Below, one piece after another: positions 1 to 53,312 of a DNA stretch of 53,312 bases. The DNA comes from Bacteroidota bacterium (lineage in GTDB: Bacteria > Bacteroidota > Bacteroidia > 2-12-FULL-35-15). Every line of letters starts with the position of its first letter. Position 1 is the stretch's first letter. A program made the position numbers and the translations under genes. The notes beneath the pieces are model-generated. The model made no database searches. It saw only the letters and a list, made by a program, of their open reading frames with translations, and was not told the DNA's origin. Location of the stretch: positions 1 through 53,312 of the forward strand of contig CANJYB010000028.1 of the NCBI GenBank assembly GCA_947479085.1, read 5' to 3'.

Positions 1-522
1 CCTGATGCTTATTACTACATAGACGATGTAAGTATATCTGAAATACCAAGTGGAAATGCAGGAAATGATACTACTATATGCACAAATGATACTGCTCAGT
101 TAGGAGTAAATAACTATGAAGGGGTAGGTTATGAATGGCAACCAACAATGGGGTTAAGTAATGCCGCAATTGGTAACCCAACGGCCACACCAACGCATAC
201 CACTACTTATATTTTAACACAAACCACACCGTGCAGCATAACCACAGACACAGTAACCGTTACTGTTTGTTTGGATGTGGGGTTAAATCAATTGGGAATA
301 ATTAATGAGGAATTAGGAATTTACCCAAACCCTAGTAGTGGTGAGTTTAGCATAGCTACAAAGTACAAAGTGTTAAGTGTTAAGATAAAAAATATATTAG
401 GTGAAGAAATAAAGATTATTAATAGCACCACATTTGATTTAACAGATGTTTCAAAGGGAATTTATTTTGCAGAAGTAAAAACAAACAAGGGAATAGTAAA
501 CAGAAAAATAATAAAGGAATGA
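1..522 (+). CDS. C-terminal part of a T9SS-secreted protein (5' end outside window)
   Basis: The frame is open from base 1, so only the C-terminal 173 residues are present. The first residues (YYYIDDVSI) match the end of the carbohydrate-binding-like jelly-roll found in Bacteroidota 'NPSFE' secreted proteins; a complete protein of that type lies at 50215-51171. A short Ig/PKD-like stretch follows, rich in Thr with paired Cys. The tail (LGIYPNPSSGEFSI ... GIYFAEVKT ... RKIIKE) is a type A T9SS sorting domain, so the product should be exported by the Por secretion system and attached to the surface or released. The true start and the function of the N-terminal part cannot be seen. A hairpin follows at 540-565. 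Confidence 0.85.
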   Translation, partial: PDAYYYIDDVSISEIPSGNAGNDTTICTNDTAQLGVNNYEGVGYEWQPTMGLSNAAIGNPTATPTHTTTYILTQTTPCSITTDTVTVTVCLDVGLNQLGIINEELGIYPNPSSGEFSIATKYKVLSVKIKNILGEEIKIINSTTFDLTDVSKGIYFAEVKTNKGIVNRKIIKE

Positions 523-539
523 GTTTGAACCCAACAGCG

Positions 540-565
540 TTTGCAGGTGAAAAAACACCTGCAAA
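540..565. terminator. Hairpin after the T9SS gene
   Basis: A 10-bp perfect stem (TTTGCAGGTG / CACCTGCAAA) with a six-A loop lies 18 nt after the stop codon. On the plus strand no T run follows, so intrinsic termination is uncertain; it could instead be a small palindromic repeat. Between here and the desaturase stop at 710 only another weak hairpin (CAAAAT/ATTTTG near 579-593) was seen and no gene. Confidence 0.45.
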
Positions 566-709
566 GGCATCGTTTCTGCAAAATGATATTTTGTAGGCGC
601 GCAAGTTGTGCTTCGTGCCAAATGGTATGAAGGTACGAATGAAAATGTCAAAAAGTATTTTTTTTATTCACAAAATTATAACACAGTTTTATATCTCTGT
701 CTTATTTCG

Positions 710-1804
710 CTAACTAACCGCCAACGGCCTGCCCAACTCCTTCAACCTTTTAACATGCGAAACAAAAGCATTTGCAAAGCTGGGTTTCAAGTTATAGGTA
801 TATCCAAACTCGCGGGCTGTTTTTTCAACTATAGGAGCTATTTTCTGGTAATGTACATGGCAAATGTTGGGAAACAGGTGGTGTTCAATCTGGAAATTCA
901 GTCCGCCCACATACCAGTTCAGGAAATGATTGTTTCTGGCAAAGTCGGAAGTGGTAAGCATTTCATGCACTGCCCATTCGTAATGGATAATTCCCTGTGC
1001 ATTAGGCATTGGTTGTTCTGCACCTTCCACCACATGTGCCATCTGAAAAATGGTGCTGAGTATAGCTCCGGCTGTCCAGTGCATCACCAGGAACCCGATG
1101 ACCACCTGCCACCAGGTAAAAGGTGTAAGCATTATTGGCAGACCAATGATAACAAAGAGGTACACGATTTTGTACAAAACCATCTTCAGGTATTCCTTAG
1201 TCGGATGAAAATTAAACTTGCGGGTAATGCCAGCCTTGTTATAATAAATCAATTGTGTAAAATCTTTCACCAGCTTGGATATGGTCATTAACCCGTAAAA
1301 GAAAAAGGCATGAATAAACTGGTAGCGATGTATCCTGCGAAGAGGGCTATGGTCGGCCAACCGGATAGGACCACGTGATTCAATGTCCTGGTCATATCCT
1401 TCAATATTGGTATAGGTATGATGCAAAAAATTATGTTGTATTCTCCAGTTAAATACATTGGCTCCAAGCAGGTACAAGGTACCTCCGAACAATTTATTCA
1501 CCCATTCTTTATCCGAAAAAGAACCATGAATGGCATCGTGCATTACACACATTCCGGTGCCTGCAATACCAATACCCATCACTACTGTTAATAACAGGGC
1601 CACCCAGGCATTCATGGGAAGTGTGAAAATTAAAATAAAGGGGATGATATAAACACATATCATGGAAATGGTTTGTATATAAAGTACATAATTACCCTTG
1701 GTAGAAATGCCTTTTTCTTTAAAATAATCATTTACATTGTTGCGAACAGCTGCTGCAAATTGCTTTTGTTTGCTGTCATTGGTTACAAATTTTATGCTCT
1801 TCAT
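710..1804 (-). CDS. Membrane fatty acid desaturase (acyl-CoA / acyl-lipid, front-end-like)
   Basis: This 364-residue integral membrane di-iron desaturase introduces a double bond into fatty acyl chains. The three histidine boxes are visible: HDAIHG (89-94), HNFLHH (124-129) and QIEHHLFP (305-312). The Gln replacing the first His of the third box is typical of the delta-5/delta-6 front-end and linoleoyl-CoA desaturase group. Unlike eukaryotic front-end enzymes there is no fused cytochrome b5 domain, so a separate electron donor is needed. Hydrophobic stretches around 40-85 and 205-250 fit the usual paired membrane hairpins. The gene stands alone on the minus strand with a good -7 element upstream. 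Regiospecificity cannot be read from sequence. Confidence 0.93.
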   Translation of the reverse strand: MKSIKFVTNDSKQKQFAAAVRNNVNDYFKEKGISTKGNYVLYIQTISMICVYIIPFILIFTLPMNAWVALLLTVVMGIGIAGTGMCVMHDAIHGSFSDKEWVNKLFGGTLYLLGANVFNWRIQHNFLHHTYTNIEGYDQDIESRGPIRLADHSPLRRIHRYQFIHAFFFYGLMTISKLVKDFTQLIYYNKAGITRKFNFHPTKEYLKMVLYKIVYLFVIIGLPIMLTPFTWWQVVIGFLVMHWTAGAILSTIFQMAHVVEGAEQPMPNAQGIIHYEWAVHEMLTTSDFARNNHFLNWYVGGLNFQIEHHLFPNICHVHYQKIAPIVEKTAREFGYTYNLKPSFANAFVSHVKRLKELGRPLAVS

Positions 1805-1838
1805 AAAATAATAAGATTAATTAATAATTCGTTCCTGA

Positions 1839-1846
1839 CAAAGTTA
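1839..1846 (-). promoter_or_regulatory. Bacteroidota -7 promoter element for the desaturase
   Basis: Read on the minus strand the bases are TAACTTTG, a full match to the Bacteroidota sigma-ABfr -7 consensus TAnnTTTG, 34 nt before the desaturase ATG. No clear -33 TTG was seen at the usual spacing. Confidence 0.5.
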
Positions 1847-1932
1847 CCTTCTATACTGGTCATAAAATATGATAATGGTCATAACACATAAATAGGGGAG
1901 GAAATAGTATGGAAACATTTTACATACAGGTT

Positions 1933-1972
1933 CCCCTCTCCTTTTTTCAAGGAGAGGGGTCGGGGGTGAGGT
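1933..1972. repeat. G-rich palindromic intergenic element (copy 1)
   Basis: An 11-bp perfect inverted repeat, CCCCTCTCCTT (1933-1943) and AAGGAGAGGGG (1949-1959), is followed by a G-rich tail (GGGGTCGGGGGTGAGG). A second element with the same plan, short CCCCTCT/AGAGGGG arms plus a GGGGTTAGGGGTGTG tail, lies at 18190-18215. The rest of the 1805-2080 gap holds the desaturase promoter and the lepB leader only. Confidence 0.6.
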
Positions 1973-2080
1973 CTTTATGCAAACAATTCATTTAACACCT
2001 CATTCTCAAATTCATCTACCCGAAAATTCCTGATTTCATTTAAATCTTGCATCTTTGCAGTTCATAGAACTTAAAACTGT

Positions 2081-3136
2081 TTGAAAAAAAAATCAATTCT
2101 TAAAGAGTGGGTTACGGCCATATCGCTTGCATTGGTTACCATACTGGTTATTCGTGTTTTCTTTTTCGAAGCATTCACCATTCCTTCGCCATCCATGGAG
2201 AAATCATTGCTTACGGGGGATTATATAATAGTGAGTAAATTAAGTTACGGGCCCCGCATACCCAATACTCCGCTTTCTTTTCCATTTGTTCATCAGAAAT
2301 TGCCTTTTACCGAAAACACCAACTCGTTTGTCAACTGGATTAAAATACCTTATCTCCGCCTGTTTGGTTCACCATCTGTTAAAAGAAATGATGTGGTAGT
2401 TTTTAATTATCCTATGGAAGAGGAATATCCGGTAGACCAGCGAACCTATTATGTAAAAAGATGTGTTGGCCTTTCCGGAGATACCCTGGAAATAAGAAAA
2501 GGGCAGGTGTACATTAATAATGAATATACGGATGTACCTGAATTATTGCAGTTTAATTATAAAGTGCAATGCGACCGGGATACCATACAGTCGGACACAT
2601 TGGTAAAATGCGGCATCACAGAAGGAGGGAGGCTACGCAATAAAGGAGAATACTGGTTTAATTTAAACCTCGAAAATGCAGAACTGATAAAGCACCTGCC
2701 ACACGTTACCAAAACAGAGCCATTACTTGAAAAGAAAGGCACTTACCTGGATTATATGTTTCCATCCAGCGAAAACTTTTTGTGGAATGTCGATTATTTT
2801 GGCCCCATTTATATTCCTAAATCTGGCGATTCGGTAAAGCTTACCTTGGATTCACTTCCTTTGTACGAACGCATCATAGCGGTTTACGAAAAGAATGATT
2901 TAAAGGTAAGAAACGATTCGATATTTATTAATAACATATACAGCAAGTCGTACACTTTCAAAATGAATTACTTTTTTATGATGGGCGACAACCGTCATAA
3001 CTCCACCGATTCACGTTTCTGGGGTTTTGTTCCCGAAGACCATGTGGTTGGAAAAGCTGTTGGTATTTTATTATCTATTGACAAATCAAATGGTTCGCAT
3101 TTCAGAAGCGGAAGATGGTTTAAGGGGGTTAAATAG
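2081..3136 (+). CDS. lepB: Signal peptidase I
   Basis: Membrane-bound serine/lysine protease that cleaves Sec signal peptides on the periplasmic side. An N-terminal membrane segment (about residues 11-30) precedes the catalytic motif IPSPSME with nucleophile Ser38. The general-base motif is YVKRCVGLSGD with Lys126. The C-terminal box MGDNRHNSTDSRFWGFVP is intact. At 351 residues it is longer than enterobacterial LepB because of an insertion between the Lys box and the C-terminal box, which is usual in Bacteroidota. The start is TTG (TTGAAAAAAAAATC); no better in-frame ATG precedes the membrane segment. In this phylum lepB commonly sits beside wbqC; here a repeat-bounded four-helix-bundle gene separates them. 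A near-consensus -7 element (CATCTTTG) lies about 25 nt upstream. Confidence 0.95.
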   Translation: MKKKSILKEWVTAISLALVTILVIRVFFFEAFTIPSPSMEKSLLTGDYIIVSKLSYGPRIPNTPLSFPFVHQKLPFTENTNSFVNWIKIPYLRLFGSPSVKRNDVVVFNYPMEEEYPVDQRTYYVKRCVGLSGDTLEIRKGQVYINNEYTDVPELLQFNYKVQCDRDTIQSDTLVKCGITEGGRLRNKGEYWFNLNLENAELIKHLPHVTKTEPLLEKKGTYLDYMFPSSENFLWNVDYFGPIYIPKSGDSVKLTLDSLPLYERIIAVYEKNDLKVRNDSIFINNIYSKSYTFKMNYFFMMGDNRHNSTDSRFWGFVPEDHVVGKAVGILLSIDKSNGSHFRSGRWFKGVK

Positions 3137-3324
3137 TTAATAATTATGAGTTATGAATTATAAGTTATGAGTGATAGCATTATTAATAATTATGAGTTAT
3201 GAATTATAAGTTATGAGTGATAGCATTATTAATAATTATGAGTTATGAATTATAAGTTATGAGTGATAGTATTATTAATAATTATGAGTTATGAATTATA
3301 AGTTATGAGTGATAGCATTATTAA
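3137..3324 (+). repeat. 46-bp tandem repeat built on TTATGAR heptamers
   Basis: A 46-bp unit recurs with exact spacing: ATGAGTGATAG begins at 3167, 3213, 3259 and 3305. The fourth occurrence is the start of the four-helix-bundle gene. Each earlier unit encodes a short frame, MSDSIINNYEL then stop, so the gene's first six codons are present four times. Inside every unit are phased heptamers TTATGAG-TTATGAA-TTATAAG-TTATGAG. The only difference noted between copies is one C-to-T change near 3270. The array starts directly after the lepB stop codon. Confidence 0.93.
3142..3165 (+). repeat. Left 24-bp terminal inverted repeat of the four-helix-bundle element
   Basis: Bases 3142-3165 (AATTATGAGTTATG ... 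AAGT) are the exact reverse complement of 3711-3734. The two copies bracket the small gene at 3305-3667, giving an interval of about 590 bp with inverted ends. Confidence 0.85.
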
Positions 3325-3667
3325 GAAGAAGAGTTTTGAATTTGCAGTTAGAGTTGTGAATTTATATAAGTTATTAATTACTGACCGAAAGGAATTTGTA
3401 TTGAGTAAGCAACTTCTTCGTTCAGGAACTTCTATAGGTGCAAATGTTCGGGAAGCAATAAATGCTCAAAGTAAATCAGATTTTATTCATAAGTTTTCTA
3501 TTTCTCAAAAGGAATGTGATGAAACAATCTATTGGCTTGAATTACTTAAAGAAACTAAATACATAAGTGAAATTGAATTTGAAAGTTTAAATGGAGATGC
3601 TGTTGAACTTTTGAAAATAATAAGAAGCATTATAATAGCAACAAAAAAAAATAGTAAAGAGTTATGA
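3305..3667 (+). CDS. Four-helix bundle protein of the S23 / 23S rRNA intervening-sequence (IVP) family
   Basis: This 120-residue protein matches the family by its signature LLRSGTSIGANVREAINAQSKSDFIHKFSISQKECDETIYWLELL (written here only in part: RSGTSIGANVREA, SDFIHKFS, KECDETIYWL). Known relatives are encoded in 23S rRNA intervening sequences of Leptospira, and the Avd accessory protein of diversity-generating retroelements shares the fold; Avd binds nucleic acid and reverse transcriptase. There is no reverse transcriptase here. The start ATG and first six codons belong to a 46-bp tandem repeat, and the stop codon TGA at 3665-3667 lies inside the first heptamer of the downstream array. The gene interrupts lepB-wbqC. 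The cellular role is unknown; a mobile or parasitic nature is my inference. Confidence 0.85.
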   Translation: MSDSIIKKKSFEFAVRVVNLYKLLITDRKEFVLSKQLLRSGTSIGANVREAINAQSKSDFIHKFSISQKECDETIYWLELLKETKYISEIEFESLNGDAVELLKIIRSIIIATKKNSKEL

Positions 3668-3739
3668 ATTATGAGTTATAAGTTATGAGTTGTTAAACTC
3701 ATCAGCAAAGACTTATAATTCATAACTCATAATTCATAA
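3662..3739. repeat. Inverted pair of TTATGAR heptamer arrays after the four-helix-bundle gene
   Basis: Four phased heptamers on the plus strand (TTATGAA, TTATGAG, TTATAAG, TTATGAG; 3662-3689) are followed by a 22-nt spacer and four in the opposite orientation (CTTATAA, TTCATAA, CTCATAA, TTCATAA; 3712-3739). The two halves could pair as a long imperfect hairpin. The gene's stop codon is part of the first heptamer. The outer 24 bp (3711-3734) match the left end at 3142-3165 as an inverted repeat. Confidence 0.9.
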
Positions 3740-3747
3740 CTAAAAAA

Positions 3748-4344
3748 ATGATTCTCTCGTCTGCTTACCTCGCTCCATTGGAGTATTATAAAAAAATGCG
3801 TGCTGATGATTCAGTTTTGATTGAACACCACGAACATTTTTTAAAACAAACCTACCGTAGCCGTTGTGAAATATATTCGCCAAACGGAAAGCAAACACTT
3901 AGTATTCCGCTGGTGGACCGCAATCACCGACAATCAATGAAAGATGTTAAAATTTCGTATGATTATAACTGGCAGCATCTTCATTGGAAATCCATGGAAT
4001 CAGCTTACAGGCGTTCACCTTTTTTTGAATTTTATGAAGATGATTTCCGGCATTATTATGAGGAAAGGAAATTTGAATTCCTTCTTGATTTGAATGAAGA
4101 ATTGCAGCAACTGGTAATGAGTTCAATTAAATTGAAGAAGAATTATACGTTTACTACTGAATACAAAACAAACTATGAGGAAATAGAAGATTGCCGCAAT
4201 ACAATAACCCCAAAGGTTCAACCGCATGATACCGAATCCATAAAATATACACAGGTTTTTGAATCACGACATGGTTTTATACCTAACCTCAGCATAGTGG
4301 ATTTACTCTTTAATCAAGGTCCCCGCGCATTGGATTATATTTAA
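3748..4344 (+). CDS. WbqC-like family protein
   Basis: A 198-residue soluble protein resembling the WbqC-like family, seen in the N-terminal segment (SSAYLAPLEYYKKM), IPLVDRNHRQSMKDVKI and the aromatic HWKSMESAYRRSPFFEFY segment. WbqC proteins occur in O-antigen gene clusters of some bacteria and next to lepB in Bacteroidota; their biochemical activity is not firmly established. The start ATG lies 8 nt after the end of the heptamer array that closes the four-helix-bundle element, so its promoter may now lie in the repeat or upstream with lepB. The length is normal and the frame intact. Confidence 0.8.
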   Translation: MILSSAYLAPLEYYKKMRADDSVLIEHHEHFLKQTYRSRCEIYSPNGKQTLSIPLVDRNHRQSMKDVKISYDYNWQHLHWKSMESAYRRSPFFEFYEDDFRHYYEERKFEFLLDLNEELQQLVMSSIKLKKNYTFTTEYKTNYEEIEDCRNTITPKVQPHDTESIKYTQVFESRHGFIPNLSIVDLLFNQGPRALDYI

Positions 4345-4367
4345 ATCGTAAAAATACATTTTGTTAT

Positions 4368-4375
4368 TATCTTTG
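4368..4375 (+). promoter_or_regulatory. -7 promoter element upstream of the carboxylase gene
   Basis: TATCTTTG matches TAnnTTTG exactly and lies 30 nt before the ATG at 4406, in the short gap after wbqC. No convincing -33 element was seen. Confidence 0.55.
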
Positions 4376-4405
4376 ACACCCGAATAAATAAACGCTGAAT
4401 AATAA

Positions 4406-6034
4406 ATGGACATAGAATTTAATAAAAACGAAGATAAAATGAACCTGCTTATTTCCGCAATGGAAAAAAAGCTGAGTAAAATTTACCTTGGAGGAGGAAA
4501 AACAAGAATAGATAAGCTTCACGAACAAGGCAAAATGACCGCCCGCGAAAGAATAGATTTCCTGATTGATAAAGGTTCAGAAACTATTGAAATAGGTGCA
4601 TTTGCAGGTGAAGGAATGTACGAGGAGCATGGTGGATGTCCTGCAGGAGGAACCGTTGTGGTGATAGGATATGTAAGCAAAAGGCAATGTATAATAGTAG
4701 CCAATGATGCAACGGTGAAGGCCGGTGCATGGTTTCCTATAACAGGGAAAAAGAATCTACGTGCGCAGGAAATAGCCATGGAGAACCGTTTGCCGATTAT
4801 ATATTTAGTGGATAGTGCGGGTGTGTTTTTGCCTATGCAGGATGAGATTTTTCCGGATAAAGAACATTTTGGAAGAATATTTCGTAACAATGCCATCATG
4901 AGCGGTATGGGAATTCTCCAGATTTCTGCAGTGATGGGTAGTTGTGTTGCAGGAGGTGCATATCTTCCTATTATGAGTGATGAGGCCATGATAGTAGACA
5001 AAACGGGAAGTATTTTCCTTGCAGGTTCTTATTTGGTAAAAGCCGCGATAGGGGAGACCATAGACAATGAAACACTTGGAGGAGCTACCACTCATTGCGA
5101 AATATCAGGAGTAACCGATTATAAATGCAAGGATGATAAAGATTGCCTTACCCGTATCCGTAATATTATGAGTAAGGTGGGCCATTTTGATACTGCCGGT
5201 TTCAATCATATTGAAGGCAAAGCACCAAAGAAAGATCCAAAGGAAATACTTGGTATTATCCCTGATGCCCGGGACAAACAATACGATATGCATGAAATCA
5301 TTTACCGGTTGGTGGACGATTCGGATTTTGAAGAATACAAGGAAGGGTATGGACAAAGTATTCTCTGCGGATTAGCAAGAATTAATGGCTGGAGTGTGGG
5401 GATAATTGCCAATCAGCGCAAAGTAGTTAAAAGCAAAAAAGGGGAGATGCAGTTTGGCGGGGTTATTTACAGCGATAGTGCCGATAAGTCAGCACGCTTT
5501 ATAATGAATTGTAACCAAAAGAAAATCCCATTGGTGTTTCTGCAGGATGTTACCGGGTTTATGGTGGGTTCGCGTTCAGAACATGGAGGTATTATTAAAG
5601 ACGGAGCAAAGATGGTGAATGCCATGAGTAATTCCGTTGTTCCAAAATTTACTATAATCATTGGCAACTCTTACGGGGCAGGAAACTATGCCATGTGTGG
5701 TAAAGCCTACGACCCTAGATTAATTATCGGATGGCCTACTGCACAGGTAGCTGTAATGGGCGGGGCACAGGCGGCAAAGGTATTGGTTCAGATAGAAGTA
5801 GCGTCTTTGAAAGCGAAAGGGGAGGAGATAACTCCTGAAAAGGAAGCAGAATTATTTAATAAAATAAAAGACCGTTACGATAGCCAAACCTCACCATATT
5901 ATGCTGCTTCGCGTATCTGGCTGGATGCTATAATTAATCCTTTGGATACCCGTAAATGGATTTCGATGGGAATTGAAATGGCTAACAACTCGCCAATAAC
6001 CAAACAATACAATGTAGGTGTACTTCAAACTTAA
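4406..6034 (+). CDS. Acyl-CoA carboxylase, carboxyltransferase (beta) subunit
   Basis: This 542-residue crotonase-fold carboxyltransferase moves CO2 from carboxybiotin to an acyl-CoA. The N-terminal half carries MTARERIDFLID, the GGTVVVIG core and FPDKEHFGRIFRNNAIMS; the second half has GGVIYSDSADKSARFI, the oxyanion-type glycine motifs and GGAQAAKVL. The FPDKEHFGRIF and MGSCVAGGAYLP signatures resemble methylcrotonyl-CoA/geranyl-CoA carboxylases more than propionyl-CoA carboxylases, which would fit leucine or isoprenoid catabolism, but substrate cannot be fixed from sequence. The biotin carboxylase and biotin-carrier subunits are not in the window. Only 4 nt separate its stop from the next gene, so the two are probably co-transcribed. 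Confidence 0.92.
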   Translation: MDIEFNKNEDKMNLLISAMEKKLSKIYLGGGKTRIDKLHEQGKMTARERIDFLIDKGSETIEIGAFAGEGMYEEHGGCPAGGTVVVIGYVSKRQCIIVANDATVKAGAWFPITGKKNLRAQEIAMENRLPIIYLVDSAGVFLPMQDEIFPDKEHFGRIFRNNAIMSGMGILQISAVMGSCVAGGAYLPIMSDEAMIVDKTGSIFLAGSYLVKAAIGETIDNETLGGATTHCEISGVTDYKCKDDKDCLTRIRNIMSKVGHFDTAGFNHIEGKAPKKDPKEILGIIPDARDKQYDMHEIIYRLVDDSDFEEYKEGYGQSILCGLARINGWSVGIIANQRKVVKSKKGEMQFGGVIYSDSADKSARFIMNCNQKKIPLVFLQDVTGFMVGSRSEHGGIIKDGAKMVNAMSNSVVPKFTIIIGNSYGAGNYAMCGKAYDPRLIIGWPTAQVAVMGGAQAAKVLVQIEVASLKAKGEEITPEKEAELFNKIKDRYDSQTSPYYAASRIWLDAIINPLDTRKWISMGIEMANNSPITKQYNVGVLQT

Positions 6035-6038
6035 AACA

Positions 6039-6353
6039 ATGGAAAAATACACTTATTCTACTTTATCCGAGGCCGTAAATGAATTAACAAAACGTGGATT
6101 TACCAATGACTTTAAGCTATGCACTGATGCAATTGAGTGCAAGGGATTGGAATTAAAACTGCATCCTGAAAACTTTGAAATACTGGAGTATTACCGGTTC
6201 GAAGGTGATACAGACCCTGCTGATGAAGCTGTGGTGTATGCTATCCAATCGCTTGACGGAAAAGTAAAAGGAATGCTAGTGAATGGGTATGGCATCTATT
6301 CTGATTCGTTATCCGACCAGATGCTCAAAAAATTAAAAGAACATCATCAATAA
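6039..6353 (+). CDS. Conserved small Bacteroidota protein of unknown function
   Basis: A 104-residue acidic soluble protein (EKYTYSTLSEAVNELTKRGFTNDF ... in part; later ILEYYRFEGDTDPADEAVVYAI and GMLVNGYGIYSDSLS). Close relatives have sometimes been labelled phosphoribosylpyrophosphate synthetase, but neither a PRPP-binding motif nor enough length is present, so that label should not be used. I chose the ATG at 6039, 4 nt after the carboxylase stop, over an upstream GTG at 6018 that would overlap the carboxylase. The close spacing suggests an operon with it. Confidence 0.75.
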   Translation: MEKYTYSTLSEAVNELTKRGFTNDFKLCTDAIECKGLELKLHPENFEILEYYRFEGDTDPADEAVVYAIQSLDGKVKGMLVNGYGIYSDSLSDQMLKKLKEHHQ

Positions 6354-6368
6354 CAAACAAAAAAAAAC

Positions 6369-6376
6369 TACTTTTG
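6369..6376 (+). promoter_or_regulatory. -7 promoter element for the DUF6580-like gene
   Basis: TACTTTTG fits TAnnTTTG and lies 22 nt before the ATG at 6399, after an A-rich tract. Confidence 0.5.
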
Positions 6377-6398
6377 CTTTTGTAAAAACAATATAACT

Positions 6399-6965
6399 AT
6401 GCAATCAAAACTATTTACACCCCGTTTTTTCTTTATAAGTTTAATGATTATTCTTGTGGCTTTCAGTAGGATTATTCCTCATCCGTTTAATTTTACTTCG
6501 CTTTCAGCAATATGTATTTTCGGTTCGGCTTATTTTACTAAAAAATGGCAGGCTTTTGTAATTCCCTTTGCTGCCACCTGGTTAAGCGATTTGTTTATTA
6601 ATAACGTAATTTATCATCAATACTACCCAACCTTTACATGGTTTTACGAAGGTATATTTTCATTGTATGCAAGTTACCTTTTAATAGCCATGGTATCTCT
6701 ACTTATTTTTAAAAACAAAGTAAATACGACAAGAATAGTTGGCGCTTCATTAAGTGCAACTGTAATATTTTTCCTTGTTTCCAATTTTGGTTGTTTTGTG
6801 AATGCTCCGGAATATCCTCAGAATTTTTCAGATTTAATGGCTTGCTATGCCGCAGGAATACCTTTTATTAAAAACTCTTTGTTGGGAGATTTATTTTACT
6901 CAGGAGTTTTATTTGGGGCTTATTATTTTGCTACCTGGAAATTACCCTCATTGGTAAAAGCTTAA
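6399..6965 (+). CDS. DUF6580-family multi-pass membrane protein
   Basis: A 188-residue inner-membrane protein with about five or six hydrophobic helices. The conserved segment SRIIPHPFNFTSLSAICIFGSAYF is the family hallmark (shown here as RIIPHPFNF and AICIFGSAYF), as are AATWLSDLFINN and the terminal LLGDLFYSGVLFGAYYF. The family is annotated as putative transport proteins and looks like the substrate-binding component of ECF-type transporters, but no energising ATPase genes are nearby and the substrate is unknown. It converges on the barrel gene to its right, with the two coding ends overlapping by 4 bp. Confidence 0.75.
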   Translation: MQSKLFTPRFFFISLMIILVAFSRIIPHPFNFTSLSAICIFGSAYFTKKWQAFVIPFAATWLSDLFINNVIYHQYYPTFTWFYEGIFSLYASYLLIAMVSLLIFKNKVNTTRIVGASLSATVIFFLVSNFGCFVNAPEYPQNFSDLMACYAAGIPFIKNSLLGDLFYSGVLFGAYYFATWKLPSLVKA

Positions 6966-7627
6966 AATTCAGCTGCTGTTTCAATTTTCTTATTGAAAAT
7001 CTGCTGGTATCCTCTAAATACTACATATTTAAAGGATAGTTGAAAAATTCCCATATATGGACTTTTATCTTCTGTGAACGATTTTGCCGAAATAGTATAC
7101 CTTGCCGCTGCAAATAGATTTTTTGTAATTCCGAATTCAATTCCTGCCAATATACCAAAATCATTACCCATTTTAGTTTTTAAAGGCTGAACATGAACTC
7201 CTGTAGACTTTTCTCCATCAAGGGTATCATAAGTAGAAGAGATAAAATTAGAATATTTAATTCCTAAGTTAAGACGAAAATTATCACTTATTTTCTGCTG
7301 ATAATAAAATGGAATTTCAACATAGTCAAAGAAATACTTCGCAATTGGTTTACTTCTCTTAACCGCATTGCGGCTGTATAGTAATTCAAGGCCTAGGTTT
7401 GATTTTTCGGACAAACTTATAGTGTAGGTAAATCCGGCATTTAGAAAAATTCCCGGCTCGTAATTAATAGTATCACGATAAATGTCTGAACTGGTTAAAC
7501 CAATTGTAAACCCAACAGATTGTGCCTCTTTATTGGAATAAACTGTTTGAGAAAAAGCAAAGGTTGAAAAAAAACAAAGCACTAACATTAAAATTAGTGC
7601 TTTGCTGCTATTGTTGTTATTCAACAT
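6962..7627 (-). CDS. Outer-membrane beta-barrel protein (PorT/OmpW-like size)
   Basis: This 221-residue exported protein has a signal peptide (MLNNNNSSKALILMLVLCFF... cleaved after AFSQ) followed by alternating amphipathic strands (e.g. FGITKNLFAAARYTISAKSF, FRLNLGIKYSNFIS) ending in aromatic-rich strands. This is the pattern of the small porin-family eight-stranded barrels in Bacteroidota. It starts 33 nt downstream of the stop of the giant repeat protein and is probably co-transcribed with it. No specific ligand or assembly role is visible. Confidence 0.75.
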   Translation of the reverse strand: MLNNNNSSKALILMLVLCFFSTFAFSQTVYSNKEAQSVGFTIGLTSSDIYRDTINYEPGIFLNAGFTYTISLSEKSNLGLELLYSRNAVKRSKPIAKYFFDYVEIPFYYQQKISDNFRLNLGIKYSNFISSTYDTLDGEKSTGVHVQPLKTKMGNDFGILAGIEFGITKNLFAAARYTISAKSFTEDKSPYMGIFQLSFKYVVFRGYQQIFNKKIETAAEF

Positions 7628-7660
7628 TTTTTATATTTTTAATCCAATACAAAAATTAAT

Positions 7661-10600
7661 CTATTGTTCTGTTTTCTTAATGTATTCCTGTTCTGTAATA
7701 GGCACACCATCTCTGGTCCAATAAATAGCACCAAACTTTGTGGTTTTCTGTATGTACAAATGGCCCTCGTTTCCTTTCACCACAATTCTTTTTACAAGGC
7801 TAGCATTTTGTTCTGTGGCATATTCTTCCGTTATCCCTTCAGGATAGCGCTGTGCCAGGTCATTCTTGTTATCTTCCTTTTTTACAGCCACTGGAGTAAC
7901 AATTGTGGAACCAGTTTTTTTAAGCAGGGCATCAATTTCAGCCATTTTATCAATTGGATATTTCTCTGCTGGTTTAATAATTAATGCATCAGAATACAAT
8001 CCTCTTGCTTTTCTGTATTCTTTTGTTGCAAATATTTTGTCTGCAAGGGCTATAGCTGCATTGTACCTGTCGTCTTTATCTTTCTGACGAGCCAGATCAT
8101 CCAGTATCCTGTTTATGTCTGATATTCTGGATGCAGGATAAATTTCATTTGGTTTAAAAGTCTGAGCTTCTTTATAAGCTGCAATAGCTCCTTTATAATC
8201 CTTGGTTGAAAACGCTGCATCTCCTTTTGCAATTGCATTGTTGTATTTTTCCTTAATGCCTTTTTCCCTTTCTATATCAGAAAGAATTTTGTCAATTTTT
8301 GCAATCTGATCTTTCGGGTATTGTTCATTAGGTTTAAGCCTAAGTGCATTACTATATGAATTTTTTGAATTTTCGTAATCTGAAGCACTCAAAGCAATAT
8401 CTCCCAACGCAATTGCTTTTTTATAATCAGCCTCCAATTGTTTAGCTACCTGTTCCTTCGCCAATATGGCATCAATTTCACTTATTTTATTTTTGGGATA
8501 TAATTCCGAAGGCTTTAAATTTGAAGCGCTTTCATAAGCAGTTTTAGCATTAAGATAATCTTTTTCAGCAAACGAGGCATCTCCTCTTAAAATGGCAGCC
8601 TTATAATTTTCTTCTTTTTGGCGGTCGGCCAATTCTTTAGCAACAATATCGTCTATTTCTGCAATCCTGTCTTTTGGGTATTGTTCACCAGGGCTTAAAG
8701 AAACTGCTTCATAATATAATGCTTTGGCTTCAGCATAAGTTTTAGCTCCAAAAGCCTTATCAGCTTTTGCAATTACAGCCTTGTATTTTTCAGCTCTTTC
8801 TTTTTCTTCTTTTTCTTTTTCGGCCATTTCAGCCAGTAACCTGTTTATTTCCGCTATTTTAGTTTTAGGATAATCTTCATTTGGTTTAATACCCAATGCA
8901 TTATTGTATTCGGTTTTAGCATTCTGATATTCTAAAGAGCCAAATGCAGCATCAGCTTTTGCAATAGCCGCATTATATCGGTCATTTATTTCTTTTTCCT
9001 TTTGTACATTAGCTATCAGCTTTTCTAATTCTGCAAGTTTATCTTTAGGATATTGCTCATTTGGTTTTAACTTCAAGGCATCCATATATGCAGATCTAGA
9101 ATTCTCATAATCCTTTGCAATCATTGACGCATCTCCTTTTGATATAGCAGCCTGATAATCCTGTTCCAGCTTTAAAGCGGCAGCATCCTTAGCAAGCAAA
9201 GCATCAATTTCAGCAATTTTATCCTTAGGATATTGCTCGTTAGGTTTTAAACCGGAAGCTTCGGAATAATTACCTTTTGCAGCCATATATGACTTAGCTG
9301 CTAATGCAGCATCTCCTTTTGCTATGGCAGCCGCATACTTTTCATTCAGTTCTTTTTCTGCAGCTAAATCGCGAAGTGTCTTTTCGATTTCCGCAAGTTT
9401 GTCTTTAGGATATTGTTCCGAAGGTTTGAACCCTAAAGCATCACTATATCCGGTTTTTGCAGCAGCATAATCTTTAGATGCTAATGCAGCATCACCCTTG
9501 GCAATTGCAGCTTTATATCTCTCATCCAGTTCTTTGGCACTCATTTCAGCTGCAAGCAATTTGTCAATTTCTGCTATTTTATCAACAGGATATTTTTCTG
9601 AAGGTTTTATTCCCAAAGCTTCGTTGTATGCTGCCTTGGCATTCGAATAATCTTTTGTACCAAAAGCCCCATCTGCTTTTGCAATAGCTGCCTTGTAGCG
9701 CTCTTCCAATTGTTTTTCAGCCAATTCTTTAGCCATCAGCGCCTCTAGTTCTGCCAACTTATCTTTAGGATATTGTTCGTTAGGTTTTAAACCCAACGCA
9801 TCTGTATAACCTGTTTTAGCACTTGAATAATCTTTAGCAGCAAGTGCCTTATCTCCTTTCGCAATAGCAGCCTTGTAATTCTCTTCCAATTGCTTTTCCC
9901 CAAGTTGTTTTGCAAAAATGGCATCTATTTCAGCAATTTTATCTTTTGGATATTTTTCATTTGGTTTCAGTGCTAAAGCATCATTATAAGTAGTTTTTGC
10001 ATCAGCATATTTTTTACTTCCAAATGAGTTATCGGCTTTAGCAATAAGTGCGTTGTACTTTTCAGTTAAAGCTTTATCAGCTGCCAGGTCAGCAAGAATT
10101 TTATCAATAGCAGCAAGCTTAACTTTTGGATAGGTTTCTGCCGGCTTTAATCCTAAGGCTTCATTATAAGCATCTTTTGCTGCCGAATAATCCTGTTTTC
10201 CAAACGCTGCATCCGCTTTATCAATAGCAGCATTGTACTTATCGTTTAGTTCTTTGGCGCTCATTTCAGCAGCTAATAGCCTATCTATCTCTGCCAGTTT
10301 ATCTTTCGGATATTTTTCGTTTGGTTTTAATCCCAATGCTTCATTATAGGCAGACTTAGCATTATTATAATCTTTGGAAGAAAGTGCTGCATCCCCTTTT
10401 GCAATTGCAGCTTTATAGTTTTCTTCCAGTTGCTTAGCGCTTAATTCATTTGCCAGAATCTTTTCAATTTCTGCAAGTTTATCCTTAGGATATTGTTCGT
10501 TAGGTTTAAAAGTCAAAGCCTCGTTATAGGCTGATTTTGCATCAGCATAAGTTTTTGTGGAAAGGGCCTTGTCACCTTTTGCAATGGCCGCATTGTATTT

Positions 10601-11932
10601 TTCTTCCAGTTGTTTCAGGCTGGCATCTTTATCAATTAAAGCATTTACTTCAGCGAGTTTATCTTTTGGATATTGTTCATTTGGTTTTAAGCCAAGAGCA
10701 TCTGTATAAGCTGTTTTTGCATCCAGGTATCTTTTTTCAAGGAGTGCATTGTCTGCTTTTTTTATTAGGGCATTGTATTTTTCAGTTAATGCCTTGTCAG
10801 CTTTTTCCTTTCCTGCCAAATCAGCAAGAATTTTTTCTATTTCAGCCAATTTATCAGTCGGGTATTTTTCCTTTGGTTTTATGCCTAAAGCTTCAAAATA
10901 TCCTGCTTTTGCATTTGTATAATCCTTAGCTGTAAATGCAGCATCTCCTTTGTCAATGGCAGCTTTATACTTAGCTTCCAACTCAGCATTTTTGGAAGCA
11001 TCTCCAAGTAGTTTATCAATTTCAGCTACTTTATCACGAGGATATTTCTCGTTTTGCTTAAGAGCAATAGCTTCATTATAAGCAGATTTTGCGTTTTGAT
11101 AATCTTTAGAACCAAATGCTGCATCCCCTTTTGCAATAGCAGCTTTGTACTTAGCTTCCAGTTCGGCTGCTCCAGCCAGTGCTGCGAGCTCTTTATCACA
11201 TTCAGCTATTTTATCTTTCGGATATTGTTCATACTTTTTTATTGCAGAAGCCTCGGTATAAGCTGTTTTAGCATTAGCCCAATCCTGCTTTACCATGGCA
11301 GCATTTCCTTTTGCCAATGCATCTCTGTAGCGTTTGTTTTCTTCTTCCAGCTTTTTCATTGCTTCTTCCTGCAATCTTCTTAAGTTGGCTAAGGCATTCT
11401 GGATAGATTCAGCATACCCTTCATCGTTCAAAATATCATATTTATTTGGGTCGTAGTATAGCTTTCCAACCGGTTGGCTAACAATGGCATTAATTTGAGA
11501 AGCCAGAGAAGGGTCTTTTGGCATTTCAAACAAATCAACTTCAGGATAAAAGGTTTTGCTGAAATTTTTAGCGGTTTCGGCAGAAATACCCAAGGTGGAA
11601 TACATAATCTTTTTGGTTATGTATCCCGGGCGGGTAAGGGAAATGGTATATTCAGCGTTAGGTTCTAAGTTAAAATTGAATTTGCCGCTTGCGTTGGTTG
11701 AAATTTGTTGTATTACTGTTTTACCTTTATACAAAGTAACTACAGCTAATTCTAACTTTTTTTTTCCGTCAGAAACAGAACCGTTAATAGCACATTTAAA
11801 CTGAGCATTAGCTTTTTGAACGCTAATTACAGAGAGTAATAAAACAATAAGTATGCTTATCCGCTTAATGAAATGCTTGTTAAAACCTTTACAATATGTT
11901 ATACTTTCTTTCCTCATATCAATTTTTATCAT
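7661..11932 (-). CDS. Giant exported repeat protein, 19 tandem 60-residue TPR-like repeats
   Basis: A 1423-residue exported protein. The signal peptide ends near ANAQ (about residue 44). Residues 46-115 form a carboxypeptidase-regulatory-like beta-sandwich (INGSVSDGKKKLELAVVTLYKG). From about residue 201 to 1350 there are 19 copies of a 60-residue unit of the form YKAAIAKGDAAFxxKDYxxAK, then AYNEALGLKPNEQYPKDKLA and EIDKLLA plus a charged linker. Each holds a TPR-like helix pair and a third helix. The C-terminus (KRIVVKGNEGHLYIQKTTKF, then WTRDGVPITEQEY) is a conserved tail seen in Bacteroidota TPR outer-envelope proteins. The repeats are divergent at DNA level, so the expansion is not recent. 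It probably acts as a periplasmic scaffold; the partner is unknown. Confidence 0.85.
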   Translation of the reverse strand: MIKIDMRKESITYCKGFNKHFIKRISILIVLLLSVISVQKANAQFKCAINGSVSDGKKKLELAVVTLYKGKTVIQQISTNASGKFNFNLEPNAEYTISLTRPGYITKKIMYSTLGISAETAKNFSKTFYPEVDLFEMPKDPSLASQINAIVSQPVGKLYYDPNKYDILNDEGYAESIQNALANLRRLQEEAMKKLEEENKRYRDALAKGNAAMVKQDWANAKTAYTEASAIKKYEQYPKDKIAECDKELAALAGAAELEAKYKAAIAKGDAAFGSKDYQNAKSAYNEAIALKQNEKYPRDKVAEIDKLLGDASKNAELEAKYKAAIDKGDAAFTAKDYTNAKAGYFEALGIKPKEKYPTDKLAEIEKILADLAGKEKADKALTEKYNALIKKADNALLEKRYLDAKTAYTDALGLKPNEQYPKDKLAEVNALIDKDASLKQLEEKYNAAIAKGDKALSTKTYADAKSAYNEALTFKPNEQYPKDKLAEIEKILANELSAKQLEENYKAAIAKGDAALSSKDYNNAKSAYNEALGLKPNEKYPKDKLAEIDRLLAAEMSAKELNDKYNAAIDKADAAFGKQDYSAAKDAYNEALGLKPAETYPKVKLAAIDKILADLAADKALTEKYNALIAKADNSFGSKKYADAKTTYNDALALKPNEKYPKDKIAEIDAIFAKQLGEKQLEENYKAAIAKGDKALAAKDYSSAKTGYTDALGLKPNEQYPKDKLAELEALMAKELAEKQLEERYKAAIAKADGAFGTKDYSNAKAAYNEALGIKPSEKYPVDKIAEIDKLLAAEMSAKELDERYKAAIAKGDAALASKDYAAAKTGYSDALGFKPSEQYPKDKLAEIEKTLRDLAAEKELNEKYAAAIAKGDAALAAKSYMAAKGNYSEASGLKPNEQYPKDKIAEIDALLAKDAAALKLEQDYQAAISKGDASMIAKDYENSRSAYMDALKLKPNEQYPKDKLAELEKLIANVQKEKEINDRYNAAIAKADAAFGSLEYQNAKTEYNNALGIKPNEDYPKTKIAEINRLLAEMAEKEKEEKERAEKYKAVIAKADKAFGAKTYAEAKALYYEAVSLSPGEQYPKDRIAEIDDIVAKELADRQKEENYKAAILRGDASFAEKDYLNAKTAYESASNLKPSELYPKNKISEIDAILAKEQVAKQLEADYKKAIALGDIALSASDYENSKNSYSNALRLKPNEQYPKDQIAKIDKILSDIEREKGIKEKYNNAIAKGDAAFSTKDYKGAIAAYKEAQTFKPNEIYPASRISDINRILDDLARQKDKDDRYNAAIALADKIFATKEYRKARGLYSDALIIKPAEKYPIDKMAEIDALLKKTGSTIVTPVAVKKEDNKNDLAQRYPEGITEEYATEQNASLVKRIVVKGNEGHLYIQKTTKFGAIYWTRDGVPITEQEYIKKTEQ

Positions 11933-12103
11933 TCCTTTTTTGCTTTTTTTTTTTTAAAGAACGCAAATATCGTAAAAATTAAGAGATTTGTGACCGTTTT
12001 TTTTCAATACTAAATGCCTTTTAACTATTATTCGTAAATTCGGGAAAAAAGTTACGTTTTATATTGGAAAATATTAATTAATTTTAAACAATCTCTGAAA
12101 CGT

Positions 12104-12111
12104 TAGCTTTG
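12104..12111 (+). promoter_or_regulatory. -7 promoter element for the FAD oxidoreductase gene
   Basis: TAGCTTTG matches TAnnTTTG and lies 17 nt before the ATG at 12129, in the 196-bp divergent gap. The remainder of that gap is AT-rich and contains a T run of at least 13 near 11947. Confidence 0.6.
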
Positions 12112-12128
12112 CAGAATTAAAATAAATT

Positions 12129-13256
12129 ATGAATTTAAGTTTTTGGGAAAAAAACAGCTATTTCAACAAAATAGACATTGTAATTATTGGAAGCGGAATC
12201 GTTGGTTTAAGTGCTGCTTTATCCCTCAAAAAGAAGAATAAAAGGCTAAATATTATTGTTCTTGAAAGAGGTATGTTACCCATGGGAGCCAGCTCTAAAA
12301 ATGCTGGTTTTGCTTGCTTTGGAAGCTCTTCAGAATTATTATTGGATTTAAAAAATCATACTGAAGATGAGGTTTTTTCTCTGGTGGAAAAAAGATGGAA
12401 AGGATTACTTCAATTGAGAAAAAACCTAGGAGATAAGGCAATTGATTTTCTAAACCTGGGGGGCTATGAAGTTTTTGATTCCAAAACTGAATTTGATCAA
12501 TGCAATGAAAAGATGGGGTATTTTAATAACCATCTTTACTCCATAATCGGTAAAAAACAGGTTTTTATGAATGCTGATTCTAAAATCAAGAATTTTGGGT
12601 TTAAAAAGGTGAAACATCTTATTGTTAATACTTTTGAAAGTCAGATTGATACAGGGAGAATGATGGCCGCACTTATTAATAAGGTTCGGGGTTTGGGAAT
12701 CGAAATTATGAATGGATTTGAGGTTTTGCAATTTAGTGATGATGGGAAAAAAGTTGAAATAGTTTCTAAAAACGGAATACATATTTCCTGCAAAAAGGTT
12801 ATTGTAGCCACTAATGGCTTTGCAAAGCAATTATTGCCTAAGTATGCTGTTAATCCTGCCAGGGCCCAGGTATTAATAACAAACCCGATTAAAAATCTGA
12901 AAATAAAGGGTACTTTTCATTATGATGAAGGATATTATTATTTCAGAAATATAGGAAACCGCTTGTTGCTTGGCGGGGGCAGAAACCTCGATTTTAAAAC
13001 AGAAGAAACCATGGAGTTTGGATTAACCCAATTGGTACAAAATAAATTAGAGGATTTATTAAAAACGATGATACTTCCAGGTAAAGATTTTACAATCGAT
13101 ATGAGGTGGAGCGGGATTATGGGAGTTGGTCCTCAAAAGAAAAGTATTGTTCGTTCGGTAAGCGAAAATGTTTTTTGTGCAGTAAGAATGGGAGGAATGG
13201 GAGTAGCCATAGGAAGTTTAATAGGTAAAGAAGTGGCCGATTTGGTTGTTGATTAA
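12129..13256 (+). CDS. FAD-dependent oxidoreductase (DAO / glycine-oxidase-like)
   Basis: This 375-residue flavoprotein has an N-terminal dinucleotide-binding fold (IDIVIIGSGIVGLSAAL, residues 16-30, with Glu46 of VLERG ending the second strand). The substrate-domain pattern of the DAO superfamily (GGYEVFDS, GHYYFRN-like YYYFRNIG) is present, as is the C-terminal FAD contact MRWSGIMGVGPQKK ... VRMGGMGVAIG. It likely oxidises an amine or amino acid, but the substrate cannot be told. It is a single gene between the divergent repeat-protein gene and a convergent PAP2 gene, with only 23 nt between its stop and that of PAP2. Confidence 0.82.
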   Translation: MNLSFWEKNSYFNKIDIVIIGSGIVGLSAALSLKKKNKRLNIIVLERGMLPMGASSKNAGFACFGSSSELLLDLKNHTEDEVFSLVEKRWKGLLQLRKNLGDKAIDFLNLGGYEVFDSKTEFDQCNEKMGYFNNHLYSIIGKKQVFMNADSKIKNFGFKKVKHLIVNTFESQIDTGRMMAALINKVRGLGIEIMNGFEVLQFSDDGKKVEIVSKNGIHISCKKVIVATNGFAKQLLPKYAVNPARAQVLITNPIKNLKIKGTFHYDEGYYYFRNIGNRLLLGGGRNLDFKTEETMEFGLTQLVQNKLEDLLKTMILPGKDFTIDMRWSGIMGVGPQKKSIVRSVSENVFCAVRMGGMGVAIGSLIGKEVADLVVD

Positions 13257-13279
13257 TAATCTCTTTATTATTATTTAGC

Positions 13280-14197
13280 TTATAATTTACTATTCAGTTT
13301 TTTGGAATTATCTATATTCAATGAGGTAATATTCCTTAATTTTTGTTTTCCTGCCAATACCCATCTTACACTCAGGCCCATTGCATGAGGAGGAGAATAC
13401 ATCCCGACAGTAACGTTTTTAGCATGAATATGGTGTAAATCCGGGATGATAATTCCTAATGCTGCACCAAGCATAAAACCAACTGCATCATCTGATGGAA
13501 AATGGTCCAAAGATTTGGTCCGTGCATAGGACATTCCAATTGCAGGGATTAAAGCAAGTGTATAAAGGAGATATTTTTTAGCTCCAATTTCCGGATGATA
13601 ATCAAAATAGACCTTTGCCATAAAAAAGGAAGTAAAGGTAGCAGTGGCAACATGTCCGCTATAAAATGAATTTCTGTTATTTCCACTTTCTCTTTCGTGC
13701 ATCGGAAATTCGTCATAGTTTGTCATTGGACGGTATCTGTTTTGAAAAGTTGGCCCCAGGGGACTATAGTTGTAAAAAGAAAACACCACCGAATGTCCTT
13801 CTGCATACATAAGGGTAAGGTTAAACCAATCTTTTCTTATTTTTTTATCAATTAAAAGAAAGGTGGGAATAAGCACCAAGGGTGCCATACCATAATCGGC
13901 AATGTTTTTATATAAATTACGATCAGTGGTGTTTTGATTCAATGCCCATCTGTCGATTTGATTCAGTCTTTTGGGATCAAGGTTTGCTATTTCCGAATTC
14001 GAAATAGTATCTTTTGCCATTATCCTTGGTATTGCAAAATAATCTCCGACAAGGCCAACACCAATTACCGATAATTCGAATGCCCTGTTTATATGGTATA
14101 CTTTGTTTTTGGGGTATAATTCTGTCGAATCAGGTGGATTACAAAATGCATTTTCGAAAATGAATAATGTAATTATTAAAAGGAACAGTTTTTTCAT
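13280..14197 (-). CDS. PAP2-family phosphatase-like protein, first motif altered
   Basis: A 305-residue exported/membrane protein with a signal peptide (MKKLFLLIITLFIFENAFC). Two of the three PAP2 motifs are readable: YSGHVATAT (for PSGH) and ARTKSLDHFPSD (R-x5-H-x3-D). In the first motif, RP is present (NRYRP) but the expected Lys seven residues earlier is Pro, so activity is uncertain. The family hydrolyses lipid phosphates or pyrophosphates at the membrane. It lies 40 nt downstream of a second PAP2 gene on the same strand, and the two are probably co-transcribed. Confidence 0.8.
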   Translation of the reverse strand: MKKLFLLIITLFIFENAFCNPPDSTELYPKNKVYHINRAFELSVIGVGLVGDYFAIPRIMAKDTISNSEIANLDPKRLNQIDRWALNQNTTDRNLYKNIADYGMAPLVLIPTFLLIDKKIRKDWFNLTLMYAEGHSVVFSFYNYSPLGPTFQNRYRPMTNYDEFPMHERESGNNRNSFYSGHVATATFTSFFMAKVYFDYHPEIGAKKYLLYTLALIPAIGMSYARTKSLDHFPSDDAVGFMLGAALGIIIPDLHHIHAKNVTVGMYSPPHAMGLSVRWVLAGKQKLRNITSLNIDNSKKLNSKL

Positions 14198-14237
14198 TTT
14201 TTAGTTTTTAAAATTTGTTAGTGAATAGTATTTTTGT

Positions 14238-15101
14238 TTAAAATTTAATTGACATGGCCAGCCCAGTGACTTTATCATGATAAGTTGGAACAAGACATAC
14301 TTCTTTTCTTCCCCAGCGGTGAATATGCGTAGCATATACCAGGTTAGCTGAAAACATTCCGATTCCTGCACCCACAAACACATCACTTTCCCAATGTTTG
14401 TTATTAATCATCCTGTAAGCTCCCACGGTTGCGGCAAGCGCATAGGCTGCTATGCCGTACAAGGGACTTTTATACCTGTATTCACGGTACACAATAGTGG
14501 CTGCAACAAAAGCTTCAGCAGTATGTCCTGAAGGGAAAGAATGGAAGTCAGAACTATCAGGCCGTTCCATATTGGTGGCGTATTTTAGGGGAAAAACAAT
14601 GGCAAGCATTATGGCTTCAGATTTTGCAATCAATAGCAATGTATTAAGTGCGTCATTTTTACATTTTTGTTTTAATAAAAGAAGTACACCAAATTCCACA
14701 TAAGGAGCTAAAATAAGGTAGTTATCCACTGGCGCTCTGTTATTTCCAAATGTATATTGTATGTCTTTTTTTGCCTGGTAGCTGCTGTATATTCCATTGC
14801 CTCGGATGGTGGAAAGACCGTATAAGATTAATGCTGCAGGAATAATCATAGAAGGAAATAACTTTGTTTTGTAACTTTTGTTTTTCACAATAATGGTTAC
14901 AGAATCAATGGGGGCAGTATTTTTTTTCAGGCTATCATTTTTCACTACTTTAAGACTGTCTTTTGTAACTTTATGCAAACTATCCGAGCTTACTAGATTA
15001 AGACTGTCCTTAGTTATTAAATTCAAACTGTCTTTTTTTTCTTGTGCCGAAAGGCTTCCAAACAAAAAAACAGTGACAAGCATAATGATGAATCTATTCA
15101 T
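14238..15101 (-). CDS. PAP2-family membrane phosphatase
   Basis: This 287-residue protein has a signal peptide ending at SLSAQ. A Ser/Asp/Lys-rich stretch with repeated DSL units follows (KDSLNLITKDSLNLVSSDSL and on to about residue 62), then a PAP2 core. All three motifs are intact: KYATNMERP, FPSGHTAEAF, and RMINNKHWESD. Expected substrates are lipid phosphates such as phosphatidate or undecaprenyl pyrophosphate, with the active site facing the periplasm. It is the upstream gene of a PAP2 pair. Confidence 0.87.
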   Translation of the reverse strand: MNRFIIMLVTVFLFGSLSAQEKKDSLNLITKDSLNLVSSDSLHKVTKDSLKVVKNDSLKKNTAPIDSVTIIVKNKSYKTKLFPSMIIPAALILYGLSTIRGNGIYSSYQAKKDIQYTFGNNRAPVDNYLILAPYVEFGVLLLLKQKCKNDALNTLLLIAKSEAIMLAIVFPLKYATNMERPDSSDFHSFPSGHTAEAFVAATIVYREYRYKSPLYGIAAYALAATVGAYRMINNKHWESDVFVGAGIGMFSANLVYATHIHRWGRKEVCLVPTYHDKVTGLAMSIKF

Positions 15102-15118
15102 GTTTTACTTTTTTAATA

Positions 15119-15373
15119 TTAATTATACCGTCCTCTCCGTTGCGAATTTTCTAAATAAATAAGTAGAAATACCTTTTGTTCGGTTTTTATAGTATGTGTT
15201 AAAGGTGCATTTTCCTGGTTACGATTATTAAAATAAACATACTCTTCTAAACCGATGCTGAGCCTTTTGTACAATTGAATGGTTACTCTTGGCTTTAATA
15301 TGCTTGTAAAATTTTTTCCAGGTAATCCGACATCGGTCATTTCACTTCCAACAAAAATCCTTACTTTTATCAC
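15119..15373 (-). pseudogene. Remnant of an outer-membrane barrel gene (C-terminal end only)
   Basis: An 84-codon frame opens at a GTG immediately after a stop codon and has no signal peptide. Its residues (ILKPRVTIQLYKRLSIGLEE ... TEQKVFLLIYLEN) look like the last strands of a beta-barrel. The position, 17 nt upstream of the PAP2 gene and 26 nt from a divergent T9SS gene, suggests a decayed gene whose 5' part was lost. It could instead be a spurious frame; the barrel-like pattern is the only support. Confidence 0.4.
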
Positions 15374-15399
15374 TTAATTAATCAATCTCTAATTGAAAA

Positions 15400-18087
15400 A
15401 TGAAAAAAGCTACCCTCATTACTGCACTGTTATTAGTAGGTGCCACTTATACCAATGCCCAGGTATTTCTGAAAAACAAAACCGGCAAAGCTCAGTCGTT
15501 CAAAGAAATGCAAATACAGTTTGATAACTGGGCCCGCAAAACCGATTTGAAACATACCAAACACTGGAAATACTTTAAACGCTGGGAAAACGAAATGGAA
15601 ATGCACCTGGACGGAAAGGGCAATCCCGGAAATCCTGCCATATATATAGATGCAGCAGTAAAAGCAGCGAATGAAAAAAATGCCAAGCGTTCCGAAAAAT
15701 TTCTTCGTTCGGCATGGTCGCCAGTAGGGCCTTACACATTGCCCGGAAACCTTACCGGATACATGCAAAACGGAATAGGCCGTATCAATTGCATAGCTTT
15801 TCATCCTACTAATCCTTCTACTTATTTTATAGGAGTGGCACAGGGCGGAATGTGGAAAACCACCAACAATGGTTCAAGCTGGACACCTCTGACCGATAAC
15901 CTGCCAATAGAAAGAATAAGCGACATCTGCATCGACCCTAATAATCCCAACACGATGTACATTTCCGTTTGCGATTTCGAATACATAGATGTGGCGCTAA
16001 ACCTCGATGCCCGCAAGCGCCATACACATTATGGTTTGGGAGTTTATAAAACCACCGATGGAGGTACCACCTGGAACCCTACAGGACTGACCTTTCAGCT
16101 GACCAACGGAGATGCTTCTTTAATAAGAAAAATAATGGTGAACCCCGCCAACAGCAATAATGTGATAGCCTGCGGAGTAAGCGGTATGTACACTTCTACT
16201 AACGGAGGCACCACCTGGAACCATCCGCTGGACTCACTGTTCTGGGATTTGCAGCAAGACCCAACCAACCCTTCCACATTATATGCCACCACCGGTTGGT
16301 TGCAGTTTCAGAACATCGGCTCCTGCGGCATTTATAAATCATTGGATTTTGGAAACACCTGGACCCTGCTGAACACCGGCATTCCGGCTACCGGCATCAT
16401 TCAGCGCATCAGAGTGGCAGTAGCACCTTCCGATCATAATTATGTATATGCCATGACAGTGGGCACGGACGAAGGTTCGGCAGGTATATATAAATCTATA
16501 GATGCCGGACTTACCTGGAACTTCATTGACCCCGGGGTGAACATGCTGGAAGGCGGAGATGGCTCAGTGGCAGGCGGACAGGGAACTTACGACCTTGGGT
16601 TCAGCGTTAATGCCAATGATAAAAACACGGTGTATGTGGGTGGTGTAAACATCTGGTGTTCTACCGATGGTGCACAGTCGTTTAACCCCGTTAGTCATTG
16701 GACTTTGCAGTATGGCCCTACTTTACACGGAGACATTCATTTTATAGAAACACAACCCGCTACCGGAAGCATATTTGTATGCAGCGATGGCGGACTTTAC
16801 CGCACCAATTCTATTACACCACAAACCTGGAACGATGCCAATAACGGCTCACCATGGCCTACCCAATGGACCACCATCAGTGACGGGATGAACATTACTT
16901 CCTTTTATCGTTTATCCAGTTCGCGAAATTTCACCGACCGACTGGCGGCAGGAGCACAGGACAATGCTACTTTTTATTACGATGGAACTGCCTGGAATAC
17001 CATATTTGGCGGAGATGGAATGGATAACTATTGCGACCCGGTAAACGATAATGTGGTGATAGGTTCGGCCCAGTATGGTAACTTTTTTGTTTCCAATGAT
17101 GGCGGATTTTCTGACATCGGGGCCAATGTAAATGTAAACTTTGAGGCAGGTGAGTGGGTATCGCCCATTATTGCTGACTATAATAATCCCGGAACCTTGT
17201 ATGCCGGATTTACCAATGTTGCCAAATCAACAGATGGAGGGTTTAACTGGTTTCCGCTGAATCCATTGCCGACTAATGCTATTCACGACAATGAAATTTC
17301 TGCTCTGGCTGTTGGTTATAATAATACCAATGTGCTGTACGCAGCGCGAAGAATACGGTTTGAGTACAATACACCTTCTTCCATCGATGTTTCACAAAAC
17401 GGGGGCAACAGCTGGACCGACATTACAGCTGGCCTTCCGGATACATTATACATTACAGGAATAGATGTAAGTCAAACCAATGCCAGCGTAGCATTTGTAT
17501 CTCTGGCCGGTTTCAGCAGCGGAAACAAAGTATTTAAAACCATCAATGCCGGTGCCACCTGGATCAATATTTCTTACAACCTGCCAAACATTCCTGTTAA
17601 TTGTATCAAGACAGTGCCCGTAGCAGGAGACTTAATGATTGCAACCGACCTTGGTGTATATGTATTGGATGCCGCCAATAATACCTGGGTAAGCCAAAGC
17701 ACAGGTTTACCAAATGTTATCATTTCGGATATTGAGTTTAATCCGGTTCTGGATAAAATATATATTTCTACTTTCGGAAGAGGCATCTGGGAAAACACCT
17801 TGTCCTCCTTGGTAACCAGTGTTGCAAAACCAACCGCCACCGAAATAGGAGTGGAGCTATATCCTTCTCCTAACGATGGAAACTTTACGCTTCATCTTAC
17901 CGATTCCAATTCAAAAGATGAATTATTGAGCCTTGAAATTGTTGACATTATGGGCAGAACAGCCTTTACTGCTAACCTTACCGGACAAACCACTTATCAG
18001 GAAAAATTAAATCTTTCTCCGGGAATGTATTTTGCAAAAATAAAAAGCAAAAAGCTGAATGGAGTGAAGAGTTTTATTGTGAAGTAA
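15400..18087 (+). CDS. T9SS-secreted BNR / sortilin-like beta-propeller protein
   Basis: An 895-residue secreted protein. The signal peptide is MKKATLITALLLVGATYTNAQ. The body contains many BNR/Asp-box repeats (GMWKTTNNGSSWTPL, GVYKTTDGGTTWNP, GIYKSIDAGLTWNF, VAKSTDGGFNWFPL, KVFKTINAGATWIN), as in VPS10/sortilin and glycosyl-hydrolase-like propellers. The C-terminus (GVELYPSPNDGNFTLHL ... GMYFAKIKSKK ... SFIVK) is a type A T9SS sorting domain. No catalytic residues of a sialidase are evident, so adhesion or binding is as likely as hydrolysis. A strong terminator follows at 18142-18176. Confidence 0.9.
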   Translation: MKKATLITALLLVGATYTNAQVFLKNKTGKAQSFKEMQIQFDNWARKTDLKHTKHWKYFKRWENEMEMHLDGKGNPGNPAIYIDAAVKAANEKNAKRSEKFLRSAWSPVGPYTLPGNLTGYMQNGIGRINCIAFHPTNPSTYFIGVAQGGMWKTTNNGSSWTPLTDNLPIERISDICIDPNNPNTMYISVCDFEYIDVALNLDARKRHTHYGLGVYKTTDGGTTWNPTGLTFQLTNGDASLIRKIMVNPANSNNVIACGVSGMYTSTNGGTTWNHPLDSLFWDLQQDPTNPSTLYATTGWLQFQNIGSCGIYKSLDFGNTWTLLNTGIPATGIIQRIRVAVAPSDHNYVYAMTVGTDEGSAGIYKSIDAGLTWNFIDPGVNMLEGGDGSVAGGQGTYDLGFSVNANDKNTVYVGGVNIWCSTDGAQSFNPVSHWTLQYGPTLHGDIHFIETQPATGSIFVCSDGGLYRTNSITPQTWNDANNGSPWPTQWTTISDGMNITSFYRLSSSRNFTDRLAAGAQDNATFYYDGTAWNTIFGGDGMDNYCDPVNDNVVIGSAQYGNFFVSNDGGFSDIGANVNVNFEAGEWVSPIIADYNNPGTLYAGFTNVAKSTDGGFNWFPLNPLPTNAIHDNEISALAVGYNNTNVLYAARRIRFEYNTPSSIDVSQNGGNSWTDITAGLPDTLYITGIDVSQTNASVAFVSLAGFSSGNKVFKTINAGATWINISYNLPNIPVNCIKTVPVAGDLMIATDLGVYVLDAANNTWVSQSTGLPNVIISDIEFNPVLDKIYISTFGRGIWENTLSSLVTSVAKPTATEIGVELYPSPNDGNFTLHLTDSNSKDELLSLEIVDIMGRTAFTANLTGQTTYQEKLNLSPGMYFAKIKSKKLNGVKSFIVK

Positions 18088-18095
18088 AAGAAGAC

Positions 18096-18130
18096 AGATG
18101 GAGGATGTTTGATGTTGGATATTTGATGAC
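18096..18130 (+). repeat. Heptamer array after the BNR-protein stop codon
   Basis: Five phased 7-mers AGATGGA, GGATGTT, TGATGTT, GGATATT, TGATGAC begin 8 nt after the TAA at 18085-18087. They belong to the same TGGATGT-type class, in the same gene-sense orientation, as the array at 18311-18359. Confidence 0.75.
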
Positions 18131-18141
18131 GAAATATGTAT

Positions 18142-18176
18142 AAAAAAAGCCTTGCAGTATGCAGGGCTTTTTTTTT
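18142..18176 (+). terminator. Intrinsic terminator of the BNR-protein gene
   Basis: A-tract, then AAGCCTTGCA / TGCAGGGCTT stem (one G-T pair) with a 3-nt loop, then nine T residues. This is a classic rho-independent terminator 54 nt after the stop codon. Confidence 0.88.
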
Positions 18177-18189
18177 GTGCGCAGCAATT

Positions 18190-18215
18190 CCCCTCTAGAG
18201 AGGGGTTAGGGGTGT
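18190..18215. repeat. G-rich palindromic intergenic element (copy 2)
   Basis: CCCCTCT (18190-18196) and AGAGGGG (18199-18205) arms are followed by TTAGGGGTGTG. It has the same design as the element at 1933-1972. Confidence 0.55.
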
Positions 18216-18221
18216 GTTTAA

Positions 18222-18300
18222 TTTATTGCGATTCGCCATGGCGAAGAAGCAATCAGTTTAAAAGAAGTGCAGAGATTCCTTCGTTCCTCGCAATGACGAA
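18222..18300. repeat. REP-like interspersed palindrome, degenerate copy A
   Basis: The right half AGATTCCTTCGTTCCTCGCA (continuing ATGACG, 18273-18298) and the core TTTAAAAGAAGTGCAGAGATT are shared with copy B at 18911-18982. The left arm is altered and contains a perfect 14-bp palindrome TTCGCCATGGCGAA (18232-18245). The two copies lie in the same orientation on either side of the gene at 18365-18862. Confidence 0.75.
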
Positions 18301-18310
18301 CTTAATTTGC

Positions 18311-18359
18311 ACATCCAATATCTAACATCCAACATCCAACATCTAACATCCAATATCCG
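18311..18359 (-). repeat. Heptamer array at the 3' end of the 18365-18862 gene
   Basis: Seven phased 7-mers on the plus strand: ACATCCA, ATATCTA, ACATCCA, ACATCCA, ACATCTA, ACATCCA, ATATCCG. Read in the sense of the minus-strand gene these are TGGATGT/TAGATGT units. The array begins 5 nt beyond the stop codon. Confidence 0.88.
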
Positions 18360-18364
18360 ACCTT

Positions 18365-18862
18365 TCAAAACTTCTGATCATATAATTCAATTGCTTTCCG
18401 CTTGTATTTCATTCTTCGGTATTTAAAAACACCTGAAGCCACAGGGCAGGCAACAGCTAAAACTAAACACGTTCCGGCTATTGCATTCAATTTTTTATTT
18501 TCTGCTTCATGGGAAGGTGGCACATACTGCAGATACATGGCACCTGGAGATGGTGGAGCATTATTTTGCTTAATTTTATTCAGGCATCCCCATGTTGCTA
18601 TGACTAATGGAATAGCCAAAAATCCTATCAATTGTGAATTATGCGAACGATTTGAAATACGTGCAAGTCTCATTACCTCTTTATCTCCCGAAGCACTTAA
18701 AACGTTCATCATTTTCAATTCTCCGATAGTTTCACCTCGGTAGAGGTATGAATTTTCGCCAAAATAATATATTTTATTATCTTTTTTTACTAAACTATCC
18801 TGAGCATTTGCAATAGTAGAAAACAAAGGAAATGAACCAAGCAGAATTAAAAACAGCTTCAT
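18365..18862 (-). CDS. Small exported membrane protein, unknown function
   Basis: This 165-residue protein has a signal peptide (MKLFLILLGSFPLFSTIANAQ) followed by a short polar domain with a YYFGENSYLYRGETIGEL segment. Two further hydrophobic segments are present (LIGFLAIPLVIATWGCL near 98-114 and LNAIAGTCLVLAVACPVASGVF, in part, near 126-147). The C-terminus is basic. I do not recognise the family. It lies alone between two copies of a REP-like palindrome and has a heptamer array at its 3' end. Confidence 0.7.
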   Translation of the reverse strand: MKLFLILLGSFPLFSTIANAQDSLVKKDNKIYYFGENSYLYRGETIGELKMMNVLSASGDKEVMRLARISNRSHNSQLIGFLAIPLVIATWGCLNKIKQNNAPPSPGAMYLQYVPPSHEAENKKLNAIAGTCLVLAVACPVASGVFKYRRMKYKRKAIELYDQKF

Positions 18863-18910
18863 GTTTTATTTTTATTTAGTCGATATTCATCAGGCATTTT
18901 TTAGTTGCAT

Positions 18911-18982
18911 CGTCATTGCGAGGCACGAAGCAATCTGTTTAAAAGAAGTGCAGAGATTGCTTCGTTCCTCGCAATGACGAAC
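18911..18982. repeat. REP-like interspersed palindrome, copy B
   Basis: Two 26-bp arms, 18911-18936 (CGTCATTGCGAGG ...) and 18954-18979 (... CCTCGCAATGACG), are inverted repeats with one mismatch around a 17-nt loop. This is a widespread type of imperfect-palindrome intergenic repeat. Translation across it gives HCEARSNL ... IASFLAMTN, a known source of spurious ORF calls. Confidence 0.88.
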
Positions 18983-19036
18983 TCACTACTCATCAGTCAT
19001 CGGACATCCGTCATCCAACATCCGTCATCGGACACT
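18981..19036 (-). repeat. Heptamer array abutting the M42 peptidase stop codon
   Basis: Eight phased 7-mers on the plus strand: ACTCACT, ACTCATC, AGTCATC, GGACATC, CGTCATC, CAACATC, CGTCATC, GGACACT. The last base (19036) touches the peptidase stop codon (19037-19039). In the gene's sense direction the units are GATGNNN with recurrent TGA. Confidence 0.88.
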
Positions 19037-19948
19037 TCACAGTTTCTCCATCAACACCTTATACAATTTCGCCATTGCATCAATATCTGTTTTATACACC
19101 TTTTCATCAGGAGTATGCACAAAGTCTTCGGGTGCACCAATGAAACACCAGTCCCAAGGAGCTTCCGCCATTTGCAGTTCCTTGGCATCGCTTCCTCCGG
19201 TTCCTTCCACTTCCAGTTGATAAGGTACTTTCGATTTTTTAGCAATAGCAATTATTTTATCCACATACGATTTGCGGGGAACCAAACTGTCACGCAATGA
19301 AATAACCACCCCTTTGCCATGAGGCACACCGGGTGTAACCCAGGTAATATCAGAAATGATGGCTTGTTTTACTTTGAATTTTTCATAAATAAACTTCTGA
19401 AGATAGGATACACTTCCGCCACCATGTTCTTCCCAACACGAAAAAACAAGTATCCCATCCTTTAATGTTTCAGCTACTTTCAGGGCATTCCAAACGCCAA
19501 GGCGGTTGTCCATATAGCAGCACTGTACATACTCTTTCGTTTCGCGCCAATCGGGTTTAAAAGTAAGTTCAGTACCTCTTACCAGTTCGCGTTTGTATTT
19601 ATAAGTAATGTTGTTTTCCTTATCCACAGAAAGGGTACATTCTATTTTTCCTTTTTCATCCTTGCCCACCAGTTCAAAACCATCTACCGTTCTCGGCCCA
19701 CCGATTTTTACCAGTTCTTTGCCATACCGCACCGTAAACCCGATACTGTCAATATGAGCAAACACAGCAGTTCTTGGTTTCCCGAAAACCAATACTATAC
19801 AATCCTGGAAACCATCACCTGAATAAACGGTTGGTTTATGTTTCCATTTCTTTTTGTTCTTATCAATGTAGTTCAACAGGAATTTAGTCATTGGTGCTTC
19901 ATTGCCCGATGGAGCATGAATGGCGCACATTTCTTTTAATAGTTTCAT
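19037..19948 (-). CDS. M42-family metallo-aminopeptidase
   Basis: This 303-residue dinuclear metallopeptidase is of the M42/M28-like fold (FrvX/YsdC/tetrahedral aminopeptidase type). Candidate metal ligands and catalytic residues appear in order: AHIDSIGF (His65, Asp67), CYMDNRLGVW (Asp147), CWEEHGGGS (Glu173/Glu174), ISDITW (Asp200) and the C-terminal FVHTPDEKV His. The N-terminal HAPSGNE motif is typical of the family. It trims N-terminal residues from peptides in the cytoplasm; no signal peptide is present. Its stop codon abuts a heptamer array. Confidence 0.87.
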   Translation of the reverse strand: MKLLKEMCAIHAPSGNEAPMTKFLLNYIDKNKKKWKHKPTVYSGDGFQDCIVLVFGKPRTAVFAHIDSIGFTVRYGKELVKIGGPRTVDGFELVGKDEKGKIECTLSVDKENNITYKYKRELVRGTELTFKPDWRETKEYVQCCYMDNRLGVWNALKVAETLKDGILVFSCWEEHGGGSVSYLQKFIYEKFKVKQAIISDITWVTPGVPHGKGVVISLRDSLVPRKSYVDKIIAIAKKSKVPYQLEVEGTGGSDAKELQMAEAPWDWCFIGAPEDFVHTPDEKVYKTDIDAMAKLYKVLMEKL

Positions 19949-19994
19949 AGTTGCGGATAACGGATTATTACGAATTTACTAATTATATTTATAC

Positions 19995-20113
19995 TTATTA
20001 CTCAATACTCTCTACTCATTACTCATTACTCACTCCTCAATACTCTCTTCTCAATGCTCATTACTCACTACTAACTATTAACTATTAACTATTCACTATT
20101 AACTATTCACTTC
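19995..20113 (-). repeat. 17-unit phased heptamer array overlapping the YigZ stop codon
   Basis: Starting at 19995 the plus strand reads in strict 7-nt register: TTATTAC, TCAATAC, TCTCTAC, TCATTAC, TCATTAC, TCACTCC, TCAATAC, TCTCTTC, TCAATGC, TCATTAC, TCACTAC, TAACTAT, TAACTAT, TAACTAT, TCACTAT, TAACTAT, TCACTTC. In the sense of the minus-strand gene these are TGAGTAA, TTAATAG, TGAATAG and similar. The last unit contains the YigZ stop codon (20107-20109) and its final codons. This is the longest array in the window and fills the 158-bp gap. Confidence 0.9.
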
Positions 20114-20712
20114 TTTTTCAATTCAAGATTACTCATTTTATTAAACATCTCCTGCACTTTTGATGAATTATTTTTTCGAACTTCAAAAACAAGTGAACAG
20201 GTCAGTTCAAAGTTTTGCGATTTTATTTCCAGGTGTTCATCCTTTATAATTTTCATCACATCATTCATCTGCAGGTAATCAAACTGCAGTTCGAAACGCT
20301 CCGTTACTATTTTTTCTATAATTATGGAATTGGTAAGAGCTTCAGCAGCAGCTAGTTTATACGCATTAATTAAACCACTTACCCCGAGCAATGTTCCACC
20401 GAAATAACGAACCACTACAATTAATATATCGGTCACATCCTTGCTTTGCAGTTGCCCCAGTATAGGTTTTCCGGCAGTGCCGGATGGTTCACCATCATCA
20501 TTGGCCCTGTATACTAACTTTTCGGCACCCAGCCGGTAAGCATAACAATGGTGTCTTGCACTATGATGTTCCTTTCTTAAATCGGCCTGGTGTTTTTTTA
20601 TTTCTTCCTCAGTAGAAACAGGGAAAGCATAGGCAATAAATTTACTGCCCTTGTCTTTATACAAACCCTGGCTGGGTTTGGAAATGGTTAAATAGGTATC
20701 CTCTGCACTCAT
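20107..20712 (-). CDS. YigZ / IMPACT-family protein
   Basis: A 201-residue protein of the YigZ (UPF0029) family: an N-terminal domain with KGSKFIAYAFPVSTEEE, HHSARHHCYAYRLG, the hallmark NDDGEPSGTAGKPIL and VVRYFGGTLLGVSGLINAY, then a C-terminal RNA-binding-like ferredoxin fold. The eukaryotic relative IMPACT regulates Gcn2; the bacterial role is unsettled. I start at the ATG ending at 20712 (MSAEDTYL), which gives the usual family length; an upstream start at 20766 would add a non-conserved 18-residue tail. The stop codon lies in the heptamer array. Confidence 0.85.
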   Translation of the reverse strand: MSAEDTYLTISKPSQGLYKDKGSKFIAYAFPVSTEEEIKKHQADLRKEHHSARHHCYAYRLGAEKLVYRANDDGEPSGTAGKPILGQLQSKDVTDILIVVVRYFGGTLLGVSGLINAYKLAAAEALTNSIIIEKIVTERFELQFDYLQMNDVMKIIKDEHLEIKSQNFELTCSLVFEVRKNNSSKVQEMFNKMSNLELKKK

Positions 20713-20852
20713 GGCTGCAAAACTACTAATTTGCCAAAACGAATGGAAAAACTTTTTGTTTTCCAATGGATTGTGTTAAAAGATTATTGAAAAAATATTT
20801 GTTTTTATTTAATAGTTAATTTACTTTAGCTGAAAATTTAATAACATAACCA

Positions 20853-21290
20853 ATGTTACCTACTTTCATAGACATAGAACCAACAACACAAAAATTAGTT
20901 TTGGAATCGAAACTAAAAAGTGTAAATGCTGTAGACGAACTCATTTCAGGGATACGTGAGGTCTACTTCATTTCAGACGATTATTGCAACGATATATGGG
21001 TGGTGCTGAACGAAGCAGTATCCAATGCAATAAAACATGGAAACAAATTCGACTCTTCCAAAAAAGTACGGCTTTCCATGGAAATTAAAGACGAACGCTT
21101 TCTTTGCTTTTCTGTAAAAGATGAAGGAAGAGGTTTTAATCCCGAATTAGTTCCTGACCCTACCAGTCCTGCGAGAATTTATGAACCAAACGGGAGAGGA
21201 ATATTCCTGATGAGAAAATTATCTCACGAGGTAAATTTTTCGGATAATGGTCGTATGGTAGAAATGGTTTTTGATTTGTACAGAGAGTAG
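20853..21290 (+). CDS. RsbW-like ATP-binding anti-sigma regulatory protein (HATPase_c_2)
   Basis: This 145-residue single-domain GHKL ATPase resembles anti-sigma factor serine kinases. The N box NEAVSNAIKHGN (53-64), G1 box DEGRGF (90-95) and G2 box GRGIFLM (114-120) are intact. Such proteins bind a sigma factor or phosphorylate an anti-sigma antagonist such as SpoIIAA/RsbV. No antagonist or sigma gene adjoins it, so its partner is unknown. It is an isolated plus-strand gene divergent from yigZ and convergent with ribD. Confidence 0.87.
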   Translation: MLPTFIDIEPTTQKLVLESKLKSVNAVDELISGIREVYFISDDYCNDIWVVLNEAVSNAIKHGNKFDSSKKVRLSMEIKDERFLCFSVKDEGRGFNPELVPDPTSPARIYEPNGRGIFLMRKLSHEVNFSDNGRMVEMVFDLYRE

Positions 21291-21306
21291 TACAGCCACA
21301 ATTTAA

Positions 21307-22359
21307 TTAATTCACCTTATTATTTTCAAACCAGAGCAGTCTGTCACCACTGCTGTTTTCAGTACGCACAGGTTGCTCATTCATTACAGGGGCTTTCACA
21401 CCTTTTCCTGCTTTTTTAATAGCAACAAATACCCTCGCTTCATCCCAAGAGTCCGCCTTAATAAAACTGGTTAACAATTGTTCACCTCCTTCTACTAATA
21501 AAGAAAGAATATTTCTTTTGTAAAGTTCATTCATGAGTTGTGGTACCACCGGTGCTTCAAAATCAATTTTTACAAACTCCAGGTTGTTTTCTGAAACAGC
21601 ATCAGCAGCGGTAAACACAAGGGTAGGGGTAGACTGGTCGAATAAATTATTTTTTTTAGGAATACGTAACCATTTATCTATTGTTATTCGCAAAGGGTTT
21701 TTGCCTTCCACATCTCTAACTGTCAGTTGCGGGTTATCCAGCAGGGCGGTATTGGTCCCTACCATAATCGCCTGTTCCTGACTTCGCCATTGGTGAACTA
21801 ATTTTTTTGATGCAGCATTACTCACCTGCAAGGCCTTTTGGGTATTGTTTTCTGTCCGGTCAGCATCTATAAAACCATCCATGGTTTCAGCCCATTTCAG
21901 GATAACGTATGGTCGTTTCTTTTCGTGAAAAGTAAAAAAGCGAATGTTTAACTTTTTACATTCAGCTTCCAGAATCCCCGTTTCTACTTTAATTCCTGCT
22001 TTCTTTAGTTTTTCTATTCCCTTTCCGGAAACCAATGAATTGGAATCCACACTGCCAATCACCACATGTGGAATTTTATTTTCAACTATTAAATCAGCAC
22101 AGGGAGGAGTTTTGCCAAAGTGAGCACATGGTTCAAGGTTAACATACAATGTTGCTTTTTTTAATAATTCCTTGTCTGTCACCTTGGCAATTGCATTTAC
22201 TTCTGCATGGGCTTTTCCATATTCCTGGTGATGCCCTTCGGCAATAATTTTATCATCCACCACTATCACACAGCCTACCATGGGATTGGGAGATACATTT
22301 CCCAAACCTTTTAATGCCAGTTCAAGGCAGCGATTCATAAATAATTCGTGGTTGTTCAT
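21307..22359 (-). CDS. ribD: Bifunctional riboflavin biosynthesis deaminase/reductase
   Basis: This 350-residue enzyme catalyses the second and third steps of riboflavin synthesis: deamination of the pyrimidine and NADPH-dependent reduction of the ribosyl group. The N-terminal deaminase has the zinc motifs HAEVNAI and EPCAHFGKTPPCADLI. The linker leads to a reductase domain starting at RPYVILKWAETMDGFID. Length and order of domains are normal. It is divergent from prmC with 44 nt between starts. No other rib genes are in the window. Confidence 0.94.
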   Translation of the reverse strand: MNNHELFMNRCLELALKGLGNVSPNPMVGCVIVVDDKIIAEGHHQEYGKAHAEVNAIAKVTDKELLKKATLYVNLEPCAHFGKTPPCADLIVENKIPHVVIGSVDSNSLVSGKGIEKLKKAGIKVETGILEAECKKLNIRFFTFHEKKRPYVILKWAETMDGFIDADRTENNTQKALQVSNAASKKLVHQWRSQEQAIMVGTNTALLDNPQLTVRDVEGKNPLRITIDKWLRIPKKNNLFDQSTPTLVFTAADAVSENNLEFVKIDFEAPVVPQLMNELYKRNILSLLVEGGEQLLTSFIKADSWDEARVFVAIKKAGKGVKAPVMNEQPVRTENSSGDRLLWFENNKVN

Positions 22360-22389
22360 TTTCTAAGTGGGTGTAAAGTTAACTATTCT

Positions 22390-22397
22390 TACTTTTG
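22390..22397 (+). promoter_or_regulatory. -7 promoter element immediately before prmC
   Basis: TACTTTTG matches TAnnTTTG and ends only 6 nt before the ATG at 22404. If used, transcription would begin at or very near the start codon, giving a leaderless or near-leaderless mRNA. It also argues against translation from the TTG at 22395, which lies inside it. Confidence 0.55.
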
Positions 22398-22403
22398 CAA
22401 CTT

Positions 22404-23288
22404 ATGAAAATTGCTTCCAATAAAATAGCGGATATTATTCGTTATTTCAGAAACGAACTAAGTGCCGGTTATGAAAAAGAGGAACTGGATACCATAATGG
22501 CCTGGTGTTTCGAGGAGTTTGCAGGTATTAAAAAACATGAACTGAATATTCAGACAGAAAGAACAGTAAGCGAATCGCAATTGCTTAAATTTAATTTTGC
22601 AGTAAAAGATTTAAAGCAACACAAACCCATTCAGTATATTTTAGGTAAGGCAGATTTTTACGGAATGCAGTTCTTTGTTAATTCAAATGTACTAATTCCC
22701 CGCCCGGAAACGGAAGAATTGGTTGATTTGATAATAAAAGAATTTCAAATTCCAAATTCCAAAATTCAGAATCAATCGGTTAATATACTTGATATTGGAA
22801 CCGGCAGCGGATGTATTGCCATTGCTTTAAAAAAACACATTCCATCAGCTAAAGTAGTTGCTTTAGATATTTCGGAAGAAGCATTAAAGGTAGCCGGACA
22901 AAATGCCTTATTAAACAATGTGCAGATCAATTTTCTTCAGGACAATATTCTTCATCCGTCATCCGTCATCGGACATAACTCCTTCGACATAATTGTCAGT
23001 AACCCACCTTACGTTTGTATTTCTGAAAAAGATGAGATGCAAAAAAATGTATTGGATTATGAACCGCATTTGGCATTATTTGTGGAAGACAGCAACCCCT
23101 TATTGTTTTATAATGCCATAGCTGATTTTGCTTTAACACATCTTAATAGAAACGGGAGATTATATTTTGAAATTAACGGGATGTATGGAGAGGAGACGAA
23201 GCAGTTGATGGTAGAAAAAGGATTTAAAAATATTGAACTGAAAAAAGACTTAAATAATAAAAATCGTATCTTGCGAGGTGAGATTTAA
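22404..23288 (+). CDS. prmC: Peptide chain release factor N5-glutamine methyltransferase, with repeat-derived linkers
   Basis: A 294-residue class I SAM methyltransferase that methylates the GGQ glutamine of RF1 and RF2. It has the N-terminal helical domain (KPIQYILGKADFYG, VLIPRPETEEL) then SAM motif I (ILDIGTGSGCIAI) and the catalytic SNPPYV. Two linkers are encoded by heptamer repeats: residues about 113-121 (FQIPNSKIQ, from AATTCCA units) and 184-192 (HPSSVIGHN, from CATCCGT/CATCGGA units). Both are in loops where extra residues are tolerated, and the frame is intact. I use the ATG at 22404 rather than the TTG at 22395. A TonB-like gene follows 12 nt downstream. Confidence 0.93.
   Translation: MKIASNKIADIIRYFRNELSAGYEKEELDTIMAWCFEEFAGIKKHELNIQTERTVSESQLLKFNFAVKDLKQHKPIQYILGKADFYGMQFFVNSNVLIPRPETEELVDLIIKEFQIPNSKIQNQSVNILDIGTGSGCIAIALKKHIPSAKVVALDISEEALKVAGQNALLNNVQINFLQDNILHPSSVIGHNSFDIIVSNPPYVCISEKDEMQKNVLDYEPHLALFVEDSNPLLFYNAIADFALTHLNRNGRLYFEINGMYGEETKQLMVEKGFKNIELKKDLNNKNRILRGEI
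22741..22768 (+). repeat. Heptamer array inside prmC (first)
   Basis: Four phased 7-mers AATTTCA, AATTCCA, AATTCCA, AAATTCA encode part of the linker before SAM motif I. Confidence 0.7.
22953..22976 (+). repeat. Heptamer array inside prmC (second)
   Basis: CATCCGT, CATCCGT, CATCGGA plus CAT. These are the same unit types, on the same strand, as in the array at 18981-19036, but antisense relative to the gene they sit in, so no stop codon is introduced. They encode HPSSVIGH just before the FDIIVSNPPYV motif. Confidence 0.85.
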
Positions 23289-23300
23289 GCTGTTTATACT

Positions 23301-24098
23301 ATGACCGGAAAATATTTAATTACACTTTTGATGATAGGATTTTTATCCTTTCATTCCAATGCGCAGGTTGGTTTTAATGTGGATGTGTTACCTTCCAACA
23401 TTGGAGGTAAGGCTGAGTTTAAAAGGGTTTTTGACCAGGAATTAATGTATCCTGAAAAGGAATTAAAAGACAAAGTAGGAGGTAAGGTGGTGTTTGAATT
23501 CATTGTTAAAAAGGACAGTTCTGTTTCGGATGTTAAGATATTACAGAATGCTACCCCTGAACTGGAAGCAGAGGCAAGAAGATTATTTAATTTATTTCAA
23601 TGGGTTCCTGCTATGAAAGCCGGACAGTTTGTGGGTACTTATTGTAATGCCACCTTCGAATTTAATCCAGATAAATATGCTAAAATTTGTAAAGAAAGAG
23701 GATTTAAAAAAATAGAATACCTGCCAAATGCAACGGTGGATAGTTCCGGAAAAATCTACAAGACTCCCGAACAATACCCCATGTATCCGAAAGGGAATTA
23801 CGCTTTGCAGGATTTTATCAAAGCAAACCTGGAGTATCCCCGCCAGGCTCAGTTAGCTAATATACAAGGTACGGTGGTTCTTCGATTTGTAGTGGAACCC
23901 AGCGGACTGGTTACCAATATAGGTGTCAGCAAATCAGTTGGTGGTGGCTGCGACCAGGAAGCTGTCCGTATTCTTGAAATGATAAAATGGTATCCGGGAA
24001 AGATGAATGAAAAACTGGCCAGAATAGAAATGACCATGCCATTTTATTTTATTCTGAACGAGGATTTTAAAGATAACAGTGCCGGAGAACAGAAATAA
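23301..24098 (+). CDS. TonB C-terminal-domain protein, two tandem TonB_C domains
   Basis: A 265-residue exported protein with a signal peptide (ITLLMIGFLSFHSNAQ). It carries two TonB C-terminal-like domains: residues about 35-115 (LMYPEKELKDKVGGKVVFEF, in part; ... ARRLFNLFQWVPA) and 170-255 (LEYPRQAQLANIQGTVVLRF, in part; ... QEAVRILEMIKWYPG). TonB_C modules contact TonB boxes of outer-membrane receptors. This one lacks the usual N-terminal membrane anchor and proline-rich stalk, so it is a periplasmic TonB-like module rather than a canonical energy transducer. It sits between prmC and ligA on the same strand. Confidence 0.8.
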   Translation: MTGKYLITLLMIGFLSFHSNAQVGFNVDVLPSNIGGKAEFKRVFDQELMYPEKELKDKVGGKVVFEFIVKKDSSVSDVKILQNATPELEAEARRLFNLFQWVPAMKAGQFVGTYCNATFEFNPDKYAKICKERGFKKIEYLPNATVDSSGKIYKTPEQYPMYPKGNYALQDFIKANLEYPRQAQLANIQGTVVLRFVVEPSGLVTNIGVSKSVGGGCDQEAVRILEMIKWYPGKMNEKLARIEMTMPFYFILNEDFKDNSAGEQK

Positions 24099-24119
24099 TT
24101 TGAAGATGTGCTTGTTTGA

Positions 24120-26761
<2,642 letters not shown>

Positions 26762-26807
26762 ACATTTTTTAAACAGACATTTTTGATAACTAACAAAATC
26801 CTCTATC

Positions 26808-26832
26808 AAAGGAGGTAAGTATGGGCTTATGA
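26808..26832 (+). promoter_or_regulatory. Perfect Shine-Dalgarno with a 3-codon leader ORF coupled to the GlmU-family gene
   Basis: AAAGGAGGT (26808-26816) precedes an ATG at 26821 that encodes only Met-Gly-Leu before TGA (26830-26832). That stop overlaps the ATG (26829) of the next gene in an ATGA arrangement. Strong Shine-Dalgarno sites are uncommon in this phylum and none as good was noticed elsewhere in the window. The upstream TCCTC could pair with GAGGA to mask the site. Confidence 0.65.
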
Positions 26833-28013
26833 ATTTTATTTTATTTGACGACTCTACCCGAATTAACCTTTTGCCGTTAACCTATACACGACCTGTGGCA
26901 GACATCAGGATGGGAATATTAACTATTCGGGAGAAGTGGGAGAGAATGCTGAAAGCAAAAACTTCTTCCCTTACAGAATCCTATTTATCAGAAAAATTCC
27001 CTTTGGAATTTGCCATTGATACAGATAATGTTTGGATCAATGGTTCTTTTTGTCCAAACAACCTGTTGCTGGTTGAAATTAAATCGCTGGAACCAGGGCA
27101 GGCCTTGCTTTCCATGAATGCTGTTATTGCAGTTAATTCAGGAGGTGATAAAAAAATGGATTTTAATTCGCTGGAAGGATATAAGAAATTTGAATCTCAT
27201 GCCAAGGCCGTCCAGGTTAAAAACAGTTGGGATATATTTTCCAAAAATGGAGAAGCGCTAAAATCTGATTTTGATTTGATTACTTCAGGCAGAAAATCAT
27301 TGGCATTAAGTTCTACTAATAAAATAATGGGAGTAGAGAACATTTTTGTAGAAGAAGGCGCAAAAGTGGAATGTGCCATATTAAATGCTACCACCGGTCC
27401 AATCTATATTGGTATAGATGCTGAAATAATGGAAGGGTCCATAGTTCGCGGCCCTTTTGCTTTATGCGACCATTCTGCTTTAAAATTAGGTACTAAAATA
27501 TATGGACCTACTACAGTGGGTCCACATAGTAAAGTAGGAGGGGAGGTAAATAATTCGATTATTTTTGGGTACTCCAACAAAGCACATGATGGTTTTTTAG
27601 GGAACTCTGTAATCGGGGAGTGGTGCAATATTGGTGCGGACAGCAATAATTCCAATTTGAAGAATAACTATGCAGAGGTAAAATTATGGAATTACGAAAG
27701 GGAAAGGTTTACCTTAACAGGGTTAACATTTTGTGGTTTGATAATGGCCGACCATAGCAAATGCGGTATCAATACCATGTTTAATACAGGTACAGTGGTG
27801 GGAGTAAATGCCAATATCTTTGGAGCAGGCTTTCCCCGCAATTTCATTCCTGACTTTTCGTGGGGAGGGGCTGCAGGTTTTACCACCTACAAAACCAAGG
27901 ATGCTTTTGAAGTGGCGACAAGGGTTTACGAACGAAGAGGAATGATTTTTAATGAAACCGAACAGAATATTTTGACTCACATTTTTGAACTCACAGAAAA
28001 ATACAGAAAATAG
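26829..28013 (+). CDS. GlmU-family nucleotidyltransferase/acyltransferase-like protein
   Basis: A 394-residue protein of the Bacteroidota GlmU-like family. The N-terminus MNFILFDDSTRINLLPLTYTRPVADIR is an atypical nucleotidyltransferase start (shown in part: LLPLTYTRPVADIR). The C-terminal half is a left-handed beta-helix of hexapeptide repeats (EGAKVECAILNATTGPIYIG ... in part; VGGEVNNSIIFGYSNK; GFLGNSVIGEWCNIGADS). The usual GlmU activities are acetylation of GlcN-1-P and uridylylation, but the canonical N-terminal LAAGxGTRM motif is absent, so activity on another sugar phosphate or loss of it is possible. Translation may depend on the leader ORF just upstream. Confidence 0.8.
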   Translation: MNFILFDDSTRINLLPLTYTRPVADIRMGILTIREKWERMLKAKTSSLTESYLSEKFPLEFAIDTDNVWINGSFCPNNLLLVEIKSLEPGQALLSMNAVIAVNSGGDKKMDFNSLEGYKKFESHAKAVQVKNSWDIFSKNGEALKSDFDLITSGRKSLALSSTNKIMGVENIFVEEGAKVECAILNATTGPIYIGIDAEIMEGSIVRGPFALCDHSALKLGTKIYGPTTVGPHSKVGGEVNNSIIFGYSNKAHDGFLGNSVIGEWCNIGADSNNSNLKNNYAEVKLWNYERERFTLTGLTFCGLIMADHSKCGINTMFNTGTVVGVNANIFGAGFPRNFIPDFSWGGAAGFTTYKTKDAFEVATRVYERRGMIFNETEQNILTHIFELTEKYRK

Positions 28014-28247
28014 ATGCTTACATTTTCCTTTACAGAAATAATTGGTTATTCTGCATCTTTAGGGGTATTGATATCCTTCCTGATGCATGACATAAAAAAG
28101 TTGCGTATCATTAATACAATTGGTTGTTTTTTGTTTGTGTTTTACGGAATCCTATTGAATTTTTCAATCCCTATAATACTTACCAATACCGTAATTATTG
28201 TTATTAATATCTATTATTTAATAAAGCCAAGGAGCAATTATAAATAA
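28014..28247 (+). CDS. Small YgjV / CBU_0592-like membrane protein
   Basis: This 77-residue protein has three hydrophobic helices (IIGYSASLGVLISFLM, LRIINTIGCFLFVFYGILL, IIVINIYYLI). It matches the short Bacteroidota relatives of YgjV. Similar proteins have been mislabelled uroporphyrinogen decarboxylase; there is no room for such a domain. The ATG directly follows the stop codon of the GlmU-family gene, so co-translation is likely. Function unknown. Confidence 0.72.
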   Translation: MLTFSFTEIIGYSASLGVLISFLMHDIKKLRIINTIGCFLFVFYGILLNFSIPIILTNTVIIVINIYYLIKPRSNYK

Positions 28248-28333
28248 TGACATAATGTCCTGAAAATCTATTGGCATACCTATTGGAAACAAATGGCAAC
28301 TAATTTACAAAACGATTTTAACTCACTCAATAT

Positions 28334-30808
28334 ATGACTGACAATTTTGACTTAAATAGCCTGATACCAATGCTTAGCGACAGTGCAATGGATGAGGATA
28401 CCGAGTTTATTCCCTTGCTTTCTTCGGAAGATGAGGACCAGATGAACAATGAAAAGGTGCCTGATGAACTGTCAATTTTACCTTTGCGCAACACTGTTTT
28501 GTTTCCGGGAGTTGTTATTCCTATTACCGTTGGACGTGATAAATCCATTAAGCTGGTAAAAGAGGCTTACAAAGGGGATAAAATAATTGGGGTGGTTTCG
28601 CAGAAAAATGATGCGATAGAAGACCCTACATTTGAAGACCTTAATAAAATGGGTACCGTTGCCCAGATTATTAAAATGCTGCGAATGCCCGATGGAAATA
28701 CAACTGTAATTATTCAGGGTAAAAAGCGATTTGAATTAAAGGAAGAGAAACAAACCGAGCCTTATATTAAAGCAAGCATTACTGCCATTTCTGAAAGCCG
28801 TCCTGAAAAAGACGATAAGGAATTTGTGGCGTTGGTTTCTTCTTTAAAAGACCTTGCATTGCAGATTGTGAAGCACAGTCCCCAGATACCAAGTGAGGCA
28901 GGTTTTGCTTTAAAAAACATCGAAAGCCCTTCTTTTCTTGTCAATTTTATCTCTTCCAACATGAATGCACCTGTTGCCGAAAAGCAAAAGATGCTGGAAG
29001 TGGTTGATTTAAAAGAGCGTGCTACATTGGTGCTTTCTAATCTGACCAAAGAACTGCAGATGCTGGAATTAAAAAACCAGATACAGTCGAAAGTAAAGGT
29101 AGACCTAGATAAACAGCAACGTGATTATTTTCTTCATCAACAAATGAAAACCATCCAGGAAGAACTGGGCGAAAACAGTCCAACCCAGGATGTTCAGGAG
29201 ATGAGGGAAAAGGCGAAAAATAAGAAATGGTCGAAGGAAGTAAGTGAAGTGGTGAACAAACAACTGGGTAAACTGGAACGTATGAACCCGAATGCCATGG
29301 AATATTCCATTCAGACCAATTACCTGGAAGTATTGCTGGACTTGCCGTGGGGAGAAATGACCAAGGATAATTTTGATTTGAAGCGTGCTGATAAGGTACT
29401 TAATAAAGATCATTTTGGTATGGAAAAGGTGAAGGAACGTATCCTTGAACACCTGGCTGTATTGAAGCTCAAAGGGAATATGAAATCTCCTATACTTTGT
29501 TTGTATGGCCCTCCGGGAGTTGGTAAAACATCATTGGGGAAAAGTATTGCCGAAAGTTTGGGCAGAAAATATATCCGAATGAGTTTGGGTGGTTTAAAAG
29601 ATGAAGCGGAGATTCGTGGTCACCGTAAAACATATATTGGTGCAATGCCCGGCCGTATTTTGCAAAGCATTAAAAAAGCAGGTTCCTCTAATCCTGTTTT
29701 TATTCTTGATGAAATTGATAAAGTAGGAAACGATTTTCATGGAGATCCTTCTTCTGCATTACTGGAGGTACTGGATCCGGAACAAAACAATACTTTTTAT
29801 GATAATTATGTGGAGCTGGATTATGATTTATCAAACGTCATGTTTATAGCTACTGCTAATAGTTTAAGTTCTATTCAACCTGCATTGCGCGACAGGATGG
29901 AAGTAATAGAAATTACCGGCTATACCATCGAGGAAAAAATGGAAATAGCCAAACGTCATCTTATTCCGAAACAGCTGGAAGAACAAGGTTTAAAGAAAGA
30001 GCAGATTGCTCTCGATAAAACAATTGTTGAATACCTTATTGAAAATTATACAAGAGAAAGTGGTGTTAGAGGGTTGGAAAAAGTAATTGCGAAAGTGGTG
30101 CGAAATGCAGCCAAATCAATTGCTATGGAGCAAAAGTATAATATCAAAGTAGAGTTGAAAGATTTGGTAAAAATACTGGGACCAGCGCATGCTAAAGACC
30201 GCTATCAGGGCAATGATGTTGCAGGAGTGGTGACAGGTTTAGCCTGGACTTCTGTTGGTGGTGATATTTTATTTATTGAAACAAGTATTACCCGTGGTAA
30301 TGGCAAGCTTACTTTAACTGGGAACCTGGGAGAAGTGATGAAGGAGTCTGCTGTAATTGCGTTGGAATATTTAAAATCACATAGCGCCATTATTGGTTTA
30401 AAACCGGAGGTTTTTGATAAGTGGAATGTGCATATTCACGTTCCAGAAGGAGCTACTCCTAAAGATGGCCCTTCTGCCGGTATTACTATGCTTACTGCTA
30501 TAGCATCTGCATTTACTCAGCGAAAAGTAAAACCTCATCTGGCCATGACAGGTGAAATAACATTACGTGGGCGTGTGCTTGCGGTGGGTGGTATTAAAGA
30601 AAAAATACTGGCTGCCAAACGTGCAGGAATCAAGGAAATAATTTTATGTGTGGACAATAAAAAAGACATTGAAGACATCAAAAAAGATTATATCAAGGAT
30701 TTGAAATTCCATTATGTAGAACAGATGATTGATGTAGTGAAATTGGCTTTGTTAAAGGAAAAGGTTTCTAATCCTATTGATTTAAGCATCGTAGAAGAAA
30801 AGAAATAA
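28334..30808 (+). CDS. lon: ATP-dependent protease La (Lon)
   Basis: An 824-residue cytoplasmic AAA+ serine protease that degrades misfolded and regulatory proteins. It has a Lon N-terminal substrate domain ([20 protein letters not shown], in part), a coiled segment, Walker [10 protein letters not shown] (about 392-400), Walker [10 protein letters not shown] and the peptidase domain with the Ser-Lys dyad, Ser714 in PKDGPSAG and Lys757 in GGIKEK. Length and motifs are normal. A strong hairpin terminator follows. The 86-bp region before the ATG showed no clear promoter or CIRCE-like repeat. Confidence 0.96.
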
Positions 30809-30831
30809 ACGAAGTAAGTTTTTCAGAAATA

Positions 30832-30867
30832 AAAAACACCCCTGATTTAAAAATGAGGGGTGTTTTT
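30832..30867. terminator. Bidirectional terminator between lon and a convergent T9SS gene
   Basis: AAAAACACCCCT and AGGGGTGTTTTT form a 12-bp stem with a 12-nt loop. There are T runs on both strands, so it can serve lon (+) and the T9SS gene ending at 30889 (-). Confidence 0.88.
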
Positions 30868-30888
30868 AGTTAAATCAATTTATCAAAC

Positions 30889-32043
30889 CTATCTTACTAC
30901 AATTATTCTTTTAATCGTTTTCCATTCATCTGTTTGAACAGAGCAATAATAAATACCATCGGGTAATTTTGAAATATCTAAAGTAACTTCATCATTAAAT
31001 GATTTTTTATTATTAATAATTTCCTGCCCTAAACTATTATACAATTTGATATCAAGAGTTTCATCAATTTTTAAGCTTTTTATTACGAGGTAATCAGAAG
31101 CAGGATTAGGGAAAAATTCAATTTCTGTTCCTCCGATTATTAAAACACCAGTTGAAACAACATTATATGGCATAAAGGAATATGCAAACCACTGATATCC
31201 TTTTAAATTAATAAACTGTTTCCAACTACCTGTTTCGTTAGAAAGGGCTGTTTGTAAATCAGAAAAGGGAGTGAGTACATTATGAGTAAGGAGCCAAGGT
31301 CCCATAAAAGAGGGTTCCGCAGAAAATATAGGGATTACATCTGTTAAACTATTTCTGGCTGCTATTAATTGCAATCTTGGTTGTATGTAACTGTATAACC
31401 CTGAATAATTGCTGATATAATCATGCAATAAAATACGGTCAACTGTATTGGCAATGGTTATGGCTTGTCCTTGGTTAAACCATCCCACGTAAGCCTCACT
31501 GATGGCACCTCCAATGGAGGCAACTGAATCAACCTGATGAATGAGAGTTTTATAAAAGTGGAAAGCTCCTGCCGTATCGCAGGTATAACCTCCAGGTTGA
31601 AGATAGGTGGTGCAATAATAATTACCGGAAGAAACAGTTGTAGTATTCCAGAATTCAAATTCTATATTATAGACTTCAAATTTCTGAAGAGGATTGGTAT
31701 GCTGTTGGTTATAAATTCGGATAACATTATTAAAGAAATAGAAATTTTCGCCAATGGCTCCAACCTGTGAAATTCCAAAATTTTGTTTTGCCCGCTGAAT
31801 AAAGTTGGCAAGCACTGTGCAAGTAGAAGAATTAGTAAGGTTATAAGTCACATGAATTGGCCATAAATCATATAAAGCGAGGTAATTAAAGCCATTGTAT
31901 TGGGCATAATTTAAGAGGCTGTCTTCTGAAATAGTATTACCAAGTATATTATTAAAACCATTTACATATAGTCCTTTTACGGTTTGGGATTTTAATTGTA
32001 AAAACCCCAAAAGGAAGAGTAAGATTAAATATATTCTTTTCAT
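30889..32043 (-). CDS. T9SS-secreted protein with a TIM-barrel-like domain
   Basis: This 384-residue secreted protein has a signal peptide (MKRIYLILLFLLGFLQLKSQ). The main domain starts with KGLYVNGFNNILGN and carries features that recall a (beta/alpha)8 hydrolase: strand-ending motifs FNYLALYDLW, VGAIGENFYF, VYNIEFEFWN, AYVGWFNQG and VIPIFSAEPSF. The EFEFW motif resembles strand-4 acidic motifs of GH18-like enzymes, but I cannot assign a glycosidase family. The tail (EIEFFPNPASDYLVI ... GIYYCSVQT ... RIIVVR) is a type A T9SS sorting domain. It lies 5 nt downstream of the next gene, so they are co-transcribed. Confidence 0.8.
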   Translation of the reverse strand: MKRIYLILLFLLGFLQLKSQTVKGLYVNGFNNILGNTISEDSLLNYAQYNGFNYLALYDLWPIHVTYNLTNSSTCTVLANFIQRAKQNFGISQVGAIGENFYFFNNVIRIYNQQHTNPLQKFEVYNIEFEFWNTTTVSSGNYYCTTYLQPGGYTCDTAGAFHFYKTLIHQVDSVASIGGAISEAYVGWFNQGQAITIANTVDRILLHDYISNYSGLYSYIQPRLQLIAARNSLTDVIPIFSAEPSFMGPWLLTHNVLTPFSDLQTALSNETGSWKQFINLKGYQWFAYSFMPYNVVSTGVLIIGGTEIEFFPNPASDYLVIKSLKIDETLDIKLYNSLGQEIINNKKSFNDEVTLDISKLPDGIYYCSVQTDEWKTIKRIIVVR

Positions 32044-32048
32044 AAAAC

Positions 32049-33401
32049 CTAATGCAACTGCCTGATAAGCATTCCCGGATAATAATCACTACCACCACTA
32101 AACGTTGTTCTGTCAATTACAGGTTTTACTGTTGCCGATGAATCTGTTTTAACGGTTTCGCCTGCCACAAAACGATTGTCCCACAATAAATGCTTGTCAA
32201 CAGTAATTTTACCTTTCTGCTTATAGGTTGTTAACCCTGTTTTAGGGTCAAGGGTTTGCTCGAGCACTTCAAATCGCTCTCCACCTTCCAGTCCCTCTTT
32301 CATTCCAATTTTTGCAGTTATGGGGTTGCCTGTATAAAGTGGAACTTTGGTTTTAAATACTTCGAATTTTTTCTGAAGGCGGTACAATACATTGTCCAGG
32401 TTTCGCACAGTTGCTATTTCAACCAATTGGTCTTCTGTTCTTGTTTCCTTTGCAGAAAAGGTAACAAGACTTGCTGCACGTTCATCTCCAATATACTCAA
32501 GCTCAAAAATATTAGATTTGTCAAAAGCAGCTTTTTTCAGGGAGTCCGGTTTTGATTTATCTATCCATAAGTCGTTATAAAAAACAGCGGCTATGGAATC
32601 ATTCCATTTTAACTGATACAGATAAGAATAGGTCCATACCGAGTAACCTTCCTTTGCTCTCTCATAGGTTTCATCAGCCATTTGCATTGTTTTTCTTAAA
32701 GTCGAAGTATCTGAAATGTAAGATTTGGCTAAATTTTTGGCAACATCTCTGGCAGCAGCAGCAGCTATTTCGTTACTTACAAAGGTAAGTCTCGAAAAGA
32801 CAACAAAGGTGTTGTGAATTAGTTCTTCTCCCGCATCGGCTAATGATGAAAGTCCCCTTGCCGAACCTTTGGCAATATTTGCTTCCATTTCGCTTGCATT
32901 GTAAGAACCTCTTTCACCAATCAGGTTCATATCAAACGAACCATCCGGTTGCCTGTCGAACCATTTTGCAACCAGCTTATTTGCCAGTTTACTTTCGCGA
33001 ATATATTTGGTAATGGTAATGGGCATATCACGCCCTTCTTCGTCCGCTTTTTTTCCCTGCGCAAGATTCGCAGCGTCTTTTAAAAATCCACCTGCCTTTC
33101 TCCTGTTTTTACCAAAAGCCTTGCGGTCTTCTTCGGTTATTACAAAATCTTTAGGATTAAAGGAACGAGCTTCAAGCGAGTGATTGTTATACTTGTCAGG
33201 AAACGGAGCATTATTATATGCTTTAATAACGGTTTCTTTTCTCGGAAATTCTTCCGATTCTACTAATATGGTATGCAATGAACTTCTTCTGTACTTAATT
33301 TTCTTTGCATCATTCTGAGATTTTAATTCTTTTGTATTAAAAAGTAATAAACTGATTCCTAATAATAGGATGATTGCGTTTTTTGTATTGGTTCCTGTCA
33401 T
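32049..33401 (-). CDS. Conserved exported protein, unknown function
   Basis: A 450-residue protein with an N-terminal hydrophobic signal or anchor (NAIILLLGISLLLFNTKELKSQ, in part). The rest is hydrophilic and mixed alpha/beta, including a YRRSSLHTILVESEEFPRKE stretch (given in part), a helical middle (GLSSLADAGEELIHNTFVVF) and a C-terminal part with QLVEIATVRNLDNVLYRLQK and YKQKGKITVDKHLLWDNRF. I recognise it only as a Bacteroidota-type envelope protein. I prefer the ATG at 33401, which gives a clean signal, over a TTG at 33428. It precedes the TIM-barrel T9SS gene by 5 nt. Confidence 0.68.
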   Translation of the reverse strand: MTGTNTKNAIILLLGISLLLFNTKELKSQNDAKKIKYRRSSLHTILVESEEFPRKETVIKAYNNAPFPDKYNNHSLEARSFNPKDFVITEEDRKAFGKNRRKAGGFLKDAANLAQGKKADEEGRDMPITITKYIRESKLANKLVAKWFDRQPDGSFDMNLIGERGSYNASEMEANIAKGSARGLSSLADAGEELIHNTFVVFSRLTFVSNEIAAAAARDVAKNLAKSYISDTSTLRKTMQMADETYERAKEGYSVWTYSYLYQLKWNDSIAAVFYNDLWIDKSKPDSLKKAAFDKSNIFELEYIGDERAASLVTFSAKETRTEDQLVEIATVRNLDNVLYRLQKKFEVFKTKVPLYTGNPITAKIGMKEGLEGGERFEVLEQTLDPKTGLTTYKQKGKITVDKHLLWDNRFVAGETVKTDSSATVKPVIDRTTFSGGSDYYPGMLIRQLH

Positions 33402-33603
33402 AAACTTAATAATTGAGAGTTTAATCAAATATCAAAATTTTAAATGTTCTTAAATTTAAAAATGATAGATGAGATTAATAAAGGAACAAATATAAATAAA
33501 TAATTATACGATAAAAGTTTATTGCTGTTTTTTAAAAAGAAATATAAATGGCAGTTTTAGTTAAAGGAAAGCAGGAGGGGAGTTGGTTTTAATTTGAATA
33601 AAA

Positions 33604-33645
33604 AAAGAAACTTTTGCAAACAAGGCTGTTTGCAAAAGTTTCTTT
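33604..33645 (-). terminator. Perfect 19-bp hairpin terminator of the Ig-repeat T9SS gene
   Basis: AAAGAAACTTTTGCAAACA and its exact complement are separated by AGGC. On the minus strand the hairpin is followed by a T run. The rest of the 33402-33654 gap is AT-rich with nothing else recognised except a 14-bp repeat at 33469-33482. Confidence 0.88.
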
Positions 33646-33654
33646 GCTGTTTTT

Positions 33655-36600
33655 TTAATCTTTCATGAATTTCATTCTCACTACATCTGTTCCTTCGCTT
33701 ATTTCAAGGAAATAAAAGCCGGATGCTTGTTCAGCAATATTTAATGTAAATGAACTTCCGTTCAGGTTTTCTTTTTTCATAATCACCTGTCCGGTTAATG
33801 TCATAAGTTTAACAGAGAAATCAGTTAAATTCCTTTTTGCCGAAATAGTTATTTGTTTATCAGCAGGATTAGGATATAAAGCAACCATGTTTGCAAAACT
33901 ATTGTCTGAAATACCTGTAGTGGTAACATTGGTACAAACTGAAGTATCAGTGCAGGTATTCATGGTAACGATAACTGCGTAATCTCCATTTGAAGTTGCT
34001 GTAAACACTTGGTTAATTTCGTTAGGAATAACAGCATTGTTATTTCCACAATCTACCCATTGATAAGTAGCTCCCATCTGGTTTGCACTTATTACATTCC
34101 CATTGGCAGTAACAGTATTATCAATGTTATCGATGGTAAGGTTTAAAGTAAGCGTTGAATCACAACCTGCAGCATTGGTGAATTGTTGCGTATATGTTCC
34201 GCTGGTTGTATACGTTTGTGCATTCAAAGTATAAGAAGTACAAGCTGATTGGGTAAGTGAAGAGCTACTTGTATTATTCACATAAAATGTATATACCAGA
34301 CTGGTATCATTAGGGCTGCAGGTACCACTTACCACACAACGGTACATATACATGTTTTCTGAAACAGTTGCTGCGGTCAGGTTTAGTGTATTGGTGGTTT
34401 CATTGCTGTAAATTCCTCCTGTAGCATTTGCATAACTTGCTCCTCCATTTGTACTTACTTCCCATTGATACGCCAAACCTGTTCCTGTTGCAGTAATAGC
34501 AAACGAAGCATCATTTCCGGTGCAAATAGTCATGTCTGTTGCATCTAAAGTGATGGCAGGTGCGGTATTAACAGTTAACATTTTCGCTGTAGAAGTAACA
34601 GCAGGAATGCAAGTACCTGTTACAATGCACTGATACATATTTCCGTTTTCAGCAGCAGTAGCACCTGTTAAATTAAGTGTTGCAGTAGTTTCGTTACTGT
34701 AAATTCCACCGGTAGCACTTGCATAAGAAGCACCACCATTGGTACTTACTTCCCACTGATAAGTTAAGCCTGTGCCTGTCGCAGTAATGCTGAATGATGC
34801 ATTATCTCCTTCACAAATAGTCATGTCACTTGCATCAACAGTTACAAGTGGTGCAGTGTTAACTGTTAACATTTTTGCAGCGGATGTTACAGCAGGACTT
34901 CAAGTACCTGTTACAATGCACTGATACATATTTCCGTTTTCAGCGGCAGTTGCACCGGTAATAGTTAGTGTTGCAGTAGTTTCGTTACTGTAAATTCCTC
35001 CCTTAGCACTTGTATAAGAACCACCACCATTGGTGCTTACTTCCCACTGGTAAGTTAAGCCTGTACCTGTAGCACTAATACTGAAGGAAGCATCATTTCC
35101 TTCGCAAATGGTACTATCCGAAGCTTCCATGGCAATAACCGGGGAAGTGTTTACCGTAAGTGTTTTTGCAGCGGATGTTACAACAGGGCTGCAGGTTCCT
35201 GTTACAACGCATTGATACATATTTCCGTTTTCAGCTGCAGTTGCACCGGTAATATCTAATGTAGCTGTTGTTTCGTTACTGTAAATTCCACCTGTTGCAC
35301 TTGTATAAGAAGCACCACCATTAGTACTTACTTCCCACTGGTAGGTTAAGCCGGTGCCTGTGGCAGTAATACTGAAGGAAGCATTGATTCCTTCGCAGAT
35401 AGTCACATCATTTGCATCAACAGTTACAAGTGGTAAAGAATTGATGGTAAGCATTGCAGCAGCCGAAGTATCGTTCGGACTACAGGTGCCACTTACTATA
35501 CAGCGGTATATGTTTCCATTTTCAGCACTTGTTGGTGCAGTAATGTTTAAAGTATTTGTAGTTTCATTGCTGTAAATTCCACCGGTAGCACTTGTATAGC
35601 TTGCTCCACCATTGGTACTTACTTCCCATTGATAGGTAATATTTGTTCCTGTGGCAGTAATGGTAAACGAACCATTATCACCAGGGCATACTTCAATTGC
35701 CACCGGTTCTAAGCCAATAACAGGAAGTGCATTTACCGTTAAGGTAACTGCTGCTGATGTATCATTGCTTCCGCAGGTGCTCAACGCAATACATCTGTAC
35801 ATATTTCCATTATCGCTGGCAGCAGGGGAGGTAAGGTTTAACGTAGCGGTGGTTTCGTTACTGTAAATTCCTCCTGTAGCAGTGGTGTAAGATGTTCCTC
35901 CATTGGTACTTACTTCCCATTGGTAGCCTGTTGCATCATTTGCAGTAATAGAAAAGGATGTATTAACTCCAGCACAAACAGTCTGGTTAGAAGGGTCTGT
36001 GGTAACCACAGCATCAATAGTTAATAAATCTGCCACTTCAGTAGCAGTTAAAGCTCTGTTATACATACGGAACTCATCTAACAATCCTCCTACAGGAGCA
36101 CCCACATTAGTATTATATCCCATTACTTTAAACGGACCTGTTCCTGATAAAGTTATAGCGGCCTGGGCAACTGTGTTCACCAATACTCCATCCAGATAAG
36201 CCTTTATATTTCCTGCTACAGCATCGTAAACAAATGTGGTAACATGCGGGGCTACGGTAGCTCCTCCGTTTACCAATACATCAGTAAGTGGGCCTCTTAA
36301 AATCCAGTTATTAGCACCCGCCACTCCATTAGTAAAACAACGGAAAGAACCCGCAGTTCCATCTCCGAATATATAGAACAAAGTAGTGCTGGCTGTAATG
36401 TTAGAGGTCCACATGGAAATGGTCCAGGAGCCGGAAAGGCTGGTAGCATACCCTGTGTTCAGGTAATCGCTGCTGGCTGATATTCCTGAGCCAATAAGCG
36501 CTCCCTGACATTGTCCGCTGGATCCGCCTTGTGTAACTCCACCCATAATGGTGGCATTAGTTGTTCCTACAGGAGGAGCACTTGCCATGTTAGGCACAGT

Positions 36601-36768
36601 AGTTCCGGAACCATCAAATTTATAATACAATAGTTCGGGTGTAGATTGAGCAAAACTACCGATAACTAAAAATAATCCCGCCATAAAGGCCAGCGATTTT
36701 TTTATCCGAATGTTGCTTTGTTTTGGGCTTTTTATTTCCCAGGTTGATTTCTGTAATTGTTTTTTCAT
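33655..36768 (-). pseudogene. T9SS LamG plus Ig-repeat adhesin interrupted by one in-frame TGA
   Basis: One continuous frame of 1038 codons, broken only by a TGA at 34900-34902 (codon 623). The N-terminal part (622 codons) has a signal-like segment (AFMAGLFLVIGSFAQ), a LamG/concanavalin-like domain (about 45-250: ELLYYKFDGSGTTV ... GGLLDEFRMYNRALTATEV) and Ig-like repeats. The C-terminal part (405 codons) continues with more repeats and ends in a type A T9SS tail (NMVALYPNPADKQITIS). In all there are about six Ig units of 95-97 residues (TICEGNDASFSITATGTGLT, YQWEVSTNGGASYT). In sister repeats the interrupted codon is TGC (Cys of VTGTC). The product would lose its sorting signal, so this is a recent pseudogene, a phase of variation or a sequencing error. 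Confidence 0.85.
34360..36000 (-). repeat. Tandem ~290-bp DNA repeats encoding Ig-like domains
   Basis: Units of about 291 bp (97 residues) recur with long near-identical blocks, for example the segment encoding GGIYSNETTATLN. The DNA similarity is high enough for recombination between units, unlike the divergent repeats of the 1423-residue protein. Confidence 0.8.
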
Positions 36769-36910
36769 AGTATATGGATTTTGTTTGTTTGTTTTGCAAA
36801 TACAAGTTTATTAAATAAATGAGATTAATAAAATGACTTTTTGCAACAAAAAAAAGCCGCACAAAGAAGTTGCTAGTTTTAATTTTCCATTTTCATTAAT
36901 TTATTTTTTT

Positions 36911-36918
36911 TATTTTTG
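36911..36918 (+). promoter_or_regulatory. -7 promoter element for the first HNH-repeat gene
   Basis: TATTTTTG fits TAnnTTTG and lies 22 nt before the ATG at 36941, in the 172-bp divergent gap. Confidence 0.5.
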
Positions 36919-36940
36919 ATTTTGAAAGCAAATAAATTAA

Positions 36941-37720
36941 ATGAACACGAAAGAAACAAATAAAATCCTTTCAGAAAAAATACCCACCCGAAAGGAACTG
37001 ATAGAAGATTTTAAGAGAGTGGCAACACTGCTTAATTCGGATAGTTATACCTTATTTAATTACTTTCAAAATAGTGGGAAATATAAAAGGAGGGATATTG
37101 TACGCGAATTCAGAAACTGGCGAGATGCTATGCTGGCTGATGGTTTGCAGGGTAAAAGTATAAAAAAGAAAGTAACCCCCAACGAAATTTTGGCAGACCT
37201 TAAACGCGTAGCAAAGGAGCTGAAAACAAAAAGAATGAGCTGGGTTGCTTACATGACTTTTCCGGGTAAGTACACCGACAAGGATATTCGCCAACATTTC
37301 GGAACATGGAAAAAAGCCATGGAAGCAGCAGATATGAAGCTACAGAGCAGAGACCACGGTGTAACCCGAAAAAAAGCAATTGCCGATTTAAAAAATGTGG
37401 CACCCAAGGTGCAGGGCGAACTTTTATCGTTTGCTCAATACAAACGAAACGGTGGAAAGTACGCTTTAAAAACCTTTTATAGATTTTTTAAAACATGGTC
37501 AAGTGCGGTGAAAGTAGTAGGCCGAAAATCGAGCATGTCACGAAATAGGGTGAGTGAAATTGACCTTATAAAGGATTTACAAAGGATGGCAATACTGCTT
37601 AATAAAAATAATTTTTCAACGTGGGATTACAATAGGGGTGAAAGTAAATATTCGAGCACTACTATCATTACAAGGTTTGGAACCTGGCAAAACGCATTGA
37701 AAGAAGCAGGGTTGGGGTAG
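36941..37720 (+). CDS. Protein made of four homing-endonuclease-associated (HNH_repeat-like) modules
   Basis: A 259-residue basic protein composed almost entirely of four copies of a ~52-residue module at about 19-69, 81-132, 144-194 and 207-258. Each follows the plan L-x-DLKRVAxxL, a variable segment, Y ... GKY, then xxHFGTWxxALxxAGL. This is the homing-endonuclease-associated repeat (HNH_repeat) seen beside HNH nucleases, where it is thought to bind DNA. No HNH or other catalytic motif is present. The next gene encodes five more modules after a 32-nt gap, so both are probably co-transcribed. The stop codon sits in a G-rich tract shared with that gene. Function as a modular DNA-binding protein is my inference. 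Confidence 0.75.
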   Translation: MNTKETNKILSEKIPTRKELIEDFKRVATLLNSDSYTLFNYFQNSGKYKRRDIVREFRNWRDAMLADGLQGKSIKKKVTPNEILADLKRVAKELKTKRMSWVAYMTFPGKYTDKDIRQHFGTWKKAMEAADMKLQSRDHGVTRKKAIADLKNVAPKVQGELLSFAQYKRNGGKYALKTFYRFFKTWSSAVKVVGRKSSMSRNRVSEIDLIKDLQRMAILLNKNNFSTWDYNRGESKYSSTTIITRFGTWQNALKEAGLG

Positions 37721-37730
37721 GGGAGAGGTG
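37706..37730 (+). repeat. G-rich tract over the stop codon of the first HNH-repeat gene
   Basis: GCAGGGTTGGGGTAGGGGAG is identical to the sequence at the end of the next gene (38743-38762). The TAG inside it is the stop codon. The tract here has three long G runs and then AGAGG. Confidence 0.75.
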
Positions 37731-37752
37731 TTTTTTTATAAAATAAAATCAG

Positions 37753-38757
37753 ATGGAAGAACAAAAACCGGAAAGAAATTATTATCGAGGTGGTTATCAA
37801 AAAAAGATAACACCTGAAGAAATAATAGCAGATATTAAGGCAACTGCGGCTACATTGAATATGACTGATTATATTTCGAGCAAAAAATATTTTAAACATG
37901 GAAAACACAGCATTAACTCCATTTATAAACATCTCGGGTCGTGGAAAGGGGCATTGATTAAAGCCGGATTTAAAAATTTAACACGCAAATCTGCTACTTA
38001 TACGGACGAAGAACTGATTGCTGATATGCACCGCGTGGTAAAGGAGTTTAACCTGTCTGAGAATTTCACAATGAAGTTATATGCCCAACATTCTATTTAC
38101 ACTCCGCGTATGCAAATTCGTCATTTTGGAAGTTGGAGAATAGCGATGGAAAAAGCAAGCATTAAAAGAGAGAGAAAAAAAAGTTACCAGACCCATAAAA
38201 TTACAATTTCCGATGAAGAAATGATTGCTGACATGCAGCAAGTGGCAACATTGCTTAACAAAAATAACATTACAAAAAAGGAATACAATATCCACTCAAA
38301 ATTATCAAAGTATTGGCATGTAGTCAAGAGATTTAATTCATGGGAAAATGCGCTTAAAAAAGCTGGTTTAAAAACACCAAAACAATTATTAATTCCTAAA
38401 AATGAACTTCTAAAGGAATTGAAAAGAGTGGCAAAAAAAATTAAAATAGATAGTGTTTCAATAACAGAATACAAAAATAATAACGGAAAATACAATAGAA
38501 AAACTATTATACTCCATTTCGGAAAATGGAAAAATGCATTAAAACTAGCAGGTTTAAAATCAGCAAAGCTGGGAGGAAGTTTGCCATTGCCTGATGAAAA
38601 ACTATTGGATGATTTGAAAAGAGTGGCTAATAAAATGAAAAAAAATAAAATCTCATCAAAAAAATATACTGATAATTCAGGAAAATACACCTACGAAACT
38701 TTCAGAAACCATTTTGGAAGTTGGAAACAGGCATTGCAAAAGGCAGGGTTGGGGTAG
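37753..38757 (+). CDS. Protein made of five homing-endonuclease-associated (HNH_repeat-like) modules
   Basis: This 334-residue basic protein has five modules at about 21-73, 86-137, 155-206, 217-268 and 282-333. The consensus is LLxDLKRVAxKxxxxxIS, xxxYxxNxGKYxxxT, IxxHFGSWKxALxKAGL. The conserved Trp and the A-G-L ending match the modules of the gene just upstream; the later modules are closest to each other, suggesting growth by internal duplication. There is no catalytic domain, signal peptide or membrane segment. The last codons and stop lie in a G-rich tract repeated from the upstream gene. Likely cytoplasmic; DNA binding is inferred from the family only. Confidence 0.75.
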   Translation: MEEQKPERNYYRGGYQKKITPEEIIADIKATAATLNMTDYISSKKYFKHGKHSINSIYKHLGSWKGALIKAGFKNLTRKSATYTDEELIADMHRVVKEFNLSENFTMKLYAQHSIYTPRMQIRHFGSWRIAMEKASIKRERKKSYQTHKITISDEEMIADMQQVATLLNKNNITKKEYNIHSKLSKYWHVVKRFNSWENALKKAGLKTPKQLLIPKNELLKELKRVAKKIKIDSVSITEYKNNNGKYNRKTIILHFGKWKNALKLAGLKSAKLGGSLPLPDEKLLDDLKRVANKMKKNKISSKKYTDNSGKYTYETFRNHFGSWKQALQKAGLG

Positions 38758-38768
38758 GGGAGGGGTTG
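38743..38768 (+). repeat. Potential G-quadruplex over the stop codon of the second HNH-repeat gene
   Basis: The sequence contains GGG-TT-GGGG-TA-GGGG-A-GGGG, four G runs with 1-2-nt loops, a textbook quadruplex pattern. TAG in the second loop is the stop codon. Confidence 0.7.
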
Positions 38769-38799
38769 AAAGTAATTATAGAAGATAAATTAACTTTCG

Positions 38800-38807
38800 T
38801 ATTTTTG
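38800..38807 (+). promoter_or_regulatory. -7 promoter element for the GT-C-like gene
   Basis: TATTTTTG fits TAnnTTTG and lies 20 nt before the GTG at 38828, so this gene probably has its own promoter. Confidence 0.5.
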
Positions 38808-38827
38808 GCGGGCTAAAAAACAGATAA

Positions 38828-40441
38828 GTGAAAAATAAAATCCTGAGTAATGTATTTTCCTTAACAAATTTATTTTACGCCACAGTTTTTATCTATTTGG
38901 TAATTGTTCTAATACCTTATGCATTTGTTACTCACGATGGTCCTTCACACCTTTACAATTCGCATATAATTAATGAATTACTTTTTTCTGATACTTCAAT
39001 TTACCAAAAGTTTCACGCTTTTAATCCTGATTGGGCACAACCTAATTTAAGCGGTTATATTATCCTTTGTTTGTTACAGCTAATCGTGCCATTTTTAATG
39101 GCCGAAAAAATAATGATTGCATTATATGTTTTGATTTTTAGTTTTGGTTTTAAATTTTATTTAAAACAAATTACTATATATTCAGATTGGTATTGTTTAT
39201 TGGTATTTCCTTTCCTTTTAAATGCTGTTTTATTTTTGGGATTTTATAATTTCTTAATTGGTTTAGCTTTGAGCTTTTGGTTAATAGGCTTATTTGAAAA
39301 GTACAAAAAAAATTTAACAGGCTTTCGAATCATTCAACTATTATTCTTATCACTACTAATATATTATTCTCATGCCCTTGTTTTTATTTTATGTGGCCTA
39401 TACGTTGCTATTCAAATTATTATTGAATGGATTAATGGAGGAAACAGGAATAAATATACTTTGATAATTTATTTTAAATCAATCCTTGTTTTTATACCCG
39501 GAGTTTTTCTTTTTATAATTTACCTTATTCAGCAAAAATCTGCACAGATTGAATACGGCAAGACTTATTCTGCTCTTAATCGGTTATCTCAGTTATGGTT
39601 CGAAATGGGTTCAATAAACTTTACCGGATATTCAGAAAGAAATTATACTAAAATATTTTACATTATCCTGATAATACTTGCTGTAATTAAACTTTACCAG
39701 GATTTTGTAAAAAAGAAAAATATTTTCAATGTGACATTTATCGTTTTTCTATCTTATATTTTATTGTTTTTATTTATTCCTGATAATGCAGCAGGAGGTG
39801 GAATAATTACATTAAGATTAAATCTTATGTTTTTTTTGTTTTGGATTGTGTGGGTTTCTGATGTTTCCCTTACTAAGTTTACAAAAGTTCTAATATTGAT
39901 ATGTTATCTGATAAACATAGCTTTGTTGAATCTAAGGTGGAGTGTTATTGAGTGTGGTGCTATTCAATGCAAAGCGATAATTGAATCAACAGATTCAATT
40001 GTTAAACCCAATACGGTAATTAGTTCTATTCATTATAAACCTGTCCGAGGATTTATAGGTGAATATCAAATTCATAGTTATATAGATTTTATGTCAAATC
40101 TTGATAATTATGTTGCAATAAAACATAACCTTGTTACTCTTCATAATTATGAGGCAGGTAACAGTAGCTTTGCCTCTTATTTTCCGGTAATATGGAAAGA
40201 ACATAAAAATGCTGAATATATATGGCAGCCTATTGGTTCAGGTGAAATACTGGAATATTTTAAATTGAGTGAATTTGAGAATAAATGGAATCATACCCCT
40301 GCCATGATATTAAGTTTAGGCTCTTTTGAAAAGAAAGAAAAATTTAAGCCTTTATGGGATTCAAAAAATAAGTACTCGTTATTAAAGGCTGATAGTGTTA
40401 GCTTTTTAAATGTTTATTCTTTGAAGGAAATAAAAAATTAA
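38828..40441 (+). CDS. Polytopic membrane protein, GT-C glycosyltransferase-like
   Basis: A 537-residue protein with about ten or more hydrophobic helices across residues 10-375 and a soluble C-terminal domain. Between the first helices is THDGPSHLYNSHI, which resembles the acidic first-loop motif of GT-C glycosyltransferases that use lipid-linked sugars. No specific family is recognised. The start is GTG (GTGAAAAATAAAATC). Its end overlaps the convergent T9SS gene by 4 bp. Role in envelope glycan or protein glycosylation is inference. Confidence 0.65.
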   Translation: MKNKILSNVFSLTNLFYATVFIYLVIVLIPYAFVTHDGPSHLYNSHIINELLFSDTSIYQKFHAFNPDWAQPNLSGYIILCLLQLIVPFLMAEKIMIALYVLIFSFGFKFYLKQITIYSDWYCLLVFPFLLNAVLFLGFYNFLIGLALSFWLIGLFEKYKKNLTGFRIIQLLFLSLLIYYSHALVFILCGLYVAIQIIIEWINGGNRNKYTLIIYFKSILVFIPGVFLFIIYLIQQKSAQIEYGKTYSALNRLSQLWFEMGSINFTGYSERNYTKIFYIILIILAVIKLYQDFVKKKNIFNVTFIVFLSYILLFLFIPDNAAGGGIITLRLNLMFFLFWIVWVSDVSLTKFTKVLILICYLINIALLNLRWSVIECGAIQCKAIIESTDSIVKPNTVISSIHYKPVRGFIGEYQIHSYIDFMSNLDNYVAIKHNLVTLHNYEAGNSSFASYFPVIWKEHKNAEYIWQPIGSGEILEYFKLSEFENKWNHTPAMILSLGSFEKKEKFKPLWDSKNKYSLLKADSVSFLNVYSLKEIKN

Positions 40442-41898
40442 TGTTGAACAATTAATTTAAAAGTTGACGAGTTTGTACTTGAAACTATTTTAAGGAGATA
40501 TATTCCATTTGCTAAATCAGAAATATTTAATGAATTATGTATTTGAAGATTTATTTTTTCATTTTTCAATTCATTTCCAATAATATCAAAAATTTCAATT
40601 GTTGTAGATTCATTTATTTTGTCCGAATTTATACTTAAATAATCAGAAGCTGGATTTGGAAAAATTTCTAATTCGTTATTTATAGTAGAAAATGATTGAA
40701 TATTTGTTGCAACAACAGCCTCTGCACTACCACCAATTCCCATCGAATCTGTTTTTATAAGATAAACATCATCCAAATAATTATTAAAACTAACGCTCGA
40801 TCCACTTATTATAAATCCATAATCATTTGTTGGTTCAACTGAAAAACCGATGTCATATCTAGGACCTCCAAAATCAGTTCCGTTAAAATAAGACCAATCA
40901 TTATTTAATATATAAATGGTAGCATTCCCTTCAGAAGCAGGTGAAAACCCTACACCTGATACAACAATCCTTCCAAGCCCATCTTCGGTTATAGATTGAA
41001 AATAATCATCGTATGGCAGATAAGTTCTCCACATTAATGCCGCTGCACCTTGCATATCAATTTTAATAATAAACCCATCAAAATCATTTGTTCCAAAACT
41101 TTGTGATTCACCAGCTACTAAATATCCTCCATTGCGACTATGCAAAATATCATTTCCATAATCATGGTGGCCAATACCACCCCATTTATTCGTCCACATG
41201 GTATCTCCATAAATATCTAATTTAACAGTATAAACATCTCCAAGCGTATCGCCCATGCTTTTGGTAGTGCCGGTTACCAGGAAACCACCATCAGAAGTTT
41301 GAATAACTGAATTAGCCACATCTTCTTTGGCACCGCCAAAGGTGCGTGTCCAGGCGGTATCTCCATTGCTGTAAATTCTTAATACATAATAATCCTGGTC
41401 ACCATGCCCGTAACTATAGGTAGAACCACAGATAATATAACCTCCATCGTTAAGGGTAGGTTCTATACAACTTCCAAAATCCCAGCCTGTACCTCCATAA
41501 GTTTTGGTCCAGAGAGTATCCATCAGTGAATCAGTTTTTACCAAATACACATCATACCCGCCTGCACCATAACTATTGGTGTATCCAAGCAGGATATAGC
41601 CACCATCGGAAGTTTGCCGTACACATTTCCCAATGTCAATATTAATACCTCCAAAGGTGTTTTGTCTTACCGGGTTGCCATATGGGTCTGTTTTCAGCAG
41701 ATACATATCTGTAGCTCCTGCTCCAAAACTACTGGTGCTGCCACCTATTATATATCCTTTATCGGTGGTTTGTTTTGCTGAATATCCATCGTCATATCCA
41801 TCGCTACCCAATACGTGGCTGAAGCGAATAGCTTGCCCATAATTATTTACAGCAATAAAAAGGAAGAGAATAAAAAATATGTTTTTTGATTGTGTCAT
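40438..41898 (-). CDS. T9SS-secreted protein with repeated beta-propeller-like units
   Basis: This 486-residue secreted protein has a signal peptide (NIFFILFLFIAVNNYGQ). Residues about 25-370 contain about seven ~50-residue units of the type GGYIICGSTYSYGHGDQDYY, VLRIYSNGDTAWTRTFGG, probably blades of a propeller. The tail (ELEIFPNPASDYLSI ... GIYLLKIVSS ... FKLIVQH) is a type A T9SS sorting domain. It starts 16 nt after the fic stop and appears to be the last gene of a four-gene minus-strand run. Confidence 0.85.
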   Translation of the reverse strand: MTQSKNIFFILFLFIAVNNYGQAIRFSHVLGSDGYDDGYSAKQTTDKGYIIGGSTSSFGAGATDMYLLKTDPYGNPVRQNTFGGINIDIGKCVRQTSDGGYILLGYTNSYGAGGYDVYLVKTDSLMDTLWTKTYGGTGWDFGSCIEPTLNDGGYIICGSTYSYGHGDQDYYVLRIYSNGDTAWTRTFGGAKEDVANSVIQTSDGGFLVTGTTKSMGDTLGDVYTVKLDIYGDTMWTNKWGGIGHHDYGNDILHSRNGGYLVAGESQSFGTNDFDGFIIKIDMQGAAALMWRTYLPYDDYFQSITEDGLGRIVVSGVGFSPASEGNATIYILNNDWSYFNGTDFGGPRYDIGFSVEPTNDYGFIISGSSVSFNNYLDDVYLIKTDSMGIGGSAEAVVATNIQSFSTINNELEIFPNPASDYLSINSDKINESTTIEIFDIIGNELKNEKINLQIHNSLNISDLANGIYLLKIVSSTNSSTFKLIVQH

Positions 41899-41914
41899 TT
41901 TTATTTAAATAGTT

Positions 41915-42706
41915 TTATGTCAACGATTCTTTCAATGCTTCCGGCAACATTAATAGAAAAGGCAAACATCGGTCCCAGTAAAGCGAATAGTAATTATAGC
42001 CAAGTGCTATGTTTTGATAATAATCAGGACGGTTGTCCCAATAATATTTTTCTGAATTTACAGACCATGCTACCTGACCAAGTTTTGAAACCAAAAACCA
42101 TTTTTCCACTAATCGCGCACTTCTTCCGTTACCATCTCCAAAAGGATGAATTTTTGCAATCCAAAGATGAATAATGGAAGCGTAATAAAATAGTTCACCC
42201 GGGCTTAGTTTTCTTTTCAGCAATTCTGTAATATCTGCAAATAATTTATTTAATTCATCATTTACAAATTGTGGTTCCACAGCCATATATACCGGCTTTA
42301 GGGTGTTAGCATCTCTTACACCTACCTGTTGTTTCCTCACTTTTCCTCTTTCCTTTACAGGAAGTAAAGTGGCTGAAAGTATTTTGTGAGCTTTCAAAAA
42401 GTTGATTTTATTCAAATTGCTTTCTGACGCAAAAGTATACGCTTTCATCAAATCTTCAATCTCCTTCACCTCTTTTTTCTTTGGAAAACTTTTGCTTCCC
42501 CTGTTTCTGAAAAAACTATTTGCATCAAGCGTGTTGCCTTCTATTTTGGAGGAATAAAGAGAAGAAGCAATGAGATAATATTCAAAATCTTCTGCAGTAA
42601 AATCCGATTTGGAATGCAATTTATCAATCATATCTTTCCAATCAATTTTACATTGTTTAGAATATGTTTCAATATAATCGGATGATATTAATTTTAATTT
42701 CTTCAA
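41915..42706 (-). CDS. Fic-family protein (AMPylase-like) with built-in inhibitory motif
   Basis: A 263-residue cytoplasmic protein. The Fic active-site motif is intact: IHPFGDGNGRSAR, with catalytic His187. An N-terminal inhibitory motif, S52-S-K-I-E56-G57-N, marks a class II Fic protein, auto-inhibited until the helix is displaced. Such enzymes transfer AMP (or another nucleotide) to hydroxyl groups of target proteins. The gene starts 3 nt after the DUF5723 gene stop and looks co-transcribed with two outer-envelope genes. No antitoxin gene is present, as expected for class II. The target is unknown. Confidence 0.9.
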   Translation of the reverse strand: MKKLKLISSDYIETYSKQCKIDWKDMIDKLHSKSDFTAEDFEYYLIASSLYSSKIEGNTLDANSFFRNRGSKSFPKKKEVKEIEDLMKAYTFASESNLNKINFLKAHKILSATLLPVKERGKVRKQQVGVRDANTLKPVYMAVEPQFVNDELNKLFADITELLKRKLSPGELFYYASIIHLWIAKIHPFGDGNGRSARLVEKWFLVSKLGQVAWSVNSEKYYWDNRPDYYQNIALGYNYYSLYWDRCLPFLLMLPEALKESLT

Positions 42707-42709
42707 ATT

Positions 42710-43972
42710 TTATTTAAACGCTTTTATCAATGAAAGGTAACCTCCCAAACCGGAAGCTTTGTTTTGTGCTATATAGCCTTCCAGGTTATTGCTGCCGGCA
42801 TATACCATAAAACCATTACCAAAGTTAGCAAAAACTCCTAAGCCATAGTTATATTTTCCATACCCCCCGTAGCCAAATGTGGTGGAAACCATAAAATGTT
42901 TGTTGATGGTAATTCCGGCTTTTACATATATCATAAAATTATAGTTGGCATTGTAAATATACTTTACACCTTCAGTAAGGCGGAAATGTTTGTTGAATTC
43001 GGTTTCGTAGGTTATGTTTAATGTGGCAGGCAGAGTAATGGATACACCTTGTTTCTTAAAGGGTGCTATCCTGTTCTGCACACTGTCGGTAGTGGTATGG
43101 CCAAAGGTGGAATCCTGTATGTCGTAAATACTGTTGATACGGAAGCCGGTATAATGAAAAAGTGAATCCTGTTTGAGATATAGCGATTGTTTATTAAAAC
43201 GGATAACTCCTATATCAGCCACTGAAACTGCAATTTTCGATTTAAAATGCCGGGTTTTTAAGGGAGCTTCAAAATAGACATCTATGCTGGCTCCGTAACC
43301 GTTAAATGCAGTAAGGCCTGTATGTGCAGTGTCCGACTGAGCTACCTGCATCTGTGTATCAAAATTAATGTATTGCCCGTCTTCGCTGGTAAACAGTTCT
43401 GCTTTTTTGGCAAGTATGGAACCGAATTGCTGGCCTTTTAAAAACGAAACCCCTATTCCCCAGCGGGCTGCACTGTCTACCTTTGATGAAAAGAAACCAA
43501 TTTGCAATTGCTGGTAATGAAGGTAAGTAAGGTTGAAATCGTTCAATACAGCTGTTTTTCCTGCAAACTGCGAATTGCCATAAAATCCAAGTTTAAAAAA
43601 ATCGTCTGAATAACGGGTATCAAAATGTTCGCGGTCGCGCACACTGAAAAAGAAATTGACATCTTTTTTATGAAAAACAGAATCGAGCTTAACCGCCACA
43701 AATATCCCGAAATTGGCTTCGGCTCCTATGCGGTTTTTGTTCCGGGTACGGTCGAGCACGGAGTTTTTACTTTCTTTATCTATGTATTCTCCGTTATAAA
43801 ACTTCGAAAGAAACTTAGTGGTTAAAGCAGTGGAGTTGAAATTAAAATCACCGGTAATGCCTGTCCGGGAAGAAGAGGAATCAGAGATTTCATTGGTAAA
43901 TATGGCTGGTATCTGCGCAAATGAACTGCTGCAAATACAAAGTATAACGATTAAAAATAAAAATTTCTTCAC
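42710..43972 (-). CDS. DUF5723-family outer-membrane protein
   Basis: A 420-residue exported protein with a signal peptide (MKKFLFLIVILCICSSSFAQ) and a beta-rich body. It matches the DUF5723 family (LSKFYNGEYIDKESK, FSVRDREHFDTRYSDDFFKL, in part), whose members look like FadL/PorV-type barrels. The C-terminal strands (GGYGKYNYGLGVFANFGNGF, MVYAGSNNLEGYI) support a barrel. It lies 17 nt after the lipoprotein gene and 3 nt before fic. Confidence 0.8.
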   Translation of the reverse strand: MKKFLFLIVILCICSSSFAQIPAIFTNEISDSSSSRTGITGDFNFNSTALTTKFLSKFYNGEYIDKESKNSVLDRTRNKNRIGAEANFGIFVAVKLDSVFHKKDVNFFFSVRDREHFDTRYSDDFFKLGFYGNSQFAGKTAVLNDFNLTYLHYQQLQIGFFSSKVDSAARWGIGVSFLKGQQFGSILAKKAELFTSEDGQYINFDTQMQVAQSDTAHTGLTAFNGYGASIDVYFEAPLKTRHFKSKIAVSVADIGVIRFNKQSLYLKQDSLFHYTGFRINSIYDIQDSTFGHTTTDSVQNRIAPFKKQGVSITLPATLNITYETEFNKHFRLTEGVKYIYNANYNFMIYVKAGITINKHFMVSTTFGYGGYGKYNYGLGVFANFGNGFMVYAGSNNLEGYIAQNKASGLGGYLSLIKAFK

Positions 43973-43989
43973 AAATAAATTTAGTGTAA

Positions 43990-45585
43990 TTATAAATGAA
44001 CTGTATAATTAAAGTCTCCGACAATTTTTACATCAATGGAATAGTTGCTGTAAATTTTAACATAATGGGGCTGTGCGCTGGTATTGAATTTTACTTTCAG
44101 GGTCATTTTTTTAGTTGCGTATAACAGCGACATTTTACTTTCACTCATCGGTATCACCAGTTTGGTTAGTTTTTTACCCACTGCGCGGTAGTTGGCATCC
44201 AATGGTGCTTCATCAATGGTATTGACATAACCAAAAATAGAATCTGTTACCACATTCTGATCGTTTAACAGATATAGTTGTAATGAAGCATCAAACGGGA
44301 AACCATTATCAGCAAATAAAGTAATGGTTCCGCTGTGCACACTTTCCTCTCCTTCCGGGGCCGAAATGTTTAATCCAAGCGTATCCACCAGTGTAAGGTT
44401 AGTAGCAACCAGCGAAAGCGGAATTTCCATATTCAACTGTGCTTTTAAAAGTTTGTCGGAATAAATAAAATCGTTGGAGCCGGAAACATTGCCAAGCGGG
44501 TTGGTCATGATTTGCATATTGTAACCAAACTTATCCGGCAGGTTTTCTATCACTGGTTTAATGTTGGAGTTAGTGGTGTTCAATGGTAAATTAGCATAAG
44601 TAGGATAAACAACTGAATTGCTCTCCGAAGCTCTGTTAATATTAATAGGAACTCCAATAAGTGAAGGGGCATACAACGGGACAGTAATACCTGTTCGGGT
44701 ATTAATTGAACTAAGGTTATTGATGGTTACCCTTGCATCCAGCCCAATTGGGTTTTCAATTTTAAAATTAAAGTTTACATCCTCCAGGCTTAACGAACCC
44801 GAAACAATGCGGTTAAATAAAGTAAAATCGCTGGTAGCAGGGCCGATGTTAAAGGTGTTCTGACCAAAATATCCTTTGGCATAATAAGGAAAAAGACCGG
44901 AAAAAGTATTGTCTATAATCAGGCTATCTCCCGGATTAATTGTTACCGGATTGGCAGCATTAGGAGTTACTATTGCCTGCAGTGTGGTGTAAATAGTATT
45001 TACCATATTATGACTGGGACCGGTTAAATCTAATGTATAACCCGATAAATCATAATTCTGGGTGTAAATACCCGGTGTAGTGCCCACTGCAGCTGGAACA
45101 TCAATGTGAATACTAAATGGAACTCCATTAAGCTTTGCACTTGGTATGGTATAGTCAAACTGTGTTACTTCATGTATTTTACTTCGTATGGTGTAGTTTA
45201 CATGCCCGGCCTTAATGATAACTGTTCGCAGTTGAACACCCGGTAACTGATAGGTAGTGGACGAAACCGTGTAAGGAAGAATAGCGCCTCCGGGCTGCAC
45301 CGTTTGTGAGATAGGAAGACTATATGCCTGGTGAAGTGTAGTATCTTTAATATTAAAAAGTGTATCCATTGATAAACCATAAATATCATTTTCATAAACA
45401 ATCTTTAATGAACTATCTGCATTGATATGCAAAAAGGAATTGGATAATAAATTATTGATATTCATATTCGCATTTACCAACGGGGCTAAAATCTGAGTAT
45501 CCCACGATGGTTTGGTACCGTCTTTTCTACAGGAATATAAAAAAGTGATAACTATGATAGAAATCAGAAATGCTGTTTTTTTCAT
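43990..45585 (-). CDS. Large outer-envelope lipoprotein, unknown function
   Basis: This 531-residue protein starts at the ATG ending at 45585; an upstream start at 45642 would put 19 extra residues before the signal. The signal ends in a lipobox, VITFLYSC, so Cys is expected to be lipidated. The rest is beta-rich (repeated strands such as LSLEDVNFNFKIENPIGLDA, TLKVKFNTSAQPHYVKIYSN). I recognise no domain. It heads the minus-strand run lipoprotein, DUF5723, fic, T9SS protein; the first two may form an envelope complex. Confidence 0.72.
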   Translation of the reverse strand: MKKTAFLISIIVITFLYSCRKDGTKPSWDTQILAPLVNANMNINNLLSNSFLHINADSSLKIVYENDIYGLSMDTLFNIKDTTLHQAYSLPISQTVQPGGAILPYTVSSTTYQLPGVQLRTVIIKAGHVNYTIRSKIHEVTQFDYTIPSAKLNGVPFSIHIDVPAAVGTTPGIYTQNYDLSGYTLDLTGPSHNMVNTIYTTLQAIVTPNAANPVTINPGDSLIIDNTFSGLFPYYAKGYFGQNTFNIGPATSDFTLFNRIVSGSLSLEDVNFNFKIENPIGLDARVTINNLSSINTRTGITVPLYAPSLIGVPININRASESNSVVYPTYANLPLNTTNSNIKPVIENLPDKFGYNMQIMTNPLGNVSGSNDFIYSDKLLKAQLNMEIPLSLVATNLTLVDTLGLNISAPEGEESVHSGTITLFADNGFPFDASLQLYLLNDQNVVTDSIFGYVNTIDEAPLDANYRAVGKKLTKLVIPMSESKMSLLYATKKMTLKVKFNTSAQPHYVKIYSNYSIDVKIVGDFNYTVHL

Positions 45586-45705
45586 TAAGTAAAGCCCTGA
45601 TGGCTTATTTTTGTTTGGATAAAAATAGTAAATTAATTTCACGCAGTGAAAAAGAAATATTTAATAAATAATCTTTAAAAATTCTTACCGAACGAAATTA
45701 TAAAG

Positions 45706-45713
45706 TATTTTTG
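45706..45713 (+). promoter_or_regulatory. -7 promoter element for the membrane-protein pair
   Basis: TATTTTTG fits TAnnTTTG and lies 26 nt before the ATG at 45740. Confidence 0.5.
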
Positions 45714-45739
45714 TTCAATTAATTTTACGCTGAATTAAT

Positions 45740-46186
45740 ATGTTTAAAAGACAGTTTTTATTATCCTGGTTGTTTTCTTCCATTGGCATGTTTGTCTTGT
45801 CGTACCTATGGCATGGTTATGTCTTGTTGGATTTTGTCAATTATGGCGAACCATCCGGGTTAATTTTATTTTACAAAATTGTTATTTATCTTGTAATTGG
45901 TTTTGTAATTGCAAGCGTAGTCAGATTGAAAACTTTTGACAAACGCTTAAAATACCTTCCGGTGGTAAAGGGTTTGATTGTAGGATGTGTTTGTGGAATA
46001 TTGTTTTTTGCGCTTTCTACTTTTAAAGGCATTTCATTTAACGTTACACTCAACCACAAATATTTGTTGTTGAATTTTTTCTGGCAACTCTTTGAACAAA
46101 TGATGGGAGGTATTATTGTCGGGGTAGTTCATAATTTGGTTTTCGACCCAAGTATGATTGCTAAAGAAGAAGAAAATTTAAATTAA
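45740..46186 (+). CDS. Four-helix membrane protein, first of a duplicated pair
   Basis: A 148-residue protein with about four membrane helices (LLSWLFSSIGMFVLSYLWHG; IVIYLVIGFVIASVV; GLIVGCVCGILFFAL; a C-terminal amphipathic/hydrophobic segment MMGGIIVGVVHNLVF). Its paralogue follows 3 nt downstream. Shared features are SWxFSxxxMxxLxYxWHG near the N-terminus and FFWQLFEQMMGGIIV / LWQMLEQGLGGIVV near the C-terminus. I do not recognise the family. The WHG motif and the E-Q-x2-GG motif are candidate functional sites. Confidence 0.7.
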   Translation: MFKRQFLLSWLFSSIGMFVLSYLWHGYVLLDFVNYGEPSGLILFYKIVIYLVIGFVIASVVRLKTFDKRLKYLPVVKGLIVGCVCGILFFALSTFKGISFNVTLNHKYLLLNFFWQLFEQMMGGIIVGVVHNLVFDPSMIAKEEENLN

Positions 46187-46189
46187 TGT

Positions 46190-46618
46190 ATGTTTAGAAA
46201 ACGTTTTTTTGCATCCTGGATGTTTTCCGCAATAACTATGTTACTGCTGTTTTATATATGGCATGGTATTATTATATTCGATTTTGATGGTTTATCCTAT
46301 AACAAAAGGCAATTTATGCTGGTTGCCTCACTTGTTTATGTTTTGATTGGGTTCCTTGTTACAAAGGCATTCAATATTTCTTACTTTGTCAACAAATATA
46401 AAAAGAAAGCCATTACACGTGGTTTCAGGGCTGGGGCGTCAATTGGTTTTCTGCTATTTTTGATTTCCACAATTTGCGACTTTCCTTTTCATAGTGAATT
46501 TAATTTCAGACATCTGTTTTTTGATTCTTTGTGGCAAATGTTGGAACAGGGATTAGGAGGGATTGTGGTTGCGCTCACTCATATTTTTATATTTGAGCCT
46601 GAAATGATAGACGATTAA
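46190..46618 (+). CDS. Four-helix membrane protein, second of a duplicated pair
   Basis: This 142-residue paralogue of the preceding protein keeps the WHG and LEQGLGGIVV motifs and the same helix layout. The genes are 3 nt apart and probably translationally coupled. Sequence divergence between the two is considerable, so the duplication is old. Its end overlaps the convergent rarA gene by 4 bp. Confidence 0.7.
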   Translation: MFRKRFFASWMFSAITMLLLFYIWHGIIIFDFDGLSYNKRQFMLVASLVYVLIGFLVTKAFNISYFVNKYKKKAITRGFRAGASIGFLLFLISTICDFPFHSEFNFRHLFFDSLWQMLEQGLGGIVVALTHIFIFEPEMIDD

Positions 46619-47895
46619 TAATTGTATTTGGTTCCCCACAATTTTTTTAAATAGTCCCGCATTTCCTTTTCTCTTGCATTATTTCCCGGTTCGTAAAATT
46701 TCATTCCTTTTATTGCTTCGGGTAAATAATCCTGGGAGATAAAGTTATTATCGAAACTATGGGCGTATTTGTAATCTTCGCCATAACCTATTTCCTTCAT
46801 TAATTTGGTTGGAGCATTTCTTAAATGCAATGGGACAGGTAAAGCGCCACTGTTGGTAACAACTTCAATAGCTTCGTTTATAGCCATATAAGCTGCGTTA
46901 CTTTTTGCAGAAGCGGCCATGTAAGTTACTGCCTGAGATAATATAATTCTCGATTCGGGATAGCCAATTACATTCACTGCCTGGAAACAATTGTTGGCAA
47001 TAACCAATGCTGTAGGGTTAGCATTGCCTATATCTTCGGAAGCAAGTATTAGTAATCTGCGGGCAATGAACAAAGGGTCTTCACCACCTTCTATCATTCT
47101 TGCCAGCCAGTAAACGGCAGCATTAGGGTCGCTGCCACGAATGGACTTGATAAAAGCCGAAATAATATCGTAATGATTTTCTCCGGCTTTATCATAAATG
47201 GCTATGTTTTGCTGAACTATGGAACTTACTTTTTCATTCGTAATTTCTATATCCTCTCCGCCAATGGTATTCACCACCAACTCAAAAACATTCAGTAGTT
47301 TTCTTCCATCTCCTCCCGAAAGCCTTAATAATGCTTCATTTTCGGTGATGGTTATTTTTTTTGTTTTTAAAACGCTATCCGTTTTCATGGCCAGGTCGAG
47401 CATACCCAGCAGGTCATCTTTGTCCAGCGATTTTAAAATATACACCTGGCAACGGGAAAGAAGTGCGGAAATAACTTCAAACGAAGGGTTTTCGGTAGTG
47501 GCTCCAATAAGTGTAACAGTTCCTTTTTCCACAGCCCCAAGTAATGAATCCTGCTGTGACTTGCTGAAACGATGAATTTCATCAATAAAAAGGATAGGAT
47601 TGCTTTGCTGAAACATCCCGTTTCCTTTTGCTTTATCTATTACTTCCCTTATATCTTTTACTCCCGAATTGATTGCGCTCAATGCGTAAAAAGGTCGCTT
47701 GAGCTGATGTGCAATGATATTGGCTAAGGTAGTTTTGCCAACCCCAGGAGGCCCCCAAAGGATAATGGAAGGCAATAAGTTGGATGCAATAGCGTTGCGC
47801 AAAATAGCTCCTTCGCCCACAATGTGTTTCTGACCAATGTAGTTATCCAAACTGTTTGGACGCATTCTTTCCGCAAGAGGAGTGGAGCTTTGCAT
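46615..47895 (-). CDS. rarA: Replication-associated recombination protein A (MgsA/WRNIP1 family)
   Basis: A 426-residue AAA+ clamp-loader-like ATPase acting at stalled replication forks. It has the family N-terminus (TPLAERMRPNSLDNYIGQKHI), Walker [10 protein letters not shown] (48-56), Walker B ILFIDEIHRFSKSQQD (101-116) and sensor 1 TLIGATTENPSF, followed by the C-terminal tetramerisation domain (DPNAAVYWLARMIEGGEDP). I chose the ATG at 47895; the start at 47928 would overlap the upstream cytochrome gene by 28 bp and add non-conserved residues. Confidence 0.93.
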   Translation of the reverse strand: MQSSTPLAERMRPNSLDNYIGQKHIVGEGAILRNAIASNLLPSIILWGPPGVGKTTLANIIAHQLKRPFYALSAINSGVKDIREVIDKAKGNGMFQQSNPILFIDEIHRFSKSQQDSLLGAVEKGTVTLIGATTENPSFEVISALLSRCQVYILKSLDKDDLLGMLDLAMKTDSVLKTKKITITENEALLRLSGGDGRKLLNVFELVVNTIGGEDIEITNEKVSSIVQQNIAIYDKAGENHYDIISAFIKSIRGSDPNAAVYWLARMIEGGEDPLFIARRLLILASEDIGNANPTALVIANNCFQAVNVIGYPESRIILSQAVTYMAASAKSNAAYMAINEAIEVVTNSGALPVPLHLRNAPTKLMKEIGYGEDYKYAHSFDNNFISQDYLPEAIKGMKFYEPGNNAREKEMRDYLKKLWGTKYNY

Positions 47896-47900
47896 TCTTT

Positions 47901-48266
47901 TTAGTTCATGCCGGTAGCTACCCAGCATTCTATTTTTTTAATGGTAGCTGCATCCAGTTGAGCTGCATGGGCAGGCATTTTCGCAAAACCCGGAGACCAT
48001 TTTACAACACCAACTAAATCTCCGTTTTTCCCTGCTCTGTGAAGATCATCCATGTTGGTAAGGTTATAACCTCCTTTTCCGCCTTCACCATGACATTTGG
48101 TGCAGTTCTCTGTCATAATGCCTTTAATATCGAAGGCATAAGTAGGAGCAGGGCCACTGCAATCCATTTTCGGTTTGGTTGAAGTGGTTTCAGTTGGTTT
48201 GTTCGATTTACAGGCAGAAAACATCATTACTGCCATTCCGGATACGATTACGATTGTTTTTTTCAT
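47901..48266 (-). CDS. Small c-type cytochrome lipoprotein
   Basis: This 121-residue protein has a lipoprotein signal (lipobox MFSAC, Cys19), a Thr/Pro/Lys-rich linker and one haem-binding motif CTKCH (55-59). Met97 in FAKMPAH is the likely axial ligand. It should be a mono-haem electron carrier anchored in the envelope. It lies directly upstream of rarA (5 nt) on the same strand, with no functional link apparent. Confidence 0.88.
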   Translation of the reverse strand: MKKTIVIVSGMAVMMFSACKSNKPTETTSTKPKMDCSGPAPTYAFDIKGIMTENCTKCHGEGGKGGYNLTNMDDLHRAGKNGDLVGVVKWSPGFAKMPAHAAQLDAATIKKIECWVATGMN

Positions 48267-48290
48267 ATAATATATTGTTTAAGGTTTTAA

Positions 48291-48377
48291 AGTTTGTAGT
48301 TTGTAATTTGTTGCACTCTGTTCTGCTTACTGGTCACTATTCACTATTCACTATTCACTATTCGCTATTCACTATTC
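48291..48377 (-). repeat. Heptamer arrays over the 3' end of the acyltransferase gene
   Basis: Two types are present. AGTTTGT, AGTTTGT, AATTTGT occupy 48291-48311. Then ACTATTC x4, GCTATTC, ACTATTC run in register at 48336-48377. The second set overlaps the acyltransferase gene: its last four sense codons (GTG AAT AGT GAA) and stop TAG (48365-48367) are made of GAATAGT repeats. The rest of the 98-bp gap shows nothing else. Confidence 0.88.
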
Positions 48378-49246
48378 ACTGGTTTTTTATGTTTCCACCT
48401 TTTATGCGTCCATAGCCAGTATTCAGGTTTTTTAATAATGTCTTTTTCCAGTAAATGATTTATCTCTTCAATAATAAAGCCATAAGGAGTTTCCTGTGGT
48501 TGGTCCGTAACAAGCACCAGGTCCAGGCGATAATGTCCTCTTTTTACTTTATTGATGGTACCATAAATAACCGGATAATTATAATCTTTTGCAAATTTTT
48601 CCACCCCATATTGCATGCCTGTGTCCTGGTTCAGAAATTTCATCCAATAAGCAGATTTAGGGTTAGATGGCGACTGGTCGAACCCGAACACCATGCCTGT
48701 CAGTTTATCTTTATTGGTATCTGCATACCGTTTTGCAGCCTTGGTAGATAACATAATCAATCCGAAACGGCTGCGGGTTTTCTGCATTTTATCATCAAAA
48801 AACTTGTTGGACAAGGGGGTGTATAACCCCACGGCCTTATGTTTTATGCATTGGTCCATACCTACAGCCAGCAATTCCCAGTTATTATAATGCCCCCCGG
48901 CAAAAATCACCGAACGTTTATCATTATAATATTTATCAGATAGTTCGGGGTTGGATACTGTAAACCGCTTCCTTACCTGCCTTTCGGCGATGGTAAATGT
49001 TTTTACGCTCTCCACCACGATGTCGCAAAAGTGCTTATAAAATTTCTGGCATATTTCCTGCACTTCCTTTTCCGATTTTCCGGGAAACGAATTTCGGATA
49101 TTGTTCAATACTACTTTTTTGCGGTAACCGGTTACATAATAAAATATAAAGTACAGAAAATTGGAAAAGCCGTATAAAACAGGGAATGGTAGCAGGGATA
49201 TAGGAATGATAACAAGGTAATACAACAAGAGGTTGAACACAATCAT
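48365..49246 (-). CDS. Lipid A-type acyltransferase (LpxL/HtrB family)
   Basis: A 293-residue inner-membrane-associated acyltransferase. An N-terminal hydrophobic segment (residues 1-40) precedes the catalytic motif HYNNWE (119-124, H-x4-E) and FDQSP later in the sequence. The family adds secondary acyl chains to lipid A; in Bacteroidota relatives may act on other lipids. The C-terminal residues VNSE and the stop codon come from a heptamer repeat array, so the native C-terminus was probably altered by the array. Confidence 0.85.
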   Translation of the reverse strand: MIVFNLLLYYLVIIPISLLPFPVLYGFSNFLYFIFYYVTGYRKKVVLNNIRNSFPGKSEKEVQEICQKFYKHFCDIVVESVKTFTIAERQVRKRFTVSNPELSDKYYNDKRSVIFAGGHYNNWELLAVGMDQCIKHKAVGLYTPLSNKFFDDKMQKTRSRFGLIMLSTKAAKRYADTNKDKLTGMVFGFDQSPSNPKSAYWMKFLNQDTGMQYGVEKFAKDYNYPVIYGTINKVKRGHYRLDLVLVTDQPQETPYGFIIEEINHLLEKDIIKKPEYWLWTHKRWKHKKPVNSE

Positions 49247-49278
49247 AATAAAAATAGTTCCCTAAAAATTTTTTTTAA

Positions 49279-49286
49279 CAAAGATA
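49279..49286 (-). promoter_or_regulatory. -7 promoter element for the acyltransferase gene
   Basis: Minus-strand TATCTTTG is a full TAnnTTTG match, 32 nt before the ATG at 49246. Confidence 0.5.
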
Positions 49287-49361
49287 AAGGTATAGTTTTA
49301 CAAAGTCATTAAAAAAATTAAAAACAGTTAAATATATTAATCAAATAATAAATTATCAGCT

Positions 49362-49820
49362 ATGAAAAAAATTACTACTCTTCAATCCCTTGTATTGCTA
49401 TTATGTATGTTGGTTTCCGGACTTGCTTTTTCGCAGGGAGCCAAAAAGGTGGATAAAAATAAATTTATGGAAAACCGTAAATTTAAAGTTCAGTTTTACG
49501 AAATGAAAGCCACCGGCAGAGGCAAGGCAGTGGAAAGTACGGTAACTACCAAAGGAGGGAAAATAGAATCGGACCTGATGAAAGACAAACTTCAGATAGA
49601 AGAAGCCAATTTTACCGTTGTATTAGATTCTACTTATACCGAGGACGATACTCCCATGCACCTAGTAAAACTGCAGGCCTTTATTGAAAACAAAAAGGAT
49701 GAAACCATCTGGGAAGCTACCGTAATTAATTACGATATTGATGGCACTGTGGTTCAAAAGAAAGGCGGTGTGGATAAAAAGAAATTTGAATTTTCGGGTG
49801 CTGAAAAGCCTAAGAAATAA
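49362..49820 (+). CDS. Small exported protein, unknown function
   Basis: This 152-residue protein has a signal peptide (LVLLLCMLVSGLAFSQ) followed by a Lys/Glu-rich domain with alternating strands (RKFKVQFYEMKATGRGKAVE ... IWEATVINYDIDG), which could be a lipocalin-like or small beta-sandwich fold. No family recognised. It stands alone and is followed by a strong terminator. Confidence 0.72.
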   Translation: MKKITTLQSLVLLLCMLVSGLAFSQGAKKVDKNKFMENRKFKVQFYEMKATGRGKAVESTVTTKGGKIESDLMKDKLQIEEANFTVVLDSTYTEDDTPMHLVKLQAFIENKKDETIWEATVINYDIDGTVVQKKGGVDKKKFEFSGAEKPKK

Positions 49821-49838
49821 AAATATACTTACTTAAAT

Positions 49839-49873
49839 AAAAAGCCGTTCTTCTGATGGAAGAACGGCTTTTT
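49839..49873. terminator. Intrinsic terminator after the small exported protein
   Basis: AAAAAGCCGTTCTTC / GAAGAACGGCTTTTT form a 15-bp perfect stem with loop TGATG, flanked by A and T tracts. It can act in both directions. Confidence 0.9.
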
Positions 49874-49893
49874 TATTTAAGAGAAAAAAACTT

Positions 49894-50205
49894 TTAATTA
49901 ACAAACAAAATTTTAGAAGAACATTTTTGTGAACCATCTTCATTGGTGCAGAATACCATGTAAACTCCCGTACTTACTTTTTTATTCCTTCACAAACTTT
50001 TTTCTAACATTTCCTTTGTTTGTCTCTACTTATTAAAAGCAAATATCCCGCTCTTTGTGGTGCAATATACCTTACCATTTCCTTCTGCTACCGACACTCC
50101 GCTTTTATAAGAAAGATGGTCTGCCCATTGAAAAACAGGAACATTTTGCGACTGAATAAACAGGGAACTAAAAAGGATGGAGATAATTAGAATTGTTTTT
50201 TTCAT
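49894..50205 (-). pseudogene. Mosaic remnant: porZ-like N-terminus plus tails of T9SS-type proteins
   Basis: Three gene fragments lie end to end on the minus strand. (1) 50026-50205: an ATG and 59 codons with a signal peptide (TILIISILFSSLFIQSQ), then FQWADHLSYKSGVSVAEGNG and KVYCTTKSGIFAFNK, matching the start of PorZ-like two-component-regulator propellers, then TAG. (2) 49982-50026: ETNKGNVRKKFVKE and stop, in another frame, which looks like the last residues of a T9SS sorting domain. (3) 49894-49974: STGVYMVFCTNEDGSQKC and SSKILFVN then stop, in the same frame as (1), resembling another such tail, possibly PorZ's own. About 700 residues of a normal PorZ are missing. This accounts for most of the 394-bp gap at 49821-50214. 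Confidence 0.7.
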
Positions 50206-50214
50206 GGAAATAAA

Positions 50215-51171
50215 TCACTCCTTAATAAACTTCTTATTTATGCTTTGGGTAGCATTTTTAATGTTTATAAAATAAATACCACTTGGGTAATGGCTTACAT
50301 CTATGTTTATAACGGGTGTTTGTAATAATTCTATATATAAATTTTGTCCAAGCATATCTTTTATTTCAAGTACACTTTTTTGTCTTGTATTATTTTTTAT
50401 TTTTACTGTAAGTATATTTGAAGCAGGATTTGGAAACACTTCTATTTCCTCAGCTGTTGAGCCTGCCGAAACAACCCCCTGATTTGTACAATCTATCACA
50501 CTCACATCATCAATAAAATAATATGACTGATGATATAAACCATTTACTGTTGCAGTGTCAGTCAATAAATTAGAATAAAAGTTCCCAATAATCAGATATT
50601 TTTCTCCTCCATTAGCAATAAAATCTCCTGATACTAATGTCCATCCTACTGTATCACTAACAATCGAGGTGTCATTTATTTGAGGAGTAAAATTCAATGG
50701 ACTTAAACTTTGAACATAATGATGAGCATTCGAAAAGTACATTCCGAAATTATTACATACAACATTTGTTACATTCACACAATTAATATAAAAACTGCTA
50801 CAATATTTTTTCCCTGCAATTAAAGTGCTGTCTAATTGAATTTGTAAATATTCTCTAACGTCTTGTCCAGATGAAGTTGCAAAAAAAACTTCACCAGCAT
50901 ACCCATTACCTGAGTGAGGATTTTGATAACCCCACCAATTATTAGGAACCCAACCAGAAATAGAACCAATATTACAAGTATTATATGGGTCGGGGCTGCC
51001 ATCTGATGGACTATCCCATGGTGGCACTTCACCCGAATTAATTCCTCCAGCTCCTAAATTGCATGTTGTAATTGTTTCAAAGCTTGGATTTGGTACCAAA
51101 TTAACCTGAGCATTTAAAAATTTAAGCTGAGAAATGCTAATTAGAATAATAATAATAAGTGCTTTTTTCAT
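50215..51171 (-). CDS. T9SS-secreted protein with carbohydrate-binding-like domain
   Basis: This 318-residue protein has a signal peptide ending at LNAQ, then NLVPNPSFETITTCN and a jelly-roll-like domain (GWVPNNWWGYQNPHSGNGYA ... FIANGGEKYLIIGNFY ... YYFIDDVSVIDC) of the type found in many Bacteroidota secreted proteins. The tail (EIEVFPNPASNILTVKI ... SGIYFINIKNA ... KKFIKE) is a type A T9SS sorting domain. The partial gene at 1-522 probably encoded a similar protein. Confidence 0.85.
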   Translation of the reverse strand: MKKALIIIILISISQLKFLNAQVNLVPNPSFETITTCNLGAGGINSGEVPPWDSPSDGSPDPYNTCNIGSISGWVPNNWWGYQNPHSGNGYAGEVFFATSSGQDVREYLQIQLDSTLIAGKKYCSSFYINCVNVTNVVCNNFGMYFSNAHHYVQSLSPLNFTPQINDTSIVSDTVGWTLVSGDFIANGGEKYLIIGNFYSNLLTDTATVNGLYHQSYYFIDDVSVIDCTNQGVVSAGSTAEEIEVFPNPASNILTVKIKNNTRQKSVLEIKDMLGQNLYIELLQTPVINIDVSHYPSGIYFINIKNATQSINKKFIKE

Positions 51172-51178
51172 AATACAA

Positions 51179-51222
51179 AATTAAGCACTTTATCTTAGGT
51201 TCACAAGATAAAGTGCTTAATT
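51179..51222 (-). terminator. Perfect 18-bp hairpin downstream of the beta-helix T9SS gene
   Basis: AATTAAGCACTTTATCTT and its complement are separated by 8 nt. It lies just after the stop of the gene ending at 51229 and just upstream of the 51171 start, so it may separate the two transcripts. The T run is weak. Confidence 0.75.
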
Positions 51223-51228
51223 TAATTG

Positions 51229-53312
51229 TTATTTCGAGATGATTACTTTACCTGCATAAACAGATTTATCATTCACCATTACCCTGTACATGTACATTCC
51301 ATTTAATAAATTTTCTTCATTAATGTTTAGTATCGTTTCCCCTTGAACCAGCTTGTATTTATTCATTTCTCTGCCCATTAAATCATAAATTATTATAATA
51401 CCATTTTCGTTTTCCTTTAATGAATACTTCAACTGCATATTTCCATTGTTCGGATTAGGATATAGTTTATAATCCGGAATTTTAACTTCTTCCTGTGCAG
51501 AATGTAATAATAAGGATTTAGTTAATTCATCATCAATTACATCTATAAACAGCATTACTCTTGCCTGGTATACTGCATCTCCCCCGGTTAACGGGTCCTG
51601 ATAAGCCACGTTTTGCAATGCTGCTATTTCCAAACTATCATACTCATAGGTGTAATTCATAGTAGTATCCTTTCCCTCCATTCTTATTTTATGTACATAA
51701 ATTTGGTTAACCGTTTGCTGGTTCTCGTCCATCGTGCACCTGCTTCTGATATTTTGATTGGTTATCTCCACATCCAATGTATCTATCATGGTCGAATCTA
51801 TTAACAATCCTCTTACCTTCTCAAATTTTCCAATATTGGAATTTTTGGTGTAATTATAAAATGATTGATACTGCAAGTCATCAGTGGTGCCAAGGTTTAG
51901 CCAGGTAGCATTTGTTTTTAACTCATGATAAGCAAATATGCTATCTCTCAATTTAAATTCGGCACTTAGTGTATCGTAGCTATTTTGATTCCTTACTATT
52001 TTCCCGATTTTTAACTCCCTGGATTCTGTTTGAGTAAGTTGAATAGGAGAATGTCCACAAGGACTTGAACTTGTCGCGTAAGGACTTGAAAAATTTATAG
52101 TTGATACAAGCGTATTAAGAGCTGATGGAGCAGTAGTTGGTCCAGATGTAAAATACCAAGAAATTGCTGGCATTATCGTTCCTCTTATCCATCCTTGCTG
52201 ATTTATAATTCCATTCCAATAATTATCTGATTGCTGCCCTCCATTCAATTGGTCACCTATATCAGCACCAATAAATTTAAAACCATAATAACAAGTATTC
52301 ATTACATTACAGGAAAAAGAACTCGAAGTACAAGTTCCAGTTGCAAATATTCCGGTTCCCATTTGGTTCAATGTATTGGTGTAAACATAGGCCAATGGAT
52401 TGTTTTCGATACTTATACCTCTAAGGAGGTTTATCAGACCAGATGTAGGTAATGCACCTGTTTTAGAAACAGTATTATTTTTCACTGTGCATTTATCGCT
52501 ATTTATCATCCTGATACCGTACAACTGCAAACCATTGCTTAAACCTATAAAATCTACAGTATTATGTTCAACATCAACTGTAGGAGCCCGGTACACCCAA
52601 ATTCCTGTCTTTGCTTTTTGCACATAATTATTGGTAATGGTGCATAAAGTTGGTGTAATATTGGTATTCGTTACCATTATTCCGTAATTGGCTATGGTGG
52701 GCCCGTTGCCAAGTCCGGTAGAAACATCAATAATATTATTTGCTATGTATGTATTGGTACACGTACCTATGTCCTTACACAATATACCGCTATAGGCATT
52801 GGTCATTTGATTGGCATCTATAGTAATGGTGCGCTGCTGGCCCTGCTCTATGTCAATACCTGTTTTGTATATATTAGAAAAGGTGTTATTTACAACTTCA
52901 GCATGGTAGCTATAGGCATATACCCCTATGGTGCATTCATCAAACAGGTTCAGTTCGTTTGCACCAAAACCTCCCACCTTTAACCGGCAAGGGCCGCTTT
53001 TTTGGCTGGCAAAAACAGCACATCTGTCAGATATTTTATTTCCGGCAGGGTTCTTTATGTTTTTAAAAAAATTATTGTAAACCGTTACATTCGACCCATT
53101 TGCCCGGATACCATAATCCATATAATCAAACGTGTTATCAATGGAGTTTGCTATTGGCATTCCTCCTATTTGCAAAGGAATAGCATTGGTCATATTGGTA
53201 GCTTCCACTCCCACAAATGTTCTGGTACCAACTACGGGAGGATAAGAGGCTGCTAACACGGAAGTAGCAGTTATAGGATTAGAATTGTATAACTGGATAA
53301 AAGAACTTAATC
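51229..53312 (-). CDS. T9SS-secreted right-handed beta-helix protein (5' end outside window)
   Basis: The frame is open to the right edge of the window; reading on from 53259 gives IQLYNSNPITATSVLAASYP, so the internal GTG at 53259 is not the start. Residues form a parallel beta-helix of PbH1/NosD type (YGIRANGSNVTVYNNFFKNI, IDANQMTNAYSGILCKD, TVKNNTVSKTG, GIFATGTCTSSSFSCNVMN). A linker domain follows, ending in a type A T9SS tail (DYKLYPNPNNGNMQLKY ... GMYMYRVMVN ... KVIISK). Such proteins bind or cleave polysaccharide; no lyase catalytic residues could be identified. Confidence 0.85.
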   Translation of the reverse strand, partial: LSSFIQLYNSNPITATSVLAASYPPVVGTRTFVGVEATNMTNAIPLQIGGMPIANSIDNTFDYMDYGIRANGSNVTVYNNFFKNIKNPAGNKISDRCAVFASQKSGPCRLKVGGFGANELNLFDECTIGVYAYSYHAEVVNNTFSNIYKTGIDIEQGQQRTITIDANQMTNAYSGILCKDIGTCTNTYIANNIIDVSTGLGNGPTIANYGIMVTNTNITPTLCTITNNYVQKAKTGIWVYRAPTVDVEHNTVDFIGLSNGLQLYGIRMINSDKCTVKNNTVSKTGALPTSGLINLLRGISIENNPLAYVYTNTLNQMGTGIFATGTCTSSSFSCNVMNTCYYGFKFIGADIGDQLNGGQQSDNYWNGIINQQGWIRGTIMPAISWYFTSGPTTAPSALNTLVSTINFSSPYATSSSPCGHSPIQLTQTESRELKIGKIVRNQNSYDTLSAEFKLRDSIFAYHELKTNATWLNLGTTDDLQYQSFYNYTKNSNIGKFEKVRGLLIDSTMIDTLDVEITNQNIRSRCTMDENQQTVNQIYVHKIRMEGKDTTMNYTYEYDSLEIAALQNVAYQDPLTGGDAVYQARVMLFIDVIDDELTKSLLLHSAQEEVKIPDYKLYPNPNNGNMQLKYSLKENENGIIIIYDLMGREMNKYKLVQGETILNINEENLLNGMYMYRVMVNDKSVYAGKVIISK

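What the first reader, a model, noticed from the sequence alone, without database searches (positions are those of the whole stretch)
18096..20113. Phased heptanucleotide arrays placed at stop codons: a degenerate but strictly 7-nt repeat family
At least nine arrays in this window (3144-3171 within the 46-bp units, 3662-3739, 18096-18130, 18311-18359, 18981-19036, 19995-20113, 22741-22768, 22953-22976, 48291-48377) are built from 7-mers that differ in sequence class (TTATGAR, TGGATGT, CGGATGW, TGAGTAA/TGAATAG, AGTTTGT, AATTCCA) but keep perfect 7-nt register. Seven of them start within 0-10 nt of, or overlap, a stop codon, and when read in the sense of that gene most supply TGA/TAA/TAG. Since 7 is not a multiple of 3, tandem units present stops in all frames. 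Heptanucleotide STRR repeats are known in heterocystous cyanobacteria; I know of no description of this multi-class, stop-codon-anchored arrangement in Bacteroidota. Possible roles: readthrough insulation, mRNA 3'-end structure, or footprint of a recombination or replication-slippage process.
Basis: partly seen in the sequence, partly recalled or inferred. Interest (0 to 1): 0.88.

Follow-up and report, generated by a model that had tools for sequence, protein, structure and literature searches.

The report
Heptamer-armed gene cassettes at stop codons
The odd seven-letter repeats beside stop codons look like the mirror-image arms of small, probably mobile, one-gene cassettes that sit between neighbouring bacterial genes, and the same arrangement turns up in many bacterial phyla.

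Summary
Period-7 arrays are real, of several sequence classes and far above chance; seven of the nine listed lie at stop codons, two inside prmC. Genome-wide the stop preference is about twofold.

They are best read as arms of small cassettes. All 7 S23/four-helix-bundle genes (TIGR02436) of this genome, one at 3305-3667, lie between such arrays. Of 233 usable S23 loci, 162 have complementary arms; mismatched-locus pairs of the first 178 gave 6 of 712. Carriers span many phyla, including Nostoc-type plasmids. The up-arm starts at the upstream stop; the down-arm ends just before the next start. Units differ between loci, but the two arms of one locus match. Close S23 relatives at different junctions share arms (12 of 18 pairs at 70% identity or more). 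A scan of 1.65 Mb found ORF-bearing inverted arrays only around S23 (4) or GxxExxY (2) genes. ORF-less hairpins and single arrays look like derivatives.

Stop anchoring of heptamers is in print for Xanthomonas and Nostoc (PMC4692102). The link to S23 cassettes I did not find in ten searches. Movement, and what S23 does, are inferred.

The parts
3137..3342 (+). upstream arm of the S23 cassette: 4.5 copies of a 46-bp unit, each holding four TTATGAR-type heptamers; begins right after the lepB stop (gene ends at 3136)
   Evidence: TRF row 46 x 4.5, 95%; sequence
3305..3667 (+). S23 / four-helix-bundle gene (23S rRNA intervening-sequence protein family)
   Evidence: PF05635 2.2e-28; TIGR02436 1.3e-30
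3660..3690 (+). array overlapping the S23 stop; first arm of a compact hairpin
   Evidence: inverted partner 3711-3741, score 23.5; RNA fold of 3657-3743 -35.2 kcal/mol, z -10.4
3711..3742 (-). downstream arm of the S23 cassette, reverse complement of the 3137-3342 units; ends 5 nt before the wbqC start at 3748
   Evidence: score 27 against 3134-3165
18096..18130 (+). degenerate GATGTTT/GGATGTT array 8 nt after the stop of the gene 15400-18087 (T9SS sorting domain)
   Evidence: inverted partner of 18313-18358, score 19.5
18311..18359 (-). ACATCCA array (GGATGTT in gene sense) about 6 nt after the stop of the gene 18365-18862 (-)
   Evidence: TRF 6.9 copies; best own match is the arm of S23 cassette L041, score 25
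18981..19036 (-). TCATCCG/GTCATCGGACATCC array next to the stop of the M42 peptidase gene 19037-19948 (-)
   Evidence: TRF 14-bp x 3.1; score 9
19992..20113 (-). longest array: AGTGAATAGTTAATAG then GAGTATTGAGTAATG in gene sense; contains the TGA stop of yigZ (20107-20766, -)
   Evidence: score 41; none of the other 26 genus yigZ loci fetched has this array, four (L138, L143, L155, L161) have short period-7 stretches of other classes
22741..22768 (+). AATTCCA array inside the prmC coding sequence
22952..22976 (+). TCATCCG array inside the prmC coding sequence
48291..48311 (.). AGTTTGT array (plus-strand reading), 24 nt upstream of the start of the cytochrome-like gene 47901-48266 (-)
48334..48380 (-). 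TCACTAT array (AGTGAATAG in gene sense) overlapping the stop of the lipid A acyltransferase gene 48365-49246 (-)
   Evidence: TRF 6.7 copies, 95%; gene family

Best explanation
The heptamer arrays are the arms of a family of small cassettes that occupy the gap between a stop codon and the next start codon of co-directional genes. A full cassette is: tandem 7-mers (sometimes 8-mers) beginning at the upstream stop, one small gene (mostly S23/four-helix bundle; also the nuclease-fold GxxExxY, once an FRG gene), then the reverse complement of the same array ending just before the next start. Loss of the gene would leave an ORF-less hairpin; loss of one arm would leave a single array such as those at 18096-20113.

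Shown: anatomy, position, polarity, locus-specific arm sequence with matching arms, arms shared by close S23 relatives at different junctions, patchy presence at a given junction, unit-number change, purifying selection on S23.

Inferred: the cassette moves as DNA and lands, or survives, between genes in the reading direction, where it can be co-transcribed. Arrays grow and shrink by slippage. The two arms are kept alike by copying one from the other across the hairpin (template switching) or because both are needed as a matched pair. S23, a pentamer in a solved Xanthomonas relative (PMC4990558 passage), binds the arms and helps the cassette persist or move. The stop codon is covered because the array starts there and often carries stops in several frames.
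For: All 7 S23 genes of the genome lie between short tandem arrays, by scan or by eye, each with its own class; 6 of 7 have complementary arms. Arms score 14 or more in 162 of 233 usable S23 loci; control 6 of 712 in the first 178 loci. Other genes of this genome sample: 16 of 646, of which 3 are S23 and 1 GxxExxY. Best arm period is 7 in 84 and 8 in 27 of 115; with autocorrelation of 0.6 or more, 7 in 43 and 8 in 14 of 58. Up-arm starts within 12 nt of the upstream stop in 70 of 110; down-arm ends a median 8 nt before the next start, n 104. Both neighbours co-directional in 132 of 156 against 268 of 512 ordinary genes. Scan of 1.65 Mb without regard to gene identity: ORFs between inverted arrays are S23 x4 and GxxExxY x2, no other (identities). 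Different junction, S23 identity 70% or more: 12 of 18 pairs share arms; 60-70%: 4 of 83; 50-60%: 18 of 802; flanking genes of 17 such pairs were looked at and differ where both could be read. Same junction, 40-65%: 0 of 46 share arms, although every locus counted is self-complementary. lepB-wbqC: S23 in 1 of 30 genus loci. Thiolase-ACAD junction shows bare, armed, decayed and array-only states. Eight against three tandem units between S23s of 99% identity, L170/L172. dN/dS at most 0.11 in 13 of 14 computable close pairs. The 23 lone arrays of this genome fit its own S23 arms better than random sets of seven (0 of 500 draws reach it; same genus 16 of 2000).
Against: 71 of 233 S23 loci lack detectable arms. 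One own-genome copy, L047, has its arrays in direct, not inverted, orientation. No target-site duplication, excision product or near-identical pair at two sites was seen. S23 at one junction in several lineages could be old vertical inheritance with fast arm turnover. GxxExxY and FRG cargo mean the arms are not tied to S23. G087 has 12 S23 matches but no period-7 array at score 11 in 400 kb, and the scan found only 1 of the 4 listed G087 S23 genes that lie in that sample, so it is specific but not sensitive. The main array of the finding, 19992-20113, fits own S23 arms only moderately (13.5; up to 21.5 elsewhere). Pairs and loci are not independent: the 18 different-junction pairs come from about a dozen groups, and orthologues are many. 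Loci were taken as best scorers, not at random. Binding of S23 to the arms was not tested.
Confidence: 0.72

Rival explanations
1. RNA reading: the arms form a long stem in the operon mRNA, as in rRNA intervening sequences; RNase III cuts it and S23 binds the RNA. Matching arms are kept by selection for base pairing.
For: Arms flank S23 as the terminal repeats of rRNA intervening sequences do (PMC4990558, abstract and passages). Seven ORF-less forms picked by eye fold better than shuffles, z -2.9 to -11.6. Same-junction pairs keep pairing while the sequence turns over. Cassettes lie in the gene sense.
Against: Mismatches between arms show no excess of G.U over the mirror class: S23 91 to 105, GxxExxY 18 to 21, ten ORF-less hairpins 10 to 10, whereas 9 tRNAs give 10 to 0 (small control).
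Confidence: 0.25
2. Plain replication slippage: heptamers are the favoured slippage unit and survive best after stop codons, where each unit can supply a stop; the S23 link is secondary.
For: Heptamers are the commonest class in most genomes rich in such repeats (Mrazek 2007, not held, seen only as cited in PMC4679880). Unit number varies. Up-arms of 21 nt or more carry stops in three frames in 48 of 101 against 18% in shuffles.
Against: Does not give inverted matching arms, nor the S23/GxxExxY cargo, nor arms that follow S23 to other junctions.
Confidence: 0.12
3. Insertion scar: arrays pre-exist or arise at junctions and any small gene may land between them; S23 is a passenger that uses arrays as landing sites.
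For: FRG gene between 31-bp perfect arms (L349); GNAT gene after arrays (L123; a matching second arm was not looked for); arrays without genes at the same junctions in relatives.
Against: The scan found only S23 and GxxExxY inside (6 of 6); arms follow S23 identity across junctions.
Confidence: 0.15
4. Functional 3'-end element: readthrough insulation, terminator or mRNA stabiliser for the upstream gene.
For: Stop-side excess and G-rich sense polarity.
Against: Absent from most genus relatives at the three junctions compared; arrays also inside prmC; the hairpins read out are not followed by a T run.
Confidence: 0.08

Closest known systems
23S rRNA intervening sequences (IVS) with an S23 open reading frame
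   Same: S23 gene between terminal inverted repeats that can form a long stem; patchy distribution; also ORF-less forms (the last recalled)
   Different: Located between protein genes, not in rRNA; arms are tandem 7-mers or 8-mers private to each locus; no G.U excess in arm mismatches; excision untested
STRR heptanucleotide repeats of heterocystous cyanobacteria (name recalled; also in the finding)
   Same: Tandem 7-mers; of 32 plasmid records with S23 matches 16 loci were read, 15 cyanobacterial and one Gemmatimonadota, and 15 of 16 have such arms
   Different: Described as repeats; I know of no link to S23 cassettes
GGGNATC heptamers of Xanthomonas and Nostoc (Rehm et al. 2015, PMC4692102)
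   Same: Within 50 bp after stops on the sense strand and before starts on the antisense strand, between aligned genes; many inverted pairs in Xanthomonas, few in Nostoc
   Different: One G-rich class, read as G-quadruplexes; no 'four helix' in the main text
TAACTGA repeats of Beggiatoaceae and some Bacteroidetes (MacGregor 2015, PMC4679880)
   Same: Intergenic heptamers at starts and overlapping stops; larger heptamer assemblages in Bacteroidetes
   Different: One fixed heptamer; a single inverted set in the main genome; no 'S23' or 'four helix' in the main text
REP elements with RAYT (Y1) transposases
   Same: Small gene between inverted repeats, with gene-less copies elsewhere (recalled)
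   Different: S23 is no Y1 nuclease; REPs are fixed palindromes. A likely real case in this genome, L018:6171-6479 with PF01797, turned up in the same control

Membership tests
rRNA intervening sequence (IVS) | lies inside a 16S or 23S rRNA gene | tested here: not met
   window cassette lies between lepB and wbqC; no Rfam hit in the window or in the 10 S23 loci with unclear neighbours that were scanned; the other S23 loci were not scanned with Rfam
rRNA intervening sequence (IVS) | terminal inverted repeats around an S23 gene | tested here: met
   162 of 233 loci; controls
rRNA intervening sequence (IVS) | cut out of the transcript by RNase III | not testable with these tools
   needs RNA data; no G.U excess speaks mildly against an RNA role
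heptanucleotide STRR | tandem 7-mers, mainly intergenic | tested here: met
   S23-linked in cyanobacterial plasmids
Rehm-type heptamers | sense strand after stops, antisense before starts | tested here: met
   13 of 15 and 4 of 4; 17 of 19 and 5 of 8 with S23 arms included
Rehm-type heptamers | G-tract units able to form quadruplexes | tested here: not met
   window units such as TTATGAG, TGGATGT and AGTGAAT hold no GGG tract
REP/RAYT or Y1-driven MITE | Y1 transposase as cargo | tested here: not met
   cargo is PF05635 or PF13366
classical DNA transposon | target-site duplication | not tested
   arrays start inside or beside the stop codon, so the edges are not sharp enough
diversity-generating retroelement (Avd is a related fold, recalled) | reverse transcriptase next to the four-helix-bundle gene | tested here: not met
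   window cassette only: neighbours are Peptidase_S26 and WbqC

The most novel reading that the evidence does not exclude
A bacteria-wide class of mobile one-gene cassettes whose inverted ends are not a fixed sequence but private tandem heptamers, rewritten quickly yet kept as mirror copies within each cassette. They target or tolerate only the stop-to-start gap, and they are the common source of the heptanucleotide repeats reported separately in cyanobacteria, Xanthomonas, Beggiatoaceae and Bacteroidota; rRNA intervening sequences are one special case.
Probability: 0.4. Interest if true: 0.93.

Novelty: new variant of a known kind. Interest (0 to 1): 0.85.

Why it matters
Bacterial heptamer repeats and the S23 four-helix-bundle protein are two old puzzles with no agreed function. 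Tying them together gives a candidate protein for the repeats and a candidate substrate for the protein, so both become testable: does S23 bind its own arms, and does the cassette move? It also offers a reason why such arrays sit at stops with one polarity, and suggests that many orphan four-helix-bundle and GxxExxY annotations are cassette cargo. It shows inverted ends that change sequence while staying matched, which known transposon ends do not usually do (recalled).

Tried and rejected
RNA-stem selection as the reason for matching arms: tested by the G.U asymmetry and not supported (tRNA check with only 9 distinct tRNAs). Slippage alone: rejected because of inverted, matched arms. Linkage to phages: no match of one S23 protein in the phage collection at E 1e-5. 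rRNA location: no Rfam hit in the 10 loci tried. The first flank test used only 36 of 65 loci because loci on the minus strand were not turned; it was replaced. GxxExxY arms: their control is weaker, because loci share a CACAGAG-like unit (19 of 29 against 13 of 174 at score 14; 16 of 29 against 2 of 174 at 18). For the plasmid loci the cross control is also high, as several share classes (22 of 240). Stop association in G087 and G033 was not significant.

Rows dropped: of 185 S23 loci fetched for the first set, 3 had no recognised ORF (L085; L211, L240) and 4 too short a flank, leaving 178; of 40 were used; all 16 plasmid loci were used, out of 32 records with matches. Arrays with more than 66% of one base were dropped. 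Some S23 ORFs chosen by script are truncated (for example L067, L083, L095). Gene calls are my own longest-ORF calls, not a trained gene finder. Loci were best scorers per genome, hand-picked further rows of the hit lists, or the best 80 of at least 590. Several dS values are near or above 1. In 2 of 17 checked different-junction pairs an upstream neighbour could not be read, and in one a downstream neighbour. One partial paper read (PMC6749651, part 1 of 5) and passages of PMC5524665 gave nothing used here.
Full report
WHAT IS IN THE WINDOW. The arrays exist and keep a strict 7-nt register. A lag-7 scan gives 13 segments in the window and none in shuffles, with almost nothing at other short periods. 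The excess of period 7 holds over 853 kb of the same genome. A second genome, G033, shows it too: 18 segments against at most 3 at other periods from 4 to 12 in 400 kb. A third, G087, does not: 0 in 400 kb. Seven of the nine listed arrays touch or closely follow a stop. Two lie inside the intact prmC gene.

STOP CODONS AND POLARITY. With S23 arms removed, 15 of 45 intergenic arrays of this genome lie at a stop, against 17% for random intergenic placement; there is no excess at starts. The rule that stands out is polarity: more G than C in gene sense after stops (13 of 15) and the reverse before starts (4 of 4). The same rule is in print for G-rich heptamers in Xanthomonas and Nostoc (PMC4692102).

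THE KEY STEP. The window gene 3305-3667 is an S23/four-helix-bundle protein with arrays on both sides. All seven S23 genes of the genome proved, by scan or by eye, to lie between short tandem arrays, each of a different class. One of them (L046) reads as period 8, and L047 has its arrays in direct rather than inverted orientation. Turning all loci the same way showed that upstream and downstream arrays are, as a rule, reverse complements.

HOW STRONG. Scoring the two flanks of each S23 locus against each other gives 115 of 178 loci at 14 or more, against 6 of 712 pairs made from different loci. Forty further stretches from relatives added 32 of 39 usable loci. Sixteen plasmid loci, 15 cyanobacterial and one Gemmatimonadota, added 15 of 16. 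In total 162 of 233. These loci include orthologues and are not independent. Named carriers with arms of 18 or more include Acidobacteria, Planctomycetales, Verrucomicrobiota, Clostridia, Desulfobacteraceae, Thiohalocapsa halophila DSM 6210 and Ignavibacteriae; several are metagenome bins whose labels may be wrong. Ordinary genes of this genome sample pass in 16 of 646 cases, and among those 16 are three S23 genes, one GxxExxY gene and REP-type palindromes.

ANATOMY. In the 115 armed loci of the first set the best period is 7 in 84 and 8 in 27; where it is sharp (58 loci), 7 in 43 and 8 in 14. Up-arms hold 9% C and 27% G. The up-arm begins within 12 nt of the upstream stop in 70 of 110. The down-arm ends a median of 8 nt before the next start, n 104. 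Neighbours run in the S23 direction on both sides in 132 of 156, against 52% for ordinary genes.

IS S23 SPECIAL? A scan that did not look for S23 searched 1.65 Mb of three genomes for inverted period-7 or period-8 arrays. The ORF-bearing pairs held S23 (4) or GxxExxY (2), and nothing else. Ten ORF-less pairs with gaps of 13 to 186 bp were found: four in this genome counting the window's 3660-3741, and six in G033; one further pair with no ORF, L009:6976-7470, has a 442-bp gap. The scan is specific, not sensitive: of four listed G087 S23 genes inside the sample it found one. GxxExxY loci have arms of their own. One FRG-domain gene with perfect 31-bp arms was seen (L349).

MOVEMENT AND TURNOVER. 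At the lepB junction only this genome among 30 genus loci has S23; in 27 of 30 wbqC follows. The nearest relative (82% identical lepB) has a 43-bp gap with a lone array of another class, and four others have a gap of 18 to 24 bp. At the thiolase-ACAD junction the states are bare, armed S23, decayed S23, array only and other cargo. S23 pairs at different junctions share arm class when the proteins are at least 70% identical (12 of 18 pairs, from about a dozen groups), rarely at 60-70% (4 of 83) or 50-60% (18 of 802). Same-junction pairs at 40-65% identity never do (0 of 46). Looking at the neighbours of 17 such pairs confirmed different junctions wherever they could be read; two pairs (L183/L455, L433/L447) sit at different junctions of what look like the same operons, suf and nuo, named by eye. 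So arms go with the gene over short times and are rewritten over longer ones, while the two arms of a locus stay matched. Close relatives differ in unit number: eight against three, L170/L172, proteins 99% identical. S23 is under purifying selection: dN/dS at most 0.11 in 13 of 14 computable pairs, 0.46 in one.

DNA OR RNA? If pairing in the transcript were selected, arm mismatches should favour G.U over the mirror class. They do not: 91 against 105 and 10 against 10 in ten ORF-less hairpins; stems of nine tRNAs give 10 against 0. ORF-less hairpins do fold strongly. I therefore prefer a DNA-level process, such as slippage plus copying across the hairpin, but this is inference.

THE ARRAYS OF THE FINDING ITSELF. 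18096-18130 and 18313-18358 are inverted to each other, and 18981-19036 is of the same class by eye. They follow three neighbouring stops. The class matches the arms of the S23 cassette L041 elsewhere in this genome (score 25). The 23 lone arrays as a group fit the genome's own S23 arms better than random sets of seven (0 of 500 draws; same genus 16 of 2000). The longest array, 19992-20113, fits only moderately and is unpaired; I count it as a probable single arm.

WHAT IS NEW. Heptamer repeats, their stop and start polarity, and S23 between inverted repeats in rRNA are known. The link (locus-private heptamer arms around S23 or GxxExxY genes at protein-gene junctions, across phyla) was not found in ten full-text searches of an open-licence library, which cannot prove absence from print.

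Noticed in passing
own-genome stretches, e.g. L007:17629-17906, L019:3823-4104, L018:8781-9300, L037:17829-18030: Tandem arrays of 21 bp (some 20 or 22), each locus with its own unit, more common than any other period from 4 to 30: 77 at score 11 in 853 kb, some of them multiples of 7-bp arrays. Some lie in small ORFs, most not.
   Followed up: no
window 18190-18218, 18225-18301 and 18909-18979: REP-like palindromes (CCCCTCTAGAGAGGGG; CGTCATTGCGAGG...CCTCGCAATGACG) mixed among the heptamer arrays.
   Followed up: no
L027:2144-2645: GxxExxY (PDDEXK_3) gene between period-8 ACATAG arms; the family has similar arms in other genomes.
   Followed up: partly
L349:2988-4067 and flanks: FRG-domain gene between perfect 31-bp AGTATTG arms at the thiolase-ACAD junction.
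   Followed up: partly
L412, L414, L421 (cyanobacterial plasmids): S23 genes sit between CRISPR genes: cas6 and cas4 twice, cas10 and a Cmr3-type gene once.
   Followed up: no
L018:6171-6479: Y1 (RAYT-like) transposase between inverted repeats in the same genome.
   Followed up: no
flanks of the S23 gene in L184: A stretch that looks like part of a restriction specificity gene is nearly repeated on both sides of an S23 cassette.
   Followed up: no
window 34397-35661: Tandem repeat of about 291 bp, roughly 4 copies, within long ORFs.
   Followed up: no
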